Positions 1-64,000 of a stretch of DNA of 64,000 nucleotides are shown piece after piece; positions within the stretch are counted from its first letter, which is position 1; each line of letters opens with the position of its first letter. The translations under genes and the position numbers were made by a program. Under the pieces are notes generated by a model. That model was not told where the DNA came from, searched no databases, and saw only the letters and a list, made by a program, of their open reading frames with translations. Origin of the DNA: Elusimicrobia bacterium RIFOXYA2_FULL_47_53 (GTDB lineage: Bacteria; Elusimicrobiota; Endomicrobiia; Endomicrobiales; XYA2-FULL-47-53); NCBI GenBank assembly GCA_001800315.1, contig MGVE01000020.1:62001-126000 (forward strand), in the 5' to 3' direction.

Positions 1-1
1 T

Positions 2-3000
2 GTAAGCCAGTATCCGAACCTGAAGAAATTTATTGATATGGCGCGCTTCGGCCGGGAAATAAATTATAAAAAACTTCCCACTCAGATGCAGGAATATGTG
101 GAAGAGCTGAAAAAAGTCGTGCCCTTCGGCGTTTACCGCCAGCTGACAAAAAAACTTGAGGAGGGAAACCGCGAGGAAGAGTACTATTTCGCCATGAGCG
201 AGATCGCGGCGCAGTACGCGCCTTTATTAAACACAAGATACCCGGAAGTAAATAAATTCCTGGCTTACATAAGATTAAACTACAGCATAAATCCCATATA
301 CCTGGTAAACGAGGAGAAGGGTTTCGGGGAGAGAATACTTGATAAAACCGCCAAACGCCTCGTGGACAAAGAGCTAATATTTTTAAGCCGCATGAGCGAG
401 GCTTTCGCGGGCATGGCCGATCTTAAAGTTACGCCGGAGGAATACGGCTATTTTAAGGAAAATGTCGGCAGGTACCGCGCCCTGCTTCAAAAATACATAA
501 GCAGGGATGAGCTTTCTGATGCCATGGCGGTTATGGGCGATGAGGATTTATATAAATATTTTGAAGTCAATATAGGCAGAAATGACATATTCAGCTCGGT
601 CATTATTGACAAGGAGCAGGGATCCGGCGGCGCCGCGGCAACCCTCGGTTATGAGGCCGTGCTCTCCAACATAAACAAGTTTTCAAAGATTGATGTGGTT
701 GTCACGGGAGGCTTTCACAGCGAGGTCGTCAAGGCCCTGGATAAAGCCGGCATTTCTTATGTCGCGGTAACGCCAAACGCCACAAAGATGTTTGATGAAG
801 GCGTGTACGAAAGGCTGATGGTAGGCAGGCTTGAGGCAAAAGATATTATGCGCGCTTCTTTAGCCCCGGCGCTCATTTCCGCGGGAGCTACGCCACAGCA
901 GGCAAACGCTCTTGTTACAATGCTGGCCGGGCTTACATTTTCAGAAAATTCCTCAAAAAACCGGGCTGAGATAGACAGAGGAATAAATGAGCTTGTTGAG
1001 TGGTTTGAAAGCGCGAACCTGCAGGCAAAAACCACCCTTGAAATAGACCGAAGCAAAAACGCGGTTACCATCGGCATAGGGTTGGATAAATGGCTTGTTT
1101 CAGCTGACCCGGGCAACGGCAAAAAAATTAAGATGGTCAGGAAAACCCCGGAATTCAAAAATAAAATTGGGGAATTGCTGTATAAAGTTGATGTTTCCCG
1201 CAACGGGAGAACCATTGGATTTGATGCATCGGCGCAGTCAACGGCAGAAGATGATGTGCCGCTTGACCCAAGGAAGAAAGTATTCGCGAAGACAAGCGCG
1301 GTTGAGGATAAATTCTACAATGAGTTCAGCAAAATGAGCGAGTTGGAAATACAGGATTACCTGAGAAATAAGATGGACTCATCATCAGGCGACCCTCTTG
1401 CCGCTGTTACGACTCAAATTGAAAAAGTTATGGACACGGATACAAATAATAAGTTTGCTTTATTGGAGGCCTTCTTTCGCGTTCTTGAGGCCAATGACGG
1501 TTACCTGATAGGACATTACCTGGGTAATATTAAAGCAAATATTGAACAGATGACCGACGGACCGATTGTGACCCGCCTTTACAGCCTGCAAGACCAGGAA
1601 AAAATAATGGAAGACCTGTTCAAGCAGAGGGCTTTTGCCCGCAGGATTTTTGAGATATGGGAAACCAGCCTTGCTTCGCAAGGCAGAGTTAAGACTGACA
1701 GCTCCCAAAGCGGTTTCGCGGATCCCCTTTTGCTTATGGGGCTTGCCGGCGCCGCCCTGCTGTTTGGCGCGCTTGGTTTCGTGGGCCTGGGAATAATTTC
1801 TTCGGCTTTACTGCATGACATTTATTATTTTTACATGCAAAACGGATCCTTAAACGGTTACGGTTTTGCCGGACTGCCGCGGCGGGTAGCGAAGCGTTTT
1901 ACCGTACTGCTGGCCCTTGCCAGGGGAAAGCCGGAAATAATATCCGGTGAAAAAGTTCCCGGTATAAACGCGGCCCTCCTGAGCTTAAAATTGTCACCCG
2001 AAAAATTTAATGAAATGGTGCGCGGAAAGCTGGTTGCAGGTATAACCGCTCTGGGGCAGATGAAAGACAGATCACACGGTATTTATGTCAGAATGCCGGT
2101 TGAAACTGCCATGGGTGTTTTATCAGACGAAGACGGCTTTGCGGCGATAAGGGAAAAATTTAGTAATTTGAAGAATCCGTATATAGGGGTTGCGGAATGC
2201 GGCGGTGTCAGTGAAATGAATTATGGTTATCATAACGCAATTCCTGATTTGCTGATACCTTTACAGGTTGCGATAGTCAACGAGTTTCTTAAACCGCTTG
2301 GAGGCATGGCGGTTCGCTCTTCCGGGACAAGGATTTATTTTGTGTGCCCCGGTAATATAAGGCCCGAGAAAATGGAAGCCGTAAGAAATGGGTTGCGGGA
2401 AATACTAGCGCGCTCAATAGATGATTTGCTCGCGTATGACGAGGTAACATTTGATGAAGCTGTGGTTGACCCAAAAAATTCAGAACAGGTCAAAGCGGCT
2501 GTGGCCGGGGTTTCATCCGTGCTGGCCGGACAGGATAAAATCGCGGGAGTCTTTCAGTCCCGGGACGGAGTTTTCCTGTTGTATGAGCAAAAATACCGCG
2601 GAGATGTTTTAAACGCCCTGAATCTCAATAAAAATGGCGGCGCGGCGCTCAGGCTGGTGAATAAATCCGGCGGCAGCAGTAACACAGGAAGCATTAGAAA
2701 TATGGTTACGGATTTTACGGTTGTGAAGGCACAGGGCACGGATAGTCTGGAAACCGCGATAGTAAAGGCGGAAATAATCCAACAGTCCCTGCCATCCGGA
2801 ATTGTGTTGCCGGAAGGCAGCAGAAATGAGTTCACCGTTGATAGGGATGCCGTGTCAAATCTGGACAGGATTGAAACCGAGGCTGTTTCCCGCAGGATCG
2901 CGGCAAATGAAGGGAATGATTATATCAAGCGCCTGGTGAATAACGACGGCAGCGGATGGTTTGAAAACGGGCTGGTCAGCGGTTCAAGGTTGAATGATGT

Positions 3001-6000
3001 GCTCGCAAGCTTCCTGAAATATGAAAACCCTCCGCAATTTTTTAAAGCCCAGATGAAGTTCAGAATAACCGATAATTCCATAGTGGGAACCAAACAGAGC
3101 AGGGCAGGCTGGGATGATGTTAAGTGTACCGATTACGGTTACGACAAGGAAACCGATACATTCAATTACAGGATTTTCCGCAGGCTTTACGGCGCATTTG
3201 TCAGTCAGAAAATAATCCGGGCGCTGACGAGCGCAATAGACAGTGAAGTGCTGAAGATAAAACGAAATGAGGTGCCTCTTGTCAGCGGAACCGAATACTT
3301 TTCATTTATTCCCACGCAGGAAGGTTTTGGCGGTTTGACCGAAAAGCAGTTTTCCGTAATAGCGGATAAAAGCACAAACGCTATCAGAAATCTCTTGTCC
3401 GGCGAAATCGGTTTGTCCGGGATAGAGCCGGAAATATCCATGCATGTAATTAATGCCGGTGACGCGGGCCGTTTCCAGCTCGCGGATGTTGCTAACAGAC
3501 TGTCGGAGGCAGGCGAAAGCGATGATCTTTTTGACGAGGTTAAGAGTCCCTCCGGAAATATCATAAGACTGTTTAATGTTAGCAAGGCCGGCGCTCTCAT
3601 GAGAAATACCGAGAGGATAAGATTAGTTAAGCGTTATCTTGGCCGCGTGGCTCAGCTGCACCGCCATATGTATCTTGTCAGAAATAAATTAAGAAGTTCT
3701 CGTGAAAGTACGGAGCGTTTACAGCTTAACAATGAGCTTAAGGATTTAGAGCTTGAGGAAAAAGATCTCAAGCTTGAATTAACCGGCAAGATTAACTCAA
3801 GGCTTGAAGAAGAAAAGGCGAGCCTCAAATCCGAGGGCATAAAAGACGCCATGACCGGAAACCTTGTGGAAGGCAAGATAACATACAGCAAGGCGCATTT
3901 TGAAAACATAGTCCTAAGGGACGCTATCGGGAACGCGAAACGAAACAATAAAAATATTTTCTTTTCAATGTTTGACGGCGATAATTTCAAGTCCATCAAC
4001 GATAAATACGGGCACGAAGCCGGCGACATTGTGATCAAGGCTTTCGCGATAGTGGCCAGAAAAGTCTTAAGGTCAACAGATCAGCTCGCCAGGTTTGGGG
4101 GCGATGAGTTTGCCGCTATTGTTGAGTCCGGCGATCATGATTTTGATTCCTCGGACGCCGAAAACCGCCTGACGGCAGCAGAGAGGCTCAGAAAGGCATT
4201 TTCTGATTCGGATTCTGTCATGCTTTATGCTGAAATAGAGAAAATGGACAGGGCTTTGGCGGACAAAATGAGGGCTGATAAGCGCACTTTTTCCATCAGT
4301 GTTGGCGTAGTGCGCTATGATCCTCAGGATAAATCTTTGGCGAATATGGGAGTCAAAGAAATCGCAAGTATTTTAAAGAAGCGCGCTGATGTGGCGTTAT
4401 ATTACGCCAAGGAAGGAAAATATGTTAAAGACGGTGAAATGCACCCCTCGGCAAATGGCGGCAGGAATAACAGTTTGGTTTGGGATCCTGTCATGGGTGA
4501 CAAAACACCGGAGGAGAAACGCAGGGAAGAAAGGGGCTTGCTGATAAACGAGATCTCAAAAATATTGCCAGAAGGCCTTGTTGCGGATGTTGTCAGCGGT
4601 GTCCCCGAGGAGGTTACGCGCATTCAGCAGAAAATGTCGCGGTATAATTTCGGAGTATTCTATTCGGGCGGAAAGATATGGATTTCCAGTGAAGCGGATG
4701 AAAAGATTGTATTGGGAAGCGCTCAACTCGCGAAAAATACCGATAAGTCCCTGGGGTTTCTTAAAGACAAAAATGACCTCAATGAACTTTTGCGTGACAA
4801 TATAGAATTGTATTATATAACAAATACGGATATATTGCTGATTTCGGAAAAAGAACCGGACGAGAAGTCCGTTTTTGATTCAATATCCGGTGATGAAGGT
4901 TTAATAGGAATAGGTTTGCTGGCGGAAATGTCGCTGGTTGTCATTGGGATCGGTTTATTCCTGGCGGGCAACCCGATAACCGCGGGGTTTGTTGGATTTG
5001 CGGCGGCCGGTTTGTTCGTTCTTGAATTTGTCGTAAGCCGTGGAAAAAAATCCGCTCCGGCCCGTTCTTCCGCGCTAAGCCCCGAGGCGTTAAGGCAGAG
5101 AGCCGTTGAAAGAGCCGTGCTGGCCAGCGGCGAAAAGCTTCCCCGTGCAAGAATTTTAGGCCTGGTAGGCGACCTGGCCAGCCGCACTCCGTCAAAGAAA
5201 CAAGCAGGCGTATTGGGCAACGAGAAAGGAAATACAGTTTTGTACTTAACCGGCCTCACGCTTACCGGCGTCGCGATAGCGATCATTGCGGCGGGTAATT
5301 ATTTTACCGGAGGGGCATTGGCCGCTGTAACTTTGGGAGCATTTGCCATTTTTAAAGGCAGAAACTTCCTTGTCGCCCGTTCGGAAAACTCCGCCAACGC
5401 AAAATTACTTGACCAGGGTATTAATGAACTGGCCGCGGAAATAAAAAACAGTAATCCCGCTGTCAGCCTCGCCGCGAAGAAGGCCGTCGCTGGAATATTC
5501 GCGGCAAGAGCTTTAAAGGAAAATATTGATATTCAACAGCTGGCCGATATGCTGGGAGACGAGGCAGAGCTCGGCCCTGTATACGCCGCGATGGTGAACA
5601 GCGGGCAGATGAAAATTGAGGACCTCAAGGCTTTGCCTAAAAACGAGAAATGGCAGGTTCGCCGCGCGGCTGTTGCCGCGCTGGGTATTTACTACTCGGA
5701 TAAAGACCCGAGAAAAGTGAAGTTTGCCGTTGGCGAAATAAGCGACATGCTCATTGACAAGAATAAGGAAGTGCGCGACTCGGCCGGCGAGTCTTTCGCG
5801 GCGCTGTTGGCAACATTGGTCAGGAACGGCAGAATGGAAACATCGGCCCTGATCGCTACTTCCAGAGAAATAAGCGGATTGAGCATAATAGTGTCCGCTT
5901 CAATGGCGTCGGACGATACGAGCGGTTTTAAAAACGCGATAGCTGACATGAAAAACTACAAAGAAGCTGTCAGGAAGAACAGCGGTTTGGATAGTTTGTT

Positions 6001-9000
6001 GCTCGGCAGCGGTTTTGAGTCAATGAATGACGATCTGGCCGCGGTAGCGTTCAGGGCTTATGGAATGCATCGCGCTTTAAGCCTGGCCTTAGCTCAGTTA
6101 TATGCCGAGCAGGAAGCCGGCGGCGCCGATATAAATGTGGGCGTAGCCGAGAAAATAGTAAGAGACAACGGGTTTAATGCAGCCAATCCGGTAGGTTTGG
6201 ATGCTTTATACGCCGCCATGGTTGCAAGAGGCCGCATGACGATAGACGACCTTATGGCTATGAGAAACAGCGGGAAGCAATTACTTATTCGCGATGCCGG
6301 CAAGGCGCTTATAACCGTATTCGCCGATAAGGCTTCAAGAGGCGAAATTTCTTTCAACAGAGAAACAGGCGAGATAGGTGTTCCCGAAACTCTGGATAAA
6401 GCCTCGCTCGGGCCGGTGTACGCGGCTATGGCGCTCAGAGGCGATATTTCAACGGAATATCTCAGAGAGCTCGCGCAGAATAGCAAAACCCGCGCGGTTG
6501 CGCTGGAAGCCTTGGGTGTTGTGTACATGGATCTGGCCTCCCGAGTTGAGAAACCTGGCATTATTGACAGAGCTATTTCTTCCCAAAGAACCCCGGGCAG
6601 TTTCCTAAGCGGTTTTTTCACCCGCCGTGGTATAACTCGCGGCTCGCCTGAAGTTGTAAGTTTAACAAATGGGCAGAAGGCAGAATTATGGCGAGCGAAG
6701 GTATGGGGTAATATAGAGGCGAACCTGTCGCAGGAGGATAGTGAGTTTCAGAGGACAGTAAGAGATAATCTGAAGCACGCGATAGACCAGATAGCCGAGA
6801 ACATGGCAAATGGCGAGGCTAATCCTGAGCTGGTCAACCTGAAGGTCAATGAGTATGACACAATAAAGCCGAGTGTGAAGGGAGACAGGCGAGTTGGAGC
6901 ATTTGCGCTGGCCGGGAACCCGCTGCACTGGGGGCAGCTAGTAACGGCATTGGAAGCGATGGCGCAGAAGAAACTGGACAAGGTGGTATTTATATTACAG
7001 GGTCCTGGTGATCCGGACAAGCCGGAGATGGATGTGACATTAAAAGAGCGGGCCGAGATGGGGCGCGAGCTTTTAAAGATATTTGAAGGGATATGCGAGG
7101 TATCAGAGGTATCGTACGCGACGCAGGGAAGGGGCGAGAAGACAGTATTTGACTTAAGCGAATGGAACCAGGGCGCGGTAGAAGGGAAAGGTAGTTTAAC
7201 ATTTGCGTATTTAGTTGGTAGCGACCACCAGCACTACTGGGCGCCGAAGGTGATAGAGGCGAATAAAAATAACCCTGAATTTTTCAATCAGAAGATAGAG
7301 GATTTGATAAAAGCGGATATAGCTGATAATCCGGATGCGCAGAAACGAGGTGATGGGAAGAGGTTTAACGAGCTTGATACGATAGGGAAGTTTGATTACA
7401 ACCTTACGCAGTACGCGCAAGACTTAAAAAAGCGTGGGCACGCGATGGAAGTGCATTTCAATGTGCGTCCCGGATTTGAGTCTGAGTATATGGATCAGGA
7501 GAAGACGAGGATAGAAGAGGTTGGCAGTAAATTCCAGTTTGCGTCGTTTGTGGGGCAGAGGTTTGAGGCGTCATCAACAGCGATAAGGAACTGGATAACG
7601 GGGAAGGCGAGCCCTGAGGCTGAGATAATACTACCGAAGACGATAAAGAGGATGATAGAATCGGAGGCATACAAGCAGTATCGGGCTGTATTGTTCATGC
7701 TGGCATACATAAAGGATAAAGGCAAGGCGAATCCTGAGCTGAAGAAGGTGCCGCTTGTTGAGATGGCGCATCGTAAGATGATGCTTGACAGTATTGGTAA
7801 AGAGATAACGCCAGAGAACCTGTTGGCGGCTGAAACAACAAGCAAGGTAATTAATAATCAAAAAGGTTATATTTCACTCAAATTTAGTGTTGGGATTTTA
7901 AGTGCAACTATTGGTGTTTTGATTGGATTGCTATTAGGTGTACAGTATGGAGCGATAACATTTTTAATATCATATTTGACAATTTTGAGCTTTAGAAAAG
8001 CTTTGGATATGTCGATAAAAGTTTTATTCAATAAAAAATATGACAAAAATCCAGCTGATAACTATAATGAAATTTCTGATGAGGAAAGAGCGCTGATTGT
8101 AGAATTAAACTGGCTAAAAGATAGAATTGCACGGGTAGAACCAATCATAAAAAGAGTTGAAATTGAGGAAGGTGATTTTGAGCCAATATGGTGGACCCAC
8201 CTTGAAATTAAAAAAGTAGTTGAAGAAAGTAATCCCGAGTATTGGAGTTTAAGAAACGAAATAACCAGGGTAGAACAACTTTTAAATTCAGAAAGAGAAA
8301 AAAGAAAACAAAATATAAAGGCCGGAGCTACTTCAACCCTCAAGAGCATTTTCCTCGCGGCGGCGCTTAGCGCGACAATGCTTGTTGTTGGTTTTACTAA
8401 TGCTCAGGCCGGACAGAATATGGCTAGCGGAATGCCCATGCCCGTCACGGCTTCGTCGGTGCAGTTAGAAACCAGAAGCGCGGTTTCCGCCATAGCGGAC
8501 GCTTACAGGCAGTCTGAAGAATTGCCCGCGCCTATAATTGGCATGCAAACCTCAAAAATAAGGGAGGAATTATCCAGCCTGCTTGAGAACTGCAGAAATG
8601 ATGTAATAAAGACTAAAATTAGCTCAGATGGCAAATTTTCTGAGAGACGGGTGACCGGCCGGATTAAAAATGTGAACGCAGTAGTAGAGAAGCTGTATGA
8701 GGAAATGCGAGTATCCGGCCACTTGGATACATATATGTTGCAGATGGATCCGGAAATAGCAAAGGCCCTAGTTTTGTATTCCATTGCCGATCCGGTTGAT
8801 TATCAAGCGTGGAAGAATCAAAATATTACAATTGAAATGAAGGCCAATCTGGGAGGTATGGCCAGTACCGGCGGAGACGAGTTTGGCGGTTTCTATGGCA
8901 ATCCTTCGGTATTTATTCGGAAGGACAATAATATCAACCCCTTTATGCTGTTTACGATGATGTTGCACGAGTTCTCACATGTTGAGGAATCTGCGGCTAA

Positions 9001-12000
9001 CTTTATTGAATTCAACTGGAAATACAATCTTTATCAGGCTGCTCTGGACTTCGTCAGTGATGTGCGCCCCGAAGAAAAGAGGGCATTTACAAGAATGTAT
9101 GATAAATTAAAAACACAATTTGGTATAGAAGTTACAAATGCGGATGATGCTCAAATGAACGCGCAGAGGTCAATGCTGTATAACAAATGGCCATTTGTAT
9201 TAATAGGTATATTTAATAGTATTTCCTTTCAGCTGCTGCCGATGTTTTTACTGTTCAAAGCGGCGTCATTCATTTTCCGGGGCGGCAAAAAAAATTCAGG
9301 GAAAAACATAAACCAAGCCCGCAGGTTACAGGGAAGCCCGAGAGCCAGAGTAACTACACCTGAGCCGGAGTATGAGGCCGCTGTAAAACAGGTTGAGCGG
9401 GAAATAAGTGAAAATGGGTCGGTCACAAAACTTCCTGCTACAAAATCCTCAAAGCAGACTCTTAGAAAGATGATGTTAAGCATTGTCTTCTCGGCGGCTT
9501 TGTCGGTAACTGTTTTTATGGCAGGGTTCGCGAGTGCCCAGACGAGGTTATGGAATAATATTCCGGTTGGAGATTTTGCCGGAGTTGACGCGAGTTTAGA
9601 CAAAGAAATCGCTTACTACCTTGATACCATCGCGGCTCAATACGAGGAGAACGACCTGAATCAGGTGCAGAGAATCAAAACTGGGAATATTCTTCCGGGA
9701 GATTTTGAAGCGCTAAATAAAAAACTGAATGAAGAAACCGCTAACTACCTTAAAGTAAAAGCGGCCGAATACGAACGGAACATTGTGGAACCAAAGGTAG
9801 TTGAAAGCGAAACCTGGGATAGTGCGACTATTATTGGTAATAGTATAGCGGCAATAATATTTGCCATACTAACCCATCGCTTTTTTTTGAGACTTTATTG
9901 GGCATCCGTGAGGACATACTATTCCATTTATTATTGGAATTATGATAGAAAAATTATTAACGGACTGGAAAAGCCGAAACTTGGTAAAAAATACACCTTT
10001 GAAGCTTGGGGGTATACTCCGGGGCTGCTGCTTCTGTTTAGTCAAATGATTGAGCGAGCTCCGGACCTCGCAGTTCCAACGGGGAGGTTTAGAGTTTGGC
10101 AGGAAACAATAGTTACTTTTGAAGAATTCGCAAAAAATAACGGAGGATTAGTTTTATTGCGCGGACATGGCGGTTGGCGGGATTTTAGCGGCGAATACAC
10201 CCTGATATTCGGCAACAGGACACATTTAAAATTTACTGTTGAGAATGAACATAATGTAAGGGTAAAATGTACGGTTTATCTGCATAAAGACCTGCATAAT
10301 AAAACTCTGAATGATTTTGGAACTGATCTTCGCAGGAAATTTAATTTGGCGAATAGCGGTTATAGTAGGAAATGGTGGCGCGGGAGATATTTTGACCCAT
10401 TAATAATTGTGGCCCTTTCGTCTATTCTATCTGTCCCGGGCTTAGCTTACGCTTCAGCTAATGCAAGTGATACTAAAGTTTTTACTATCGCGGGATTATT
10501 GGCTGTTAGTGTTGGCGCGGTCGCTGAACTGGCTTCAAGAATAAAATCAAAAAAGCTTGAAACAGTGGTAGATAACAGTAAGCCCGAACCACAACCAACC
10601 GACCCCTTGGACGCCGCGCAGAAAATGGTGCAAAACGCGGTAAGCCCCAAGGACGCCGCCGGTTTAATAACCAACAGCATAGCCGGCGACAAGAGCTGGG
10701 TCGCAAAAAATATTCCACAGATTGCAGGAAAGAATAATATTCTTGTTTATATGCCGGAGAATATGTCTAATGCCCAGACTCTTGCCGCAGAGCGTTCTAA
10801 ATTGGGAATTCAAACGATCTCTATTGGTCTTTTAACCGGACAAGTCAAAAATGATGTGCCGCTTGACTTCCTTGGGCTGTTCCCGATAAGGATTAAAGAT
10901 GGATATATGTCAGTCCAGGTTTATTTTTTCAAATCGCAGTCAGGCCTTGAGTTGTATGTTGCTCCGGCTGATAAAGCGTATGCGCATTCAGGAGTAGCTG
11001 TCGGCAATATGGCAATGGCGATAGTTAATGAGCTTAACGACAATAAAGCCGCGACTATTCAATCAAAAGCAATGCTTTCGTCCGCGCTCGTGGCAATCGT
11101 CAATGAACTGAAAGACGGTTACCTGAAGGACCGCTTTAAAGGCCTCGGTTTTGGCGGCGAAGCCTGGCAGATAGAGCTTGACAGTGATAAGGAAATGCTT
11201 GCCACTCTTGATTCTCTTATCGTTGATTCAAGCATGAGACGCCGGGTGCTGTTGTCATTCTGGGCTGATCAGAATGCGGAAACCCCGGATTATTTCAAAG
11301 AAAAGGCGAACAGCTATTCAGCTTTAAACGAGGCGGCGCTCAAGGAAAGGAAAGAAAAGAAAGATTCCAAAGACGCAAGCTTTACAAACATTGGCTTTAA
11401 TACCGCTATTGAGTCGTTGAGGGGAGAAACTGAAATGCTGCTCGGCAACACAGCCAATATTGAGCCGTTGGCTAAAAACCTGCAGGACTCCGGTGTAAGC
11501 AGGATAGTGCTTATGGCCGGTTTAAATCTGTCGGGGATAACGGATCTGGTTCCGGAAATAAAGCTCTTAGTTAAGGATTATAAGCTTGATCCGGCCGCGG
11601 CCGACAGGCTTATTAACGGGCTAAAGGACATGAATATTTCCGACAATGTAATAAACGCGGAGACGGCGGGCGGTTTCAGGAACGCAGCCGGAGGAGTAGC
11701 GAGAGAAGCCTTAAAATTGAAATTCAACGGCAGCGATTCCGCGCTAAAGGACAGCTTGAACGCGAATGGCCGCGGCTATTATGAGCTGCTTATGAATATC
11801 GCCATGGAGAACTGGCTGGCGCTTAACCCGGGCAAGGGCAGCGAAAACAGAGAAGCCGTTTTGAGTAAATATTCAAAGGAAATAATGTTTGAGGCGTATC
11901 TCGCGGGATTGTTTATCGGCCAGTTAAAGATAGCAGCGAAAAATTCCAGAGAAAAATACGGCATAGATGTTATGCTGGATCTGGGAAAAGTTGACGCGGC

Positions 12001-13579
12001 GTTTATGGTATCGGCGGTGGAGAAAGCCGGCGCCTTGCTTGAAAATGGAGTCGTCAGCGGCCTGCAGTTCAGCATTTCCGGCTACGCGAATAATGAGGAA
12101 AAGGAACTGTTCCTGAGCGCTCTCAAAAACAGAATAGACAATGGTGTCAGAATGGGGCTGATTGACAGAAATGTCCCGATAATAATAAGAAGCGGCCGTG
12201 AAGATATTTCGCTTGTAAAAAAATACGGTTTTGAGGCCGGCGTTGATGTCAAAGCTAAAACCGCCGCTGAGCTTGACCCTGATCTGGTCAGTGACGGCGC
12301 GTCTTTGTATGTAAGGCCGGGAGCCGAAAAATCCTCCGTGGGTTTGCTGGAAAAAGTGCTCGGTCTTGGCGCCGCGGGCGTAATGATTGAGCTTGGCGGA
12401 GTTGACGCAAATGGCAATGTCATAAAACTTCCCATGAAAGTTGAAGCGAGCGGAATGCTTGCTTTCAATGACCTGTTAGGTTTGCTGGATAATATTCCGT
12501 TTGTTGAGGTAATGACTCCGGAAGCCAGGGAGTTCGCCGGGGAGCGTTCAGGTAAAATCGCCTATTCGGCTATTACCGCAAAGACGGCGCCTGAAGAAAA
12601 ACAAAAGCTTTTAGAGGGGCTTTACGCGCGCAAGGCCGAAGGTTATACGGCGATGAGGGATATCCTTGGCCTGCTTGTTTCGGTTCCCGAGAGCAGTAAT
12701 CCCTCGGAATTAGATGCCTTTAGCGGCATGGTGTCTTCAAAATTAAAATCATCCGGTTTGCCCGAGAGCGTAAAGAGCGCGGTAAATGACAGTCTTAGCG
12801 AGATCGGAAAAAAAGTTAAGTCGGCAAAGGACCTGAAAGCTAAACAAATTTACGCCTGGGAAATTGTCGGTTTTGTTTACGGTTTTGCCGGTTCCCTGCT
12901 TGTGGACACAAGCCCGTCAAGAATCAATAAGAGCGAAGTCCGGTTGCCTGAGGTCTCAAGGCTTATGGTAAGAGCTTCCGAAAGCCTTGAGTTTGACAAA
13001 GACGGAAGGGCCGGCATTTCAGGCGACAGGGTTGATGTGAAGATAGGCCAGCTGGCCGGAATTCTTGCGCTTGCCGGAGAAAAACAAAAGATTGCGATAA
13101 TAAATTCAATAGCCTCCGAGATCGGCAAAGCCGGTGTCAATAATGCCTCACTCTGGGTTGAGCTTGGCGAAATAATACAATTGATAGATAACGCAGCCAT
13201 TGATAAGGAGCTTAAAAACAATGGTATTGAAAACAGAATAATTGAAGCCAGAAGGATAGCTCAGCCCAACAGAGACAGCGCGGCGAACAAGCTGGTTAAT
13301 GAAATTGAAAAACTTAGAAACTCGCTTATCAACGCTGACGCCTACGAGGCCAGAATGGACGGCCTCGCGAATATAGTTCTCCGGGATTACGCCGGCGCGC
13401 TTTCAACCTCCGCGGGTTTTGAAGATAAAAAAGCCCTGAGTGTCGCCCTTGAAATTACAATTAAAAGGCTTATGTTAAAAACATTTGAATTGTCGGCGGA
13501 CGAATTAAAAAAATCTGTTGAAGAAGGAGCCTCGGAAGCTTTCAGGAGAAATCTGCGGGCGGTGTTGTCGGCCGCGTAA
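2..13579 (+). CDS. Giant multidomain membrane-associated protein (3' part; start outside window)
   Basis: The frame is open from base 2, so the true start lies upstream; about 4,525 residues are visible. Residues here are counted from the Met at base 38. A hydrophobic segment lies at about 562-602. A coiled coil (about 1210-1265) leads into a GGDEF domain with DGDNFKSIND and an intact GGDEF (1354-1358). An RxxD inhibitory site sits five residues before GGDEF, so diguanylate cyclase activity is plausible. Two membrane spans (about 1621-1667 and 1731-1775) precede HEAT-like repeats. A NadD-like nucleotidyltransferase fold follows, with HWGQ at 2297 and SSTAIR at 2512. Beyond it are a membrane hairpin (about 2610-2655), two internal signal-peptide-like stretches (about 2765-2792 and 3138-3169) and a metalloprotease-like HEFSH at 2977-2981. 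The last 1,000 residues are helical/TIM-like and unassigned. Such giant proteins are a feature of Omnitrophota-type genomes. The overall role is unknown; the domain calls rest on motifs only. Confidence 0.8.
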   Translation, partial: VSQYPNLKKFIDMARFGREINYKKLPTQMQEYVEELKKVVPFGVYRQLTKKLEEGNREEEYYFAMSEIAAQYAPLLNTRYPEVNKFLAYIRLNYSINPIYLVNEEKGFGERILDKTAKRLVDKELIFLSRMSEAFAGMADLKVTPEEYGYFKENVGRYRALLQKYISRDELSDAMAVMGDEDLYKYFEVNIGRNDIFSSVIIDKEQGSGGAAATLGYEAVLSNINKFSKIDVVVTGGFHSEVVKALDKAGISYVAVTPNATKMFDEGVYERLMVGRLEAKDIMRASLAPALISAGATPQQANALVTMLAGLTFSENSSKNRAEIDRGINELVEWFESANLQAKTTLEIDRSKNAVTIGIGLDKWLVSADPGNGKKIKMVRKTPEFKNKIGELLYKVDVSRNGRTIGFDASAQSTAEDDVPLDPRKKVFAKTSAVEDKFYNEFSKMSELEIQDYLRNKMDSSSGDPLAAVTTQIEKVMDTDTNNKFALLEAFFRVLEANDGYLIGHYLGNIKANIEQMTDGPIVTRLYSLQDQEKIMEDLFKQRAFARRIFEIWETSLASQGRVKTDSSQSGFADPLLLMGLAGAALLFGALGFVGLGIISSALLHDIYYFYMQNGSLNGYGFAGLPRRVAKRFTVLLALARGKPEIISGEKVPGINAALLSLKLSPEKFNEMVRGKLVAGITALGQMKDRSHGIYVRMPVETAMGVLSDEDGFAAIREKFSNLKNPYIGVAECGGVSEMNYGYHNAIPDLLIPLQVAIVNEFLKPLGGMAVRSSGTRIYFVCPGNIRPEKMEAVRNGLREILARSIDDLLAYDEVTFDEAVVDPKNSEQVKAAVAGVSSVLAGQDKIAGVFQSRDGVFLLYEQKYRGDVLNALNLNKNGGAALRLVNKSGGSSNTGSIRNMVTDFTVVKAQGTDSLETAIVKAEIIQQSLPSGIVLPEGSRNEFTVDRDAVSNLDRIETEAVSRRIAANEGNDYIKRLVNNDGSGWFENGLVSGSRLNDVLASFLKYENPPQFFKAQMKFRITDNSIVGTKQSRAGWDDVKCTDYGYDKETDTFNYRIFRRLYGAFVSQKIIRALTSAIDSEVLKIKRNEVPLVSGTEYFSFIPTQEGFGGLTEKQFSVIADKSTNAIRNLLSGEIGLSGIEPEISMHVINAGDAGRFQLADVANRLSEAGESDDLFDEVKSPSGNIIRLFNVSKAGALMRNTERIRLVKRYLGRVAQLHRHMYLVRNKLRSSRESTERLQLNNELKDLELEEKDLKLELTGKINSRLEEEKASLKSEGIKDAMTGNLVEGKITYSKAHFENIVLRDAIGNAKRNNKNIFFSMFDGDNFKSINDKYGHEAGDIVIKAFAIVARKVLRSTDQLARFGGDEFAAIVESGDHDFDSSDAENRLTAAERLRKAFSDSDSVMLYAEIEKMDRALADKMRADKRTFSISVGVVRYDPQDKSLANMGVKEIASILKKRADVALYYAKEGKYVKDGEMHPSANGGRNNSLVWDPVMGDKTPEEKRREERGLLINEISKILPEGLVADVVSGVPEEVTRIQQKMSRYNFGVFYSGGKIWISSEADEKIVLGSAQLAKNTDKSLGFLKDKNDLNELLRDNIELYYITNTDILLISEKEPDEKSVFDSISGDEGLIGIGLLAEMSLVVIGIGLFLAGNPITAGFVGFAAAGLFVLEFVVSRGKKSAPARSSALSPEALRQRAVERAVLASGEKLPRARILGLVGDLASRTPSKKQAGVLGNEKGNTVLYLTGLTLTGVAIAIIAAGNYFTGGALAAVTLGAFAIFKGRNFLVARSENSANAKLLDQGINELAAEIKNSNPAVSLAAKKAVAGIFAARALKENIDIQQLADMLGDEAELGPVYAAMVNSGQMKIEDLKALPKNEKWQVRRAAVAALGIYYSDKDPRKVKFAVGEISDMLIDKNKEVRDSAGESFAALLATLVRNGRMETSALIATSREISGLSIIVSASMASDDTSGFKNAIADMKNYKEAVRKNSGLDSLLLGSGFESMNDDLAAVAFRAYGMHRALSLALAQLYAEQEAGGADINVGVAEKIVRDNGFNAANPVGLDALYAAMVARGRMTIDDLMAMRNSGKQLLIRDAGKALITVFADKASRGEISFNRETGEIGVPETLDKASLGPVYAAMALRGDISTEYLRELAQNSKTRAVALEALGVVYMDLASRVEKPGIIDRAISSQRTPGSFLSGFFTRRGITRGSPEVVSLTNGQKAELWRAKVWGNIEANLSQEDSEFQRTVRDNLKHAIDQIAENMANGEANPELVNLKVNEYDTIKPSVKGDRRVGAFALAGNPLHWGQLVTALEAMAQKKLDKVVFILQGPGDPDKPEMDVTLKERAEMGRELLKIFEGICEVSEVSYATQGRGEKTVFDLSEWNQGAVEGKGSLTFAYLVGSDHQHYWAPKVIEANKNNPEFFNQKIEDLIKADIADNPDAQKRGDGKRFNELDTIGKFDYNLTQYAQDLKKRGHAMEVHFNVRPGFESEYMDQEKTRIEEVGSKFQFASFVGQRFEASSTAIRNWITGKASPEAEIILPKTIKRMIESEAYKQYRAVLFMLAYIKDKGKANPELKKVPLVEMAHRKMMLDSIGKEITPENLLAAETTSKVINNQKGYISLKFSVGILSATIGVLIGLLLGVQYGAITFLISYLTILSFRKALDMSIKVLFNKKYDKNPADNYNEISDEERALIVELNWLKDRIARVEPIIKRVEIEEGDFEPIWWTHLEIKKVVEESNPEYWSLRNEITRVEQLLNSEREKRKQNIKAGATSTLKSIFLAAALSATMLVVGFTNAQAGQNMASGMPMPVTASSVQLETRSAVSAIADAYRQSEELPAPIIGMQTSKIREELSSLLENCRNDVIKTKISSDGKFSERRVTGRIKNVNAVVEKLYEEMRVSGHLDTYMLQMDPEIAKALVLYSIADPVDYQAWKNQNITIEMKANLGGMASTGGDEFGGFYGNPSVFIRKDNNINPFMLFTMMLHEFSHVEESAANFIEFNWKYNLYQAALDFVSDVRPEEKRAFTRMYDKLKTQFGIEVTNADDAQMNAQRSMLYNKWPFVLIGIFNSISFQLLPMFLLFKAASFIFRGGKKNSGKNINQARRLQGSPRARVTTPEPEYEAAVKQVEREISENGSVTKLPATKSSKQTLRKMMLSIVFSAALSVTVFMAGFASAQTRLWNNIPVGDFAGVDASLDKEIAYYLDTIAAQYEENDLNQVQRIKTGNILPGDFEALNKKLNEETANYLKVKAAEYERNIVEPKVVESETWDSATIIGNSIAAIIFAILTHRFFLRLYWASVRTYYSIYYWNYDRKIINGLEKPKLGKKYTFEAWGYTPGLLLLFSQMIERAPDLAVPTGRFRVWQETIVTFEEFAKNNGGLVLLRGHGGWRDFSGEYTLIFGNRTHLKFTVENEHNVRVKCTVYLHKDLHNKTLNDFGTDLRRKFNLANSGYSRKWWRGRYFDPLIIVALSSILSVPGLAYASANASDTKVFTIAGLLAVSVGAVAELASRIKSKKLETVVDNSKPEPQPTDPLDAAQKMVQNAVSPKDAAGLITNSIAGDKSWVAKNIPQIAGKNNILVYMPENMSNAQTLAAERSKLGIQTISIGLLTGQVKNDVPLDFLGLFPIRIKDGYMSVQVYFFKSQSGLELYVAPADKAYAHSGVAVGNMAMAIVNELNDNKAATIQSKAMLSSALVAIVNELKDGYLKDRFKGLGFGGEAWQIELDSDKEMLATLDSLIVDSSMRRRVLLSFWADQNAETPDYFKEKANSYSALNEAALKERKEKKDSKDASFTNIGFNTAIESLRGETEMLLGNTANIEPLAKNLQDSGVSRIVLMAGLNLSGITDLVPEIKLLVKDYKLDPAAADRLINGLKDMNISDNVINAETAGGFRNAAGGVAREALKLKFNGSDSALKDSLNANGRGYYELLMNIAMENWLALNPGKGSENREAVLSKYSKEIMFEAYLAGLFIGQLKIAAKNSREKYGIDVMLDLGKVDAAFMVSAVEKAGALLENGVVSGLQFSISGYANNEEKELFLSALKNRIDNGVRMGLIDRNVPIIIRSGREDISLVKKYGFEAGVDVKAKTAAELDPDLVSDGASLYVRPGAEKSSVGLLEKVLGLGAAGVMIELGGVDANGNVIKLPMKVEASGMLAFNDLLGLLDNIPFVEVMTPEAREFAGERSGKIAYSAITAKTAPEEKQKLLEGLYARKAEGYTAMRDILGLLVSVPESSNPSELDAFSGMVSSKLKSSGLPESVKSAVNDSLSEIGKKVKSAKDLKAKQIYAWEIVGFVYGFAGSLLVDTSPSRINKSEVRLPEVSRLMVRASESLEFDKDGRAGISGDRVDVKIGQLAGILALAGEKQKIAIINSIASEIGKAGVNNASLWVELGEIIQLIDNAAIDKELKNNGIENRIIEARRIAQPNRDSAANKLVNEIEKLRNSLINADAYEARMDGLANIVLRDYAGALSTSAGFEDKKALSVALEITIKRLMLKTFELSADELKKSVEEGASEAFRRNLRAVLSAA
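5566..6470 (+). repeat. Degenerate VYAAM/HEAT-like protein repeats inside the giant frame
   Basis: Three copies of a motif close to LGPVYAAM...G.M..DL..L are readable, starting near bases 5566, 6193 and 6403. Between them are alanine-rich helical stretches such as RRAAVAALG and EVRDSAGESF that look like HEAT repeats. Copies are unevenly spaced, so they look like an old scaffold repeat rather than recent tandem duplication. Confidence 0.5.
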
Positions 13580-13603
13580 GCGCGACAGAGTTTTAGTTGC
13601 TTC

Positions 13604-13648
13604 AAAACAAACCCGCATTGTATAAGGCTTTGCGGGTTTGTTTTTTTT
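13604..13648 (+). terminator. Rho-independent terminator after the giant gene
   Basis: A perfect stem pairs CAAACCCGCA (13608-13617) with TGCGGGTTTG (13631-13640). It is extended by A/T pairs and followed by a run of eight T. It lies 25 bases after the stop of the giant frame and separates it from the sugar-nucleotide genes. Confidence 0.9.
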
Positions 13649-13751
13649 GCCCTTGCGCCGGCCGTAAATATTTTGATTTTTCCGCGCTTATTTGCTAAAA
13701 TCCTTTTGAAATCCCGCTTATTTTTAAATCATTTCTTTGTGAGGTGAGAAA

Positions 13752-16253
13752 ATGCAAGCCGTAATCATGGCAGGAGGTTTCGGTACCCGCCTTAGGCCGC
13801 TCAGCTGCAACATTCCAAAACCAATGGTTCCCATGGCAAACAGGCCGATGCTCGCTCACATCATTGACCTTCTCAAAAAGCACGGTTTCAACGACATGAC
13901 CATGATGCTATATTTCCAGCCCGAGGTTATTACGAACTATTTCGGCGACGGGGATAATTTCGGCGTAAAGCTCCGCTATCATAAGCCTGAATCGGACCTT
14001 GGAACCGCCGGGAGCGTGAAATACGCGCAGAAGCATTTAACCAATACTTTTGTAGTTATATCCGGCGATGTGCTAACCGACCTTGACCTCACCAAGGCCA
14101 TAGAATACCACAAAAAGAAAAAAGCCATCGCGACGATGATTCTTACCCGAGTTGCCAACCCGCTTCAGTACGGCGTAGTCATAACCGAGCCGGACGGAAA
14201 AATTGAAAGGTTTCTGGAAAAACCCTCCTGGGGCGAAGTGTTTTCTGACACAATCAACACCGGAATATATATTCTTGAGCCCGAGGTGCTTGACTACATC
14301 CCGCCGGACAAAGATTTTGATTTCTCCAAAGACCTCTATCCCCTTCTTTTAAAAGAAGGCAAGGGGCTTTACGGCTATATCGCCGAAGGCTACTGGAAAG
14401 ATGTCGGCAACCTTGACGAATACCGCGTGGCCCACTACGATATATTAGACGGCAAGATCAGCGTTAACACCACGGGCCGAAAAATAAAATTCAAGGATAA
14501 CGAGATAACCGTGGGCGAAGGCACCGCCCTGGAAGATGATGTTGATATCTACGGCGATGTTATTATCGGAAGCAACTGCGTCATAGAAAAGGGCGCCAAA
14601 ATAGGGCACAGCGTTATCGGTTCCGGGGTCAGAATCCGCGCCGGCGCGCAGGTCGTCGGCTCGGTGCTGTGGGATAATGTGGACCTGGGCCGCGAGGCTC
14701 GCCTTAAAGAAACAGTCATAGCCAACGGAACACGCATAGGCGACAAAAGCGTTGTGCAGGTCGGCACCGTTATAGCGGAGCAATGCAATATAGGGGCTGA
14801 CGCGGTCATTAGAGCAAACCTTAAAATATGGCCTCATAAATCCATTGAAGAGGGCGCTATTCTTTCCACGAGCCTTGTCTGGGGCGAGAAATGGAACAAA
14901 GCCCTTTTCGGAGCGTACGGCATTACCGGGCTTGGCAATGTGGAGATAACTCCCGAATTCGCGACGAAAGTCGGCGCGGCGTACGGCGCGTATCTCGGCA
15001 AAGGCGCCTATGTAATTACCTCAAGAGACGCGCATCTCGCCAACAGGATGATAAAGCGCACCATGATATCCGGGCTTCTTTCGGCGGGTGTTAAGGTAGG
15101 CGACCTGCAGACCATGCCGATACCAATAGTGCGCTACGCGACCGGCAAGGAAGGCGAGGCCGGCGGTATTCATGTCCGCATGTCGCCCTACGATCCGCGC
15201 CTTATAGACATAAAATTTTTCAACGCTTCCGGCAGCGATATAACCGTTCAGCAGGAAAAGGCCATTGAACAGCTTTTTCTCAGAGAAGATTTCAAGAGGG
15301 CCAACCTCAACGAGATAGGCGATATAACGGTCCCTTCCAGGGCCCAGGAATATTACAAGACCGGGTACCTTAAGGCCATCAACGCCGACCTGATCCGTTC
15401 TTCGGATTTTAAAGTCGTGCTTGACTACGCCTACTCCTCGGCCTCCATGGTCTTCCCCGCGATTATCGGAAATCTCGGCATGGAAATCGTCGCTTTAAAC
15501 GCCTTCATCAACCCGAATAAAATAACGAAGACCGAAAAAGAGTTTACCCACTCGCTGGAGCAGCTTTCGGATATTGTCACCACGCTTAAAGGCGATATCG
15601 GCTTTCTTATAGATACCGGAGCGGAAAAGGTGTTTCTTGTGGACGAGCGCGGCAGGATAATACCCGACGATATGGCTCTTGTGCTGGTGGCGGACCTCGT
15701 TATGAAGACCTGCCAGAAAGGAACCATAGCCGTCCCCATACACACCTCTTCGGTGATAGACGAGATCGCGAAAAAATACAAAAATATAAAAATAAAAAGG
15801 ACGGCCACAAATTCCAGGCAGATTATGTCGGCCGCCAAAGAAAAAGATATTGTTTTTGTGGGAGACGGTTACGGCGGTTTCATCTTCCCGGAGTTTCAGC
15901 CCACTTTTGACGCCATGTACGCCATTGGCAAGATACTTGAGATGATGGCAAAGGAAAAGATACATCTTAACCGGCTTTCGCGCGATATACCCTCCTTTGA
16001 AGTTCTGCACAAGAAGCTCCCGTGCCCGTGGGATAAAAAGGGGCAGGCGATGCGCCGGGCCATAGAAGAGGCCAAGGGCAAAAAATCCGAACTTGTTGAC
16101 GGAGTAAAGATTTTCTCCGACCATGGCTGGGTTTTGCTTCTGCCGGACGCCGATGAGGCCTATTTCCATGTCTGGGCGGAATCCGAAGACGAGAAAACAG
16201 CCAAAGAACTGATTAAGGAATATTCGGATAAAGTAAAGAAGTGGCAGGAGTGA
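13752..16253 (+). CDS. Mannose-1-phosphate guanylyltransferase-type nucleotidyltransferase fused to degenerate phosphomannomutase domain
   Basis: The N-terminal third (about 1-235) is a sugar-phosphate nucleotidyltransferase with the signature GGFGTRLRPL and IPKPMVPMANRPM, then GTAGSVKYA. It is expected to make an NDP-sugar, most likely GDP-mannose. Hexapeptide (left-handed beta-helix) repeats follow at about 250-370. The last 450 residues have a phosphohexomutase fold. However, the TASHNP catalytic-serine loop is not present: the equivalent region reads HVRMSPYDPRLIDIKFFN. The DGDxDR metal loop is reduced to DTGAEKVFLVDERG. The 833-residue length matches the known fusion family of about 830-840 residues in cyanobacteria and actinobacteria. 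The mutase half may therefore be regulatory or structural, with the intact mutase encoded by the next gene. The start follows GAGGTGAG at a good distance. The exact sugar is not proven. Confidence 0.88.
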   Translation: MQAVIMAGGFGTRLRPLSCNIPKPMVPMANRPMLAHIIDLLKKHGFNDMTMMLYFQPEVITNYFGDGDNFGVKLRYHKPESDLGTAGSVKYAQKHLTNTFVVISGDVLTDLDLTKAIEYHKKKKAIATMILTRVANPLQYGVVITEPDGKIERFLEKPSWGEVFSDTINTGIYILEPEVLDYIPPDKDFDFSKDLYPLLLKEGKGLYGYIAEGYWKDVGNLDEYRVAHYDILDGKISVNTTGRKIKFKDNEITVGEGTALEDDVDIYGDVIIGSNCVIEKGAKIGHSVIGSGVRIRAGAQVVGSVLWDNVDLGREARLKETVIANGTRIGDKSVVQVGTVIAEQCNIGADAVIRANLKIWPHKSIEEGAILSTSLVWGEKWNKALFGAYGITGLGNVEITPEFATKVGAAYGAYLGKGAYVITSRDAHLANRMIKRTMISGLLSAGVKVGDLQTMPIPIVRYATGKEGEAGGIHVRMSPYDPRLIDIKFFNASGSDITVQQEKAIEQLFLREDFKRANLNEIGDITVPSRAQEYYKTGYLKAINADLIRSSDFKVVLDYAYSSASMVFPAIIGNLGMEIVALNAFINPNKITKTEKEFTHSLEQLSDIVTTLKGDIGFLIDTGAEKVFLVDERGRIIPDDMALVLVADLVMKTCQKGTIAVPIHTSSVIDEIAKKYKNIKIKRTATNSRQIMSAAKEKDIVFVGDGYGGFIFPEFQPTFDAMYAIGKILEMMAKEKIHLNRLSRDIPSFEVLHKKLPCPWDKKGQAMRRAIEEAKGKKSELVDGVKIFSDHGWVLLLPDADEAYFHVWAESEDEKTAKELIKEYSDKVKKWQE

Positions 16254-16344
16254 GCGCGGAAAACCGAAATCTCATAACGCAGTTTTAGTCTGACCGTGCT
16301 GTACGGATAGACGCGTAATAATCCGAATATATGGAGTTAAGAGT

Positions 16345-17769
16345 ATGATTAAATTTGGGACATCAGGCTGGAGAGGAATAATAGCAGACGAGTTTACCTT
16401 TGACAATGTGCGCCTGGTAAGCCAGGCCATAGCGGACTATGTAAAATCGCAGAAAATGTCGTCCGCCGGCGTTGTTGTGGGCTACGATACAAGGTTTTTG
16501 TCCGAGGATTTTGCCCGTGCTACCGTTGAGGTGCTTGCCGGCAACGGCATAAAAGCCTTCCTTTGCAAAAGAGACACCCCGACCCCCGTCATAGCGTTTG
16601 AAATTATAAGAAGAAAGGCCGGAGGCGGCGTGAACTTTACCGCGAGTCATAATCCTCCCCAGTATAACGGCATAAAATTTTCGCCGGCCTGGGGCGGCCC
16701 CGCTTTGCCGGAGACGACAAGGGCCATTGAAGCCAGCTGCGGCGGCATGGATATATCGCAGGTCAAGCGCCTCAACCTTGGAACAGCCGTCAAAGACGGC
16801 CTGGTTGATTACATTGACCCCAGGGCGCTTTATTTCAAGCGCATTAAAGAGCTTGTTGATTTTAAGGCCATAAAAAAAGCAAACCTTAAGATAGCGACCG
16901 ACGACCTTTACGGCACGGCCATTGGTTATTTGGACGAAATGCTGGATATGGCCGGCGTGAGGCAGAAAGTAATAAATAATAAAAGGGATGTTTTGTTCGG
17001 AGGGCACGCTCCCGAGCCGTCCATAGACAACCTGAAAGATTTAAAAGCTATCGTGAGAAAAGAATCCTGCCACCTCGGCCTTTCGGCTGACGGAGATGCC
17101 GACCGTTTCGGCATAATTGATTCTGACGGCGCCTTTATAAATCCGAACCAGGTTGTTTCGCTTCTGTTTTACCACCTCGTTAAGAGCCGCGGCTGGAACG
17201 GCGTTGTGGCAAGAAGCGTTATGACGACACATCTTATTGACCGCCTCGCCGAAAAATTCGGGGTTAAACTTTACGAAACCCCCGTCGGATTTAAGTACAT
17301 CGGCGAAGTGATGATGAAAGAGTGGGATAAATTTATCATAGGCGGGGAGGAATCAGGCGGCCTGACCATTCGCGGGCATGTTCCCGAGAAGGACGGCATT
17401 CTCGCCTGCCTGCTGGTAGCAGAAATGGTCGCTGTAATGAAAAAGCCCGTCAAAAAAATTCTGCAGGACATTGAAAAACTGGTCGGCCCGGTTTATTCCG
17501 AACGCCTGAATTTCCACTTAAGCCTCACGGAGATGGCCGCGTTCCGCGAGAGGCTCGCGGAACGCGGCCTGCCTTCGGAAATAGGCGGCCAAAAGATTGA
17601 AAAAACCGTGACTCTTGACGGGTACAAGTTTATTCTTGCCGACGGCTCATGGTTCGGAGTAAGGCTTTCCGGCACGGAGCCGGTTGTAAGGGTTTATCTT
17701 GAAACCGACTCCGCCGCGAAAATGAAAAAACTGGAATCTGCCGGAATGAAGTTTGTAAAAGGCAGGTAA
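16345..17769 (+). CDS. Phosphoglucomutase/phosphomannomutase
   Basis: This alpha-D-phosphohexomutase interconverts hexose-1- and hexose-6-phosphates in the cytosol. All four domains are recognisable: FGTSGWRGIIA at the start, the phosphoserine loop TASHNPP (Ser101), the metal loop DGDADR (Asp249, 251, 253), the sugar-binding GGEESGG, and the C-terminal phosphate-binding RLSGTEP. The length of 474 residues is normal. A GGAG ribosome site precedes the ATG. It follows the guanylyltransferase fusion by 91 bases, suggesting it supplies mannose-1-phosphate or glucose-1-phosphate to that enzyme. Substrate preference cannot be read from sequence. Confidence 0.93.
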   Translation: MIKFGTSGWRGIIADEFTFDNVRLVSQAIADYVKSQKMSSAGVVVGYDTRFLSEDFARATVEVLAGNGIKAFLCKRDTPTPVIAFEIIRRKAGGGVNFTASHNPPQYNGIKFSPAWGGPALPETTRAIEASCGGMDISQVKRLNLGTAVKDGLVDYIDPRALYFKRIKELVDFKAIKKANLKIATDDLYGTAIGYLDEMLDMAGVRQKVINNKRDVLFGGHAPEPSIDNLKDLKAIVRKESCHLGLSADGDADRFGIIDSDGAFINPNQVVSLLFYHLVKSRGWNGVVARSVMTTHLIDRLAEKFGVKLYETPVGFKYIGEVMMKEWDKFIIGGEESGGLTIRGHVPEKDGILACLLVAEMVAVMKKPVKKILQDIEKLVGPVYSERLNFHLSLTEMAAFRERLAERGLPSEIGGQKIEKTVTLDGYKFILADGSWFGVRLSGTEPVVRVYLETDSAAKMKKLESAGMKFVKGR

Positions 17770-17812
17770 TACCGCCCGCGGCCGATAGCTGTCAGCTGTT
17801 AACTGGTTAATT

Positions 17813-19360
17813 ATGGATATAACCGCACAGAAATTCCAAAGGCTTCTTGAGGTCAGCCGCATACTTTCCTCAACCCTCAATCTATCCGAACTATTGCACA
17901 AGGTTATGAGTCTTGCCACCGAGGTCGCCGACGCCGAGACCTCCTCCCTGCTTCTTTACGACGAAAAAACCAATGAACTTGTCTTTGATGTGGCAATAAG
18001 CGATAAAGAATCTCAGCTTAAGGAGATAAGGCTTGGCCTTGACGAGGGCATCGCCGGCTGGGTGGCTCGCGAGAGGAAACCCCAGATAATAAGCGATGTG
18101 TCAAAAGAGCCGCGCTGGCAGAAAAGGTCCGACGAAAAGATAAATTTCCGGACAAAATCACTGCTGGCGGTTCCCATGCTTTACAAGGGGAAGCTTTTAG
18201 GCGTCATTGAGGCGATCAACAAAAAAAAGGGTGACTTCAACCAGGAAGATGTTCAGGCTCTGGAAATCTTTGCCATACAGGCCTGCGTCGCGATTGAAAA
18301 CGCCAGGATATTTGAAAGCCTGCAGGAGGCGAAAGAAAAGATTGAAGCCGTATTTACCCAGATGTCCGACGGCGCGATTTTTACCGATTCCGGCGGGCGC
18401 AAACTTCTCGCGAACAAATCTGCGGAAAAACTCCTGGGGCCGGAAAGTATTTCCAAAGATAAGCTGCCTGAAATATTCTCGGAATTCCATTCCAGCATAC
18501 CTCTCGGCGACCTTATCGCGCTGAGCGAACGATCCTCGCTTGTGGATTTGTCCCGCGCTTCAGGGAAAAGCCTTTATCTCTCGGGCGTATTAAACAGGAT
18601 CTTCAGCTCAAAAGGCGACCTGCTCGGACTGACTCTCATTTTCCGCGATGTAACCGAGGAGAGGAAAGATACGCTTATTAAAAGGAATTTTCTTTCGCTT
18701 ATTAGCCATAAGCTTAAAACCCCTCTTGTGACGGTCATAGGCTATACTCCTCTTCTTTTAAGCGAGCCCACTTTAAACGATTTCCAGAAAAAAGCCATCA
18801 GAAGCATCCAGCATCAGGGCAATAACCTGTTAAGCCTGGTGGAAAAACTGCTTTACTTTTCAACCGCCGAAAGCGAAAGCCTCTCGCTGGCAAAAACTCC
18901 GTGCCTTTTTTCCATGCTGGTGGAAAAATCAATCGCCGGCGCGCGCCCCATAATTGATGAAAAAGCCGCGACAGTCTCGGTAAGCAAAGATATAGAAAAG
19001 CTGCCCCCCGTAAAAATGGATTTGGACAAAATGGACGCGGTTTTAAAAAATCTTATTGAGAACGCCCTTAAATTCAGCAAGGGGAACCAGGTCCACATAG
19101 AGATAAAACCCTGTTTTAAAGACGACTTTGCCGGCCTGGCCGTCAAAGACAACGGGCCGGGCATCCCTCCCGAAGAAAGAGACAAAATATTCCAGAAATT
19201 TTATCAGATTGAAGAATCTTTCACCGGCCAGGTGGAAGGGGCGGGCCTGGGGCTGGCGCTGGTAAAGCAGATTGTTGAGGCGCACGGTGGTTCCGTGGGG
19301 CTGGAAAGCCTTCTGGGCCGAGGCTCCACTTTTTATTTTCTTCTGCCGGTGAACGCGTAG
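17813..19360 (+). CDS. Soluble GAF-PAS sensor histidine kinase
   Basis: An N-terminal GAF domain (about 1-165) is followed by a short coiled coil and a PAS-like domain (about 180-285, with IFTDSGGRKLLANKSAEKLLG). Next come a HisKA helix with the H box SHKLKTPL (His299) and an ATPase domain with N box NLIENALKFS and G boxes DNGPGIPP and GAGLGLALV. There are no membrane spans or signal peptide, so it senses a cytosolic signal. No response regulator lies next to it; the Crp/Fnr regulator gene starts 21 bases downstream, so the two may be co-transcribed. The signal is unknown. Confidence 0.9.
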   Translation: MDITAQKFQRLLEVSRILSSTLNLSELLHKVMSLATEVADAETSSLLLYDEKTNELVFDVAISDKESQLKEIRLGLDEGIAGWVARERKPQIISDVSKEPRWQKRSDEKINFRTKSLLAVPMLYKGKLLGVIEAINKKKGDFNQEDVQALEIFAIQACVAIENARIFESLQEAKEKIEAVFTQMSDGAIFTDSGGRKLLANKSAEKLLGPESISKDKLPEIFSEFHSSIPLGDLIALSERSSLVDLSRASGKSLYLSGVLNRIFSSKGDLLGLTLIFRDVTEERKDTLIKRNFLSLISHKLKTPLVTVIGYTPLLLSEPTLNDFQKKAIRSIQHQGNNLLSLVEKLLYFSTAESESLSLAKTPCLFSMLVEKSIAGARPIIDEKAATVSVSKDIEKLPPVKMDLDKMDAVLKNLIENALKFSKGNQVHIEIKPCFKDDFAGLAVKDNGPGIPPEERDKIFQKFYQIEESFTGQVEGAGLGLALVKQIVEAHGGSVGLESLLGRGSTFYFLLPVNA

Positions 19361-19381
19361 TTTTTATTTCGGAGGCAGCGT

Positions 19382-20056
19382 ATGGACGCGAAAACATTTC
19401 TAAAAAATGTTCCTATTTTTTCCGGCCTTGGAAGTTCGGACCTCTCAAAGATCCGCAATATCGGGAAAGTCCAGAAATTTAAAAAAGGCCAGTTGATTTT
19501 TGACGAAAATACGGCGGGTAATTATTTTTATGTCGTAATTTTCGGCAGTGTCAAAATTTACGCGTCTTCCCAGAAGAAAAGAAAGACCCTTGCTTATCTG
19601 AGCCGCGGCGAATTTTTCGGAGAGATGGCTCTGCTTGACGCGGAAAAGCGTTCGGCCTCAAGCAGGGCTCAGGAAGACTGCGAGCTTTTAGTGATAAATA
19701 AAAAAGATTTCAGAAAACTTCTCGTAAAATATCCAAACATATCTTTCCTTTTGATGAAGGCGCTTTCCTGCCGGCTCCGCCAGGCTAACAGGGATATTGA
19801 AGCGCTGTCGTTTGAAAATGTTATAGGGCGGGTGGCTAAAGCGCTTCTGGATATTTCGGAAAAATATGGTGTCAACACGCCGCTGGGCAGGAAGAATAAA
19901 ATAAATGTGAACCAGGAAGAGATAGCCGAGCTGGCCGGAACCAGCAGGGAAATGGTTTCAAGGATGCTCAACAGAATGCGCCGCCTGAAAGTTATTTCCT
20001 ACGACAAACAGCAGATGACTATAACAAATATGCAGAAACTCAGGGAATGGGTTTAA
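19382..20056 (+). CDS. Crp/Fnr-family transcriptional regulator
   Basis: The first 120 residues form a cyclic-nucleotide-binding-type beta-roll (FKKGQLIFDENTAGNYFYVV, GEFFGEMALLD). The C-terminus has a Crp-type winged helix (VNQEEIAELAGTSREMVSRML). The ATG follows GGAGG. There is no N-terminal cysteine cluster, so it is not an iron-sulfur FNR. The arginine/serine signature for cAMP is only partly evident (KRSASSRA where Crp has the cAMP-contacting RS), so the effector is open. A class III nucleotide cyclase is encoded at 32,012, making a cyclic nucleotide a reasonable guess. Confidence 0.9.
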   Translation: MDAKTFLKNVPIFSGLGSSDLSKIRNIGKVQKFKKGQLIFDENTAGNYFYVVIFGSVKIYASSQKKRKTLAYLSRGEFFGEMALLDAEKRSASSRAQEDCELLVINKKDFRKLLVKYPNISFLLMKALSCRLRQANRDIEALSFENVIGRVAKALLDISEKYGVNTPLGRKNKINVNQEEIAELAGTSREMVSRMLNRMRRLKVISYDKQQMTITNMQKLREWV

Positions 20057-20136
20057 TTTAAGCCGGATTTTGAGCAGCCGTTTTTTGCAGCTGCCGGGCT
20101 TGCCCGGCTCAATACGGAACATTAAAGGAATATTAA

Positions 20137-21399
20137 ATGAAATTCAGCGCGCCAAGAGGAACACACGATCTCTGGGCCCAGGACGCGGCCCGCCTGAACA
20201 ACCTGGAGCTAATCGCAAGGGAAGTTTTTGAACGGTATAATTTTTCTGAAATAAAATTTCCCGCGTTTGAGGACGCGGGGCTTTTCACGAGGTCCATCGG
20301 CGAAGCGACCGATATAGTTGAGAAAGAGATGTATGTGTTTGAAGACAGGAAAGGAAGAAAGCTCGCGCTCAGGCCCGAGGGGACGGCATCGGTAGTCCGC
20401 TCGCTTGTAGAAAACCAGCTGCTTCAGAAACTGCCGGTCTCAAAATTATTTTATTGCGGTTCAATGTTCCGCTACGAACGCCCCCAGGCGGGAAGATACA
20501 GGGAATTCTACCAGATAGGCGCGGAGTATTTCGGCAACGCTGGCCCGTCGGCTGACGCCGAGGTGATTATTCTTAACAAAGAGATCCTTTCAAGGGCCGG
20601 GATCGCGAATTTTAACATTCATATCAATTCTTTAGGATGCCGGGAATGCCGGCCGGTATTCCGGAAATCGCTCACGGAGTACTTCGGTGAGGCCGGTAAA
20701 TCCGCGGATCTGTGTTCGGACTGCCAGCGCAGGATAGATAAAAACCCGCTTAGGGTGCTTGACTGCAAAGTGGACGGCCATAAATTCGGCGGTGTCCCTA
20801 AAATGTACGATTCCCTCTGCCCTTCCTGCCTTGAGCATTTCAAAAGAGTCCGGGGCTTATTAGATGCCGCCGGCTGCGGTTACGAGATTGACCACAAGCT
20901 TGTCAGGGGCCTTGATTATTACACCCGCACAATTTTTGAGATCCGCTCCTCGGCCCTGGGCGCCCAGGACGCGATTTCCGCCGGCGGAAGATACGACAAT
21001 CTGGTTGAAGAACTCGGAGGCGCCAAAACCCCTGCCGTTGGTTTCGCGCTTGGCTCAGAAAGAGTCATAACAGCGGCGACAGCCTCTTCAAAAAATCTTG
21101 AACCCGGAGCGCCCGAAAAAATATTTGTCGCGGTTTCATCGCCGGTTCTGGAAAATGAGGCCTTTTCAGTCGCGGCCGCCCTCAGAGGCCTCTCCCCGCA
21201 GGTTGTTATAGAAGGGCCCTTTGCCGACAAAAGCCTTAAGTCCCAGTTTAAGCTTGCCGACAGGTTTGGCGCCGGCAAGGTTGTGATAGTCGGCGAAGAA
21301 GAATTCAGGCGCGGCTGCCTGACTGTGCGGGACATGGCCACAAAACAGCAGTCGGAAGCCGGCATAGAAGGCGTCAAAAATGGAACATACAGAATCTAA
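20137..21399 (+). CDS. hisS: Histidyl-tRNA synthetase
   Basis: This class II aminoacyl-tRNA synthetase charges tRNA-His. Clear motifs are APRGTHDLW at the start, motif 2 with FRYERPQAGRYREFYQ, the histidine-binding LVRGLDYYTRTIFE, and motif 3 GFALGSERV. A C-terminal anticodon-binding domain follows. The 420-residue length is typical. A cysteine pair plus pair (CRECRP, CSDCQ, CPSC) in the insertion domain suggests a small zinc site. The ATG follows AAAGGAA. Its 3' end overlaps the next gene by 20 bases. Confidence 0.96.
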   Translation: MKFSAPRGTHDLWAQDAARLNNLELIAREVFERYNFSEIKFPAFEDAGLFTRSIGEATDIVEKEMYVFEDRKGRKLALRPEGTASVVRSLVENQLLQKLPVSKLFYCGSMFRYERPQAGRYREFYQIGAEYFGNAGPSADAEVIILNKEILSRAGIANFNIHINSLGCRECRPVFRKSLTEYFGEAGKSADLCSDCQRRIDKNPLRVLDCKVDGHKFGGVPKMYDSLCPSCLEHFKRVRGLLDAAGCGYEIDHKLVRGLDYYTRTIFEIRSSALGAQDAISAGGRYDNLVEELGGAKTPAVGFALGSERVITAATASSKNLEPGAPEKIFVAVSSPVLENEAFSVAAALRGLSPQVVIEGPFADKSLKSQFKLADRFGAGKVVIVGEEEFRRGCLTVRDMATKQQSEAGIEGVKNGTYRI

Positions 21400-22534
21400 G
21401 CCCATAGAAAGAAGGGGCATAAGAATATTTTTCGGGACCGTGCTTCCCGCGATGCTGAGCCTCTCCGTGGGGTTCGGGATGTTTTTTCACTTCCTGTACC
21501 CTTCGCTGGCCGCGGTGGCGGCTCAGCTTGAAATCGGCCATATTAAACCTGTTTACTCGCCCGGAGAAAAAATTGTAATACCCGCCGAACTTGTTAATAC
21601 AACGGAGCGCACTCTGACTTATCTGGTGGACTCAAATATACGCTCAGCCGTAAATAAGGCCAGCCTTGAGCAAAAACGCTATGTGCTTCCCGGCGGCGCC
21701 AGGCAAAAATTTAACTTTAATTACGATATACCCTCCGACTCAGAAAAAGGCGATTTCAGCCTGAGCGTGCTTGTCCGCGCGGAAAAGCAGAGCGGGGTCT
21801 CTACCTCGCTTGCCGGAGCTCAGAGATACTTTGAGGTCGCGGTTTCAAAACCTGCCGAACCGGAAGCGCTAAAGCAGGCTTCCAAAGAACCTGCCGAACA
21901 GCTGCTGGGTATAATAAGATCGGCGTCAATATCCGGAACCGCGGATTATGGAGCCGTTCCGGCGATAGAGCTGGTAATTCAGAACAAATCCCGCCGTTCG
22001 GGCGAGTTCACTATTATTGCCGAGATAAAAAATCCGGCCGGGGCAAAAGAGCAGATATCAAGAAATCTGATAATCGCGGCTAATAAAGAAAAAAAAGTGA
22101 GATTCCCTTACCACATCACGGATGATAAGCCCGAAGGCGGTTATTCGGTAAGGGTGTATTTCATAGCCGAAAGGTCCCAAGCTCCCTCGGCGTCTAAAAC
22201 AGTATATTTTAATGTGGTTGACCGCCCGCCCGCGGTAAAATATAAATCCCTTGTCTTAAGCGGCGGCGGCGAGTTCGGCCTGGATTTTAACGCTGATGTC
22301 TCTGATGACAGGGCTGTCAGAGAAGTGTATTTTATTTATAAGCCTGCCGGAAGCCCGGAACCGAGGTATTTTGCCATGGACCTGACTTCAGGAAACAGGC
22401 ACAGCGGAATCTGGACCTTTCACATTGACGAGCATCCCAGAAGCAAAAAAATAGCGTTCTCTCTGCTTGCGATAGACTCCAAGGGGCAGGAACTTAAAAC
22501 GCTGGATCAGGCTATTGAGCTTCCCCTTAAGTAA
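21380..22534 (+). CDS. Secreted or membrane-anchored protein with CARDB-like domains
   Basis: An N-terminal hydrophobic segment (about 14-45) acts as signal peptide or anchor. It is followed by three beta-sandwich-like stretches: IKPVYSPGEKIVIPAELVNTT near 55, a second near 200, and a third near 290 ending in a strand-rich tail. This pattern resembles CARDB/BsuPI-type adhesion or scaffold domains, but no catalytic motif is visible. The start overlaps the end of hisS, which implies co-transcription. The function is unknown. Confidence 0.75.
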   Translation: MEHTESKPIERRGIRIFFGTVLPAMLSLSVGFGMFFHFLYPSLAAVAAQLEIGHIKPVYSPGEKIVIPAELVNTTERTLTYLVDSNIRSAVNKASLEQKRYVLPGGARQKFNFNYDIPSDSEKGDFSLSVLVRAEKQSGVSTSLAGAQRYFEVAVSKPAEPEALKQASKEPAEQLLGIIRSASISGTADYGAVPAIELVIQNKSRRSGEFTIIAEIKNPAGAKEQISRNLIIAANKEKKVRFPYHITDDKPEGGYSVRVYFIAERSQAPSASKTVYFNVVDRPPAVKYKSLVLSGGGEFGLDFNADVSDDRAVREVYFIYKPAGSPEPRYFAMDLTSGNRHSGIWTFHIDEHPRSKKIAFSLLAIDSKGQELKTLDQAIELPLK

Positions 22535-22629
22535 TAAAGAAAACACTTGAAAAAGGCCTAAAAAAGAGTAATGATGTATTTGGCAGGCACATAAGCAATA
22601 TTCAACGGCCTTAAACGCGGAGGTCTGTT

Positions 22630-24159
22630 ATGAAAGGATTATTAATCGTATTGTCAGGACTTGCCCTCGCAGTTTCCTATCCCCAAGCCGCTAAAATCAT
22701 TGCGGTAAAAGGCGACCCCGAAGTTTTCAAATCAGTAAAAAACGAATGGACTAAAACCGCAAAAGGCTCCGAAGTGCGCTCTACGGATAAAGTGCGCTGC
22801 GGCAAGGACTCGCGCGCCGATATTCTGCTGGACAACGGACACAGGGTAAGAATGTGGCCAAAATCCGAGATTTCCTTAAACAAGATAGAAAGCGGGCAGA
22901 CGGATATAAAACTAATTTTCGGCCGGATCCGCTCCTTTGTAAAAAAACTCCGCCCCAGGGAAAAATTTGAGGTTAAAACGCCTGTCGCTGTCTGTTCCGT
23001 GCGCGGAACCGATTTCAGCGTTGAGGTCGGAGAGGACAACAAAGTGATGGTTGAGGTTTATGAAGGCCAGGTTGCCGCCAGGGAAGAGTTGACGGGTTCC
23101 GAGGTGCTGGTAAATCCTGGAGAATTCACTTCTATTGTGACCAATATGGCTCCGCAGACTCCGCGGGAGATTCCGCGGGAAACCGAGCAGGGTTCCGGCA
23201 TGACCCCCGAGGAAGCGATTAAGGAAGAGTCAAAACGCGAAATATTCCAGGAGATTTCAAAAGAGGATGTGCTTTCACGGGCGGCCGAAGAGATCAAGCT
23301 TGCGGAGTACCAGAACGGCAAGGCGATGATTGATGTCAGCGGAAACCGCGTCAGGCTTGAGGAATATATTGTCCGATCGCAGCCCAACGAATTTAAATAT
23401 GTGGTTTTAAACACCCGGGAGGACCGTTTTGATTTCGGGAAGATACTGTTTACATTTAACAAAACCCTGCCCGAAGACCTTACCGAAGCCACGAGAAATA
23501 TGTTCCTTGCCGAAGGGGAAACCCAGCCGGCGCTTTGGCTGACGGATGTGGTATCGGTGATGTCTAACACTATTGACCAGGTAAACGAGGAAGCTACCGG
23601 CGGGCAGATGTTCGCCGACAATCAATATAATCCGAAATACTGGACGCTCGGATTCGCGAGCTACAAGTTCTCGGTCAACAACAAGACCTGGTGGGAATTC
23701 AACGATACAAACATAAACGGTATCCTGGACTCAGGAGAAATATCATACTACAACATAGCCACGGGAGCGAAAATAAATTTTGCCAGCGATTTTCAGTACG
23801 ATTCCACGCTCGGCAAATATTACTATATGGACGGAGCGGCAAAGGTCTATTTTAATGAGCTGACCCAGCCGAGCGGCGAAGAGTCCATGCACTTTCTATC
23901 CAAAAACAATTACGCCAACGGCCAGTGGATAACCGCGGATGACTATGTGATATCCGACGAGGGAAAAATCATTACTCTTTCAGACCTCCAGGGCCTGTCT
24001 TCCGCCGAACTGGAAAAGAAGGCCTACGAATCCAATTTTGAAAGAGTCTATTCGTGCTCCGCTTTCAACGGCAGAAAGATTGACCTGGTTTTCAGCGCCA
24101 AGCTTCTGATAGATTCGGGCATGCTCAACCTGCCGAACCCCAAGAATGTGGAAAAATAG
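22630..24159 (+). CDS. FecR-domain periplasmic protein
   Basis: A signal peptide (about 1-20) leads into a FecR domain (about 22-160). It has the recognisable run SRADILLDNGHRVRMWPKSE, then PVAVCSVRGTDFSVEV and VYEGQVAAR. A charged helical linker follows. The C-terminal 270 residues are of unknown fold (GFASYKFSVNNKTWWEFNDTN). FecR domains of this stand-alone type are usually periplasmic or surface proteins rather than anti-sigma factors; no sigma factor gene is adjacent. A beta-barrel gene follows directly, so the pair may work at the outer membrane. Confidence 0.82.
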   Translation: MKGLLIVLSGLALAVSYPQAAKIIAVKGDPEVFKSVKNEWTKTAKGSEVRSTDKVRCGKDSRADILLDNGHRVRMWPKSEISLNKIESGQTDIKLIFGRIRSFVKKLRPREKFEVKTPVAVCSVRGTDFSVEVGEDNKVMVEVYEGQVAAREELTGSEVLVNPGEFTSIVTNMAPQTPREIPRETEQGSGMTPEEAIKEESKREIFQEISKEDVLSRAAEEIKLAEYQNGKAMIDVSGNRVRLEEYIVRSQPNEFKYVVLNTREDRFDFGKILFTFNKTLPEDLTEATRNMFLAEGETQPALWLTDVVSVMSNTIDQVNEEATGGQMFADNQYNPKYWTLGFASYKFSVNNKTWWEFNDTNINGILDSGEISYYNIATGAKINFASDFQYDSTLGKYYYMDGAAKVYFNELTQPSGEESMHFLSKNNYANGQWITADDYVISDEGKIITLSDLQGLSSAELEKKAYESNFERVYSCSAFNGRKIDLVFSAKLLIDSGMLNLPNPKNVEK

Positions 24160-24197
24160 CGCCGAGCGCGACTACAAAATATTAAATGGGAGTTTGT

Positions 24198-25427
24198 ATG
24201 AACCGTAATGTTCTGGGATTGTTGCTGGGAGCTGTTTTGCTTGTGACTCCTGATTTGTCGGCCGAGATAAAGGTTTCCCCGGTGGGCAGCTTTACTCTGC
24301 TTGGCGGCCAGTATTGGATGACAAACTCCGTCCCGACGGCGCTTGCCGGTAATGCCAATGCTTTCTTTTCGCCGGTCATAAATTTTTCCGCTTCCTCGGC
24401 GCTTCTGCCGATTTACACGGGCAGCTACAGGGGGACAAAGGATGTCCGCGAACTTGTCGGAGGCGGAACCCTGACCCAGGAATCTCAGGACCACTCGCTC
24501 TCTCTTAAATATGTGTACAAGCTATCCCCTCAGCTGAGGCTTAAGGCCCGCGGAGGATATAAGATAGAGTTTCTTAAGGAAACCAAAGACGAAACCTGGG
24601 GCAAAGGCCTTTTTGACTACAAAAAAATTATCGGCGGCGTAGAGGTGGAAAGGTTCTGGAACAGCGCGAACATCAGGGCCGGCGCGGATTATTATACAAT
24701 GGTATACCCGAATTATCAGTCGCTGGTCACTCAGGACGAGTTTCAGACTTCCATTGACACCATGACTTATGCCGAGCTGTCAACCCAGGCCGGCACGAAT
24801 ATTCTGGATTATTCCGCTGTTTCCGTAACGGCCGAATATACGAGGCTGCTTCCGAAAAACTTAAATCTCACCGCCCGCTACGATTTGGCTCTGAAGAATT
24901 TCGTTGACCAGAAAATAGTGGACGAAACCGGCGAGTTTACTTCGGATTTAAGAAAGGACGCGGCTCACTATCTGACTCTCTCGGCAAATCTGGGGACGCC
25001 GCGGGCGGCGCTGTCAATCGCCGATTCCATTCAATACTATGCTTCTAATCAGAACTCATTTGACGCCGCGAATTCCAAATATACCTCCAAGTACTACGAT
25101 TTTATCCAGAATGCAGTTACCCCTTCGGTAAGCTTCGCGCTCGGCGCTAAGGACGCCCCGGTAAAATTTTCGCTTTTATGGGAACTTTCCTACAGGCTTT
25201 ACGCCCAGCGGCTGGCGCAGAACGACGACGCTTCCTATAAAGATTCCAAAGTTAATCAGCTTGTAAACACCATGGGCTTTTCTATCAGCTACCCGCTTAC
25301 AAAAAATATCTCGGCAAGGCTTTCCTCCAGCTATTCCGACTCCTCTTCTAATATGCGGTACGAGAAGAATTATAAATACAATTATTACTCGTTTAACTAT
25401 TTCGCGGGAGTCACGCTGGAACTCTAA
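24198..25427 (+). CDS. Outer-membrane beta-barrel protein
   Basis: The product has a signal peptide (NRNVLGLLLGAVLLVTPDLSA). The rest is alternating amphipathic strands rich in Tyr, Ser and Asp, ending with an aromatic/hydrophobic terminal strand (NYFAGVTLEL) typical of BAM substrates. The ATG at 24198 is preferred over the one at 24186 because GGGAG lies five bases before it and it begins the signal peptide directly. It sits 38 bases after the FecR-domain gene. No specific porin family is recognised. Confidence 0.75.
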   Translation: MNRNVLGLLLGAVLLVTPDLSAEIKVSPVGSFTLLGGQYWMTNSVPTALAGNANAFFSPVINFSASSALLPIYTGSYRGTKDVRELVGGGTLTQESQDHSLSLKYVYKLSPQLRLKARGGYKIEFLKETKDETWGKGLFDYKKIIGGVEVERFWNSANIRAGADYYTMVYPNYQSLVTQDEFQTSIDTMTYAELSTQAGTNILDYSAVSVTAEYTRLLPKNLNLTARYDLALKNFVDQKIVDETGEFTSDLRKDAAHYLTLSANLGTPRAALSIADSIQYYASNQNSFDAANSKYTSKYYDFIQNAVTPSVSFALGAKDAPVKFSLLWELSYRLYAQRLAQNDDASYKDSKVNQLVNTMGFSISYPLTKNISARLSSSYSDSSSNMRYEKNYKYNYYSFNYFAGVTLEL

Positions 25428-25535
25428 GCGGCGTGTGCCAAAAATCACAGGCATTTTGTATTGCGGTAAAGGCGTTGTTTGGACTATATTAGTGTCGTGA
25501 GAATAGCGCTTTTTTGTATGTCAGGGAGGATTTCA

Positions 25536-28500
25536 ATGCGTAAATTCCTATTTCTGGTTCTTAGCATTCTTTCGCTCGGCGCGTCATCAGCGCTTAACGC
25601 GGCTGTGCTTACCGTAAGGGTTAGCGACACCGCGGGATCGCCGGTCTCAGGCGCGCTTGTCGCGGCCATAGCTTTCAACAATCAGGTGGGAGGCACGGGC
25701 GAACCGGATGGAGCCAAGTCGGCTATTGGGGAGACCGGAGCCTCGGGGTCCATAGACTTAACCATAGTGGAAAACTACGATTATATGCTTTTTGTTTCCA
25801 AGCAGGGAATGTCTCCTTCAATCAAGGATCAGATGTCCAACCCCATTTACGCTCCGGTAAGAACCAGCGCGGCGAATATATCGGCTAACAGGGTTCTCTC
25901 AACCGACAATTCTCTGACAACGCTATCGGGAGAGATAGATGTTTCAGCCAACTTTCCATCGGGAACAATGATTTTCTGTGATGTGCGCAATATTACTACC
26001 GACGAGCCGGTTGCGTTTTCTGCGAACAAAACTCCGGGCGCGGTAAAAATATTCAATGTTCCCTCCGCGGCCGCAGGAACTTACAGGGTTTTTGTGGGTG
26101 TTCCTGAAAGCGGCATCGGTTACGCCGTTGATTCAGTCGCGGCTGTCACGGCGGGCCAGGCCGTCAGCATCTCGGTCAGTTCAACATCCTTCGCGGGCGT
26201 GGGCAAAGTAGACAGGCAGGACCAGCCGGCGGGAAACATTTCTTTTGAGTCTGTGGTAAAAGATCAGAATGGCAATGGACTCAAGGATTGCGTTGTTGTT
26301 CTAAAAAAGAAAAATCCCCTGAACCTCTCATCCTACGAGTGGGACAGAGCCGAGGACTACAGAGAAGTAAGGACTGACTTCAGCGGCCACTTTGCTTTTT
26401 ACGATGTCGCGGTGGATTCCTACGCAGTGCAGATATCAAAAGACGGCTATGAGGGCAGGTTTATTACGGGCCGTTACGGCGCCCTCAGGCCCGACAGGCT
26501 TGAAGACAGGCAGATAACGGACAGTTATGATGCCGGCCAGGTTGTGCTTCCTCCGGCGAAGGGCAGGCTCAAAGGCCGCGCGAAAATATTTACCGGAACC
26601 GGATATATTAACGCTCCCAATACTCATGTTAATGTGTGGCCAGACTGGTCATTGTGGCCGGCAATAGCGACAAGCTCCAGGACATCGGACGCCGGCGGAT
26701 ACAACAATTACTATACAACCGGACAGGACAGGGCCGCGAGAGGCAATGCTTTCGCAAATACCGACGCCGCCGGAAATTTTGAGATAACGGGCCTTTCCGC
26801 GGGCAACTACAATATGCAGATATGGAGTGAGTTTGTGAATATTCCCGGAGGCTACAGCGTAAACAAAGGCGCTCCGCAGGGAGATTCGTGGAGCTGGGAT
26901 AGAGTTTCAACAGACCTCAGGATAACCGTTACAACCGGCGCGGCCAATGCCGACTGGGTATGCGACATATATGATTCAAGCGGAGCTGCCGTAAGACAGG
27001 ATCTCTGGTCTAACCCTCTTGAGGTATGCATAGCCACTCAAGCGGCGCAGAGCGGGCTGATAAGCGGTACCATTACCTTTGATGTGCCGGGAGAATCGGT
27101 GGTCATTTCTTCAATGGATGCCATTATGATTTTTGCCTACGAGCAGAATACCGGCGGTTGGGAACAAATGCGGTTTTTCACGGCCATAACCGGAACAGTT
27201 TCCAGGCAGGTTACTTACAGCATCGGCGTGATGCCTGAAAAGAAGTACTGGGTTGAGCTTAGAAGCCGCAACTGGGGCGTTGTTGACAGGATGGACACAA
27301 ACGCCGACCTCACCGGAAAAACCGCGCTTACGGGGCTTAATTTTAAACTTGTTCCTTCGGGTACAGTAAAAGGAATTGTGCGTCAGCCCGACGGTAATAT
27401 TTTTAAGAAAAAATCAGGCCAGGGTTTTGAGGAAAGAATAGAGCTTAACGCGCAGGGGATAAACACAAAATCCTGGGGCTGGGGAGAGGTAAACGACAAG
27501 GGAAATTTTGAGATTTCTGGCCTTGCCCCTGGGCTTTACAGGATTGACACTAAGAACGGGAAATACACCTTTTCCACTACCAGCGGCCAGACAGGTTCTC
27601 CGTTGGAATGGCCCGATACCTGGGTTGACGGCGTCAGGGTAAAGGCCGGGTCCGAAACCTATTTAGAAATTCAGCTTAAAAACGGCGCGCTGGTTTCTCC
27701 GAAGACTCCCTCACTGCCGCCGGTGGCCGCCGCTCCGGCGCCGTATCAGAAGCCGTATACTCAGTACGGCATAATTAAATTTTCGTCGTCGGAAGGCGCT
27801 ACCCGCGATGCCTTTGCACAGTTTATGGGAGGTCCGGAGGGTTTTGAAAGAAGCGTCGCCTTTAAATACGATCAGAGTTCATCCGACCCCTGGGACGGCG
27901 CCCGCAGGATACTGCCCGGCAGGTACGATTTTTACTTAAGCCGCGTGGATCTTTTCACTGCCGGCAATAAAGACACATTTATGCAGCCTAACGCGCACTT
28001 TTGCGTTACTTTTATAAGCAACCTGAAAAATGTTGAGATCAACTACGACGCCCTTAAGCCCAACGCCACAAGCTATCTTGAGTTTGAATCCGGAACCCTC
28101 GGCCAGTCGGTGCTGACCGGCAAAGTGAAGGGCGGCGAGATGTTTACCCAGGAAGATGTGGATATAATCGTAAGAAGCGGCATGGATAAATTTTTAACTT
28201 ATATACCGTCCGTGATGCTCTACGATTCCGAAGGCCAGCTCAAGGCGTACAGCATGGCTCTGCCTACTACGGAAAGAATATTTGAATGGGATAAAAGAAT
28301 AAACGAGAATTCATTTACTCTTGAGTGGTTTAAAAAAGAGCTTGCCGATTATCCTATAATTTACAGGATAGAACGGTTGCCCGCGGGGAATTATGTGGCT
28401 GTTTTTGAAACGCCAAACTACCCGCCGATGATGAAAAAGGTTGTTCTCGCCTCAGGCGAAAACCAGTTTGATGTTGATTTTGACAGCAATTCTATCATTG

Positions 28501-30398
28501 GTAGCAGCGTCAACGGCGTGGTCGTAAGCACGGGCGGCGTTCCGTTGACCGATGCCGTCATAAGCCTGGTTCACCGCACTATAACGAAATCTATAACCAC
28601 TGACGCTAACGGAGAGTTCAAAATATCCGGGCTTCCCCCGGGCACTTACAGGATGACCGTCAATAAAGCCGGATACGCGCCTGCCGCCGAAAAGTTCGGC
28701 CTCGGCAGGAACCCGAAGCGTTTCACCGGTGATGACGCCATAATAATGACGGCCGCGGACACTTCCATTGAAGGCACCGTGTTCTCGCAAAAAATTCCGT
28801 CAACAAAAGTCATAGTGGGGGCGAAAGTTGTGGCCTATAACGAAACCTATAATACAACTAACCCCTCAAAGATGCTCCCGGTGCTGTCTGCCAAAACGGA
28901 CGAGCAGGGAAAATATTTTATAGATGGAATGATTTCAGGCAACATATATAAGGTATATGTGCTTTCACCCGGAAAACTTTTGGAGTGGAAAACACTGGGC
29001 ACTACCCTGAATCCACTGCCAGCGGGGGCCAACAGAAATGTGGACTTCCTGTTGAGATCGCTTCCGCCGCGCATGAAAATCACCATGTCAAAAATATTTG
29101 AGAATAACCGTTTCCTTTATAAGTTCTTTGTGGAAAGCCCAAAGAAAATAATCAACCCATCAAATCCCTCGTCTCTGGCGGCGCCCTACTGCAGGTACAG
29201 CCCCGTGGACGGAGCTGACGGCAGTTTTGTTGAGGCCAGGGCTGTTGAAGTGCTGCCTAATATCGGCCCCGAGATTTCCAATCCCGACGGCGGGAAAATA
29301 TACACTTACAGTCTGAAGATACCAGTAATGGACGACAGTGAATATTATAAGTTAAGAGTGCAGGCCACCGACGGCTCGGTGGATTTCTCCGAGGATTTGC
29401 TTTTCGGGCCCAAGATTGAAGCAAAGGCAAAAAAGGATATAAAAGAAGAGCTGGCTGAAGGCGGAGACATAAGCCTTGATGACACCGGTTTTGATACTAC
29501 TCAGATCACGGTGGATCCGGGCGCGCTTACTCCCACAGGAGAAGAGACCAGCAATATGGTGCAAAACGGAGTTGATGTGCCCATAGGCGGTTTTTTAAGC
29601 GCGATGCCAAACTTCAATCTTTCCAGAACCGGAACGGCCAAATCCGTAGCTATGTCTAAGATAGTTGACAGCATTGTGGCGAGCGATGTTTATGAGATAA
29701 ACCTGGCGGCGGCTCAGATCAACAAGTCGCTCTCGCTTAACCTTAAATTTGACTACGACAAAGTAAACGACGCCGAAATGGCTGATCTTTCAATTTATCA
29801 GTACAACAGTTTCAGCGAGCAGTGGGAAGTTGTCCCAGGCGCCGTAACGGTGGACCCGATAAGCGGGGTGGTCAGCGTTGATGTGGACTCGGTGCAGAAG
29901 GCCGCCAACGGCTCCAACGCGCCTGCCGCGGGCAGATCTGTTATCAGAAACGGCATGTACGCCGTAAACAGGGCGGCTTCTACTGATCAGAGCGGAGTTT
30001 TCGCGGTATTTAAGCAGGATCCGGCCACAGCCAAGGCTTATACAGGCGCCGAGTTTGAGGTATATAACTTCCCGAATCCGTTTAATTTAAAATCCAAGAA
30101 TATTCATATGACGGATGTCTATTCCGCGGCTGATCAGGCGGTCAGCGGCACCATGATCAAGTACGCTCTGCCTGCCGCTATGGGCGGTAGAATAAAGTTT
30201 TACATTTACAACCTCGCCGCCGAGTTTGTCAGAGAGCTTGACGAAGGAACAAAAGACGGCGGATATTACTATTACACGGAATGGGACGGGAAAAACGACA
30301 ACGGAGAGGAGTGCGCTTCCGGAGTGTATTTCCTGCTGGCAAAATCCGACGGCAAGAAAATAAACGCCAAACCGCTTAAGATGGCTATATTGAAATAA
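25536..30398 (+). CDS. Large secreted protein with carboxypeptidase-regulatory-like domains and FlgD-like C-terminal domain
   Basis: The start at 25536 is chosen because GGGAGG precedes it and it opens a clean signal peptide (RKFLFLVLSILSLGASSALNA); 19 further codons upstream are open but lack this. Repeated beta-sandwich modules of the carboxypeptidase-regulatory (CnaB-like) type carry TDFSGHFAFYDVAVDSYAV, DAAGNFEITGLSAGNYNM and DANGEFKISGLPPGTYRM motifs. The last 100 residues (VYNFPNPFN ... WDGKNDNGEECASGVYFLLAK) match the FlgD-Ig-like ending used as a sorting or anchoring domain in secreted proteins of type IX-like systems. The product has 1,620 residues and no catalytic motif. It is likely a surface structural or adhesive protein, with a PorV-like gene directly downstream. 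Confidence 0.85.
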   Translation: MRKFLFLVLSILSLGASSALNAAVLTVRVSDTAGSPVSGALVAAIAFNNQVGGTGEPDGAKSAIGETGASGSIDLTIVENYDYMLFVSKQGMSPSIKDQMSNPIYAPVRTSAANISANRVLSTDNSLTTLSGEIDVSANFPSGTMIFCDVRNITTDEPVAFSANKTPGAVKIFNVPSAAAGTYRVFVGVPESGIGYAVDSVAAVTAGQAVSISVSSTSFAGVGKVDRQDQPAGNISFESVVKDQNGNGLKDCVVVLKKKNPLNLSSYEWDRAEDYREVRTDFSGHFAFYDVAVDSYAVQISKDGYEGRFITGRYGALRPDRLEDRQITDSYDAGQVVLPPAKGRLKGRAKIFTGTGYINAPNTHVNVWPDWSLWPAIATSSRTSDAGGYNNYYTTGQDRAARGNAFANTDAAGNFEITGLSAGNYNMQIWSEFVNIPGGYSVNKGAPQGDSWSWDRVSTDLRITVTTGAANADWVCDIYDSSGAAVRQDLWSNPLEVCIATQAAQSGLISGTITFDVPGESVVISSMDAIMIFAYEQNTGGWEQMRFFTAITGTVSRQVTYSIGVMPEKKYWVELRSRNWGVVDRMDTNADLTGKTALTGLNFKLVPSGTVKGIVRQPDGNIFKKKSGQGFEERIELNAQGINTKSWGWGEVNDKGNFEISGLAPGLYRIDTKNGKYTFSTTSGQTGSPLEWPDTWVDGVRVKAGSETYLEIQLKNGALVSPKTPSLPPVAAAPAPYQKPYTQYGIIKFSSSEGATRDAFAQFMGGPEGFERSVAFKYDQSSSDPWDGARRILPGRYDFYLSRVDLFTAGNKDTFMQPNAHFCVTFISNLKNVEINYDALKPNATSYLEFESGTLGQSVLTGKVKGGEMFTQEDVDIIVRSGMDKFLTYIPSVMLYDSEGQLKAYSMALPTTERIFEWDKRINENSFTLEWFKKELADYPIIYRIERLPAGNYVAVFETPNYPPMMKKVVLASGENQFDVDFDSNSIIGSSVNGVVVSTGGVPLTDAVISLVHRTITKSITTDANGEFKISGLPPGTYRMTVNKAGYAPAAEKFGLGRNPKRFTGDDAIIMTAADTSIEGTVFSQKIPSTKVIVGAKVVAYNETYNTTNPSKMLPVLSAKTDEQGKYFIDGMISGNIYKVYVLSPGKLLEWKTLGTTLNPLPAGANRNVDFLLRSLPPRMKITMSKIFENNRFLYKFFVESPKKIINPSNPSSLAAPYCRYSPVDGADGSFVEARAVEVLPNIGPEISNPDGGKIYTYSLKIPVMDDSEYYKLRVQATDGSVDFSEDLLFGPKIEAKAKKDIKEELAEGGDISLDDTGFDTTQITVDPGALTPTGEETSNMVQNGVDVPIGGFLSAMPNFNLSRTGTAKSVAMSKIVDSIVASDVYEINLAAAQINKSLSLNLKFDYDKVNDAEMADLSIYQYNSFSEQWEVVPGAVTVDPISGVVSVDVDSVQKAANGSNAPAAGRSVIRNGMYAVNRAASTDQSGVFAVFKQDPATAKAYTGAEFEVYNFPNPFNLKSKNIHMTDVYSAADQAVSGTMIKYALPAAMGGRIKFYIYNLAAEFVRELDEGTKDGGYYYYTEWDGKNDNGEECASGVYFLLAKSDGKKINAKPLKMAILK

Positions 30399-30432
30399 TT
30401 TCGGCATAAAGTCTACGGCCGGGAGGAATAAT

Positions 30433-31350
30433 ATGATAAGAAAATTATTAATTTCATCGCTTTGCCTGTTTTTCGCGGGCCTGGCATCCGCGGGCGTGGG
30501 CACGACCGGCGGCCAGTTCCTGAAGATCAGCCCGTCGGCGAGAGCCTCGGCAATGGGCAACGCCTTCGCGGCTGTTTCCGACGATGTATTTGCCCTTTAC
30601 TCCAACCCCGCGGGCCTTTCTCAGTTGAAAGAATCGGAACTCGCGGCCACCTATTTGAGCTATTTCGCAGATGTTAAGTACGGTTTCATAGGCTACGCTT
30701 CCAAAGTCAAGAATATGGGTGTTTTCGGCTTCGGATATACTTACCTGCTTGTTGATCAGATAGAGAAAAGAGATGTCAACGAAACCAAGCTCGGGGAATT
30801 TAACGCCAAAGACACGAGCCTTACCGTTTCTTACGGCAAGGACGATGTTATCCCTTCTGTCCTTGAAAATGTGAGCCTGGGCGGCAGCGTGAAAATCATC
30901 AGTTCCGAGATTGATCAGGTAATTGCCTACACGGGAGCGCTTGATCTGGCGGCGATGTACAGCCCCATAGAAAATTTAAACACCGCGCTTGTCATTCAAA
31001 ATATCGGGCCCGGAATAAAGTTTGTTGAGGTAACCGACAAGCTTCCGCTGAACATTAAATTCGGCGCCTCTTACAGGGCTTTTGAAAAACTGACGATATC
31101 CGCCGATATAGACGAGTATGTGTTTGACAATAAGTTTTACGCCTCGCTCGGAGGCGAGTACTGGGTGATAAGTAAACTGGCGCTTCGCGCGGGCTATCGC
31201 TACGGCTACGACACTTCAAACCTCGGTTCCATAGTAGGTTTGGGGGCCGGTATAGGCTTTAGGATCTGGTCGGTCGGGCTTGATTACGCCTTTTTGCCGT
31301 TCGGCGAACTCGGCGACACGCACCGGGTGTCTTTTGTCGCTAAATTTTAA
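30433..31350 (+). CDS. PorV/PorQ-family outer-membrane protein
   Basis: A signal peptide is followed by the family hallmark QFLKISPSARASAMGNAFAAVSDDVFALYSNPAGL, here read as two adjacent motifs (ISPSARASAMGNA and YSNPAGLSQL). The rest is a FadL/UPF0164-like beta-barrel ending in HRVSFVAKF. In Bacteroidota, PorV shuttles type IX cargo. Its place 34 bases after a gene with a FlgD-like C-terminal domain supports a surface-export or anchoring role. No other type IX component is in the window, so this is inference. Confidence 0.85.
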   Translation: MIRKLLISSLCLFFAGLASAGVGTTGGQFLKISPSARASAMGNAFAAVSDDVFALYSNPAGLSQLKESELAATYLSYFADVKYGFIGYASKVKNMGVFGFGYTYLLVDQIEKRDVNETKLGEFNAKDTSLTVSYGKDDVIPSVLENVSLGGSVKIISSEIDQVIAYTGALDLAAMYSPIENLNTALVIQNIGPGIKFVEVTDKLPLNIKFGASYRAFEKLTISADIDEYVFDNKFYASLGGEYWVISKLALRAGYRYGYDTSNLGSIVGLGAGIGFRIWSVGLDYAFLPFGELGDTHRVSFVAKF

Positions 31351-31484
31351 AACGCGATAGCTCCCCGGACCCCTGATCCTCCGGTAAGGCGGCGCGGTCG
31401 TTCTGATCTCCCGAAGGGAGAGAAGAATCTTGCTTTTCCGTCATTCCGGAGAGTTTCTGTCCGGAATCCATCAAGGACTGTCAT

Positions 31485-31555
31485 CCCTGTAGTTGCAGTG
31501 CGGCGAATAAGCCGCACAAGCTTGCAACGGGTGCGAGATGTGAGCACACACAGGG
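31485..31555 (+). repeat. Structured dispersed repeat, copy A (three nested stems)
   Basis: The outer stem CCCTGT/ACAGGG encloses GTTGCA/TGCAAC around GTGCGGC-GAATAA-GCCGCAC, and a second hairpin GTGC-GAGATGTGA-GCAC. Copy B at 63053-63112 keeps the loops GAATAAG, CACAAGC and GAGA..GTGAGC but has different, still complementary stems. Confidence 0.6.
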
Positions 31556-31619
31556 ATCCAGAAAAACCACTGGATACCAGCTTCCGCTGGTATGACGACA
31601 CGAAGAAGTCCGCCGTTCA

Positions 31620-31790
31620 CTTACAACTTGAGTCAATTGAAAAAGTGTTTCAGGCCGTCTTTGCGAGGAGTGCAACGACGAAGCAATCTCGTCGCTTCAG
31701 GCGGAAAAACGAGATTGCTTCACCCTGCGGGTTCGCAATGACAGGGTCTTATTAAGGGTTTTTCAACTGACTCAACTTACAACTTTCAAC
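31620..31790. repeat. Inverted-repeat-bounded element carrying a GCAATCTCG/CGAGATTGC palindrome
   Basis: The ends read roughly CAACTTGAGTCAATTGAAAAA and, inverted, AAGTTGAGTCAGTTGAAAAAC. Inside is a smaller repeat from TTTGCGAGGAG to GCAATGACAGG with a GCAATCTCG/CGAGATTGC stem. This looks like a non-coding mobile-type repeat inside another. Confidence 0.5.
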
Positions 31791-31886
31791 TTAAAACTTA
31801 TTACTTGAAATGTTCAGGGTGGCCTTACCTGTCCGGTAAAATCTTCACCGTCAATCCTGTGGCACTATTTGGCATTGCGTATTCTG

Positions 31887-31916
31887 TTGCATAATCCCGA
31901 ATAAATTATGTATAAT
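31887..31916 (+). promoter_or_regulatory. Sigma-70-type promoter for the cyclase gene
   Basis: TTGCAT (31887-31892) and TATAAT (31911-31916) are separated by 18 bases. The expected transcription start, about seven bases on, falls at the ATG of the 31923 short frame. Confidence 0.5.
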
Positions 31917-31922
31917 TCCCCT

Positions 31923-32015
31923 ATGAATCCCTTCTCTCGCGAGGATATTCTTTTACCCGCCCGCTCGTTCCGCGACCCTTCAGAAAATATTTTTACCGGA
32001 GAAAATCCTGTATGA
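31923..32015 (+). CDS. Possible 30-residue leader peptide overlapping the cyclase start
   Basis: This short frame (MNPFSREDILLPARSFRDPS...) begins where the promoter at 31887-31916 predicts the RNA start and has no ribosome site, so it would be a leaderless message. Its TGA overlaps the ATG of the cyclase gene as ATGA, the usual arrangement for translational coupling. There is no known homolog that I recognise. It could equally be chance. Confidence 0.3.
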   Translation: MNPFSREDILLPARSFRDPSENIFTGENPV

Positions 32016-33889
32016 AAAAGAAAAAAACAACTTTTTTTATCGCTGTTTCCATCGGTTTCGCGGTATTTGTGCTTTGGTGGTTCGGAACATTGCAGGGATT
32101 TGAAAACAAAACCATTGATTACCGCTTCAAGCTGAGAGGCGCCGTAAAGCCGTTTGCCGACATCGCGATAGTATCTATTGACGAAGATTCAATAAAGCAT
32201 TTTGGCCGCTGGCCCTGGACAAGAAGCGTTCACGCGAAGCTTATAGACAAGCTTGTTTCGTCCGGCGCCAAAACCGTCGTTTTTGATGTGCTTTTTACCG
32301 AACCGGACAAGGAGCATCTCGCGGCCGACAGAGAGCTTGGCAATGCGATAGCCAGGTCCAAAAATGTCGTGCTCAACTGCTTTTTTCAGATGAACAGGGG
32401 GAAAGCGGCCAATCCGCTATTCCCGATAAACGAAATAGCGAACGGGGCGCAGATCGGTTTTGCCAACGCCTTCCCGGAGATAGACGGAGTCAACAGAAAA
32501 GTTCCGGTAATAATGGATTACGAGGCCAAACTCTACCCGTCGCTGGCTCTGGCAGGCCTTTCGGTATATCTCGGGAAACCGTTCCAGCAGATTTTGACGG
32601 AGGCCTCCATACCGCTTGATTACAACGGCGAAATGCTTCTGAATTTCGCCGGAGGATACGAAACATTCCCGTACTATTCCTTCGCGAAAGTTATGTCCGG
32701 CGATGTCCCCGCTGAGAAGCTGAGGGGAAAAATTATTCTTGTGGGCGGGACCGCTACTGCGCTTTTTGACCTGAAGGCCACGCCGTTTTCGCCGGTTTTC
32801 CCAGGTGTGGAAATCCATGCCAACGCAATGTCAAATATCCTTCGGAAGGATTTTTTAAGGCCCTGGTCTGCCTGGATAACATTCGCCTTGATTGTGGTGT
32901 TTTCTCTTTTTACGGGCCTTGCCCTGGGAAGAATAGCGCCGCTCTGGGGCGGAGTTTCGGCCGCGGCGTTGTTTACGGCATATTTTATCGTAACCCTTAT
33001 TTTGTTTAAAGCCAACATATACGCCGAGTTCACGGCTCCGGCCTTGAGCTTGGGTTTGAGTTTTGTCGGGGTTCTATTCTTCAGGTTTATGACCGAGGAA
33101 AAGGAAAAGCGCCGCATAAAGAAAACATTCGGCCAGTATCTTAATCCGCGCGTAATGGAAAAAGTCCTGTCGGACCCGTCCTTTCTTAAACTTGGCGGAC
33201 AGAGGGAAACTCTGACGGTTCTATTCTCCGATATAAGGAGTTTCACCACCATAACCGAATCCCTTCCGCCCGAAGAGCTGGTGGCGCAGTTAAACGAATA
33301 CTTAAGTAAAATGGTTGAAGTGGTTTTCAGGTGGGACGGCACTCTGGACAAATTTATCGGCGACGCGGTAATGGCCTACTGGGGAGCTCCCATACCTCAG
33401 AACGACCACCATTTAAAAGGCGTGCTGTGCGCTATTGATATGCACAAAGAGCTGAAAATACTCCAGGATAAATGGCGCGCCGAGGGAAAGAAAGTATTTG
33501 AAATAGGAGTCGGCGTAAACAGCGGGGACATGACCGTCGGCAATGTGGGTTCTACGGGTAAAATGGATTATACCGTAATAGGCGATAATGTCAACCTTGG
33601 GGCAAGGCTGGAGAGCGAGACAAAAGCCTATCACGCCAAGATAATCATTTCCGAGGCAACTTATCAGGTTGTGAAAGATGTCATTGACGCGAAATATCTT
33701 GACGATGTGAAGGTTAAGGGAAAAACAAAATCGGTTCCTATTTATGCCGTGCTCGGCAAGAAAGGCGAGGAACCCATTGTTGACGCTTCCACGGTCGGCA
33801 AAACTGCGGAGCCGGTCAAAGAGAAAGAGGCGGAGAAGGAAAAACCCGCGCCGGCAAAAAAGTTTGACCCCGACGCGAGAATGGGATAG
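32012..33889 (+). CDS. CHASE2-domain class III adenylate/guanylate cyclase
   Basis: An N-terminal membrane anchor precedes a periplasmic CHASE2 sensor (about 25-290, with IVSIDEDSIKHFGRWPWTR and VVFDVLFTEP). Three membrane spans (about 290-365) and a catalytic class III cyclase domain (about 395-580) follow. Both metal-binding aspartates are present: FSDIRSF (Asp407) and FIGDAVMAYW (Asp451). The downstream G.VNSGDMTVGNVGS and DNVNLGARLES motifs are intact, so it should be active and make cAMP or cGMP in response to an external signal. A charged Lys/Glu/Pro tail ends the protein. A DUF3307 gene starts two bases after the stop. Confidence 0.93.
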   Translation: MKKKKTTFFIAVSIGFAVFVLWWFGTLQGFENKTIDYRFKLRGAVKPFADIAIVSIDEDSIKHFGRWPWTRSVHAKLIDKLVSSGAKTVVFDVLFTEPDKEHLAADRELGNAIARSKNVVLNCFFQMNRGKAANPLFPINEIANGAQIGFANAFPEIDGVNRKVPVIMDYEAKLYPSLALAGLSVYLGKPFQQILTEASIPLDYNGEMLLNFAGGYETFPYYSFAKVMSGDVPAEKLRGKIILVGGTATALFDLKATPFSPVFPGVEIHANAMSNILRKDFLRPWSAWITFALIVVFSLFTGLALGRIAPLWGGVSAAALFTAYFIVTLILFKANIYAEFTAPALSLGLSFVGVLFFRFMTEEKEKRRIKKTFGQYLNPRVMEKVLSDPSFLKLGGQRETLTVLFSDIRSFTTITESLPPEELVAQLNEYLSKMVEVVFRWDGTLDKFIGDAVMAYWGAPIPQNDHHLKGVLCAIDMHKELKILQDKWRAEGKKVFEIGVGVNSGDMTVGNVGSTGKMDYTVIGDNVNLGARLESETKAYHAKIIISEATYQVVKDVIDAKYLDDVKVKGKTKSVPIYAVLGKKGEEPIVDASTVGKTAEPVKEKEAEKEKPAPAKKFDPDARMG

Positions 33890-33891
33890 AG

Positions 33892-34590
33892 ATGAATATT
33901 TTCTGGCGCCTCGTGCTCGCGCATCTTCTGACGGATTTTACCTTGCAGACCAATTTTATCGCCCGCTGGAAAAGAGAAAATATCTGGGGCGGCCTGGTTC
34001 ATTCCATAATCTTTTTCGTCAGCGGCGCCGCGATATGCTGGGAAAGCCTGCACAGCATTTGGTTTAACCTCGGAAATGTGGTAATTCTCAACGGCTGGGC
34101 GGCCATAGCCATTCTTACTTTCTTTCACTTTCTTGAAGACGAATGGCGCGTCTGGACGATAAAAAAGCTGAACTCGCCCGATTCCTTCGTTTTCTTCCTC
34201 TGGGACCAATGCATTCACTATGTCCTGATATTCGTATTCTCCCCGCAATACGCGAACGCGTACCCCGAGAAAATCATCCTCTACGCCATTCTGTTTATAC
34301 TGACAACCCACTTCACCTCAATATTTGTTTTTTACATGGAAAAGGGTATTTACGGGCAGGCGATGCTTCCGGGCCGCGAAAAATACTATTCCATTGCCGA
34401 GCGGACTGTCGCGGGACTTTTACTGCTGCTGCCCGGTTTGCAGGCTTTAAACATCCTTTTCCTTGTGCCGATAAGAATAATCGTGCACCGAATATGGAAA
34501 GACCATGGTTTTTCATGGGTTAATGTGGTTGTCGGCAGCATTATGGGCATTGTTTTCGGGCTTTTCGCGAGGCTGATTTACTACGCCTGA
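33892..34590 (+). CDS. DUF3307-family integral membrane protein
   Basis: The start HLLTDFTLQTNFIARWKRENIWGGLVHSII matches the conserved beginning of DUF3307 proteins (HLLxDFxLQ). About six hydrophobic segments span the 232 residues. The family role is unknown. The gene begins two bases after the cyclase stop, so the two are co-translated, which suggests a link to cyclic-nucleotide signalling or its membrane context. Confidence 0.8.
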   Translation: MNIFWRLVLAHLLTDFTLQTNFIARWKRENIWGGLVHSIIFFVSGAAICWESLHSIWFNLGNVVILNGWAAIAILTFFHFLEDEWRVWTIKKLNSPDSFVFFLWDQCIHYVLIFVFSPQYANAYPEKIILYAILFILTTHFTSIFVFYMEKGIYGQAMLPGREKYYSIAERTVAGLLLLLPGLQALNILFLVPIRIIVHRIWKDHGFSWVNVVVGSIMGIVFGLFARLIYYA

Positions 34591-34618
34591 GATTTCGGCT
34601 TAATTTTTGTAATAAGCA

Positions 34619-34647
34619 TTGACATTTGAAGTAAATTTAGTTAACAT
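34619..34647 (+). promoter_or_regulatory. Sigma-70-type promoter for the porin gene
   Basis: TTGACA (34619-34624), a 17-base spacer and TAACAT (34642-34647) lie about 80 bases before the porin ATG. The gene itself has a strong AAAGGAGG ribosome site. Confidence 0.6.
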
Positions 34648-34727
34648 TTAACCAACTTATAAAATATCACCCTGATTTTGCGGGGTATATTGAATATGGA
34701 AGTAAAATATCAAAAGGAGGTAGGGTA

Positions 34728-35753
34728 ATGAAATTGAATGTATTGAAGTTGTCAGTAGTTGCAGCCTGTATGCTCTCTTTTTTGGGGACCGGATTTGCGG
34801 CTCCGATTGAGTCAGCATTTGAGAAAACGAAGGTGAACGGACTTTTTCAGTTCTGGTACATGCGCACCGACAAAGCTTCTCCTGCTGATGCTTTCAGCAT
34901 GAAACGCGCCGAGTTAAAGTTTTCAGGTGAAGTAAACCCGGAAATTCTCTGGAGCGTGTCAATTGACCCCGCAGCCATCAAGGAAGATTCCAAAGTTACC
35001 ACCACCATGGGAATGGTGACAGCCGTGACAGTCGGAAGAAAATCACCGCTTCAGGACATCATTCTTACCTTTAAACCTATCCAGAAATTAAGCGTTGATG
35101 TCGGACAATACAAGGTTCCGTTCGGTATGGAAAGCCTTGATTCATCCGCAAAACTTGATTTCGCGGAACGCGCGCTTTATAATTCAGTGCTTAAATGGGG
35201 CGATTATCGCGATATCGGCGTGACATTCAAGAGTAATTTTAAAGCCGGCGATGTGCCTATTGTGCCCGCTGTCGGTTTCTACAACGGCGAGGGACAGAAC
35301 ACCGCTGAGCTCAACAGCACCAGGTCAATGGTCGCCCGCGTAACCGCGAAGCCTATAGACACACTTCATGTCGGCTTGGCGTATTATGACGGCAAATCCG
35401 GCGTCGCAGAAACCAACAATACCCGCACCGGCGCGGAAGTCCGCTACATAAAAGACGATGTGACGGCCTACGGCGAGTACATGACAGGTAAAAGCGGAAC
35501 GGTTAACAGAGCCAGCTACTATGCGACACTCACCTATAAGTTCGCTTCTGTTTATCAGGCCGCTGCCCGTTATGACTATCTTGATTTAAACACCGATACA
35601 AGCGGAGATTCCGGCACCCAGACTTCTCTTGGCATCAACCGCTTTATTGAGAAGCACAACGCGAAACTCCAGCTCAACTATGTTATGTGCGGCGAAGAAA
35701 CAACTGCCGTGGATAATGACATAATCCGTTTCGTTGTCCAGGTTTCGTTCTAA
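34728..35753 (+). CDS. Phosphate-selective porin O/P-like outer-membrane protein
   Basis: A signal peptide (about 1-25) precedes a beta-barrel with the family-like features NGLFQFWYMRTD, MKRAELKFSGEVNP, VDVGQYKVPFGMESLDSS and RDIGVTFKS. The barrel ends in IIRFVVQVSF with a terminal Phe. It has its own promoter, a very strong ribosome site and a strong terminator, which suggests a highly expressed, monocistronic outer-membrane channel. The substrate is unknown. Confidence 0.85.
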   Translation: MKLNVLKLSVVAACMLSFLGTGFAAPIESAFEKTKVNGLFQFWYMRTDKASPADAFSMKRAELKFSGEVNPEILWSVSIDPAAIKEDSKVTTTMGMVTAVTVGRKSPLQDIILTFKPIQKLSVDVGQYKVPFGMESLDSSAKLDFAERALYNSVLKWGDYRDIGVTFKSNFKAGDVPIVPAVGFYNGEGQNTAELNSTRSMVARVTAKPIDTLHVGLAYYDGKSGVAETNNTRTGAEVRYIKDDVTAYGEYMTGKSGTVNRASYYATLTYKFASVYQAAARYDYLDLNTDTSGDSGTQTSLGINRFIEKHNAKLQLNYVMCGEETTAVDNDIIRFVVQVSF

Positions 35754-35813
35754 CAACTAAACAGTTTGTTCTTCCCGGGCAGCAGCCGGGAAAATTATTT
35801 GAAAGTTTCATAG

Positions 35814-35855
35814 TGGCTGGTTAAGGGATTACTCTCTTAATCAGCCATTTTTTTT
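35814..35855 (+). terminator. Terminator of the porin gene (copy 1 of a repeated terminator module)
   Basis: The stem TGGCTGGTTAAG/CTTAATCAGCCA has a ten-base loop and is followed by eight T. The same module occurs after the gene ending at 40761, with a G-C pair where this copy has G-T. Confidence 0.9.
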
Positions 35856-35859
35856 GCGT

Positions 35860-36334
35860 AAGCCTGATTTTGCGATAGAAGAGAGAGCCGGGACAAACGA
35901 AGAAATGAATCCGAAAGTGTCGTCATACCAGCGGACAGACTGTGTGGCAATGTCATCCTGAGCGTTAGCGAAGGATCGCGAAGTTATTGTTACCGTCGAG
36001 ATGCTTCACTGCGTTCAGCATGACAACAACTCAAAGCCCTCGTTAATGGCAGTTATGACACAGTCTGGGAAGCAGGTATCCAGAGGTTTTTTTGTGTAGT
36101 CATCCCAGAGGTAGTAGTCTGGGATCCACTTCTTAAAGTCATTAACAAAATGTCATTGTCCTGGATTGTATAGGGATGATAGACTCCTAATATTAAGGAA
36201 CTTTTTGCTTTCCATACCCCCTTCCGTGCCGATTACCGCATCAACCCACCTTTGCGCTTTCACAAATATTTCACATTTATGCCACAGATATTTCAACCGT
36301 TGAGCGTAATATTTTCTCACGAACGGTAATTCCT
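35860..36334. repeat. Nested dispersed repeats; no gene seen
   Basis: An outer palindromic repeat (TCATACCAGC..ACAGACTGTGT near 35934, answered by ACACAGTCTGG..GGTATCCAG near 36058-36082) is interrupted by a GTCATCCTGAGC...CAGCATGACA repeat (about 35952-36026). A further GTCATCCC.../GGGATCC repeat follows at 36099-36130. No credible coding frame is visible. Confidence 0.55.
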
Positions 36335-36916
36335 ATGAATATAGCAATAAGGATTCTATTAATTCTAATGTTGTTTTTTCAGGCCCAGTCTTCGGCTCTG
36401 AGGGCTTTTGGCCAGTTTATGGCGCAAGAGCAGCTCTACGGGGCTTTGTCAGTAGAAAAAATAGGCGGTATCGCGGGTGTTTTCCTGGTTGTCAATTCCA
36501 ATGTGGCGGAGCAGGTTAAAAGGCTTGTTCATTTGGCCTTACAAGGCCCACAGGCCGCGTTAAGCGACGAAGCTCAGCCTTTCAACGATAACAATAATAG
36601 TAAGAGGCGGTGTGCCGATGATACAGTTTACGCAACCACATTCTTTGACAGCAGTTCGCTCAGAACAGAACAAGTGAAACAGGAAAACAGGTTTGCCGGC
36701 CTCAATCTCAATATATACAATGTGCTAATCGCCATATTTTTGACGCTTCTGATGTTTTTGTTCGTTGACAGGCTTAAAAAACGCAGTTACTTTTTCCTTC
36801 TGCCGCGTTCCGGTGTCTGTGACGCAATAATTATGGCAATAAAAATATTTTCCATAAAATCCTCGTTGAAACTCAACGAGGATTTTTTATTTTCTCAAAA
36901 GGGGATGATACAATGA
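36335..36916 (+). CDS. Small membrane protein of unknown function
   Basis: This 193-residue frame begins with a signal-like hydrophobic segment (IAIRILLILMLFFQAQSSALRA). A second hydrophobic span lies at about 130-147 (NVLIAIFLTLLMFLFV). The middle is polar and unassigned. A perfect terminator hairpin lies inside its last 20 codons, so the annotated 3' end may be an accidental read-through. There is no clear ribosome site. It precedes the secreted repeat-protein gene and overlaps its earliest possible start by four bases. Confidence 0.5.
   Translation: MNIAIRILLILMLFFQAQSSALRAFGQFMAQEQLYGALSVEKIGGIAGVFLVVNSNVAEQVKRLVHLALQGPQAALSDEAQPFNDNNNSKRRCADDTVYATTFFDSSSLRTEQVKQENRFAGLNLNIYNVLIAIFLTLLMFLFVDRLKKRSYFFLLPRSGVCDAIIMAIKIFSIKSSLKLNEDFLFSQKGMIQ
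36857..36888 (+). terminator. Terminator-like hairpin within the end of the 36335 frame
   Basis: AAATCCTCGTTGA (36857-36869) pairs perfectly with TCAACGAGGATTT (36873-36885) over a three-base loop, followed by a T run. By shape it is a rho-independent terminator, placed 118 bases before the likely start of the next gene. Confidence 0.65.
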
Positions 36917-37005
36917 AGGCTCTTAATGTTTCCAGTGAAGTCAGAGAACAGGCAGTTGTTTTAAACAGCAAAATTGGATTAAATTTAAAAGGGAGGTACA
37001 CTGCA

Positions 37006-40000
37006 ATGAAGAACCATTTAAAGAAGTTAAGTTCAATTGCTATCTCTTTGCTGCTAATATCAACCCAGGTTGCCCAGGTTGTTTATTCCGCGGAGGGTTT
37101 TGATGCCGCTCCCGCTCCTTCCGGAGAAATGCCTTTAGGCGAATATTACGGCGGCGCAAAACCGGTTAACCAGATGATAGACCTCAAAAGCATAAAACTT
37201 AACAGCAAAAAGGCTGTTGTGCCGGCCGCTAAGAAAGAAAGCAATAAGCCTGCTAAGCCGCCCGTAAAAAAAATAGAAGCGTCCAGGCCGAAGCCTGTCA
37301 TACAGCCGGCTCCTGTAAAAGAAAGAGATATAACGGCTGAAGCAAACAAGCTCATCTCAGATTTTACCGACAAAAATAACAATGTAATGTCAGCGTTGAT
37401 CGCGGCCGAACTTGAAAAACGCGGAGACGCCGTATTAGCCGCCAGGGTCATAGCGACATTAGCTGTCGCGGGGCAGGAGGTTGAGGGCCTGATAGGCGCT
37501 ATAAAAGACACAAAGCTTATTGAAGGAGTAAAGGCGGTCATTAACACGGGCAATTTCTGGGGTTCATACACTTTCAAAGACGCTACGGCCGGCATGAGCG
37601 CGATCAATAAAGTTGAAAACGCGCTCAACGGTAAAACGGAAGTTCAAAATACGGCTGTTGCCGCACAGCCCGAAACCACAATTAAGGCCGATCTCAGTAA
37701 CGATTTGATAACTCCCATCAGTTTTATGACAGCCAAAGCCCTTATCGCCAAATATACCGGCGCAAATGGTGTTATAAATTACGCGGGCCTTGCTTCCGCG
37801 CTTCTACAGAGCAACAATCCCGAACTTGCCGCGAATGTCCTTTCGCTTATGTACGGCAAAGCCGATGTTTCCAGGCCCTGGCAGAAACAGTCCACATGGC
37901 TTATAGCAGCGTTCAAAGTTTCTGACGCTTCATTTATGCTTAAAGTTCGCGATGTATGCGATAAAAGATCGCTTAAACCGACCGAAGCCGCGAAGTATAA
38001 AGCGATTTCACAGGGCATAATGCAGGATGTTTCAAACAAAATTATTATGAAAAACGGCAGTAATTCCGCGTCGCTGGCCCAGGATCTTATTAAATTAAAC
38101 GATTCAAAGCTTGTAACAGCGGTTTTGTTCCAGCTTACAAAAACAGTTCAGGGAAGCACCGGTCTTCTCATATATACCGCCGCTACCGAGAAGGCGGTAA
38201 AAGCGCTTTACGACGCGGGGGCTTCGGGAAAGGCTTTGCTGACGGCATCAAAAGCCGAACTTGGCAGCATGGTTAACAACAAAGTCGCGACAGCGATATT
38301 GAATGTTATAAACAAAATATTTTCAACGGAATTAACTCCCGCTGGATCGCTCATAGAAAAGTACACCAACGACAATGGAGTGATAGACTATAATGGTCTT
38401 GCTGCCGAGCTTGGGAGTACGAACGACAGCGAGTTAACGGTATCAGTGCTGACAATGTTGAGTAATGGAGGAGATACTACGAAAGCCAAGGCGCTGATAG
38501 GAGCGCTGACGCTTGATTCAGCCAATCATTGGCTTGGCGTGAGAAACCTGCTTGACGCCAAAGCCGCGGAAGTTGGTTTATCGTCAATGTATGGGACGCT
38601 TGCGCGCGCTATAGATATCCAGATAGCGACAAAGCTTGTAGAGAAGAACAGCGATTATCGCGGCATTAACGGCCCGGCGCTCGCGGCCGACCTTGTCAGC
38701 CTAAACGACGCCAAAGTCAGTATGGCCCTGTTTACCAAATATTATACGCCGGAAACAATAGGAACGCTTGTTAGCCACCTTATGTCAAAGGGCGAAGCCG
38801 GAATAAACCTGCTCAGGGCTGTAAAAGCCGAGCTAAGGAAATATGTACGCGTAGACACTACGGTAAACACCGCGGCATTTATTACGGCGATAGACAATGT
38901 AATGCATCTTGACGCTGCCGTTCTTCTGGGCGACTACACAAGCAGTCAGGGTGTTATTGACTATGCCGGGCTGGCCAAAGAGGTTGAGCGCTTAAACAAA
39001 AAGGATATTGTCGTGGCGCTTATGGGAAAGCTGACTGCTGAACAGACGAAATCGCTGCTGAATAATATGAAAAACGCCAAGCTGTTATATTCGGTATTAA
39101 ATTCAATGCCGCAGGCAGATGTGAATTATGCGGCGGTGGCAAACCGCGTGATTGCTATTTACAGCGCGAACCCTCAGCAGCTGATAAAGGATAATACGGT
39201 TAAGGATGTAATAGTGTATTCCGAGATAGCAAAACAGCTTGAAAAGCTTGGCAGCGGAGCGCTTGCCGGCAAGGTTCTTGGAGCGCTGGTTTATCAGGAC
39301 TCATTTGCCCAGATAAGGTATGACCGGGTCAACCTGTTGCTTGCCCAGATTACAGATGTGGCCCTGCTCACAGAGGCCAGAAACAATGTGGTTTGCGTGT
39401 TTCCCCAGGCGGTAGCGCAGGTTCAGACACTGATTGATGCGCGCATTATGGAGCTTAATAATGCCGATGCGGTACAGCTTATCAAACAGTACACTGACGA
39501 GAACGGGGTGATAAATTACGATGGCCTCGCCTCGGCTCTTGTCAGCGGCAACGACGCGGAACTTGCCGCTAAAGTGCTTGCTACGCTGTCTGCCGGTATT
39601 TCCGCCGGTGAGGCCGCCGATAAGGCTAATACCCTTTTAAGCAAAATATCGCTTAGTAATGCCTCATTCATGCTGAGTGTCCGCAACGCCTGCGAAAGTT
39701 TGTCAGCGAAAGCGTCAAGCCCGGTCATAAAAGCCTTGTATTCAGGGCTTGCGCAGAAGGTCACGGATTCAGTAGTTCGCAAGATTATTGCAAATAACCC
39801 TTACAGCTATGCTGCCGCGGCAGATGATCTGCTTGCACTTAATGATGCCAGGCTGTCCGTCGCGTACTTAATGACATGTTTAAAAAATTACGGAGGATAT
39901 GGCCGTGACGAATGGCCGCAGACATTCTTCAGGTTGATGCTTGATGCCGGCGGGAAAGAAATGGTTATCGGTATAAATAACGAGCTCAAAAAGATGTCAA

Positions 40001-40761
40001 GCGACGCTACCGCTAAAACCCTGTTAACCAAAATGTATGAACAATATCTCCCCGCTTATCTTGAAAAGGGCTACATTCAGATAAGCTATGACCCGTATGG
40101 CAAGGCGTCATACACTATCAATTATGCCGGACTCGCTGAAGCTATAAAAACTTTCGCGGCCGGTTTTTCAAGTGACGATCAGGGCAGGCTTGTTGGATCA
40201 TTTAGTGTTTTTATAAGCCTGAGCCGCGGAGGAGTCGCAAATGCTAAAAGGCTTGTTGACGCGCTTGCGTATTTAAAGGAAAGCGATTTGCTGGCAACTG
40301 CTTACTCCTACCTTAAAGCAAACCCCGGCGCGGCCGGATCAACACAATACGCTGTTTCTAAAGAGCTTGAGAAATATGTTTTTTCAAAAGCGACAGAATC
40401 ACTCGTCAACACCTATGTAACCTGGGCGGGCTCGGGATATAATGTCAAATACAATGTGGATTACGCGGGCCTTTCAAATGCCATAGCCTCGCTTGGCATT
40501 TCTGTAGCGGATAAGGGAATGTTTGCCGCTTCAGTAAGCATTTTCATGAGCATGAACCGCGGCGATGCCGGCATAGAGGTTGTAAAAGCCAAACAATTGC
40601 TTTCCACGCTATACTCCACAACAAATGACAGAGCTCTTATGTTGGCAACGCTAAACGCGCTTAAAGCCTGGCCGGCAACATCCGGAACGATAGAGGATTC
40701 TGTGGCGTCCGCGCTTGAAGCGTATGTGTATGGACTCTTGAATCCTGCTGTCACCTATTAA
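37006..40761 (+). CDS. Large secreted alpha-helical repeat protein
   Basis: The ATG at 37006 follows GGGAGG and opens a signal peptide (NHLKKLSSIAISLLLISTQVAQVVYSA); an in-frame ATG at 36913 would add 31 residues and is less likely. A Pro/Lys-rich linker follows. The rest is helical, with a recurring motif close to LI.KYT..NGVI.YAGLA..L....(D/N).ELA..VL. Copies are clear near bases 37740, 38350, 38930 and 39480, and weaker near 37340, 39180, 40115 and 40455. This suggests a solenoid that binds a partner or surface ligand. No enzyme motif is present. The family is unrecognised. A strong terminator follows. Confidence 0.75.
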   Translation: MKNHLKKLSSIAISLLLISTQVAQVVYSAEGFDAAPAPSGEMPLGEYYGGAKPVNQMIDLKSIKLNSKKAVVPAAKKESNKPAKPPVKKIEASRPKPVIQPAPVKERDITAEANKLISDFTDKNNNVMSALIAAELEKRGDAVLAARVIATLAVAGQEVEGLIGAIKDTKLIEGVKAVINTGNFWGSYTFKDATAGMSAINKVENALNGKTEVQNTAVAAQPETTIKADLSNDLITPISFMTAKALIAKYTGANGVINYAGLASALLQSNNPELAANVLSLMYGKADVSRPWQKQSTWLIAAFKVSDASFMLKVRDVCDKRSLKPTEAAKYKAISQGIMQDVSNKIIMKNGSNSASLAQDLIKLNDSKLVTAVLFQLTKTVQGSTGLLIYTAATEKAVKALYDAGASGKALLTASKAELGSMVNNKVATAILNVINKIFSTELTPAGSLIEKYTNDNGVIDYNGLAAELGSTNDSELTVSVLTMLSNGGDTTKAKALIGALTLDSANHWLGVRNLLDAKAAEVGLSSMYGTLARAIDIQIATKLVEKNSDYRGINGPALAADLVSLNDAKVSMALFTKYYTPETIGTLVSHLMSKGEAGINLLRAVKAELRKYVRVDTTVNTAAFITAIDNVMHLDAAVLLGDYTSSQGVIDYAGLAKEVERLNKKDIVVALMGKLTAEQTKSLLNNMKNAKLLYSVLNSMPQADVNYAAVANRVIAIYSANPQQLIKDNTVKDVIVYSEIAKQLEKLGSGALAGKVLGALVYQDSFAQIRYDRVNLLLAQITDVALLTEARNNVVCVFPQAVAQVQTLIDARIMELNNADAVQLIKQYTDENGVINYDGLASALVSGNDAELAAKVLATLSAGISAGEAADKANTLLSKISLSNASFMLSVRNACESLSAKASSPVIKALYSGLAQKVTDSVVRKIIANNPYSYAAAADDLLALNDARLSVAYLMTCLKNYGGYGRDEWPQTFFRLMLDAGGKEMVIGINNELKKMSSDATAKTLLTKMYEQYLPAYLEKGYIQISYDPYGKASYTINYAGLAEAIKTFAAGFSSDDQGRLVGSFSVFISLSRGGVANAKRLVDALAYLKESDLLATAYSYLKANPGAAGSTQYAVSKELEKYVFSKATESLVNTYVTWAGSGYNVKYNVDYAGLSNAIASLGISVADKGMFAASVSIFMSMNRGDAGIEVVKAKQLLSTLYSTTNDRALMLATLNALKAWPATSGTIEDSVASALEAYVYGLLNPAVTY

Positions 40762-40845
40762 GCAGGCGCAGAATTGTCAGATTGCTCTTTCGTTCTAACA
40801 ACCAAACGAAGTGGCGGCTGGGCAGCCAGGTTAAAAGTTTTATAG

Positions 40846-40886
40846 TGGCTGGTTAAGGGATTACTCTCTTAACCAGCCATTTTTTT
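40846..40886 (+). terminator. Terminator (copy 2 of repeated module)
   Basis: The 12-bp perfect stem TGGCTGGTTAAG/CTTAACCAGCCA is followed by seven T. The flanks (TTCGTTCTAACAAC, GCAGCC) also resemble those of the copy at 35814, so a larger 3' module is shared. Confidence 0.9.
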
Positions 40887-40891
40887 GCGTA

Positions 40892-40920
40892 TTGACAAAA
40901 CGCGCCATGTATATTAGAAT
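40892..40920 (+). promoter_or_regulatory. Sigma-70-type promoter ahead of the NifA-like gene
   Basis: TTGACA (40892-40897), a 17-base spacer and TAGAAT (40915-40920). It lies 270 bases before the activator start and 54 bases before a terminator hairpin. Confidence 0.6.
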
Positions 40921-40925
40921 ATCCT

Positions 40926-41013
40926 TGTAAAGAGTTGTTGACAGCCGCATTCATAAAAAGCATTGAAGCTTACAAACTTACATCTCACCGCGGAGATAGT
41001 AAGTTTTTTATTT
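40926..41013 (+). ncRNA. Candidate short leader RNA or attenuator ending in a terminator hairpin
   Basis: From the promoter's expected start, the RNA would run about 85 bases. It would end at a hairpin (AAACTTAC+ATCTC paired with GAGAT-A-GTAAGTTT, 40974-41006) followed by TTTTTTATTTTT. It is therefore either a free-standing small RNA or a transcription attenuator controlling the NifA-like and sigma-54 genes. I recognise no known riboswitch class. Confidence 0.4.
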
Positions 41014-41016
41014 TTC

Positions 41017-41177
41017 AACCCGAATTTTGCAATAGAAGCGAGTACCGAGGCGAGCGAGGCCGAGGCTTTTGTGACGGAAAAAGTGAAAGCGATGCAGGGA
41101 CATCGGTTGAGCTTTTTGCGGATACAAAAGTCCGACATCGCTCGACGAATACCGCCCTCTATTGCATAATCCGGGTT
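41017..41177. repeat. Long imperfect palindrome, MITE-like
   Basis: The termini AACCCGAATTTTGCAATAG and, inverted, AACCCGGATTATGCAATAG are nearly identical. The interior also folds back on itself (GCTTTTGT..CCG.AAAAAG against its complement). There is no coding capacity. It sits between the leader terminator and the ribosome site of the NifA-like gene, so it is within that gene's 5' untranslated region. Confidence 0.6.
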
Positions 41178-41191
41178 TAAGGGAGTTTTCC

Positions 41192-42745
41192 ATGAAAAGA
41201 GAAAATGAAACAAAAGCCGTGAACAGCGCTGGCGAGCTTTCGCTCTTATTTGATATCAGTAAGGCGCTTAGCCTCAGCCTGGATGTAAAGGAAGTCTTAG
41301 GGCCGGTACTAAAGGTCATGGCCGAACACCTGGGTTTGCTGCGCGGAACTCTTACGATACTCAACCGGGAGACAGGCGAGATATCCATTGAGGAAGCCTG
41401 CGGTTTGTCCAACGAGCAGAGGGCCAAAGGGCGGTATAAAATCGGGGAGGGAATAACCGGTAAGGTCGTTGAAAGCGGCAAACCGGCCGTCATACCCCGC
41501 ATTTCGGAAGAGCCGCTGTTTCTTGACAGGACCCAGGCGCGCAGTAGAATTAATAAAAAGGAAATATCATTTATTTGCGTGCCGATTAAAAACGGCAGGG
41601 AAGTTATGGGTGCGCTGAGCGCGGACATGGTTTATGAAGAAAAGAAATCGTTTGAAGAGCATGTCAGGCTGCTAACGGTAATATCTTCCATGATAGCGCA
41701 GGCTGTCAGGCTCAGGCAGTCGGCCCAGGAGGAGATGCAAAAACTCCAGGAAGAAAACACCCGCTTAAATGAAGAGCTCAGGGATAAGTTTCGTCCGGCA
41801 AGCATCATCGGAAATTCCCACGGAATGCGGCAGGTGTACGGGCTTATAAATAAGGTTTCCAAAAGTGACGCTACGGTTCTAATCCTTGGGGAAAGCGGTG
41901 TCGGCAAAGAATTGGTGGCGCAGGCGATTCACTATAACAGCTTGCGGGCCGGCAAGCCATTTATTCAGATTAACGCGGCTGCCCTGCCGGGAGATATAAT
42001 AGAGAGCGAGCTGTTCGGCCACGAGAAGGGGGCGTTCACCGGAGCGGCTTCAATGAGGAAGGGACGGTTTGAACTCGCTGACGGCGGAACGCTGTTCATT
42101 GACGAGGTTGGCGATATGCCTGTAAATATCCAGGTAAAATTACTGCGGGTGCTTCAGGAGAAATGTTTTGAGAGGGTTGGCGGCAGCGAGCCCATAAAGG
42201 TGGATGTGCGGATAGTAGCCGCCACAAATCGCAAACTTGACGAACTGGTCGCGCGGGGAGGTTTCCGGGAGGATTTATTTTACAGGCTGAATGTTTTTCC
42301 CATAGTCGTGCCGCCCCTGCGGGAACGAAAGACCGATATTCTTCTTCTGGCGGATCACTTCGTCGCAAAATACTCAAAGAAGAACCGAAAGGCGGTCAAG
42401 CGCATATCAACTCCGGCCATAGACATGCTTATGAGCTATCACTGGCCAGGCAATGTGCGTGAGCTGGAAAACTGTGTTGAGCGCGCGGTTATCTTAAGCA
42501 GCGACGGAGTAATTCACGGTTACCACCTTCCCCCGAGCCTCCAGACGGCGGAAGAAAGCAAAACAGCCGCCGGCGGAACTTTGAGCTCGGCTCTTGAGAG
42601 CCTTGAAAAAGAGATGATAAGCGAGGCGCTTAAATCGGCAAAGGGAAATATGGCTCGGGCGGCGCGCGAACTGGGGCTGAGTGAACGCATTATGGGGCTG
42701 CGAGTCGGGAAATACAAAATATCTTATAAGCGGTTCAGGGAGTAG
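41192..42745 (+). CDS. NifA-like sigma-54-dependent transcriptional activator
   Basis: The N-terminal GAF domain (about 10-170) probably senses a small signal. A coiled coil leads to the AAA+ domain with Walker A GESGVGKE, the sigma-54 contact loop GAFTGA, Walker B TLFIDEVGD and the arginine finger region FREDLFYRLNVFP. A Fis-type helix-turn-helix (NMARAARELGLSERIMGLRVGKY) ends the 517-residue protein. The start at 41192 follows GGGAG; the upstream in-frame TTG is not favoured. A sigma-54 gene follows two bases after the stop, and AmtB/PII genes follow that, so a role in nitrogen control is likely. Confidence 0.92.
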   Translation: MKRENETKAVNSAGELSLLFDISKALSLSLDVKEVLGPVLKVMAEHLGLLRGTLTILNRETGEISIEEACGLSNEQRAKGRYKIGEGITGKVVESGKPAVIPRISEEPLFLDRTQARSRINKKEISFICVPIKNGREVMGALSADMVYEEKKSFEEHVRLLTVISSMIAQAVRLRQSAQEEMQKLQEENTRLNEELRDKFRPASIIGNSHGMRQVYGLINKVSKSDATVLILGESGVGKELVAQAIHYNSLRAGKPFIQINAAALPGDIIESELFGHEKGAFTGAASMRKGRFELADGGTLFIDEVGDMPVNIQVKLLRVLQEKCFERVGGSEPIKVDVRIVAATNRKLDELVARGGFREDLFYRLNVFPIVVPPLRERKTDILLLADHFVAKYSKKNRKAVKRISTPAIDMLMSYHWPGNVRELENCVERAVILSSDGVIHGYHLPPSLQTAEESKTAAGGTLSSALESLEKEMISEALKSAKGNMARAARELGLSERIMGLRVGKYKISYKRFRE

Positions 42746-42747
42746 CG

Positions 42748-43884
42748 GTGAGAAAAATATTCGCTCAGCGGCAGACCCAAAAAAACTCCTGCGCGTTTCA
42801 AACGCGTTTCGCCGGTTTTCTTGAACTGCCGGAGGATGACTACGCGCGGCTTATCCGGGACATAGAATCGGACCCGCTTTTTATCAGGCTCAAGTACGCT
42901 CAAAGCGACGCGGAAAGGGCTATTCGCGCCCGCTGCCTGCGTCAGACAGGCCTTTCAAACAAGTTCTTTGAGTTCAAGGAAGAATTTAACGCCTGTTCCG
43001 GAGCCGATGGAGCTGAAGTGGATAAACTTCTGGCTGACAAAGAGAAACTGGTGCGAACAATAAGAAAAATCGGGGAAGCGGATTTCGTAAAATATTTTAT
43101 TCATAACGAAGACGGGCATTCACTCAGCGATATAGCCCGTTTTTGCGGCCTTAAACCGGCCGAGGCCGGGGAAATCCTTGAGCTGATTAACACCGTGGAT
43201 ATTTACGGTGAATTCTTTGTCGCCTCGGAGCGGCCTCAGGAAAACAATTTTTCGTGCAGAAAAATCGCGGTAATCGCGAAAACGCCGGAGGGTTTTAAAA
43301 TTGAATTTTTGTCGGCTCACTGGGCGCGCGGGTTATACGAGGTGGATTATGAAAAGCTTGCGAGGATGTCGGATAAGGGGAAGTTATCGGAAAGGGAGCG
43401 CGCGGGACTTAAGAAACTGCTGGAAAGAATAGAACTGATAAATCTTCGTAAATCGCTTATGCACTCTGTCATTTCAGGGGTGTTAAAAAAACAGTCGGGA
43501 TATTTTAATTCCGGCGGGGAAAAGCGCCCTCTTCCCTTTCGTCAAATTGAATTGGCGGAGGAAATCAAGGTCCATCCGAGCGCCGTCTCCCGCGCGATAG
43601 CCGGCCGTTCAATTGAAACTCCCTGGGGCGAAGAGAAACCGCTTAAGTTATTTTTTTCTTCGGGTAAGGCTGAGCAAAGGGAGAAGGTTCTGCTCCTCAT
43701 GGAAAGAATATTTGATGAAGAAAAGACAAAACTGATGAAAGGGGAGCTTCAAAGGCCCCTCAGTGACAGCGCGATAGCCGTTATACTGAATAATAAACAT
43801 AATATCGCAATATCGGGAAGAACCGTCACAAAATACCGCGAAATATCCGGCATACCGGGAGCCTTTTCCCGCGCAAAGATTTAA
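42748..43884 (+). CDS. rpoN: RNA polymerase sigma-54 factor (divergent, short)
   Basis: This protein would direct RNA polymerase to -24/-12 promoters. Its N-terminal region I is Gln-containing but brief, the core-binding middle follows, and the C-terminal RpoN box reads GRTVTKYRE (consensus ARRTVAKYRE). The DNA-binding HTH HPSAVSRAIAGRSIETPWG is canonical. At 378 residues it is shorter than most (about 450-500) through reduced regions I and II. The start is GTG with CAGGGAG upstream, two bases after the activator stop. Pairing a dedicated activator with its sigma factor in one operon is unusual. Confidence 0.9.
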   Translation: MRKIFAQRQTQKNSCAFQTRFAGFLELPEDDYARLIRDIESDPLFIRLKYAQSDAERAIRARCLRQTGLSNKFFEFKEEFNACSGADGAEVDKLLADKEKLVRTIRKIGEADFVKYFIHNEDGHSLSDIARFCGLKPAEAGEILELINTVDIYGEFFVASERPQENNFSCRKIAVIAKTPEGFKIEFLSAHWARGLYEVDYEKLARMSDKGKLSERERAGLKKLLERIELINLRKSLMHSVISGVLKKQSGYFNSGGEKRPLPFRQIELAEEIKVHPSAVSRAIAGRSIETPWGEEKPLKLFFSSGKAEQREKVLLLMERIFDEEKTKLMKGELQRPLSDSAIAVILNNKHNIAISGRTVTKYREISGIPGAFSRAKI

Positions 43885-43939
43885 TCGCCCCTCACCCCCG
43901 TTCAATAAATCATAAAATATCCGGTGAAACATACAATTT

Positions 43940-43981
43940 GGTAGCTTTGTTGCCACAAAGTTACCCGGGTGTATTTTTTTT
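43940..43981 (+). terminator. Hairpin with downstream T-run after rpoN (weak terminator or overlapping -24/-12 site)
   Basis: GGTAGCTTTGT pairs with ACAAAGTTACC, but eight bases separate the stem from the T8 run, which is not ideal. The same bases contain GG (43940) and GC (43952) exactly 12 bases apart, as in a sigma-54 promoter. Confidence 0.4.
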
Positions 43982-44025
43982 GTTTTGCGCGTAAACGCAA
44001 TAATGCGCTCAAGGAACAATAGGTT

Positions 44026-44053
44026 TTGACATTTTATCGCATTATTGAATAAT
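44026..44053 (+). promoter_or_regulatory. Sigma-70-type promoter of the porin-amtB-glnK operon
   Basis: TTGACA (44026-44031), a 16-base spacer and AATAAT (44048-44053) leave a leader of about 140 bases. That leader has GGAC/GTCC and GCCGCTCG/CGAAGCTCGGC stems of unknown meaning. Confidence 0.45.
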
Positions 44054-44199
44054 TTCGCATGCGGATTGCAGGAAGTAATAGCGTAGACAAAAAACGGATC
44101 CAGGACATGGAAGTCCATTCAGGCAAAGAAGCCGCTCGTTAAGGCGAAGCTCGGCCGTTTGTTTCCGCGGAGAGCTTCAAAAATCATAAAGGAGAATAT

Positions 44200-44928
44200 A
44201 TGAGAATGAAATTTTCAGGTATCGTGGTTGCATTGCTTATTTTAACCGGCCAGATTGTCAGCGCCGGGCCTTTGCTGGAAAACTCCGGTGTCGCGCTGAG
44301 CGGCACTGTGGATTATTACTCTTCGTATCTGTGGAGAGGCCAGGCGCTTGATAAGGATCCCGTGGTTCAGCCCGGTTTTACCGTAGGCTATATGGGTTTC
44401 AGCGCGGGATTCTGGAGCAGTATGGGCGTATCAGATAAGGATTCGGCCGGAGGCTCCAATGAAGTGGATATGACGGTTTCGTACGGCAGGAGTTTTGGCA
44501 ATATCGGGTTGAGCGTGGGGCACATTTCTTACGAGTTCCCGGGCACAGCCTATGCCGGCACGAAGGAAGTTTTTGCCGGAGCCTCGGTCAACGGACTGCC
44601 GTTCTCGCTTGGTGTAACTTATTACAGCGACTATGACAGCGCGGACGGAGTCAGCGGGAGTTTTTCATTGCTGAGTCTTGGCAAAGAGGTCGGTAAACTG
44701 TCCGGCTATCCGGTTAATATGTCGCTGAGTTACGGAATTTACGGTGACTACGGCGCCTTCAAAAACGGTTCCGTCGCGACGGTCGGCTTTGGCTCATCAA
44801 TGGCATTGACGGAGAAACTCTCCCTTACGCCTTCGGTTAGCTATGTGTCCACATCAGGGGACATGGCTGACGAAGCGATAGGCAATCAAAAGGGCGGTAT
44901 CTACGGCGGCTTCAGCTTAGGTTTCTAA
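44200..44928 (+). CDS. TorF/Gcw_chp-family putative porin
   Basis: A signal peptide precedes the family-typical opening SGTVDYYSSYLWRGQALDKDPVVQPGF. A small beta-barrel follows, ending in GGIYGGFSLGF. Members of this family are often found beside ammonium transporter genes. Here it lies 19 bases before amtB, so it may let ammonium or a related small solute through the outer membrane. The start follows AAAGGAG. Confidence 0.82.
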   Translation: MRMKFSGIVVALLILTGQIVSAGPLLENSGVALSGTVDYYSSYLWRGQALDKDPVVQPGFTVGYMGFSAGFWSSMGVSDKDSAGGSNEVDMTVSYGRSFGNIGLSVGHISYEFPGTAYAGTKEVFAGASVNGLPFSLGVTYYSDYDSADGVSGSFSLLSLGKEVGKLSGYPVNMSLSYGIYGDYGAFKNGSVATVGFGSSMALTEKLSLTPSVSYVSTSGDMADEAIGNQKGGIYGGFSLGF

Positions 44929-44947
44929 CTTCAAAAGGAGGATTTAA

Positions 44948-46444
44948 ATGTTTACCAGAGAACGAATAACAAAAGCTTTAAAATACACAATGTTCAGTCT
45001 TCTATGTGCGGCAGTATATTTAGCGGTGCCGCATCTGTTCGCGGATCAGCCTGCCGCGCCGGTTGAGGCCGCGGCTGTCGTTGCCGCGGTTCCTGCCGCG
45101 GCTCCGGCGGCTCCACAGTTTACTCAGGAAATAGCCGATACCGTAATGAACGGCAAAATCGCCCTTGATACGGTGTGGGTGTTGATCACGGCATTCCTTG
45201 TGTTTTTTATGAATCTTGGTTTCGCCATGGTTGAAACCGGACTCTGCCGATCCAAGAACGCGGTAAACATACTGGCGAAAAACTTCATCGTGTTCGGTAT
45301 ATCATCGCTCGCGTTTTACATACTGGGATGGGGCCTGATGTTCGGAGACGGTAACGGTTTCATGGGCTTGAACGGTTTACTATTTTCTGCCGGCGCCGAT
45401 AATAGCCCGGCTATGGGTTCTGCCTATCAGGGAGTATACGGTTCCATCAGCTGGACCGGCGTGCCATTCTGGGCCAAGTTCTTTTTCCAGATGGTTTTCG
45501 CCGGAACCGCCGCCACTATAGTATCGGGCGCGGTGGCCGAGAGAATAAAATTTGGAGCTTTCATCGCTTTCTCTTTTATCATAGTGGGCTTAATGTACCC
45601 GATAACGGGCCACTGGATATGGGGCGGAGGATGGCTTCAAAAGCTGGGAATGTGGGATTTTGCGGGTTCAACCGTGGTCCACTCGGTCGGAGGCTGGTCG
45701 GCGCTGGCGGGCATTATCCTGCTTGGCCCCCGCATAGGCAAATACCGCTCTGACGGTTCGGTCAACCCGATACCCGGGCATAGCATGGCGCTTGCCACTC
45801 TGGGTGTGCTTGTGCTCTGGTTCGGATGGTTTGGTTTTAATCCGGGTTCAACCATGGCCGCGGCTTTCAGCGATATCAGCCGCATAGTCGTCACGACCAA
45901 CAGTGCCGCTGCCGCCGCCGCGCTTAGCGCGACTCTTGTGGCGTGGGCTCTGCTCGGCAAGCCGGATCTTTCAATGATACTAAACGGCTGTCTCGCCGGA
46001 CTGGTGGCCATTACGGCGCCCTGCGCGTTTGTCACCGTGCCGGCCTCAATTGTAATTGGGCTTATAGCCGGCGTGCTTGTCGTGCTTTCGGTCCTGTTTT
46101 TTGACATGATTAAAATAGATGACCCGGTAGGAGCGCTTTCGGTTCATCTCGCGAACGGTGTATTCGGAACCCTCGCCGTCGGCCTCTTCGCGAAAGATTC
46201 CGTAATGCCCAACACGACGGGGAACGGCCTGTTTTACGGCGGCGGATTTAAACTGCTTATAGCCCAGGCAACCGGTGTCGCGGTGGTCGCTGTCTTTACC
46301 TTCGTTGTCGCCTTCGCGGCCTGGTACCTGATAAAGAAAGTGATCGGCATGCGCGTCACCCGCGAGGAAGAGATCGGCGGCCTTGATGTCGGCGAGCACG
46401 GGATGGAAGCTTACCCTGATTTCCAGGGATTCTTGACAAAATAA
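44948..46444 (+). CDS. amtB: Ammonium transporter
   Basis: This inner-membrane ammonium channel has about eleven spans. An unusually long leader (signal-like segment plus an Ala/Pro/Val-rich linker, about 1-60) precedes the mature start. Family features are LGFAMVETGLCRSKNAVNIL, NFIVFGISSLAFYILGWGLM, the pore histidines in STVVHSVGG and SVHLANG, and LGVLVLWFGWFGFNPGS. The strong AAAGGAGG site precedes the ATG. It is followed by a PII gene 12 bases on, the standard pair in which PII blocks the channel when nitrogen is plentiful. Confidence 0.97.
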   Translation: MFTRERITKALKYTMFSLLCAAVYLAVPHLFADQPAAPVEAAAVVAAVPAAAPAAPQFTQEIADTVMNGKIALDTVWVLITAFLVFFMNLGFAMVETGLCRSKNAVNILAKNFIVFGISSLAFYILGWGLMFGDGNGFMGLNGLLFSAGADNSPAMGSAYQGVYGSISWTGVPFWAKFFFQMVFAGTAATIVSGAVAERIKFGAFIAFSFIIVGLMYPITGHWIWGGGWLQKLGMWDFAGSTVVHSVGGWSALAGIILLGPRIGKYRSDGSVNPIPGHSMALATLGVLVLWFGWFGFNPGSTMAAAFSDISRIVVTTNSAAAAAALSATLVAWALLGKPDLSMILNGCLAGLVAITAPCAFVTVPASIVIGLIAGVLVVLSVLFFDMIKIDDPVGALSVHLANGVFGTLAVGLFAKDSVMPNTTGNGLFYGGGFKLLIAQATGVAVVAVFTFVVAFAAWYLIKKVIGMRVTREEEIGGLDVGEHGMEAYPDFQGFLTK

Positions 46445-46456
46445 TCGGAGGAAAAT

Positions 46457-46798
46457 ATGAAATTAATCACAGCCATAATCCAGCCGGAAAAACTTCCGGA
46501 TGTAAAAGACGCACTCTTTAAAGCCGATGTCTGCAAAATGACGGTGTCAAATGTGATAGGCGCCGGCCAGCAGATGGGTTATAAGGAGACTTACAGGGGC
46601 GCCATTACCGAGATAATCCTTCTGAAAAAGGTTAGGTTAGACATAGCCGTCAACGAGGATTTTGTTAAACGCACCGTTGATGCTATAGTCTCGGCAGCCC
46701 GCACCGGAAAAATAGGCGACGGAAAGATATTTATTACCGATCTTCCCGAGTGCATAAGAATAAGAACCGGCGAGACCGGAAAGGCAGCCATAGGATAA
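46457..46798 (+). CDS. glnK: PII nitrogen regulatory protein without the uridylylated tyrosine
   Basis: This 113-residue protein has the PII fold: [13 protein letters not shown] at the start, the T-loop [15 protein letters not shown], and the C-terminal [12 protein letters not shown] phosphate loop. Tyr46 is kept, but position 51, the uridylylation tyrosine in enteric PII, is threonine (RGAIT). Control by UMP addition is thus unlikely, and ATP/ADP/2-oxoglutarate binding would be the signal. It sits directly after amtB, which it should gate. Confidence 0.95.
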
Positions 46799-46834
46799 TA
46801 TCGGAGCGCATAACCCGCCTCCTCGGAAAATCTA

Positions 46835-46870
46835 CCCGCCCCTTGCGCGCCCGAGCGCGACGGGGGCGGG
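46835..46870. other. Strong G+C-rich hairpin between glnK and the DUF1646 gene
   Basis: CCCGCCCC (46835-46842) pairs with GGGGCGGG (46863-46870) around an inner GCGCG/CGCG stem. There is no T-run, so it may slow decay or separate transcripts rather than terminate. Confidence 0.4.
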
Positions 46871-46897
46871 AGATGCCCGAAAATAAAGGTAAATCAA

Positions 46898-47950
46898 ATG
46901 CTTGAAATAAGCCTGTTAACGATATTGCTTGCTGTTCTGGTTTTGCCCGTTTCCCTGCATGCGGTAGAAAAAAATATTGAAGCTTTTCTTCTTGCCATGG
47001 GAGCGGCGGCGGTGACGGTTTCGCACTACTTTGGGCCGGAGCGGCTATGGTCTGTTCATCTCGCGGGCGAGATTTTCAGGGAACCCGTGCTGATAACTGC
47101 CGTGGTATTCGCGGCCGGTTTTTTGATTTTGTTTTTCAAAGATAAAATAACGAAATACATTCTTAAGGCGGAAGAATTGCTCGGCAAGAAACTGTTTAGC
47201 TTCGCGCTGATTGTCCTGCTGGGTTTTTCGTCAAGCGTCATTACGGCCATAATGGCCGCGATTCTCCTTGTGGAAATAGTAAGCGCCCTGCGTTACGACA
47301 GGGAACATGAAATAAAACTTGTGGTCCTGGGATGTTTCTCAATCGGCCTCGGCGCGGTGCTCACTCCGGTAGGGGAGCCTTTATCAACTATCTGTATAGC
47401 CAAACTCAGGGGGGCTCCTTATAACGCCGACTTCTTTTTTTTGCTGAAACATCTTAGCGCTTATGTCGTGCCCGGTATTGTTCTCTGCGGCGCCGTTGGG
47501 GCTATGATCGCGCCAAAGGGCCGTTCCGACGCGAAAACGCTCGGGGAAAAGGAAACCGAAAATATCAGGGATGTGTTTATCAGGGCAGGGAAAGTCTATA
47601 TTTTTATTATGGCCCTGATTCTTCTTGGAACGGGATTTAAGCCCATAATAGATCAATACATTATAAAACTTTCAAGCTCCTCGCTTTACTGGATAAATTC
47701 TTTGTCGGCCGTAATGGACAACGCGACGCTTGCTTCCGCTGAAATAAGCCCCAAGATGGAGCTCGTCAAGATTCAATTCATTTTGCTCGGGTTGCTAATC
47801 GCCGGAGGCATGCTTGTTCCGGGCAATATCCCGAATATAATTTCAGCCGGAAGGTTAAAGATAAAAAGCAAAGAATGGGCTAAAATGGGACTGCCTTTCG
47901 GCTTTGTAATGATGGGCGCGTATTTTGCCGTGTTAAGATATATTTTGTAG
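46898..47950 (+). CDS. DUF1646-family predicted cation transporter
   Basis: The 350-residue protein has about ten hydrophobic spans. The conserved features of this family of putative cation transporters are present: SSSVITAIMAAILLVEIV, GLGAVLTPVGEPLSTI and, near the end, the NIPNIISAGRLKI stretch resembling ion-transporter re-entrant loops. The ATG follows AAAGG. The ion transported is not known. It lies after the ammonium locus but has its own spacer with a strong hairpin, so co-regulation is uncertain. Confidence 0.8.
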   Translation: MLEISLLTILLAVLVLPVSLHAVEKNIEAFLLAMGAAAVTVSHYFGPERLWSVHLAGEIFREPVLITAVVFAAGFLILFFKDKITKYILKAEELLGKKLFSFALIVLLGFSSSVITAIMAAILLVEIVSALRYDREHEIKLVVLGCFSIGLGAVLTPVGEPLSTICIAKLRGAPYNADFFFLLKHLSAYVVPGIVLCGAVGAMIAPKGRSDAKTLGEKETENIRDVFIRAGKVYIFIMALILLGTGFKPIIDQYIIKLSSSSLYWINSLSAVMDNATLASAEISPKMELVKIQFILLGLLIAGGMLVPGNIPNIISAGRLKIKSKEWAKMGLPFGFVMMGAYFAVLRYIL

Positions 47951-48047
47951 CGCTTTAACTTTTGCCGGATAATATTCGCAGGACACTCGCGGTTTCCTCC
48001 CGCGAGCCAGAGAAGCAATCCCGCTCGTGCCCGATCGGGAAGAAGTG

Positions 48048-48086
48048 TCTGCCTGCCGGGATCAGTGATTGATCCTTGCAGGCAGA
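48048..48086. terminator. Long hairpin in the spacer before pyruvate kinase
   Basis: TCTGCCTGC pairs with GCAGGCAGA, with an inner GGATCA/TGATCC stem, followed by ATTTTGAT. It could be a weak terminator for the upstream gene or a dispersed palindrome. Confidence 0.4.
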
Positions 48087-48222
48087 ATTTTGATGGTACT
48101 GCTCCGATAGATTTTCCACGCCACCCCTCCTCCCGCCTCCGCAGTTAAGTTATCTTGAACAGTATTCAATAAAGAGATACAATTAAGGCGTTGAAATACA
48201 TCTCAAAACAGGATAATAAATT

Positions 48223-49251
48223 ATGGTAAAAACCAAAATTGTAGCGACGATCGGGCCCGCGAGCGGCGACAAGCCTATGCTCAGGAAAATGATGTTTGCC
48301 GGCATGGATTTAGCGCGCCTTAATTTTTCCCACGGCACGCACGCCGAGCATTTAAAAAGAATTGAGCTGATACGCTCCCTGAACAAAACTCATAGAAGGA
48401 AAATAAAGATACTTCAGGATCTGGAGGGGTACAGGATAAGAATAGGCGATCTAAAGAACAGCATCGTCTTAAAAAAGAAGCAGATTCTACTGCTTTCAAA
48501 TATAAATGGCAGGTTGCCCCGGGAAGCCGTGCCCTTTGATTATTCCGGAGATGTATTAGACATAAAAACCGGGACGGACATATTCATTGACGACGGCAAC
48601 ATCTGCCTTGTCGCCAGGGGGCACCGCCCCGGCTGTGTTGTTACGGAGGTAGTCGTCCCGGGAACTTTAAAAAAACATAAAGGCATAAACATCCCGGATA
48701 TGAAATTAAAATTTAAGGGAATTACCGCCAAAGACTTAAGAGACATTGAGTTTGGCATTCATAATAAAGTGGATTATATCGCGCAGTCGTTTGTAAGGGA
48801 CAGAAACGATATCCTGCCGCTCAAAAAAATTGTCCGCAAAAAACTGCCCGCGTGCAAAATAATAGCGAAAATAGAAAACCGCCAGGGCATAGATAATATA
48901 GGCGAGATTTTAAGCGCCAGCGACGGCGTAATGGTAGCGCGCGGAGACATGGGCGTATCCATACCTGTTTACGAGGTGCCGGTCGTTCAGAAAGAAATAA
49001 TACGAAAATGCAAAAAGGCCGGAAAAATCGTCATTACCGCGACCCAGATGCTTGAAAGCATGACCGAAAACCTGCGCCCGACGAGAGCCGAGGTCTCCGA
49101 CATAGCCAACGCGGTTTTAGACGGCACTGACATGGTAATGCTCTCAGCCGAGACCGCGGCCGGCAGGTACCCGGAGGAATCCATTAAGATGATGAACAGC
49201 ATTCTTAAATACACCGAAGCGTACCTCAAGTCCGGCGGGGGTAGAAAATAA
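48223..49251 (+). CDS. pyk: Pyruvate kinase lacking the C-terminal domain
   Basis: This enzyme converts phosphoenolpyruvate and ADP to pyruvate and ATP. It has [12 protein letters not shown] and ARLNFSHG at the start, the catalytic Lys region [24 protein letters not shown], and the signature [10 protein letters not shown] plus [21 protein letters not shown]. At 342 residues it lacks the usual C-terminal allosteric domain (normal length about 470). The usual LDTKGPEIR is also altered to [12 protein letters not shown]. The enzyme may be unregulated or specialised. A nuclease gene begins two bases after the stop. Confidence 0.92.
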
Positions 49252-49252
49252 A

Positions 49253-50017
49253 ATGTCCGAATACTATAACGCGAAGCGCAGCAGGAATTTATACAAACCC
49301 GGAGCCGGCGACCCTTTCAAAATAAGCCGCTCAAAAATAGAGCTCTTTATTGAGTGCCCGCGCTGTTTCTATCTGGATAGAAGGCTCGGCGTGGGAAGGC
49401 CGCCTGGATTCCCGTTTAATTTAAACAGCGCCGTGGATAAACTGCTTAAAAAAGAGTTTGATATCGTAAGAAAAAGCGGCGACACGCATCCGTTAATTGA
49501 AAAATACGGGGTTGACGCCGTGCCCGCGGCCCATGCCATGCTGGACGAGTGGCGCGAGAACTTTAAGGGTGTTCAGTATTTCCATGAGCCGACAAACCTT
49601 ATTATTACGGGAGCCATAGACGACTTGTGGCAAAGTTCAAAGGGCGAATATATAGTAGTGGATTACAAGTCCACCAGCAAAGAAGAAGAGATAATCGCCC
49701 TGGATAAAGCCTGGCAGGACGGCTACAAAAGACAGATGGAGATATACCAGTGGCTTTTGCGCCACAACGGCCTGAAAGTCTCCGATACGGGCTATTTTGT
49801 TTACTGCAACGGCAAAACCGATATGGCGGAATTCAACGCCAAGCTGGAGTTCGCGATAACGCTTATTCCCTACACAGGCAAAGATAACTGGGTTGAAAAA
49901 ACCATAATGGACCTGCATAAATGCCTCAACTCGGGCGATTTGCCCCAGGCCTCCGTAAATTGCGATTACTGCTCCTACAGATCCGCTGCTGAAACCGCCC
50001 GCCCGGCCCTGCCTTAA
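49253..50017 (+). CDS. PD-(D/E)XK nuclease, Cas4/RecB-like, with four cysteines
   Basis: Catalytic features are an Asp in GAIDDLW (about 122) and the VDYKST core (Asp/Lys, about 140), followed by a QMEIYQWLL helix as in RecB/Cas4 nucleases. Cysteines 35 and 38 (ECPRC) near the start and a CDYC pair near residue 240 could hold an iron-sulfur cluster as in Cas4, although Cas4 has one N-terminal and three C-terminal cysteines. No CRISPR array or cas gene is nearby. It is almost joined to pyk (one base between), so it seems to be a housekeeping rather than CRISPR nuclease. Confidence 0.8.
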   Translation: MSEYYNAKRSRNLYKPGAGDPFKISRSKIELFIECPRCFYLDRRLGVGRPPGFPFNLNSAVDKLLKKEFDIVRKSGDTHPLIEKYGVDAVPAAHAMLDEWRENFKGVQYFHEPTNLIITGAIDDLWQSSKGEYIVVDYKSTSKEEEIIALDKAWQDGYKRQMEIYQWLLRHNGLKVSDTGYFVYCNGKTDMAEFNAKLEFAITLIPYTGKDNWVEKTIMDLHKCLNSGDLPQASVNCDYCSYRSAAETARPALP

Positions 50018-50084
50018 GGATTAGGCGCCTTAATTGCGCATCTCGCGGGATTATCAGGAAGCGCTCCGCTATTATATTTACACA

Positions 50085-50157
50085 TTGAAAATTACTCAAA
50101 GCATTGAGTATAATTACTCAATTCATTGAGTAAATTGTATGGATTGAATGTACTCAA
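50085..50157 (+). promoter_or_regulatory. Promoter with two tandem palindromic operators and no gene of its own
   Basis: TTGAAA (50085-50090) and TATAAT (50109-50114) are 18 bases apart. One TACTCAA-N4-TTGAGTA palindrome lies in the spacer (50093-50110). A second lies just after the -10 (50115-50132), 22 bases away, on the same DNA face. A further half-site is at 50151-50157. No frame follows before the AbiEii gene 150 bases on. Confidence 0.6.
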
Positions 50158-50248
50158 TAACAAAAATAACTCATAGTCCGTGGCTTGACCGACGACACTA
50201 ATCATATACTGACATTCCTAATGGCTCTGCAAATCAATATTTAATCCA

Positions 50249-50292
50249 TTGACAAATACACATATATGTATTATTATTTAGTAAACACTAAA
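50249..50292 (+). promoter_or_regulatory. Promoter and operators of the AbiE-type pair
   Basis: TTGACA (50249-50254), 17 bases, then TATTAT (50272-50277). A near-palindrome TACACATATATGTA fills the spacer, and TTTAGT-AAAC-ACTAAA (50277-50292) overlaps the start of the RNA. The layout fits self-repression by the AbiEi-like partner. Confidence 0.55.
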
Positions 50293-50305
50293 CAAAAGGA
50301 CATAT

Positions 50306-51082
50306 ATGAACCACTACAACAGTCTTCAAATCCGCGAAATATTCCATGTAGAATTTCTCCGTTGGTTTTCACGAAAATTTAAGCCCGAGGTCTATGCGTT
50401 AAAGGGTGGGGTTAATATTCGTCTTTTCTTCAAAAGTAGGAGATATTCGGAAGACATGGACCTGGATGTTAAATCGGTAAGTGTAGTAACGCTAAGGGAT
50501 TCTGTCATGAAAATACTGACATCCCCGGTATTCGCGAAAGACCTGAAACCTTACGGTATTGAAGAAGTGCAACCGCCTGACATTACCAAGGCAAAACAGA
50601 CAGGTACTACTCAAAGGTTCAAGCTTCACCTCATTACCCAGAACAATGAAGATCTCTTCACGAAAATTGAATTTTCAAGAAGAGAGGGAAAGGGTATCTC
50701 AATAGTTGAATCAATTCCTGACACTGTTTTGCGTCCATACAAAACTTCGCCGTTCGTAATTAGCCATTACGATGTTAATACCGCAGTTTCGCAGAAGATT
50801 GGGGCGCTGGCCGGCCGCAGTGTAGTCCAGGCAAGAGATATCTTTGACCTATATACATTATCAACCCAGTATGAATCATCAAATAGTAAAAAAGCGTTAA
50901 ATGACCAAAACACCATTGATAAAGCCGTTGATAATTTGTTTTCGGTTGATTTTAATCAGTTTAGAGACACAGTTGTTGCATATTTGACCGATGAAGATAG
51001 ATCTGTGTACAACAGTCCTGAAACCTGGGACGAGATTAAGTTAAAAGTGAGCGAACTAATATGCCAGAAAAAGCCCCGTTAA
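50306..51082 (+). CDS. AbiEii-type nucleotidyltransferase toxin
   Basis: The motif LKGGVNIRLFFKSRRYSEDMDLDV carries the GG..(N)..R and S.D.D signature of AbiEii/AbiGii nucleotidyltransferases. These are toxins of type IV toxin-antitoxin systems that modify tRNA with nucleotides and act in abortive phage infection. The 258-residue length fits. The start follows AAAAGGA. It overlaps the AbiEi-like gene by 22 bases. The gene order is toxin first, the reverse of the usual AbiEi-AbiEii order. Confidence 0.85.
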   Translation: MNHYNSLQIREIFHVEFLRWFSRKFKPEVYALKGGVNIRLFFKSRRYSEDMDLDVKSVSVVTLRDSVMKILTSPVFAKDLKPYGIEEVQPPDITKAKQTGTTQRFKLHLITQNNEDLFTKIEFSRREGKGISIVESIPDTVLRPYKTSPFVISHYDVNTAVSQKIGALAGRSVVQARDIFDLYTLSTQYESSNSKKALNDQNTIDKAVDNLFSVDFNQFRDTVVAYLTDEDRSVYNSPETWDEIKLKVSELICQKKPR

Positions 51083-51693
51083 TCACATATATAAAAAAAA
51101 CAAACAACCCCATATTTACAACCCGCGAGCTATCCTATATTTCGCATAAATCGGTTTCTGCGGTTACTCAGGCCTTGAATACCCTTGAAAGGCAAGGCGT
51201 TGTAGATAAATTATATAGAGGAATATGGTCCGAGAAAACTCATAAGCCAGTCAGTCCATACATGCTTGTGCCGCATCTTATAAAATCTAGCAGGATATAT
51301 GTATCGTTTTTGAGCGCCTTGCATTTACATGGAATTATAGAGCAAATACCTCAGACGATTACACTGGCAGCCACTACGCATACAAAAAAAATACAAACAA
51401 AGCTTGCAACCTTTCAAATACACCAGATATCTCCGGATTATTTATTTGGATTTGACTGGTATAAAGAATCAGGCAGTTTTCTTATAGCGGAACCCGAGAA
51501 AGCCTTTGCGGATTGCCTCTATTTATTCACAAAAAAGAAAAAACAATACGGATACTTCCCGGAGCTCAATCTTTCAAAACCCTTTGATATTAAGAAAGCC
51601 GAGTCATATATTCTAAAAATTCATGATAGTAGAGCAAGAGCGCTTGCCCTGAAAAGGTTTAAAGAAATTATTGAATTGAAGGTCTTGAAATAA
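51061..51693 (+). CDS. AbiEi-family antitoxin/regulator
   Basis: The N-terminus is a winged-helix DNA-binding domain (FTTRELSYISHKSVSAVTQALNTLERQGVVDKLYRGIW). The C-terminal part is the AbiEi-like domain (YVSFLSALHLHGIIEQIPQTITLA and AEPEKAFADCLYLF). In this family the partner silences the nucleotidyltransferase and represses the operon by binding inverted repeats, two of which precede the operon. The overlap with the upstream toxin gene suggests translational coupling. Confidence 0.85.
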   Translation: MPEKAPLITYIKKTNNPIFTTRELSYISHKSVSAVTQALNTLERQGVVDKLYRGIWSEKTHKPVSPYMLVPHLIKSSRIYVSFLSALHLHGIIEQIPQTITLAATTHTKKIQTKLATFQIHQISPDYLFGFDWYKESGSFLIAEPEKAFADCLYLFTKKKKQYGYFPELNLSKPFDIKKAESYILKIHDSRARALALKRFKEIIELKVLK

Positions 51694-51940
51694 GGCTATA
51701 TTCTTTTATAGTATCTTGACAAATACGATTGTATAATTAATTGTACATACGAATAATATATTATACAAATGTGTGTAATATTATCTGCAGCGAATTAAAT
51801 AAATGTCTCGTTTATACCTGTCGTTCCTAAAAGTGCTGTAAATCAGACCGTACCATTTTGCATTGTACTGCAAATTGGTACTGATTATTGTTTTATGTTG
51901 ATTTCCAGCTCTTGGCGTACTCTAAAACATCATATTTAAC
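51694..51940. other. A/T-rich spacer with an operator-like inverted repeat
   Basis: TTGTATAAT (51729-51737) is answered by ATTATACAA (51760-51768), a perfect nine-base inverted repeat close to the end of the AbiEi-like gene. There is no gene in this spacer. It may be a weak bidirectional terminator or an abandoned operator. Confidence 0.4.
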
Positions 51941-51990
51941 TTGCAATGACATTGCAATATAAGTATAATAATACAGCAATGGCGTTGCAA
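51941..51990 (+). promoter_or_regulatory. Promoter and palindromic operators of the DUF4143 ATPase gene
   Basis: TTGCAA (51941) and TATAAT (51964-51969) are 17 bases apart. The palindrome TTGCAAT-GAC-ATTGCAA (51941-51957) covers the -35 and spacer. A variant, CAGCAATGGCGTTGCAA (51974-51990), lies just downstream of the -10, 33 bases from the first. This is the same plan as the orphan promoter at 50085. Confidence 0.6.
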
Positions 51991-52009
51991 GGCATATAAG
52001 GGAAAGAAA

Positions 52010-53281
52010 ATGAATAAAGAACTATTGTTGCAGGTAATCAAAGACCAGAGAAAAGTATCATTGATTGAAAACATGGTCAAACGCGAAAAGCTCAAAGATA
52101 TAGAAAGATACAAGAAGACAAAGCATATAGTGGTTATAAGCGGCTTACGGCGCTGCGGTAAATCCACATTACTTGATCAAGTAAGAAGCTCCGAAAAACA
52201 GCGTGACTATTACATTAATTTTGACGATGACAGGCTTATTGATTTTCAAGTAGCGGATTTTCAAATGATGTTTGAAGTGTTCATAGAGCAGTTCGGTGAG
52301 CAGGATATATTCTATTTTGATGAAATACAAAATATAAAAGGGTGGGAACGGTTTGTCCGTAGGCTATATGATAGTGGCAAAAAAGTGTATGTTACCGGCT
52401 CAAATGCTTCCATGCTGAGCAGGGAACTTGGAACACATTTAACAGGAAGGTATGCTCAAGTTGAGCTTTACCCTTTCTCATTCGGAGAGTTCCTGCATTT
52501 TCATAAACTACCCTATAATCTAAAGCAGGGGCTCAGCAGTTCCGAAAGAAGTGTTATTAAAAAGAATTTCTTATTGTATTCTAATACCGGCGGGATCCCC
52601 GAATATGTAAGCACTGGACAAGTAGATTATATCAAGATGTTGTTTGACAATATTATCTACAGGGACATTTTTGCGCGATACCATGTTTCAAACGAGAAGC
52701 AATTCAGAGAAATGGTGTATTTTGTAGCAAGCAATATAGGAAAGGACATAAGCTTTGTTTCAATAAAAAATATGGTGGGTCTCGGAAGCTCCAATACAGT
52801 GCGGGAATACCTCCACTATCTTGAAAACTCATATTTGATATTTTTGGTAACAAAGTATGAAAGATCGGTAAAGAAGCAGCTGTACGGTAACAAGAAAGCG
52901 TACATGGTTGATAATGCTCTGGCAAAATTGGTGGGTTTTAGATATGAGGACGAAAAAAGCAGAATGCTGGAAAATACCGTGTTTATTGAATTGAAGCGCC
53001 GCGGAAAGGAAATATATTTTTTTAGAAATAACAGAGAATGCGATTTTTTGATTAAACAAGAGAATAATATAGTGGAAGCCATCCAGGTATGCTTTGTTTT
53101 GCGTGACGAGCAGACAAAGGAAAGAGAAGTTGAAGGCCTGATAGAAGCAATGCAAGACTGTTCTCTAACAACAGGGACCATTCTGACTAATGACGAAGAA
53201 GATACGCTGACAGTTAAACGGGATAAAACATATCAGATAAAAATACAACCGGTCTGGAAATGGCTGCTGAAAACCACTTAA
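52010..53281 (+). CDS. AAA ATPase with DUF4143 domain
   Basis: Walker A reads GLRRCGKST, Walker B DIFYFDEIQ and sensor VTGSNASML. The DUF4143 C-terminal part has SSNTVREYLHYLENSYLIF and a nuclease-like ECDFLI...EAIQVCF ending. This family (423 residues, normal) is widespread, often horizontally moved, and of unknown role; links to defence or toxin-antitoxin loci are suspected. The start follows AAGGGAAAG. Its promoter carries two palindromes. It is A/T-rich compared with the genes before 50,000. Confidence 0.9.
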   Translation: MNKELLLQVIKDQRKVSLIENMVKREKLKDIERYKKTKHIVVISGLRRCGKSTLLDQVRSSEKQRDYYINFDDDRLIDFQVADFQMMFEVFIEQFGEQDIFYFDEIQNIKGWERFVRRLYDSGKKVYVTGSNASMLSRELGTHLTGRYAQVELYPFSFGEFLHFHKLPYNLKQGLSSSERSVIKKNFLLYSNTGGIPEYVSTGQVDYIKMLFDNIIYRDIFARYHVSNEKQFREMVYFVASNIGKDISFVSIKNMVGLGSSNTVREYLHYLENSYLIFLVTKYERSVKKQLYGNKKAYMVDNALAKLVGFRYEDEKSRMLENTVFIELKRRGKEIYFFRNNRECDFLIKQENNIVEAIQVCFVLRDEQTKEREVEGLIEAMQDCSLTTGTILTNDEEDTLTVKRDKTYQIKIQPVWKWLLKTT

Positions 53282-53617
53282 TGTCAAAAATTAATGTGCA
53301 ACTAGGCTATGGCCTTCCACCATGTTATGTACCAGTGTTAGGTAGAGTCATTAGTGCCAATTTTTTCAACTTACAAGTGGTTTAGTTTTTGGGGGCAGGT
53401 CACATTCATATAGGACATTTTACTGTGACATACTGCGACTTCGTTCCCTTGAGAAATACTTTTTTAAAAGATAAAATAAACAAGTAATGCAGAATACAGT
53501 TTCTGTGTAAAAGGTGAAAAAAGTGACCTGGGGTGAAATAATTCAATTCAACAAGTGAACCATTCTGCGCAGTAAGGACAGGGTGGTTTTTTTGATTTAT
53601 TATAAGGATGGTAAAAC
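53282..53617. other. Non-coding spacer with inverted-repeat-bounded stretch
   Basis: CAGGTCAC (53396-53403) is repeated inverted as GTGACCTG (53523-53530), bounding about 135 bases without a gene. G-runs next to these ends resemble the palindromes mobilised by IS200/REP-associated transposases. Otherwise I see nothing in it. Confidence 0.4.
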
Positions 53618-53965
53618 ATGAGCGAAATCAATGTCATGATAACCAAAATTAGGAAATTTCGTGATGAACGTGACTGGATGCAGTTTCATGACCCAAAGAA
53701 CATGGCAATTTCAATAATTTTAGAGGCCTCAGAGTTACTTGAGCATTTTCAATGGAAAGCAAAACAGGAAGTTGAGGAATATGTAAAAGCTAATAAAGGG
53801 CAAATTCAAGATGAAATAGCTGATATCGCCATGTATTTGTTTGAGTTGGCAGATAATATGGGGATTGACCTGATCAAAGCAATGGATAAAAAACTAAAGA
53901 AGAACTCTACAAAATACCCAGTTCACAAAGCTAAAGGTAAACATACTAAATACAACAAATTATGA
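53618..53965 (+). CDS. MazG-like nucleotide pyrophosphohydrolase
   Basis: The 115-residue all-alpha protein has the NTP-pyrophosphatase motifs EASELLEHFQW and DEIADIAMYLFELADNMGID, whose acidic residues bind magnesium. It most resembles the dCTPase/RS21-C6 branch. Such enzymes remove nucleoside triphosphates, often modified ones. The stop overlaps the start of the next gene as ATGA, so the two are translationally coupled. The start follows AAGGATG. Confidence 0.85.
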   Translation: MSEINVMITKIRKFRDERDWMQFHDPKNMAISIILEASELLEHFQWKAKQEVEEYVKANKGQIQDEIADIAMYLFELADNMGIDLIKAMDKKLKKNSTKYPVHKAKGKHTKYNKL

Positions 53966-55074
53966 CCCCTTTTGACTTAACTCCATCATTAACCACCAAA
54001 GGCTTTTTCCGGTTTACCGGCCCTCCGGAACATTGGCTAACAGCAGTAAAATATATGACTTGGGGTTTAGAAGAAAAACATAGGAAGGGTTGGGAAAGAA
54101 TACGGTCGGGAGATGTTTTCTTTATTCATAGTACACATAACTCATTTTTCAATAATGCCAAATCCGGTATTATTGGTATTGGTGTGGTTGGTTCAAATTT
54201 TTCTATTAAGAACAATCATTTGTGGCTTTATGAACATCAACATCACGAGAATAGGTGGCCTCTTTTAGTGCCTCTGTCGGAAATATATTTATTTAGTCAG
54301 TTGCCAGATACTTCCAGTTGGGAATCACCAAATATTGATAACAAAAGCCAAAGTGAAAAACTAATAAGCCAATTACTAAAAAACTATATACCGCTTTCAA
54401 ATGTAAAAGGATTCCCTCAAATGGGAAGCTTCTCTGCAGTTTCAAAAGAAGTTGCAAACCAGATTCTTTTTGATAAACGGCCATTGTATGAGTATAGCGA
54501 TGAATCAAGCATAGAAGGCGACATTGAAGCATTAAGGCCAACCAAACTTGAAAAGGTCAATAATATTTCGGAATCCTTTAGATATGCCGATACCTTAAAG
54601 GTGTTTGATAGTATTAAACAACGAATAGTAAGCGAAACTCCCGGTTTATATAGTAAAAATAATGAATTATTGGCAAAAGCTGAAGAGGCTCATTGTAATA
54701 TACTTCAGCAATTACTCGAGATATTTAAGCAAAAAGGTTATGATGTCAGAAGTAATCCCCATGTTGACCTTTTTGCACATGATGGTAGTAGGGCATTCCT
54801 TATAGAAGTAAAAAGTACTGAAAACAGAAATTTCCGTACACAAGCAAGAAAAGGTCTTGCCCAGCTTCTTGAATATGATTATTTTGAAGTAAACAGATTT
54901 GTAAGTGAAGAAAATTTACATTTAAAAGATAAATATAGAATACTCGTACCATCGCAATCACCAAAAGATAATAACTACATAGAATTTCTAAATAATTTAA
55001 ATATTGGCGTGGGAATCGTAAATAGGGATGTTATTAAGCCTGTAGGGGAAGATTTCGGATTTTCTAAGTTATAA
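53962..55074 (+). CDS. EVE-like domain fused to PD-(D/E)XK nuclease
   Basis: The first 165 residues read like an EVE/PUA-type domain ([48 protein letters not shown]). Such domains recognise modified bases and are found in modification-dependent restriction. A helical linker follows. The C-terminal part (about 265-345) has [21 protein letters not shown], a D-x(n)-ExK nuclease core, then a helix with [14 protein letters not shown]. It would cut nucleic acid carrying particular bases. It is coupled to the MazG-like gene and followed 31 bases on by a helicase-nuclease gene. The EVE call is from motif shape only. Confidence 0.65.
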
Positions 55075-55105
55075 ATACTACTTTAGCCAAACTTCAAGGA
55101 ATAAC

Positions 55106-57082
55106 ATGTCAAGAGCATATTACACTGATTCCATCGCAAATTTTATTAAGGCTAAATCCGAAGAGATAATCGGAAAGCTGACAATGAGCAATGTTTTTAA
55201 TTTAGAACAATCCCAGCGCGATGCCTGGGTTGAGGAAATTGCAATATTGCAATCCGTGCTTACCGAACATACAGGGTCGGTCTATTTTGAATACTCGATC
55301 CCCAGGATGGGGAAAAGGATTGATGTAGTATTGCTCATTGGACCGGTAATCTTTGTGCTTGAATTTAAAATCGGAGAGCATGTATTCACCTCATATGCTA
55401 CCGATCAGGTTTGGGACTATGCTTTAGATTTGAAGAATTTTCATGAAACGAGCCACAACGTATATATTTCACCAATTTTAATTGCATCTAAGGCAAAAAC
55501 TGGTGAATACATGGCAGTGGCGACACCACACAACGACAAAATCCTCGTTCCGATCAAGATTAATACGGAGCAGCTTGGGGAGGCAATTAATGGTGTTTTG
55601 CGTTTTGCCAAAGGTGATGTAATAGACAATGCTAATTGGGAAAGTGGTAGGTATTGCCCTACGCCGACAATTATAGAGGCAGCTATGGCTCTATATAATA
55701 GCCATTCCGTAGCAGATATATCTCGTAGCGATGCAAGCGCAATTAATCTAAGTCAAACATCCGATGCAATTTCGAAAATTATTCACATGTCTAAAGAAAA
55801 AAGTCAAAAATCAATTTGTTTTGTAACAGGTGTTCCGGGCGCCGGCAAAACACTGGTTGGGCTTAATATCGCAACAACACATTTTGATAAAACAAATGAA
55901 TTGTATAGTGTTTATTTGTCAGGGAATGGACCTCTTGTTGCTATCTTGCGCGAAGCGTTGGCTCGCGATAAGGTACGTCGTTCAAAAGATAAAGGTGATA
56001 AATGCAAGAAAGGTGAAGCAATGAGTGAGGTTAAGATGTTTGTTCAAAATGTTCATCATTTTCGTGATGAATGCTTGATCGATCCGAAAGCTCCTCCAGT
56101 AGAGCATGTTGCATTATTTGATGAAGCACAGCGGGCCTGGAATAAAGAGCAAACTGTTAATTTCATGCGACGAAAGAAAAATACGCCCAATTTTGACAGT
56201 TCCGAGCCTGAGTTTCTGATATCATGTCTCAATCGTCATCTCGATTGGGCAGTCATAGTATGCCTTGTGGGTGGTGGACAGGAGATTAATACCGGTGAAG
56301 CAGGTATAATTGAGTGGATTGATTCGTTGAACCGATCATTCCCGGATTGGCACGTATATATATCTTCGCGGCTTAATGATAGTGAGTATGGAGCAGCTGA
56401 GGTAATAAATAAATTGAAATCACGTATAAATGTTGTAGACAATAAAGCTTTACACCTTTCAGTTTCGATGCGTTCATTTCGTACCGAACATGTCTCTCTA
56501 CTAGTCAAGCAATTACTTGATCGTAACGCTGACGATGCACGACAGACACTTAAAAATGTCGAAAATAAATATCCAATAGTTATCACACGCAATCTTTCAA
56601 CAGCGAAAAGCTGGTTAAAGTCTCAAGCGCGTGGATCTGAACGATATGGTATAGTAGCTTCTTCTCAGGCAGAAAGATTGAAGCCACAAGCTATTAATGT
56701 AAAATCTCCGATGGATCCAATTCATTGGTTTCTTGATGGCAAGGAAGATGTAAGATCATCGTACTATTTAGAAGATGTTGCCACGGAATTCCATATTCAA
56801 GGACTTGAACTTGATTGGGCCTGTGTAGCGTGGGACGCCGACTTCAGATATACTGCCGCTGGTTGGGAGCATAGATCATTTTGCGGTGATAGTTGGAATC
56901 ATATTAGGAAAAGCGAACGCAAAACATATCTCCATAATGCCTACCGAGTGCTTCTTACACGTGCCAGGCAAGGTATGGTGATCGTTGTACCATCCGGAGA
57001 TGAAAATGACCCAACGCGCAACCCCAAATATTACGACCCAACATTTGAGTATTTAAAGGAAATAGGGTTCAAAATAATTTAG
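55106..57082 (+). CDS. Nuclease-DUF2075 helicase fusion
   Basis: The N-terminal 190 residues contain a PD-(D/E)XK-like core ([11 protein letters not shown]...[11 protein letters not shown]). The rest is a DUF2075-type P-loop helicase/ATPase with Walker [15 protein letters not shown] and Walker [13 protein letters not shown] later SVSMRSFR segment and the superfamily-1-like end [19 protein letters not shown] follow. DUF2075 proteins are repeatedly seen in defence contexts. The start follows AAGGAA. With the preceding two genes it forms a compact operon that reads like a restriction-type module. Confidence 0.82.
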
Positions 57083-57262
57083 CTTATAAAACTGCTGAAT
57101 TTGGACTTGAGATGCAAATTTACGCAAAACAGCTACGATTGAGTTAGAATAATTCCAAAAGCTAGTCAGTATGAGGCTTGCAAAACTTTTGGCTTTAACT
57201 ATTAAATAAATGAGGCATTAGAATTTCGTCTATTAAGTTATTGCGTATAATAACTGTTAGGT
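57083..57262. other. Spacer ending in an integron-type cassette junction (GTTAGGT)
   Basis: GTTAGGT (57256-57262) fits the GTTRRRY recombination triplet and lies 12 bases before the next gene. No complete attC or attI can be folded upstream; only a CCAAAAG/CTTTTGG hairpin near 57152-57192 is visible. Confidence 0.4.
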
Positions 57263-57274
57263 GGTGAAAATAAA

Positions 57275-58723
57275 ATGAAAATAAGCAAAATATTTAGACT
57301 AAATAAAACTCAGTTAGAACTTGATTTTATTGATATTGATTTAGGGAAGGATATCCCCCTTTTTATTGACCCTTATTACCTAGGTAAAAGAGTTGATTTA
57401 TGGTCAATTAATGCTAATCGTACCGTTAGAGACTTCTTTCAAACATTCATAGATCAAGTCAGAGCCGGAAACCATGTGCAGGCAAAGGAATTATTTCTTT
57501 ATTTGCATGAACCAAATGAAACTCGATTGGGATTATCTAGAAAGGAACCTATGGGTAAAGGCATAGGGACTATAGATGCAGAAAAGATTTTTAAAAGTTT
57601 ATCTCAAAGCAAGGCAGTTAAAACAGGTTTGATTCAAGATATAGAAGATTGTAGAATCTTTATAGAAGGAATAGACAGAGATAAAGTTTCAGATATGACT
57701 ACAAACATTATTAAGCAACATCTTATAGAGTATACGCAATCGCAATGTAAGCTTTGGGGTATTCCATTAACATCTAATATACAGTCAGGTGATTTTTGGG
57801 ATAAAGTAACTCATTCATGGGACAATATACTTACAGATATGTTAGTAGTTAGAGGTGAAAAAATATTATTGGTTCCAAAGAGTGTTGTTTCTTTTAAAAC
57901 AGACTATACACCACAACAATATTATCGTCATTTTGTTTTAAACTTTTTACAAAATGAACATTTAAGATTGCATACCCATTTAGTGCAAAAGCATGAATAT
58001 AAAAATGGAGAGACTAGAGAATTTGTAACAAAAAAAAGCATCATGGAAAGAGATTCTCCATATTCAAAAGAATTTGTTATTTCTTTTACGCAAAAGCATC
58101 CTGAAATATTTAGGAATTTTAAGAAAAACCCTACAATTAAATTGAAACCTCATAAAACGCTTTATACTTCCGAACCAAAACTAGTTGAAATAATTGACCA
58201 CTTAGTTAAAGAATTAAAAAATATTCCTTCTGGTCCGGAAAATGCAACAAAATATCATAGAGCAATCACGGGAATACTTGAATTAATATTTCATCCTCAA
58301 TTAACAAGTCCTCAAATTGAGAAAGAAATTAACGACGGAAGAAAAAGAATTGATATAACATTTGACAATGCGGCTACTTTTGGTTTTTTTCATTACCTTC
58401 CAACCACGCATGGAATAACTTCTATATTCATTTTAGTAGAGTGTAAAAACTATTCAAGAGACATAAATAATCCAGAATTAGACCAGATGGCAGGAAGATT
58501 TTCTCCTAATAGAGGTAAGTTTGGTTTTGTTGTGTGCAGGAAGATAGATAATTTAAAATTGTTTATTCAAGGGTGTAATGATACTTATAAAGAAAACCGA
58601 GGAGTAATAATCCCTCTTGTAGATGATGATTTAATAAATATTTTAGAAAACATAAAAAATGGAGTTGCGGGCTTTGCTGAAAATCTCATTAAGGATAGAT
58701 TTCGAGAAATAGCAATAAACTAA
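57275..58723 (+). CDS. Putative PD-(D/E)XK nuclease carried as a cassette gene
   Basis: The N-terminal half (FIDPYYLGKRVDLW) is unassigned. The C-terminal part has GRKRIDITFDN and, after a loop, IFILVECKNYSRDINNPELDQMAGRFSPNRGKFGFVVCR. This is the D-x(n)-ExK core followed by a Gln-bearing helix, as in Mrr-like and other restriction nucleases. The gene is markedly A/T-rich. Its ribosome site AGGTGGTG partly overlaps the cassette junction GTTAGGT, and an attC follows its stop by one base. A phage-defence role is likely but inferred. Confidence 0.65.
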   Translation: MKISKIFRLNKTQLELDFIDIDLGKDIPLFIDPYYLGKRVDLWSINANRTVRDFFQTFIDQVRAGNHVQAKELFLYLHEPNETRLGLSRKEPMGKGIGTIDAEKIFKSLSQSKAVKTGLIQDIEDCRIFIEGIDRDKVSDMTTNIIKQHLIEYTQSQCKLWGIPLTSNIQSGDFWDKVTHSWDNILTDMLVVRGEKILLVPKSVVSFKTDYTPQQYYRHFVLNFLQNEHLRLHTHLVQKHEYKNGETREFVTKKSIMERDSPYSKEFVISFTQKHPEIFRNFKKNPTIKLKPHKTLYTSEPKLVEIIDHLVKELKNIPSGPENATKYHRAITGILELIFHPQLTSPQIEKEINDGRKRIDITFDNAATFGFFHYLPTTHGITSIFILVECKNYSRDINNPELDQMAGRFSPNRGKFGFVVCRKIDNLKLFIQGCNDTYKENRGVIIPLVDDDLINILENIKNGVAGFAENLIKDRFREIAIN

Positions 58724-58724
58724 A

Positions 58725-58782
58725 TATCAACAAAGCGCTCCAGCCTACCGCGTACCGCGGTAGCGGAGCTTGAATGTTAGAT
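58725..58782 (+). other. attC site 1
   Basis: This 58-base imperfect palindrome begins ..CAAC and ends GTTAGAT (GTTRRRY). The arms GCTCCAGCCTACCGCG and CGCGGTAGCGGAGC are nearly complementary. It matches the known attC layout R''-L''-L'-R'. Confidence 0.75.
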
Positions 58783-58924
58783 TGAGTCTATAGCTATATT
58801 GGGGCGTTGGTCTGTTGTCTTTAAAGCTGTTTTTTATTTTTTTATTCGTATTGATGATTATATCAACAATACTAAAATAAGGGGACACAATACTAATTAA
58901 TTTTAATAAAACGATTACAACGAC
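58783..58924. other. ORF-less integron cassette
   Basis: About 140 A/T-rich bases lie between attC 1 and attC 2 without a forward frame. A reverse frame (58745-58960) crosses both attC sites and encodes a hydrophobic peptide, but it is probably chance. Such cassettes sometimes carry promoters or small RNAs. Confidence 0.45.
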
Positions 58925-58984
58925 ATCTAACAAGTCAATCCAGCTGACCGTGCTCCGCACGGCAGCTGATTTCGGATGTTATGC
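58925..58984 (+). other. attC site 2
   Basis: It runs from ATCTAAC to GTTATGC with the stem CAGCTGACCGTGC / GCACGGCAGCTG. Extrahelical bases occur on one arm only, as expected. The GTTATGC end is also found in Vibrio repeats. Confidence 0.8.
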
Positions 58985-59018
58985 CCGCAAATAATTGGAT
59001 ATTACAACGAGCAATAGA

Positions 59019-59675
59019 ATGAAATGCATTTCGCTGGTTTGTACGGTACATGAAGAGAATGGCCTCGCGAATGTCTCGGGATTGTACGCAATCCTGGAGC
59101 GAATTCAGCCGGAAGTTATTTTTATCGAGGCCCTTCCTGATGCGCTCGATCAATTCCTTGCCGCTTGCACCAACAACAAGCTGGAATCAGCCGCAGTAAG
59201 GCGATATCGCGAGAACAGCATCGTTGAACTCGTTCCGGTTGATCTTCCAACGCCGAAAAGCCGCTTCTTTAGCGACTATAGATACTTGCAAGAGATGATT
59301 GAAGGTAAGAGCCCGGCTTCCCGACGCTTGATAATGTGGAATAAAAATTACGTGCGCGACCACGGATTCGCCTATCTGAATAGCGAACATTGCAGCAAAA
59401 TGTGGACCGAGATTTATGCGGACGAACGTGCTGTAATTGTGAAAATTAAGGACCAACGACTTACTGAAATTTCCGAAATATGGAATAAAACAATAGAGTT
59501 GCGTGAAAATGAGATGATGAAAAACATCCTGAAGTATTGCGACGAAAATTCGTTCGAACGGGGTGTATTTCTTATTGGTGCTGCGCACAGGCAGTCCATC
59601 ATCGAAAAAACGAAAGAGTGGTCTGAGAAATATCCGAACCTCATTCAGTGGGATTTTACTTGTGGAAAAAATTGA
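59019..59675 (+). CDS. TraB/GumN (TIKI)-like cassette protein, unknown role
   Basis: The ATG at 59019 is preferred to a TTG eight codons earlier. The sequence has a start like LVCTVHEENGLANVSGLYAILERIQPEVIFIE and an ending FLIGAAHRQSIIEK. Together these resemble the His/Glu-bearing strands of the TraB/GumN/TIKI superfamily of putative metal-dependent hydrolases. It occupies one integron cassette between attC 2 and attC 3. No other function can be read. The family call is tentative. Confidence 0.55.
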   Translation: MKCISLVCTVHEENGLANVSGLYAILERIQPEVIFIEALPDALDQFLAACTNNKLESAAVRRYRENSIVELVPVDLPTPKSRFFSDYRYLQEMIEGKSPASRRLIMWNKNYVRDHGFAYLNSEHCSKMWTEIYADERAVIVKIKDQRLTEISEIWNKTIELRENEMMKNILKYCDENSFERGVFLIGAAHRQSIIEKTKEWSEKYPNLIQWDFTCGKN

Positions 59676-59690
59676 ATAAATGAAAGGCGG

Positions 59691-59748
59691 TCATAACAAG
59701 GCGCTTCAGCTGACCGCGGTCCGCGGCAGTTGAGCTTAGGTGTTAGCA
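59691..59748 (+). other. attC site 3
   Basis: TCATAAC...GTTAGCA with arms CAGCTGACCGCGG / CCGCGGCAGTTG. The L box AAGGCGCTT faces AGCTTAGGT. It is the closest of the three to a textbook attC. Confidence 0.8.
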
Positions 59749-59758
59749 CTTCAATAAA

Positions 59759-59992
59759 ATGAAAACAACCGCATTGAACCAACTATTTGACAAATGGATA
59801 CTGACTTATCCAGACCACGACTATGGATTTCATCGGGATGGGATTATCCTTGAAGACCAGTTCAATAAGGAGCGCCACCGAATCCTGTTCGTAATGAAAG
59901 AGCCTAATAGCAGTGATGGGGCATTCAATCACTTCATAGGTATGGACCTGCGGGAGTTGTTTGGACAGAAACTGCACAATAAAACTCATTGA
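59759..59992 (+). pseudogene. Truncated cassette protein (77 residues)
   Basis: The frame starts 11 bases after attC 3. It reads like the N-terminal part of a larger cassette protein (WILTYPDHDYGFHRDG, RILFVMKEPNSSDGAFN, DLRELFGQ). The frame ends where a repeat (GAACGGTGCCTGGC) begins at 59991, so the remainder seems to have been cut off by insertion of the following repeat-bounded block. No closing attC is found. Confidence 0.5.
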
Positions 59993-60029
59993 ACGGTGCC
60001 TGGCTTCACTAACTTCACTAAAAATAAAT
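59991..60029 (+). repeat. Direct repeat, copy 1 (GGTGCC-GGCTTCACTAACTTCACT)
   Basis: GAACGGTGCCTGGC followed by TTCACTAACTTCACTAAAAA. A near-identical copy at 61362-61411 closes a 1.4-kb block with the MBL and cupin genes. Similar GGTGCCTGGC motifs accompany IS200/REP-type transposases, which is background knowledge. Confidence 0.6.
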
Positions 60030-60046
60030 ATGTAGTTTCTGGGAAG

Positions 60047-60071
60047 AATAATGGGGGCGGTCCCCATTATT
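60047..60071. repeat. Perfect palindrome ahead of the MBL gene
   Basis: AATAATGGGG-GCGGT-CCCCATTATT is a perfect 10-bp stem, two bases before the AAGGAG ribosome site of the MBL gene. It could shape translation or be part of the repeat element. Confidence 0.6.
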
Positions 60072-60086
60072 ATAAGGAGCTAGTGA

Positions 60087-60827
60087 ATGCTTAAGAAAGT
60101 TTTGGTTCGAGTCGCGGTGGTTTTGGGTGTTTTGATTTTGGGTGCCGGTGGTTTTGCCGGGTGGTTCTTTTATCAAGTGAGGGAGATGCATCCCTTGGAA
60201 ACCGGGAAGATATCTGATTCGGTCTATGCGATCAAGGGCGATATGGGCAATATGTTCATAGTTAAAAATAAGGATGTCTATATTGCTTTTGATGCCAGCG
60301 ACAATGTTGGAAAAATTAAAAGCGGGTGCGAATCGCTTTCTATTGATCCAAATCTTGTGCGGGCAGTTTTCCTGACTCATTCGGACGCCGACCATGTTGA
60401 CGGGTTGCCGGCCTTCCCGAATGCAAAGGTATATATCTCAAAAGACGAAGAGCCGCTTCTTAAGGAAAAGACACACCGGCATTTCATGGGTATGGCGCAC
60501 ATGAACAAGCTGCCGGTCAGTGAATACATTACGCTCTCGGACGGCGATTCCGTAAATGTTGACGGCATAACCGTTAACGCTGTATCTACGCCGGGGCATA
60601 CGCTGGGTTCTATGTGCTACAGGGTCGGCGATGCTTTGTTCGTAGGCGATCTGTGCATGATCGTAAATGATACCGTGCGCCCTATGATAAAGATTTTCAC
60701 GGAAGATATGGCGACCGACGCGGAATCAATAAAAAAGATAGCAAAGTTAAATAATTTTAGCCGCATATATACCGCTCACTCCGGCTACACGCGCGACCTG
60801 GAGAAGGCCCTGAAGGACTGGCGCTAA
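60087..60827 (+). CDS. Membrane-anchored metallo-beta-lactamase-fold hydrolase
   Basis: One N-terminal membrane span (about 5-30) anchors an MBL domain with the metal motif THSDADHVDG (HxxxDH type), then PGHTLGS, the bridging Asp in FVGDLC and a final His in TAHSGY. This fits a glyoxalase II/MBL-fold hydrolase facing the periplasm. The substrate is unknown. The ribosome site AAGGAG is strong. It lies in the block bounded by direct repeats. Confidence 0.88.
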   Translation: MLKKVLVRVAVVLGVLILGAGGFAGWFFYQVREMHPLETGKISDSVYAIKGDMGNMFIVKNKDVYIAFDASDNVGKIKSGCESLSIDPNLVRAVFLTHSDADHVDGLPAFPNAKVYISKDEEPLLKEKTHRHFMGMAHMNKLPVSEYITLSDGDSVNVDGITVNAVSTPGHTLGSMCYRVGDALFVGDLCMIVNDTVRPMIKIFTEDMATDAESIKKIAKLNNFSRIYTAHSGYTRDLEKALKDWR

Positions 60828-60885
60828 TTAATGCGAATATTTTAAAAATACGGGTCGGCGCGATTACTCTGGGAGAAAATATAAT

Positions 60886-61356
60886 ATGTTAGAGATAAAT
60901 AAAAAACCGGTTTTGGCGAGATGGGCCTTGCTATTATTTCTTGCGTCCGGGTTTGGCGTTCAGTCCACGCAGTGCGGCGATAACGCTTATAACGCCGGGG
61001 TTGAAAGCAGACAGGTTATGCGCTGCACGCAAACCGCTATAGGGCAGGACCTAAAATATCCCGCAGCCAAAAGTCCCGAGGTAACTTGTCTTGAGGTCAC
61101 TGTTCATCCAGGGCAGGAAACGGGGTGGCATACCCATTCGGTGCCGGGTTACGCATACATTGTTTCCGGTGAATTGACACTGGAATATCCGGGAAATATT
61201 TCCAAAGTATTTAAGGCAGGCGAGGCGTTCGCCGAGGTTGTAGATACTAAGCATAACGGTGTAAACTACGGGAAGAACGATGTCGTGCTTGTAGCATTTT
61301 TTACAGGTGACCGTGGCGTACCGTTCACAAAGAAGTTGGATGACAAGGCAAAATAA
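60886..61356 (+). CDS. Secreted cupin-domain protein
   Basis: A signal-like segment (ARWALLLFLASGFG) precedes a single cupin barrel with metal ligands in HPGQETGWHTHSVPGYAYIVSGE and, later, DTKHNG. Such small secreted cupins are of unknown function. It follows the MBL gene by 58 bases and probably shares its transcript. Confidence 0.82.
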   Translation: MLEINKKPVLARWALLLFLASGFGVQSTQCGDNAYNAGVESRQVMRCTQTAIGQDLKYPAAKSPEVTCLEVTVHPGQETGWHTHSVPGYAYIVSGELTLEYPGNISKVFKAGEAFAEVVDTKHNGVNYGKNDVVLVAFFTGDRGVPFTKKLDDKAK

Positions 61357-61361
61357 GTTTC

Positions 61362-61411
61362 GGCGCCAGGCTTCACTAACTTCACTAAAAATAAAGTGAA
61401 CGGTGCCAGGC
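61362..61411 (+). repeat. Direct repeat, copy 2
   Basis: GGCGCCAGGCTTCACTAACTT..., then a second GAACGGTGCCAGGC at 61398-61411. It is a near-duplicate of 59991-60029 and marks the right end of the inserted-looking block. Confidence 0.6.
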
Positions 61412-61506
61412 ATGACTTATGTGACTTATTAAAATAGCAGGTTGGGGTCTTGCAATACGACAAGCGTGGTTCGTGGTCAGCACCGTACTCAAAAATAGGG
61501 GGATAA

Positions 61507-61947
61507 ATGCTTAAAAAAGAAGTTGGGATTTTAGTGTTGATATTGTCAATGATGTTTGCATTTGGTTGTGGGAAGAAAGAGCCGGCAAAGGCTCAAGCCG
61601 ATAGTAATGCGGCAACAAACGAGACGCAAACGACTGAGGAATCAACAAGTATCGGAAGCATAGGCGCAATGAACGAAGATAAATATGTTGAACTTACCGC
61701 CGAAGAGTATTTGCTGATAAAACAAATGACAGATAGAAAAGTGAGCGGTAAATACACAATTAGCGATAAAACATTTGAAGATGAATATAATAAAACTATG
61801 AACAAAAAATCCGCCTCGCTTGGCGTAACGATGGATGAGTATAGTAATTATAAAACATCTTTAACATCTGCTAAAGAGAATGAATTGATTGATAAAATAG
61901 CTGCAAGGTATGATGAGAAAATGATAGAAGTAATGAAAGTCAAATAG
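61507..61947 (+). CDS. Small lipoprotein
   Basis: The lipobox MFAFGC ends a hydrophobic signal (VGILVLILSMMFAFG), with Lys/Glu residues after the Cys, as in an envelope lipoprotein. The remaining 120 residues are polar, helical and lysine-rich with no known domain. It is preceded by AGGGGG. Confidence 0.75.
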   Translation: MLKKEVGILVLILSMMFAFGCGKKEPAKAQADSNAATNETQTTEESTSIGSIGAMNEDKYVELTAEEYLLIKQMTDRKVSGKYTISDKTFEDEYNKTMNKKSASLGVTMDEYSNYKTSLTSAKENELIDKIAARYDEKMIEVMKVK

Positions 61948-62274
61948 GTTTCCCCGTGTCATATTAACAGCAATACTTCCATTTAATTTTCGATGAAGAA
62001 ATATAGAAACGATTGGTGAGATTGTTGAGGCAACGGAAACACTAAACAGCAGGGTGTCAAAAAATGCGCATAAATACCATGGTTAGGTTTTAGATGCCAG
62101 TTTATCAGGCGTTTTTAAGATGTCCGTAATAGCCACAGATTTTAAAAATCAGCTCAGGGAAGCAGTAGGTGACCGGTATGTTACAATGATTAATGAAAAA
62201 AACCAGCTGCCGGCAAATGGAAACCAAGAAAATTAGTTTAATGTCTGAAACTTTGGTTAATTAAGGAGTATTAA
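61948..62274 (+). other. Spacer with gene-fragment-like coding remnants
   Basis: Short open stretches read ETIGEIVEATETLNSR (about 62008-62055) and a 38-codon frame at 62120-62236 (SVIATDFKNQLREAV...). They look like scraps of a decayed gene rather than an expressed one. No strong ribosome site is seen. Confidence 0.3.
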
Positions 62275-62817
62275 GTGGCTGAAATGATGCTCACGCTTGA
62301 AGGGCGGCACTTTAGAAGAAACTACCTTCTTTATATTATCGAAATTACGCATGGGAATGATAAGCATTTTTATATAGGGCAGACAGGCGATCACAAATAT
62401 GTAACTGCACGACCGGCATATAGAAGATTGGCAGGACATCTGTCAGATGTTGGGAAAAGTACGGAAAATCAGGTTTATCGCTATTTGGTTGAAAAAGTGA
62501 TCGGGTTTAAAGAAGCAATTGGAAATAAAAATAAGTTCAGCGATGAGGTAAAGAAGGCAGTTGAAGATTACCTTGTTAATTCTACGGTGAAAATGTATAT
62601 TTATCCCTTACAGGATTTTAAACCCGGTATTGATCAGGCCAATCACCTGCAAAATGTTAGAAAAGTAACACTTTTTGAAAAAATGGTAACAAAATTGTTT
62701 GTGGGCAATTCAATAGAGATAGCAAACAAAAAAATAACTAAACCTAAACTTGGTGTTGAATGTCCATATCCTATGGTTTTAGATGAAATAGTATCAGATT
62801 TTAACCTAAAGCAATGA
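62275..62817 (+). CDS. GIY-YIG-like putative nuclease
   Basis: The N-terminal part has LLYIIEI and, after a short loop, HFYIGQTGD followed by ARPAYRRLAGHL. This is the Y...YIG.T...R...H order of the GIY-YIG endonuclease core. The remaining 110 residues are unassigned. The start is GTG, chosen because AAGGAG lies directly upstream. The gene is A/T-rich and sits between remnants and repeats, so it may be laterally acquired. Confidence 0.55.
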   Translation: MAEMMLTLEGRHFRRNYLLYIIEITHGNDKHFYIGQTGDHKYVTARPAYRRLAGHLSDVGKSTENQVYRYLVEKVIGFKEAIGNKNKFSDEVKKAVEDYLVNSTVKMYIYPLQDFKPGIDQANHLQNVRKVTLFEKMVTKLFVGNSIEIANKKITKPKLGVECPYPMVLDEIVSDFNLKQ

Positions 62818-63052
62818 TTGAGTGTTCCTTGGTGATAATCGTTGATTTTTACCCCTCGTTTAGGTATAATACCACAAGAGGACAGGAAAACCACATTCGA
62901 TAAATGTTCGATGTGTATGGTGAAATAGGCTCATTTTTTGGCTTTTCAGGAGTTGTCAGGAAATAGCACAATTAGCAGGTGCTTTTTTAATTTACCGACG
63001 ACATAATTGTAAATAAATACTTTAAGACGGCAATGCGCCCATAGCGAAACTA
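62818..63052. other. Spacer, no gene; partial tRNA-like direct repeat at 63032-63045
   Basis: Fourteen bases AATGCGCCCATAGC at 63032-63045 are identical to 63153-63166, the 5' edge of the tRNA-Arg gene. No coding frame or promoter could be supported otherwise. Confidence 0.5.
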
Positions 63053-63112
63053 GCCACTGTGCGACGAATAAGGAGCACAAGCCCAGTGGCCCGCGCGAGA
63101 CAGTGAGCGCGG
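63053..63112 (+). repeat. Structured dispersed repeat, copy B
   Basis: GCCACTG..CAGTGGC encloses GTGC-GACGAATAAGGA-GCAC, followed by a second hairpin CCGCGC-GAGACAGTGA-GCGCGG. It shares loops, not stem letters, with copy A at 31485-31555. Confidence 0.6.
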
Positions 63113-63155
63113 AAATATAGAAACCTGAACTCACAAAATAGAAAGCAAATTTAAT

Positions 63156-63229
63156 GCGCCCATAGCTCAACTGGATAGAGCGTTTGACTACGAATCAAAA
63201 GGCTAGAGGTTCAACTCCTCTTGGGCGCG
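63156..63229 (+). tRNA. tRNA-Arg (anticodon ACG)
   Basis: The 7-bp acceptor stem GCGCCCA/TGGGCGC is complete. The D arm is GCTC/GAGC and the anticodon stem TTTGA/TCAAA encloses the loop CTACGAA (anticodon ACG). The T arm is AGAGG/CCTCT with TTCAACT in its loop. The discriminator is G and CCA is not encoded. The ACG anticodon needs A-to-I editing by TadA, whose gene starts 320 bases downstream. Confidence 0.95.
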
Positions 63230-63230
63230 T

Positions 63231-63516
63231 GTATTTAACAAAACCACCTCCAATTCTACTGCAAAACAAAAATTTGGGTTACGCCTTCGTCAAACTCACC
63301 TTATGTAGCTTTGCTACACTGCGGTTCGTCATCCTTGGCTCACTCCAAATCTTTGTTTTTCGTTACGAATAGAGGTGGCTTTGTTAAATACCTTTGAAAA
63401 ACAAAGCATTAGAGACGGGTTAGGTGGGGAAGTACAATTTGAAAGTCAAAAACGGAGTTATGTTTTTCGCTACGAATAGAGGTGGTTTTGTTAAATACCT
63501 TTGAAATGCAAAGTCA
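63231..63516. repeat. Inverted repeat with a duplicated right half
   Basis: GTATTTAACAAAACCACCTC (63231-63250) is found inverted at 63372-63391 and again at 63479-63498. The two right-hand copies (63355-63410 and 63462-63516) are near-identical direct repeats 107 bases apart. It looks like a non-coding palindromic element with a tandem partial duplication next to a tRNA gene. Confidence 0.65.
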
Positions 63517-63548
63517 TCAACATTGTGAAGTACAAAAGGCGGAGTAAC

Positions 63549-64000
63549 TTGTCAAAAATAAACATCAAAACCGACGAATACTATCTTAAGGAAGCTATAA
63601 AAGAGGCTAAAAAGGCCGCTAAAATTGACGAGGTGCCGGTAGGGGCGGTCGTAGTCTGCGACAACAGGATAATAGGCAGAGGATATAACCAAAATATAAA
63701 GCTCAACGACCCGACGGCGCACGCCGAAGTGGCGGCGATAAAAAAAGCCGCTAAACACCTTGGCAATTACAGGTTAAATAATTGTAAAATATATGTTACT
63801 ATAGAGCCGTGCGCCATGTGCGCCGGAGCTATAGTCTGGGCCAGAATTTCCGAAGTCATTTTCGGCGCTTATGACGAAAAGGCCGGAGCCTGCGGCTCCA
63901 TATTCAATGTTGTTGAAAACAAAAAGCTAAACCACAGGGCAAAAGTAGTGTCGGGAATTCTTGAAAAGGAATGCCGGGCTCTGCTGCAGGATTTCTTTAG
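63549..64000 (+). CDS. tadA: tRNA adenosine-34 deaminase (partial at right edge)
   Basis: The protein converts A34 to inosine in tRNA-Arg(ACG). The zinc-binding HAE motif (PTAHAEVAAI) and PCAMC (EPCAMCAGAI) are present, with VPVGAVVV before them. The start is TTG with GGCGGAG upstream; no suitable ATG precedes the domain. The frame runs off the window after 150 codons, close to the usual end of the family (about 150-160 residues). The target tRNA gene lies just upstream. Confidence 0.92.
   Translation, partial: MSKINIKTDEYYLKEAIKEAKKAAKIDEVPVGAVVVCDNRIIGRGYNQNIKLNDPTAHAEVAAIKKAAKHLGNYRLNNCKIYVTIEPCAMCAGAIVWARISEVIFGAYDEKAGACGSIFNVVENKKLNHRAKVVSGILEKECRALLQDFF

Follow-up and report, generated by a model that had tools for sequence, protein, structure and literature searches.

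Toward the right end of the window (64,000 bases; bases 62001–126000 of the 280,603-base contig C20) we find a cassette array that has kept the insertion site of an integron (attI) and three attC sites in a genome in which no integron integrase gene (intI) is found; we assign a probability of about 0.75 to the explanation that this array is a degraded chromosomal integron of this order from which intI has been lost. The source genome comprises 2.41 Mb in 20 contigs, and its estimated completeness is 100%. The features are listed below in window coordinates; R1 is a covariance model built from five attC sites of G003, a genome of the same order with a full integron, and the fold z-scores compare bottom strands with dinucleotide shuffles.

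55106–57082, + strand: Schlafen group 3 helicase gene (PDC-S41), left of attI, where intI would be expected.
57240–57259, + strand: attI core, ATTGCGTATAATAACTGTTA; it shares 19 of 20 bases with the attI that adjoins intI in G003.
57257–58776, + strand: cassette A (1520 bp), between attI and attC A.
57275–58723, + strand: gene of cassette A, 482 aa (PDC-M36A, phrog_27295, C-terminal D...ExK motif).
58724–58782, + strand: attC A; R1 28.8 bits, E = 9.7e-4 in the whole genome; fold z −3.7.
58777–58978, + strand: cassette B (202 bp), with no ORF of at least 60 aa on its own strand.
58925–58984, + strand: attC B; R1 61.4 bits, E = 4e-13; fold z −4.3.
58979–59742, + strand: cassette C (764 bp), with G|TT boundaries.
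59019–59675, + strand: gene of cassette C, 218 aa, with a relative on a Paraburkholderia plasmid.
59691–59748, + strand: attC C; R1 34.9 bits, E = 1.7e-5; fold z −2.0.
59743–59993, + strand: start of a fourth cassette, with an ORF at 59759–59992 (77 aa); it lacks its own attC and apparently ends prematurely at the repeat.
59994–60028, + strand: 35-nt dispersed repeat D2, which begins CGGTGCC[TA]GGC and forms the right edge of the array.

The three attC sites lie within 1.03 kb (contig coordinates 120724–120782, 120925–120984, and 121691–121748 for A, B, and C, respectively), and a simple fold scan of the claimed stretch also detects three attC-type inverted repeats on the + strand. We used R1 in place of the attC model of IntegronFinder and, because circularity was to be avoided, built it only from the attC sites of another genome. 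When the entire 2.41-Mb genome is searched with R1, exactly three matches are obtained at E ≤ 1, that is, attC A, attC B, and attC C, and nothing else; all three share one strand, as they should if they represent the bottom strand of cassettes that are read on the + strand. The bottom strands of attC A and attC B fold better than their shuffles; attC C is marginal and is weak on folding alone. The hairpin pairs covary over 39 sites (those of the window and of relatives as well as two Syntrophaceae loci), with a score of 0.343 vs 0.137 for shuffles and at most 0.110 for controls in which the partner was slid; the alignment is biased toward the model, to which it was fitted, but the slid controls are nonetheless far lower. 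The R1 matches, the folding, and the covariation all point to attC hairpins with R and L boxes. In addition, attC B is up to 82% identical to attC sites of genomes in the same order. Rfam contains no attC-like family and gave only chance matches at the locus.

The cassettes are delimited by G|TT boundaries at 57256/57257, 58776/58777, 58978/58979, and 59742/59743. A cassette that was once circular should begin with bases that agree with the outer box of its attC. The start of cassette B (GTTAGAT) agrees in 7 of 7 positions with the complement of ATCTAAC in its attC, and that of cassette C (GTTATGC) agrees in 6 of 7 positions with the complement of TCATAAC; the start of cassette A matches the outer box of its attC in only 3 of 7 positions, so two cassettes may have been fused in cassette A. 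A fold z-score of only −2.0 for the third site could be taken to mean that the inverted repeats are chance hairpins; however, the genome-wide search with an independent model recovers no others, the three are consecutive, on one strand, and spaced by cassette lengths, and the outer boxes agree with the cassette starts in two of the three, so that this explanation is contradicted by the present data and is practically untenable. The three attC sites with cassette spacing and orientation that were described in an initial annotation, made from the letters of the window, are thus borne out by R1, the covariation, and the G|TT boundaries.

The left edge of the array is an attI core, with the crossover between G57256 and T57257. 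The 16-mer CGTATAATAACTGTTA (57244–57259) occurs once in the genome, at this edge; G003 has two copies, both of which head an attC array. When 59 genomes were searched for it with one mismatch allowed, exact matches were found only here and at the two positions in G003. The chance expectation for the 16-mer in the window is 0.01 matches even with two mismatches. In G003 the sequence at the crossover between intI and the first cassette is ATTACGTATAATAACTGTTA; the attI site expected of a complete integron is present in the window, identical over the 16-mer and located at the crossover. A related sequence, CGGATAGTAATTGTTA, adjoins intI in the same-order genome G004; in G001, a genome of the same family, AATAACTGTTA is found ~130 bp before the first attC, which is weak evidence. 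Because its left edge is the attI core, the stretch is the head (attI end) of an array and not, as the initial annotation had offered as one option, the tail of a larger array; the genome contains no other attC of the R1 type. Both the attI core and the start of the fourth cassette had escaped that first reading.

In a complete integron intI is adjacent to attI; here, the Schlafen helicase gene occupies that place instead. No integron integrase is found in the genome: the best match to TIGR02249 scores 82 bits vs a cut-off of 265, and the matches are only Xer-like tyrosine recombinases, all far below the cut-off, that lack the IntI-specific insert present in the proteins of G003, G004, G115, and others. 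Searches (tblastn) with the integrases of relatives gave nothing near the array, and no remnant of intI was found. Contig 16 carries an integrase-like fragment of 41 aa (L006), which we considered and rejected as a remnant of intI; it contains only the general C-terminal recombinase box, lacks the marks of IntI, and is located on that other contig between two Fic-like genes. Because the array is well inside its 280-kb contig, the missing intI is not an artifact of a contig end. The earlier remark that no integrase is visible therefore extends, by TIGR02249 and the check for the IntI-specific insert, to the entire genome; the search for intI and attI that accompanied it has now been performed, and it located no intI anywhere in the genome and the attI core at the left edge of the array. 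The helicase gene is the last member of a run of defense-type genes to the left of the array (50306–57082: AbiEii, AbiEi, PDC-S01 ATPase, MazG-like, a 370-aa protein, and the Schlafen group 3 helicase, PDC-S41).

A CALIN is defined as at least two attC sites with no integrase (PMC9024848, PMC9668308). With three attC sites and no intI in the genome, the array is a CALIN by definition, as the initial annotation had proposed as its other option. It resembles the IntegronFinder class in its closely spaced attC sites (two or more) and in the absence of intI from the genome; it differs in that a recognizable attI core, which the definition does not require, is located at its head. The complete integron on contig C8 of G003 is alike in its attI core (identical over 16 bp), in attC sites of the B type (~78% identical), and in having single-gene cassettes that are read in one direction; however, the G003 integron encodes a full IntI and contains at least 12 attC sites, whereas here there are three attC sites and no IntI. 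In Xanthomonas, the retention of arrays after the loss or inactivation of intI is documented (PMC12444791). There, as here, the cassette array outlives the integrase, although Xanthomonas belongs to another phylum, and here no remnant of intI is seen and the neighboring gene is different.

The array is in a genome that the initial annotation judged not to be proteobacterial, and a tree of RpoB agrees: the phylum of the genome is separated from the gammaproteobacterial, deltaproteobacterial, and Nitrospirota references with support of 100/100, and its RpoB is 47% identical (BLAST) to that of E. coli; because the reference set is small, the tree says ‘not Proteobacteria’ and no more. No 16S gene was found in the genome. 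Other observations concern the RNA genes of the region: a tmRNA gene (L033 138–600; tag peptide ANENLALAA) is located just to the right of the window; ~120 bp upstream of the tRNA-Arg(ACG) gene, its 5′ end is nearly duplicated over 20 nt (63032–63051 and 63153–63172 in the window); and inverted repeats of 41–47 nt directly follow the tRNA-Arg(ACG) gene on its right (63231–63498).

Integrons were reported to occur in 14 phyla in a 2021 review (PMC8618304). We surveyed 149 relatives with the IntI model and 198 genomes with R1: the IntI model matches six relatives at E ≤ 1e-30, five relatives (including two of the same order) score above the curated cut-off, and R1 attC matches were found in eight genomes, including the source genome and G001. 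The description of the lineage as unexpected is therefore correct in that integrons are sparse (5/149 over the cut-off); it is not correct in that full intI genes with attC arrays are present in two genomes of the same order as well as in others of the phylum, that is, integrons are not foreign to the lineage. In G003, intI begins within ~170 bp of the attI crossover on contig C8, and a second attC array on contig 11 is headed by the same attI (L079 9617–9632), with 75% identity between the two over ~180 bp upstream; no intI was found beside the contig 11 array in the 16 kb examined, and the contig C8 integrase could serve it in trans. G001, which represents a sister genus, contains on contig 34 (L062 6261–9043) an array whose genes include those for a chorismate mutase, an ORF6N protein, and a methyltransferase; R1 matches three attC sites there, a further two attC-like sites were identified by eye, and no intI was found. 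The IntI of G003 shares 60% identity with an IntI encoded in a Syntrophaceae genome and 52% with that of G004; these values, together with an IntI tree in which the phylum is not resolved as one clade, are consistent with horizontal transfer of intI. In the G003 array, two cassettes encode the same 191-aa YdeI/OmdA-like protein (L023 10804–11379 and 14850–15425).

The protein encoded by cassette A has a full-length match to PHROG 27295 (2e-98), and residues 1–227 match the PADLOC candidate family PDC-M36A (1e-41). A three-way alignment shows conservation of D360, E389, and K391; this D...ExK motif is consistent with a PD-(D/E)XK nuclease fold and makes the protein a candidate PD-(D/E)XK-like anti-phage protein. 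Distant relatives are encoded by plasmids of cyanobacteria, Rhodococcus, and others. The protein of cassette C belongs to no family in Pfam, NCBIfam, PADLOC, or PHROG; its best plasmid relative, on the Paraburkholderia plasmid, is 42% identical. Searches for relatives on viral contigs (proteins of cassettes A and C), for relatives in phage records (protein of cassette A), and for the DNA of cassettes B and C in plasmids were all negative. A promoter scan gave no more promoter-like sites than shuffles did and so does not support a cassette promoter. To the right of attC C there are no R1 matches, and the fourth gene has no plasmid relatives, so the evidence for its truncation is the missing attC and the D2 repeat; further copies of D2 are located at 61361–61395 (94%) and 61401–61435 (66%).

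Off-target insertion, loss of intI, and rearrangement are the three origins of CALINs that are proposed by Cury et al., as cited in the review (PMC8618304). The attI core favors loss of intI, or a rearrangement that took attI along, over random off-target insertion. If the cassettes had been inserted off-target or in trans, an integrase encoded elsewhere (in a past state of the genome or by an incoming element) would have used an attI-like chromosomal site, and intI would never have been adjacent. No remnant of intI is found beside the array, the attI-headed array on contig 11 of G003 is without a local intI and could be served in trans by that genome, and the upstream region of attI has no homology with that of G003 past ~20 bp (alignment score 45 vs a shuffled maximum of 69), so the array may have been inserted into an attI-like secondary site; however, a random secondary site would be very unlikely to show an exact match of 16 bp to an attI of the same order, at the precise crossover and nowhere else in the genome, and we consider this origin quite improbable. 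We likewise give little credence to the transfer of the array as a unit (attI, cassettes, and neighboring defense genes) by transposition or rearrangement that left intI behind. The defense-type genes directly to the left (AbiEi/AbiEii, PDC-S01, and PDC-S41) and the repeat at the right edge would fit such a transfer, but no transposase or recombinase is found among the proteins scanned around the array.

For the favored explanation, loss of intI from a chromosomal integron, we infer the order of events, the past activity of the array, and the loss of an intI that was formerly adjacent (rather than insertion in trans) from the arrangement of these features. An integrase would have captured the cassettes singly, by recombination between the folded bottom strand of the attC of a cassette and double-stranded attI, with the crossover at 57256/57257; capture at attI would place newer cassettes to the left. 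Later, intI would have been deleted or replaced, leaving the Schlafen helicase gene beside attI, and the right end would have been cut off inside the fourth cassette at the dispersed repeat. What is left would be attI, three cassettes with their attC sites, and one fragment; the cassettes would now be fixed unless an integrase comes from outside.

The attI-headed arrays without a local intI (in the window, on contig 11 of G003, and perhaps in G001) may be more than decayed integrons, that is, they may be stable and filled in trans from other replicons or cells, and the phylum may be one without reported integrons; this idea is speculative, and we regard it as unlikely. The array in the window adds a clear case of an integron in a non-proteobacterial group that has kept its insertion site and lost its integrase. 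Because relatives in the same order keep the integrase, the origin of integrase-less arrays is testable in this lineage. The array also shows a candidate defense gene carried as a cassette in a group other than the well-studied Proteobacteria.
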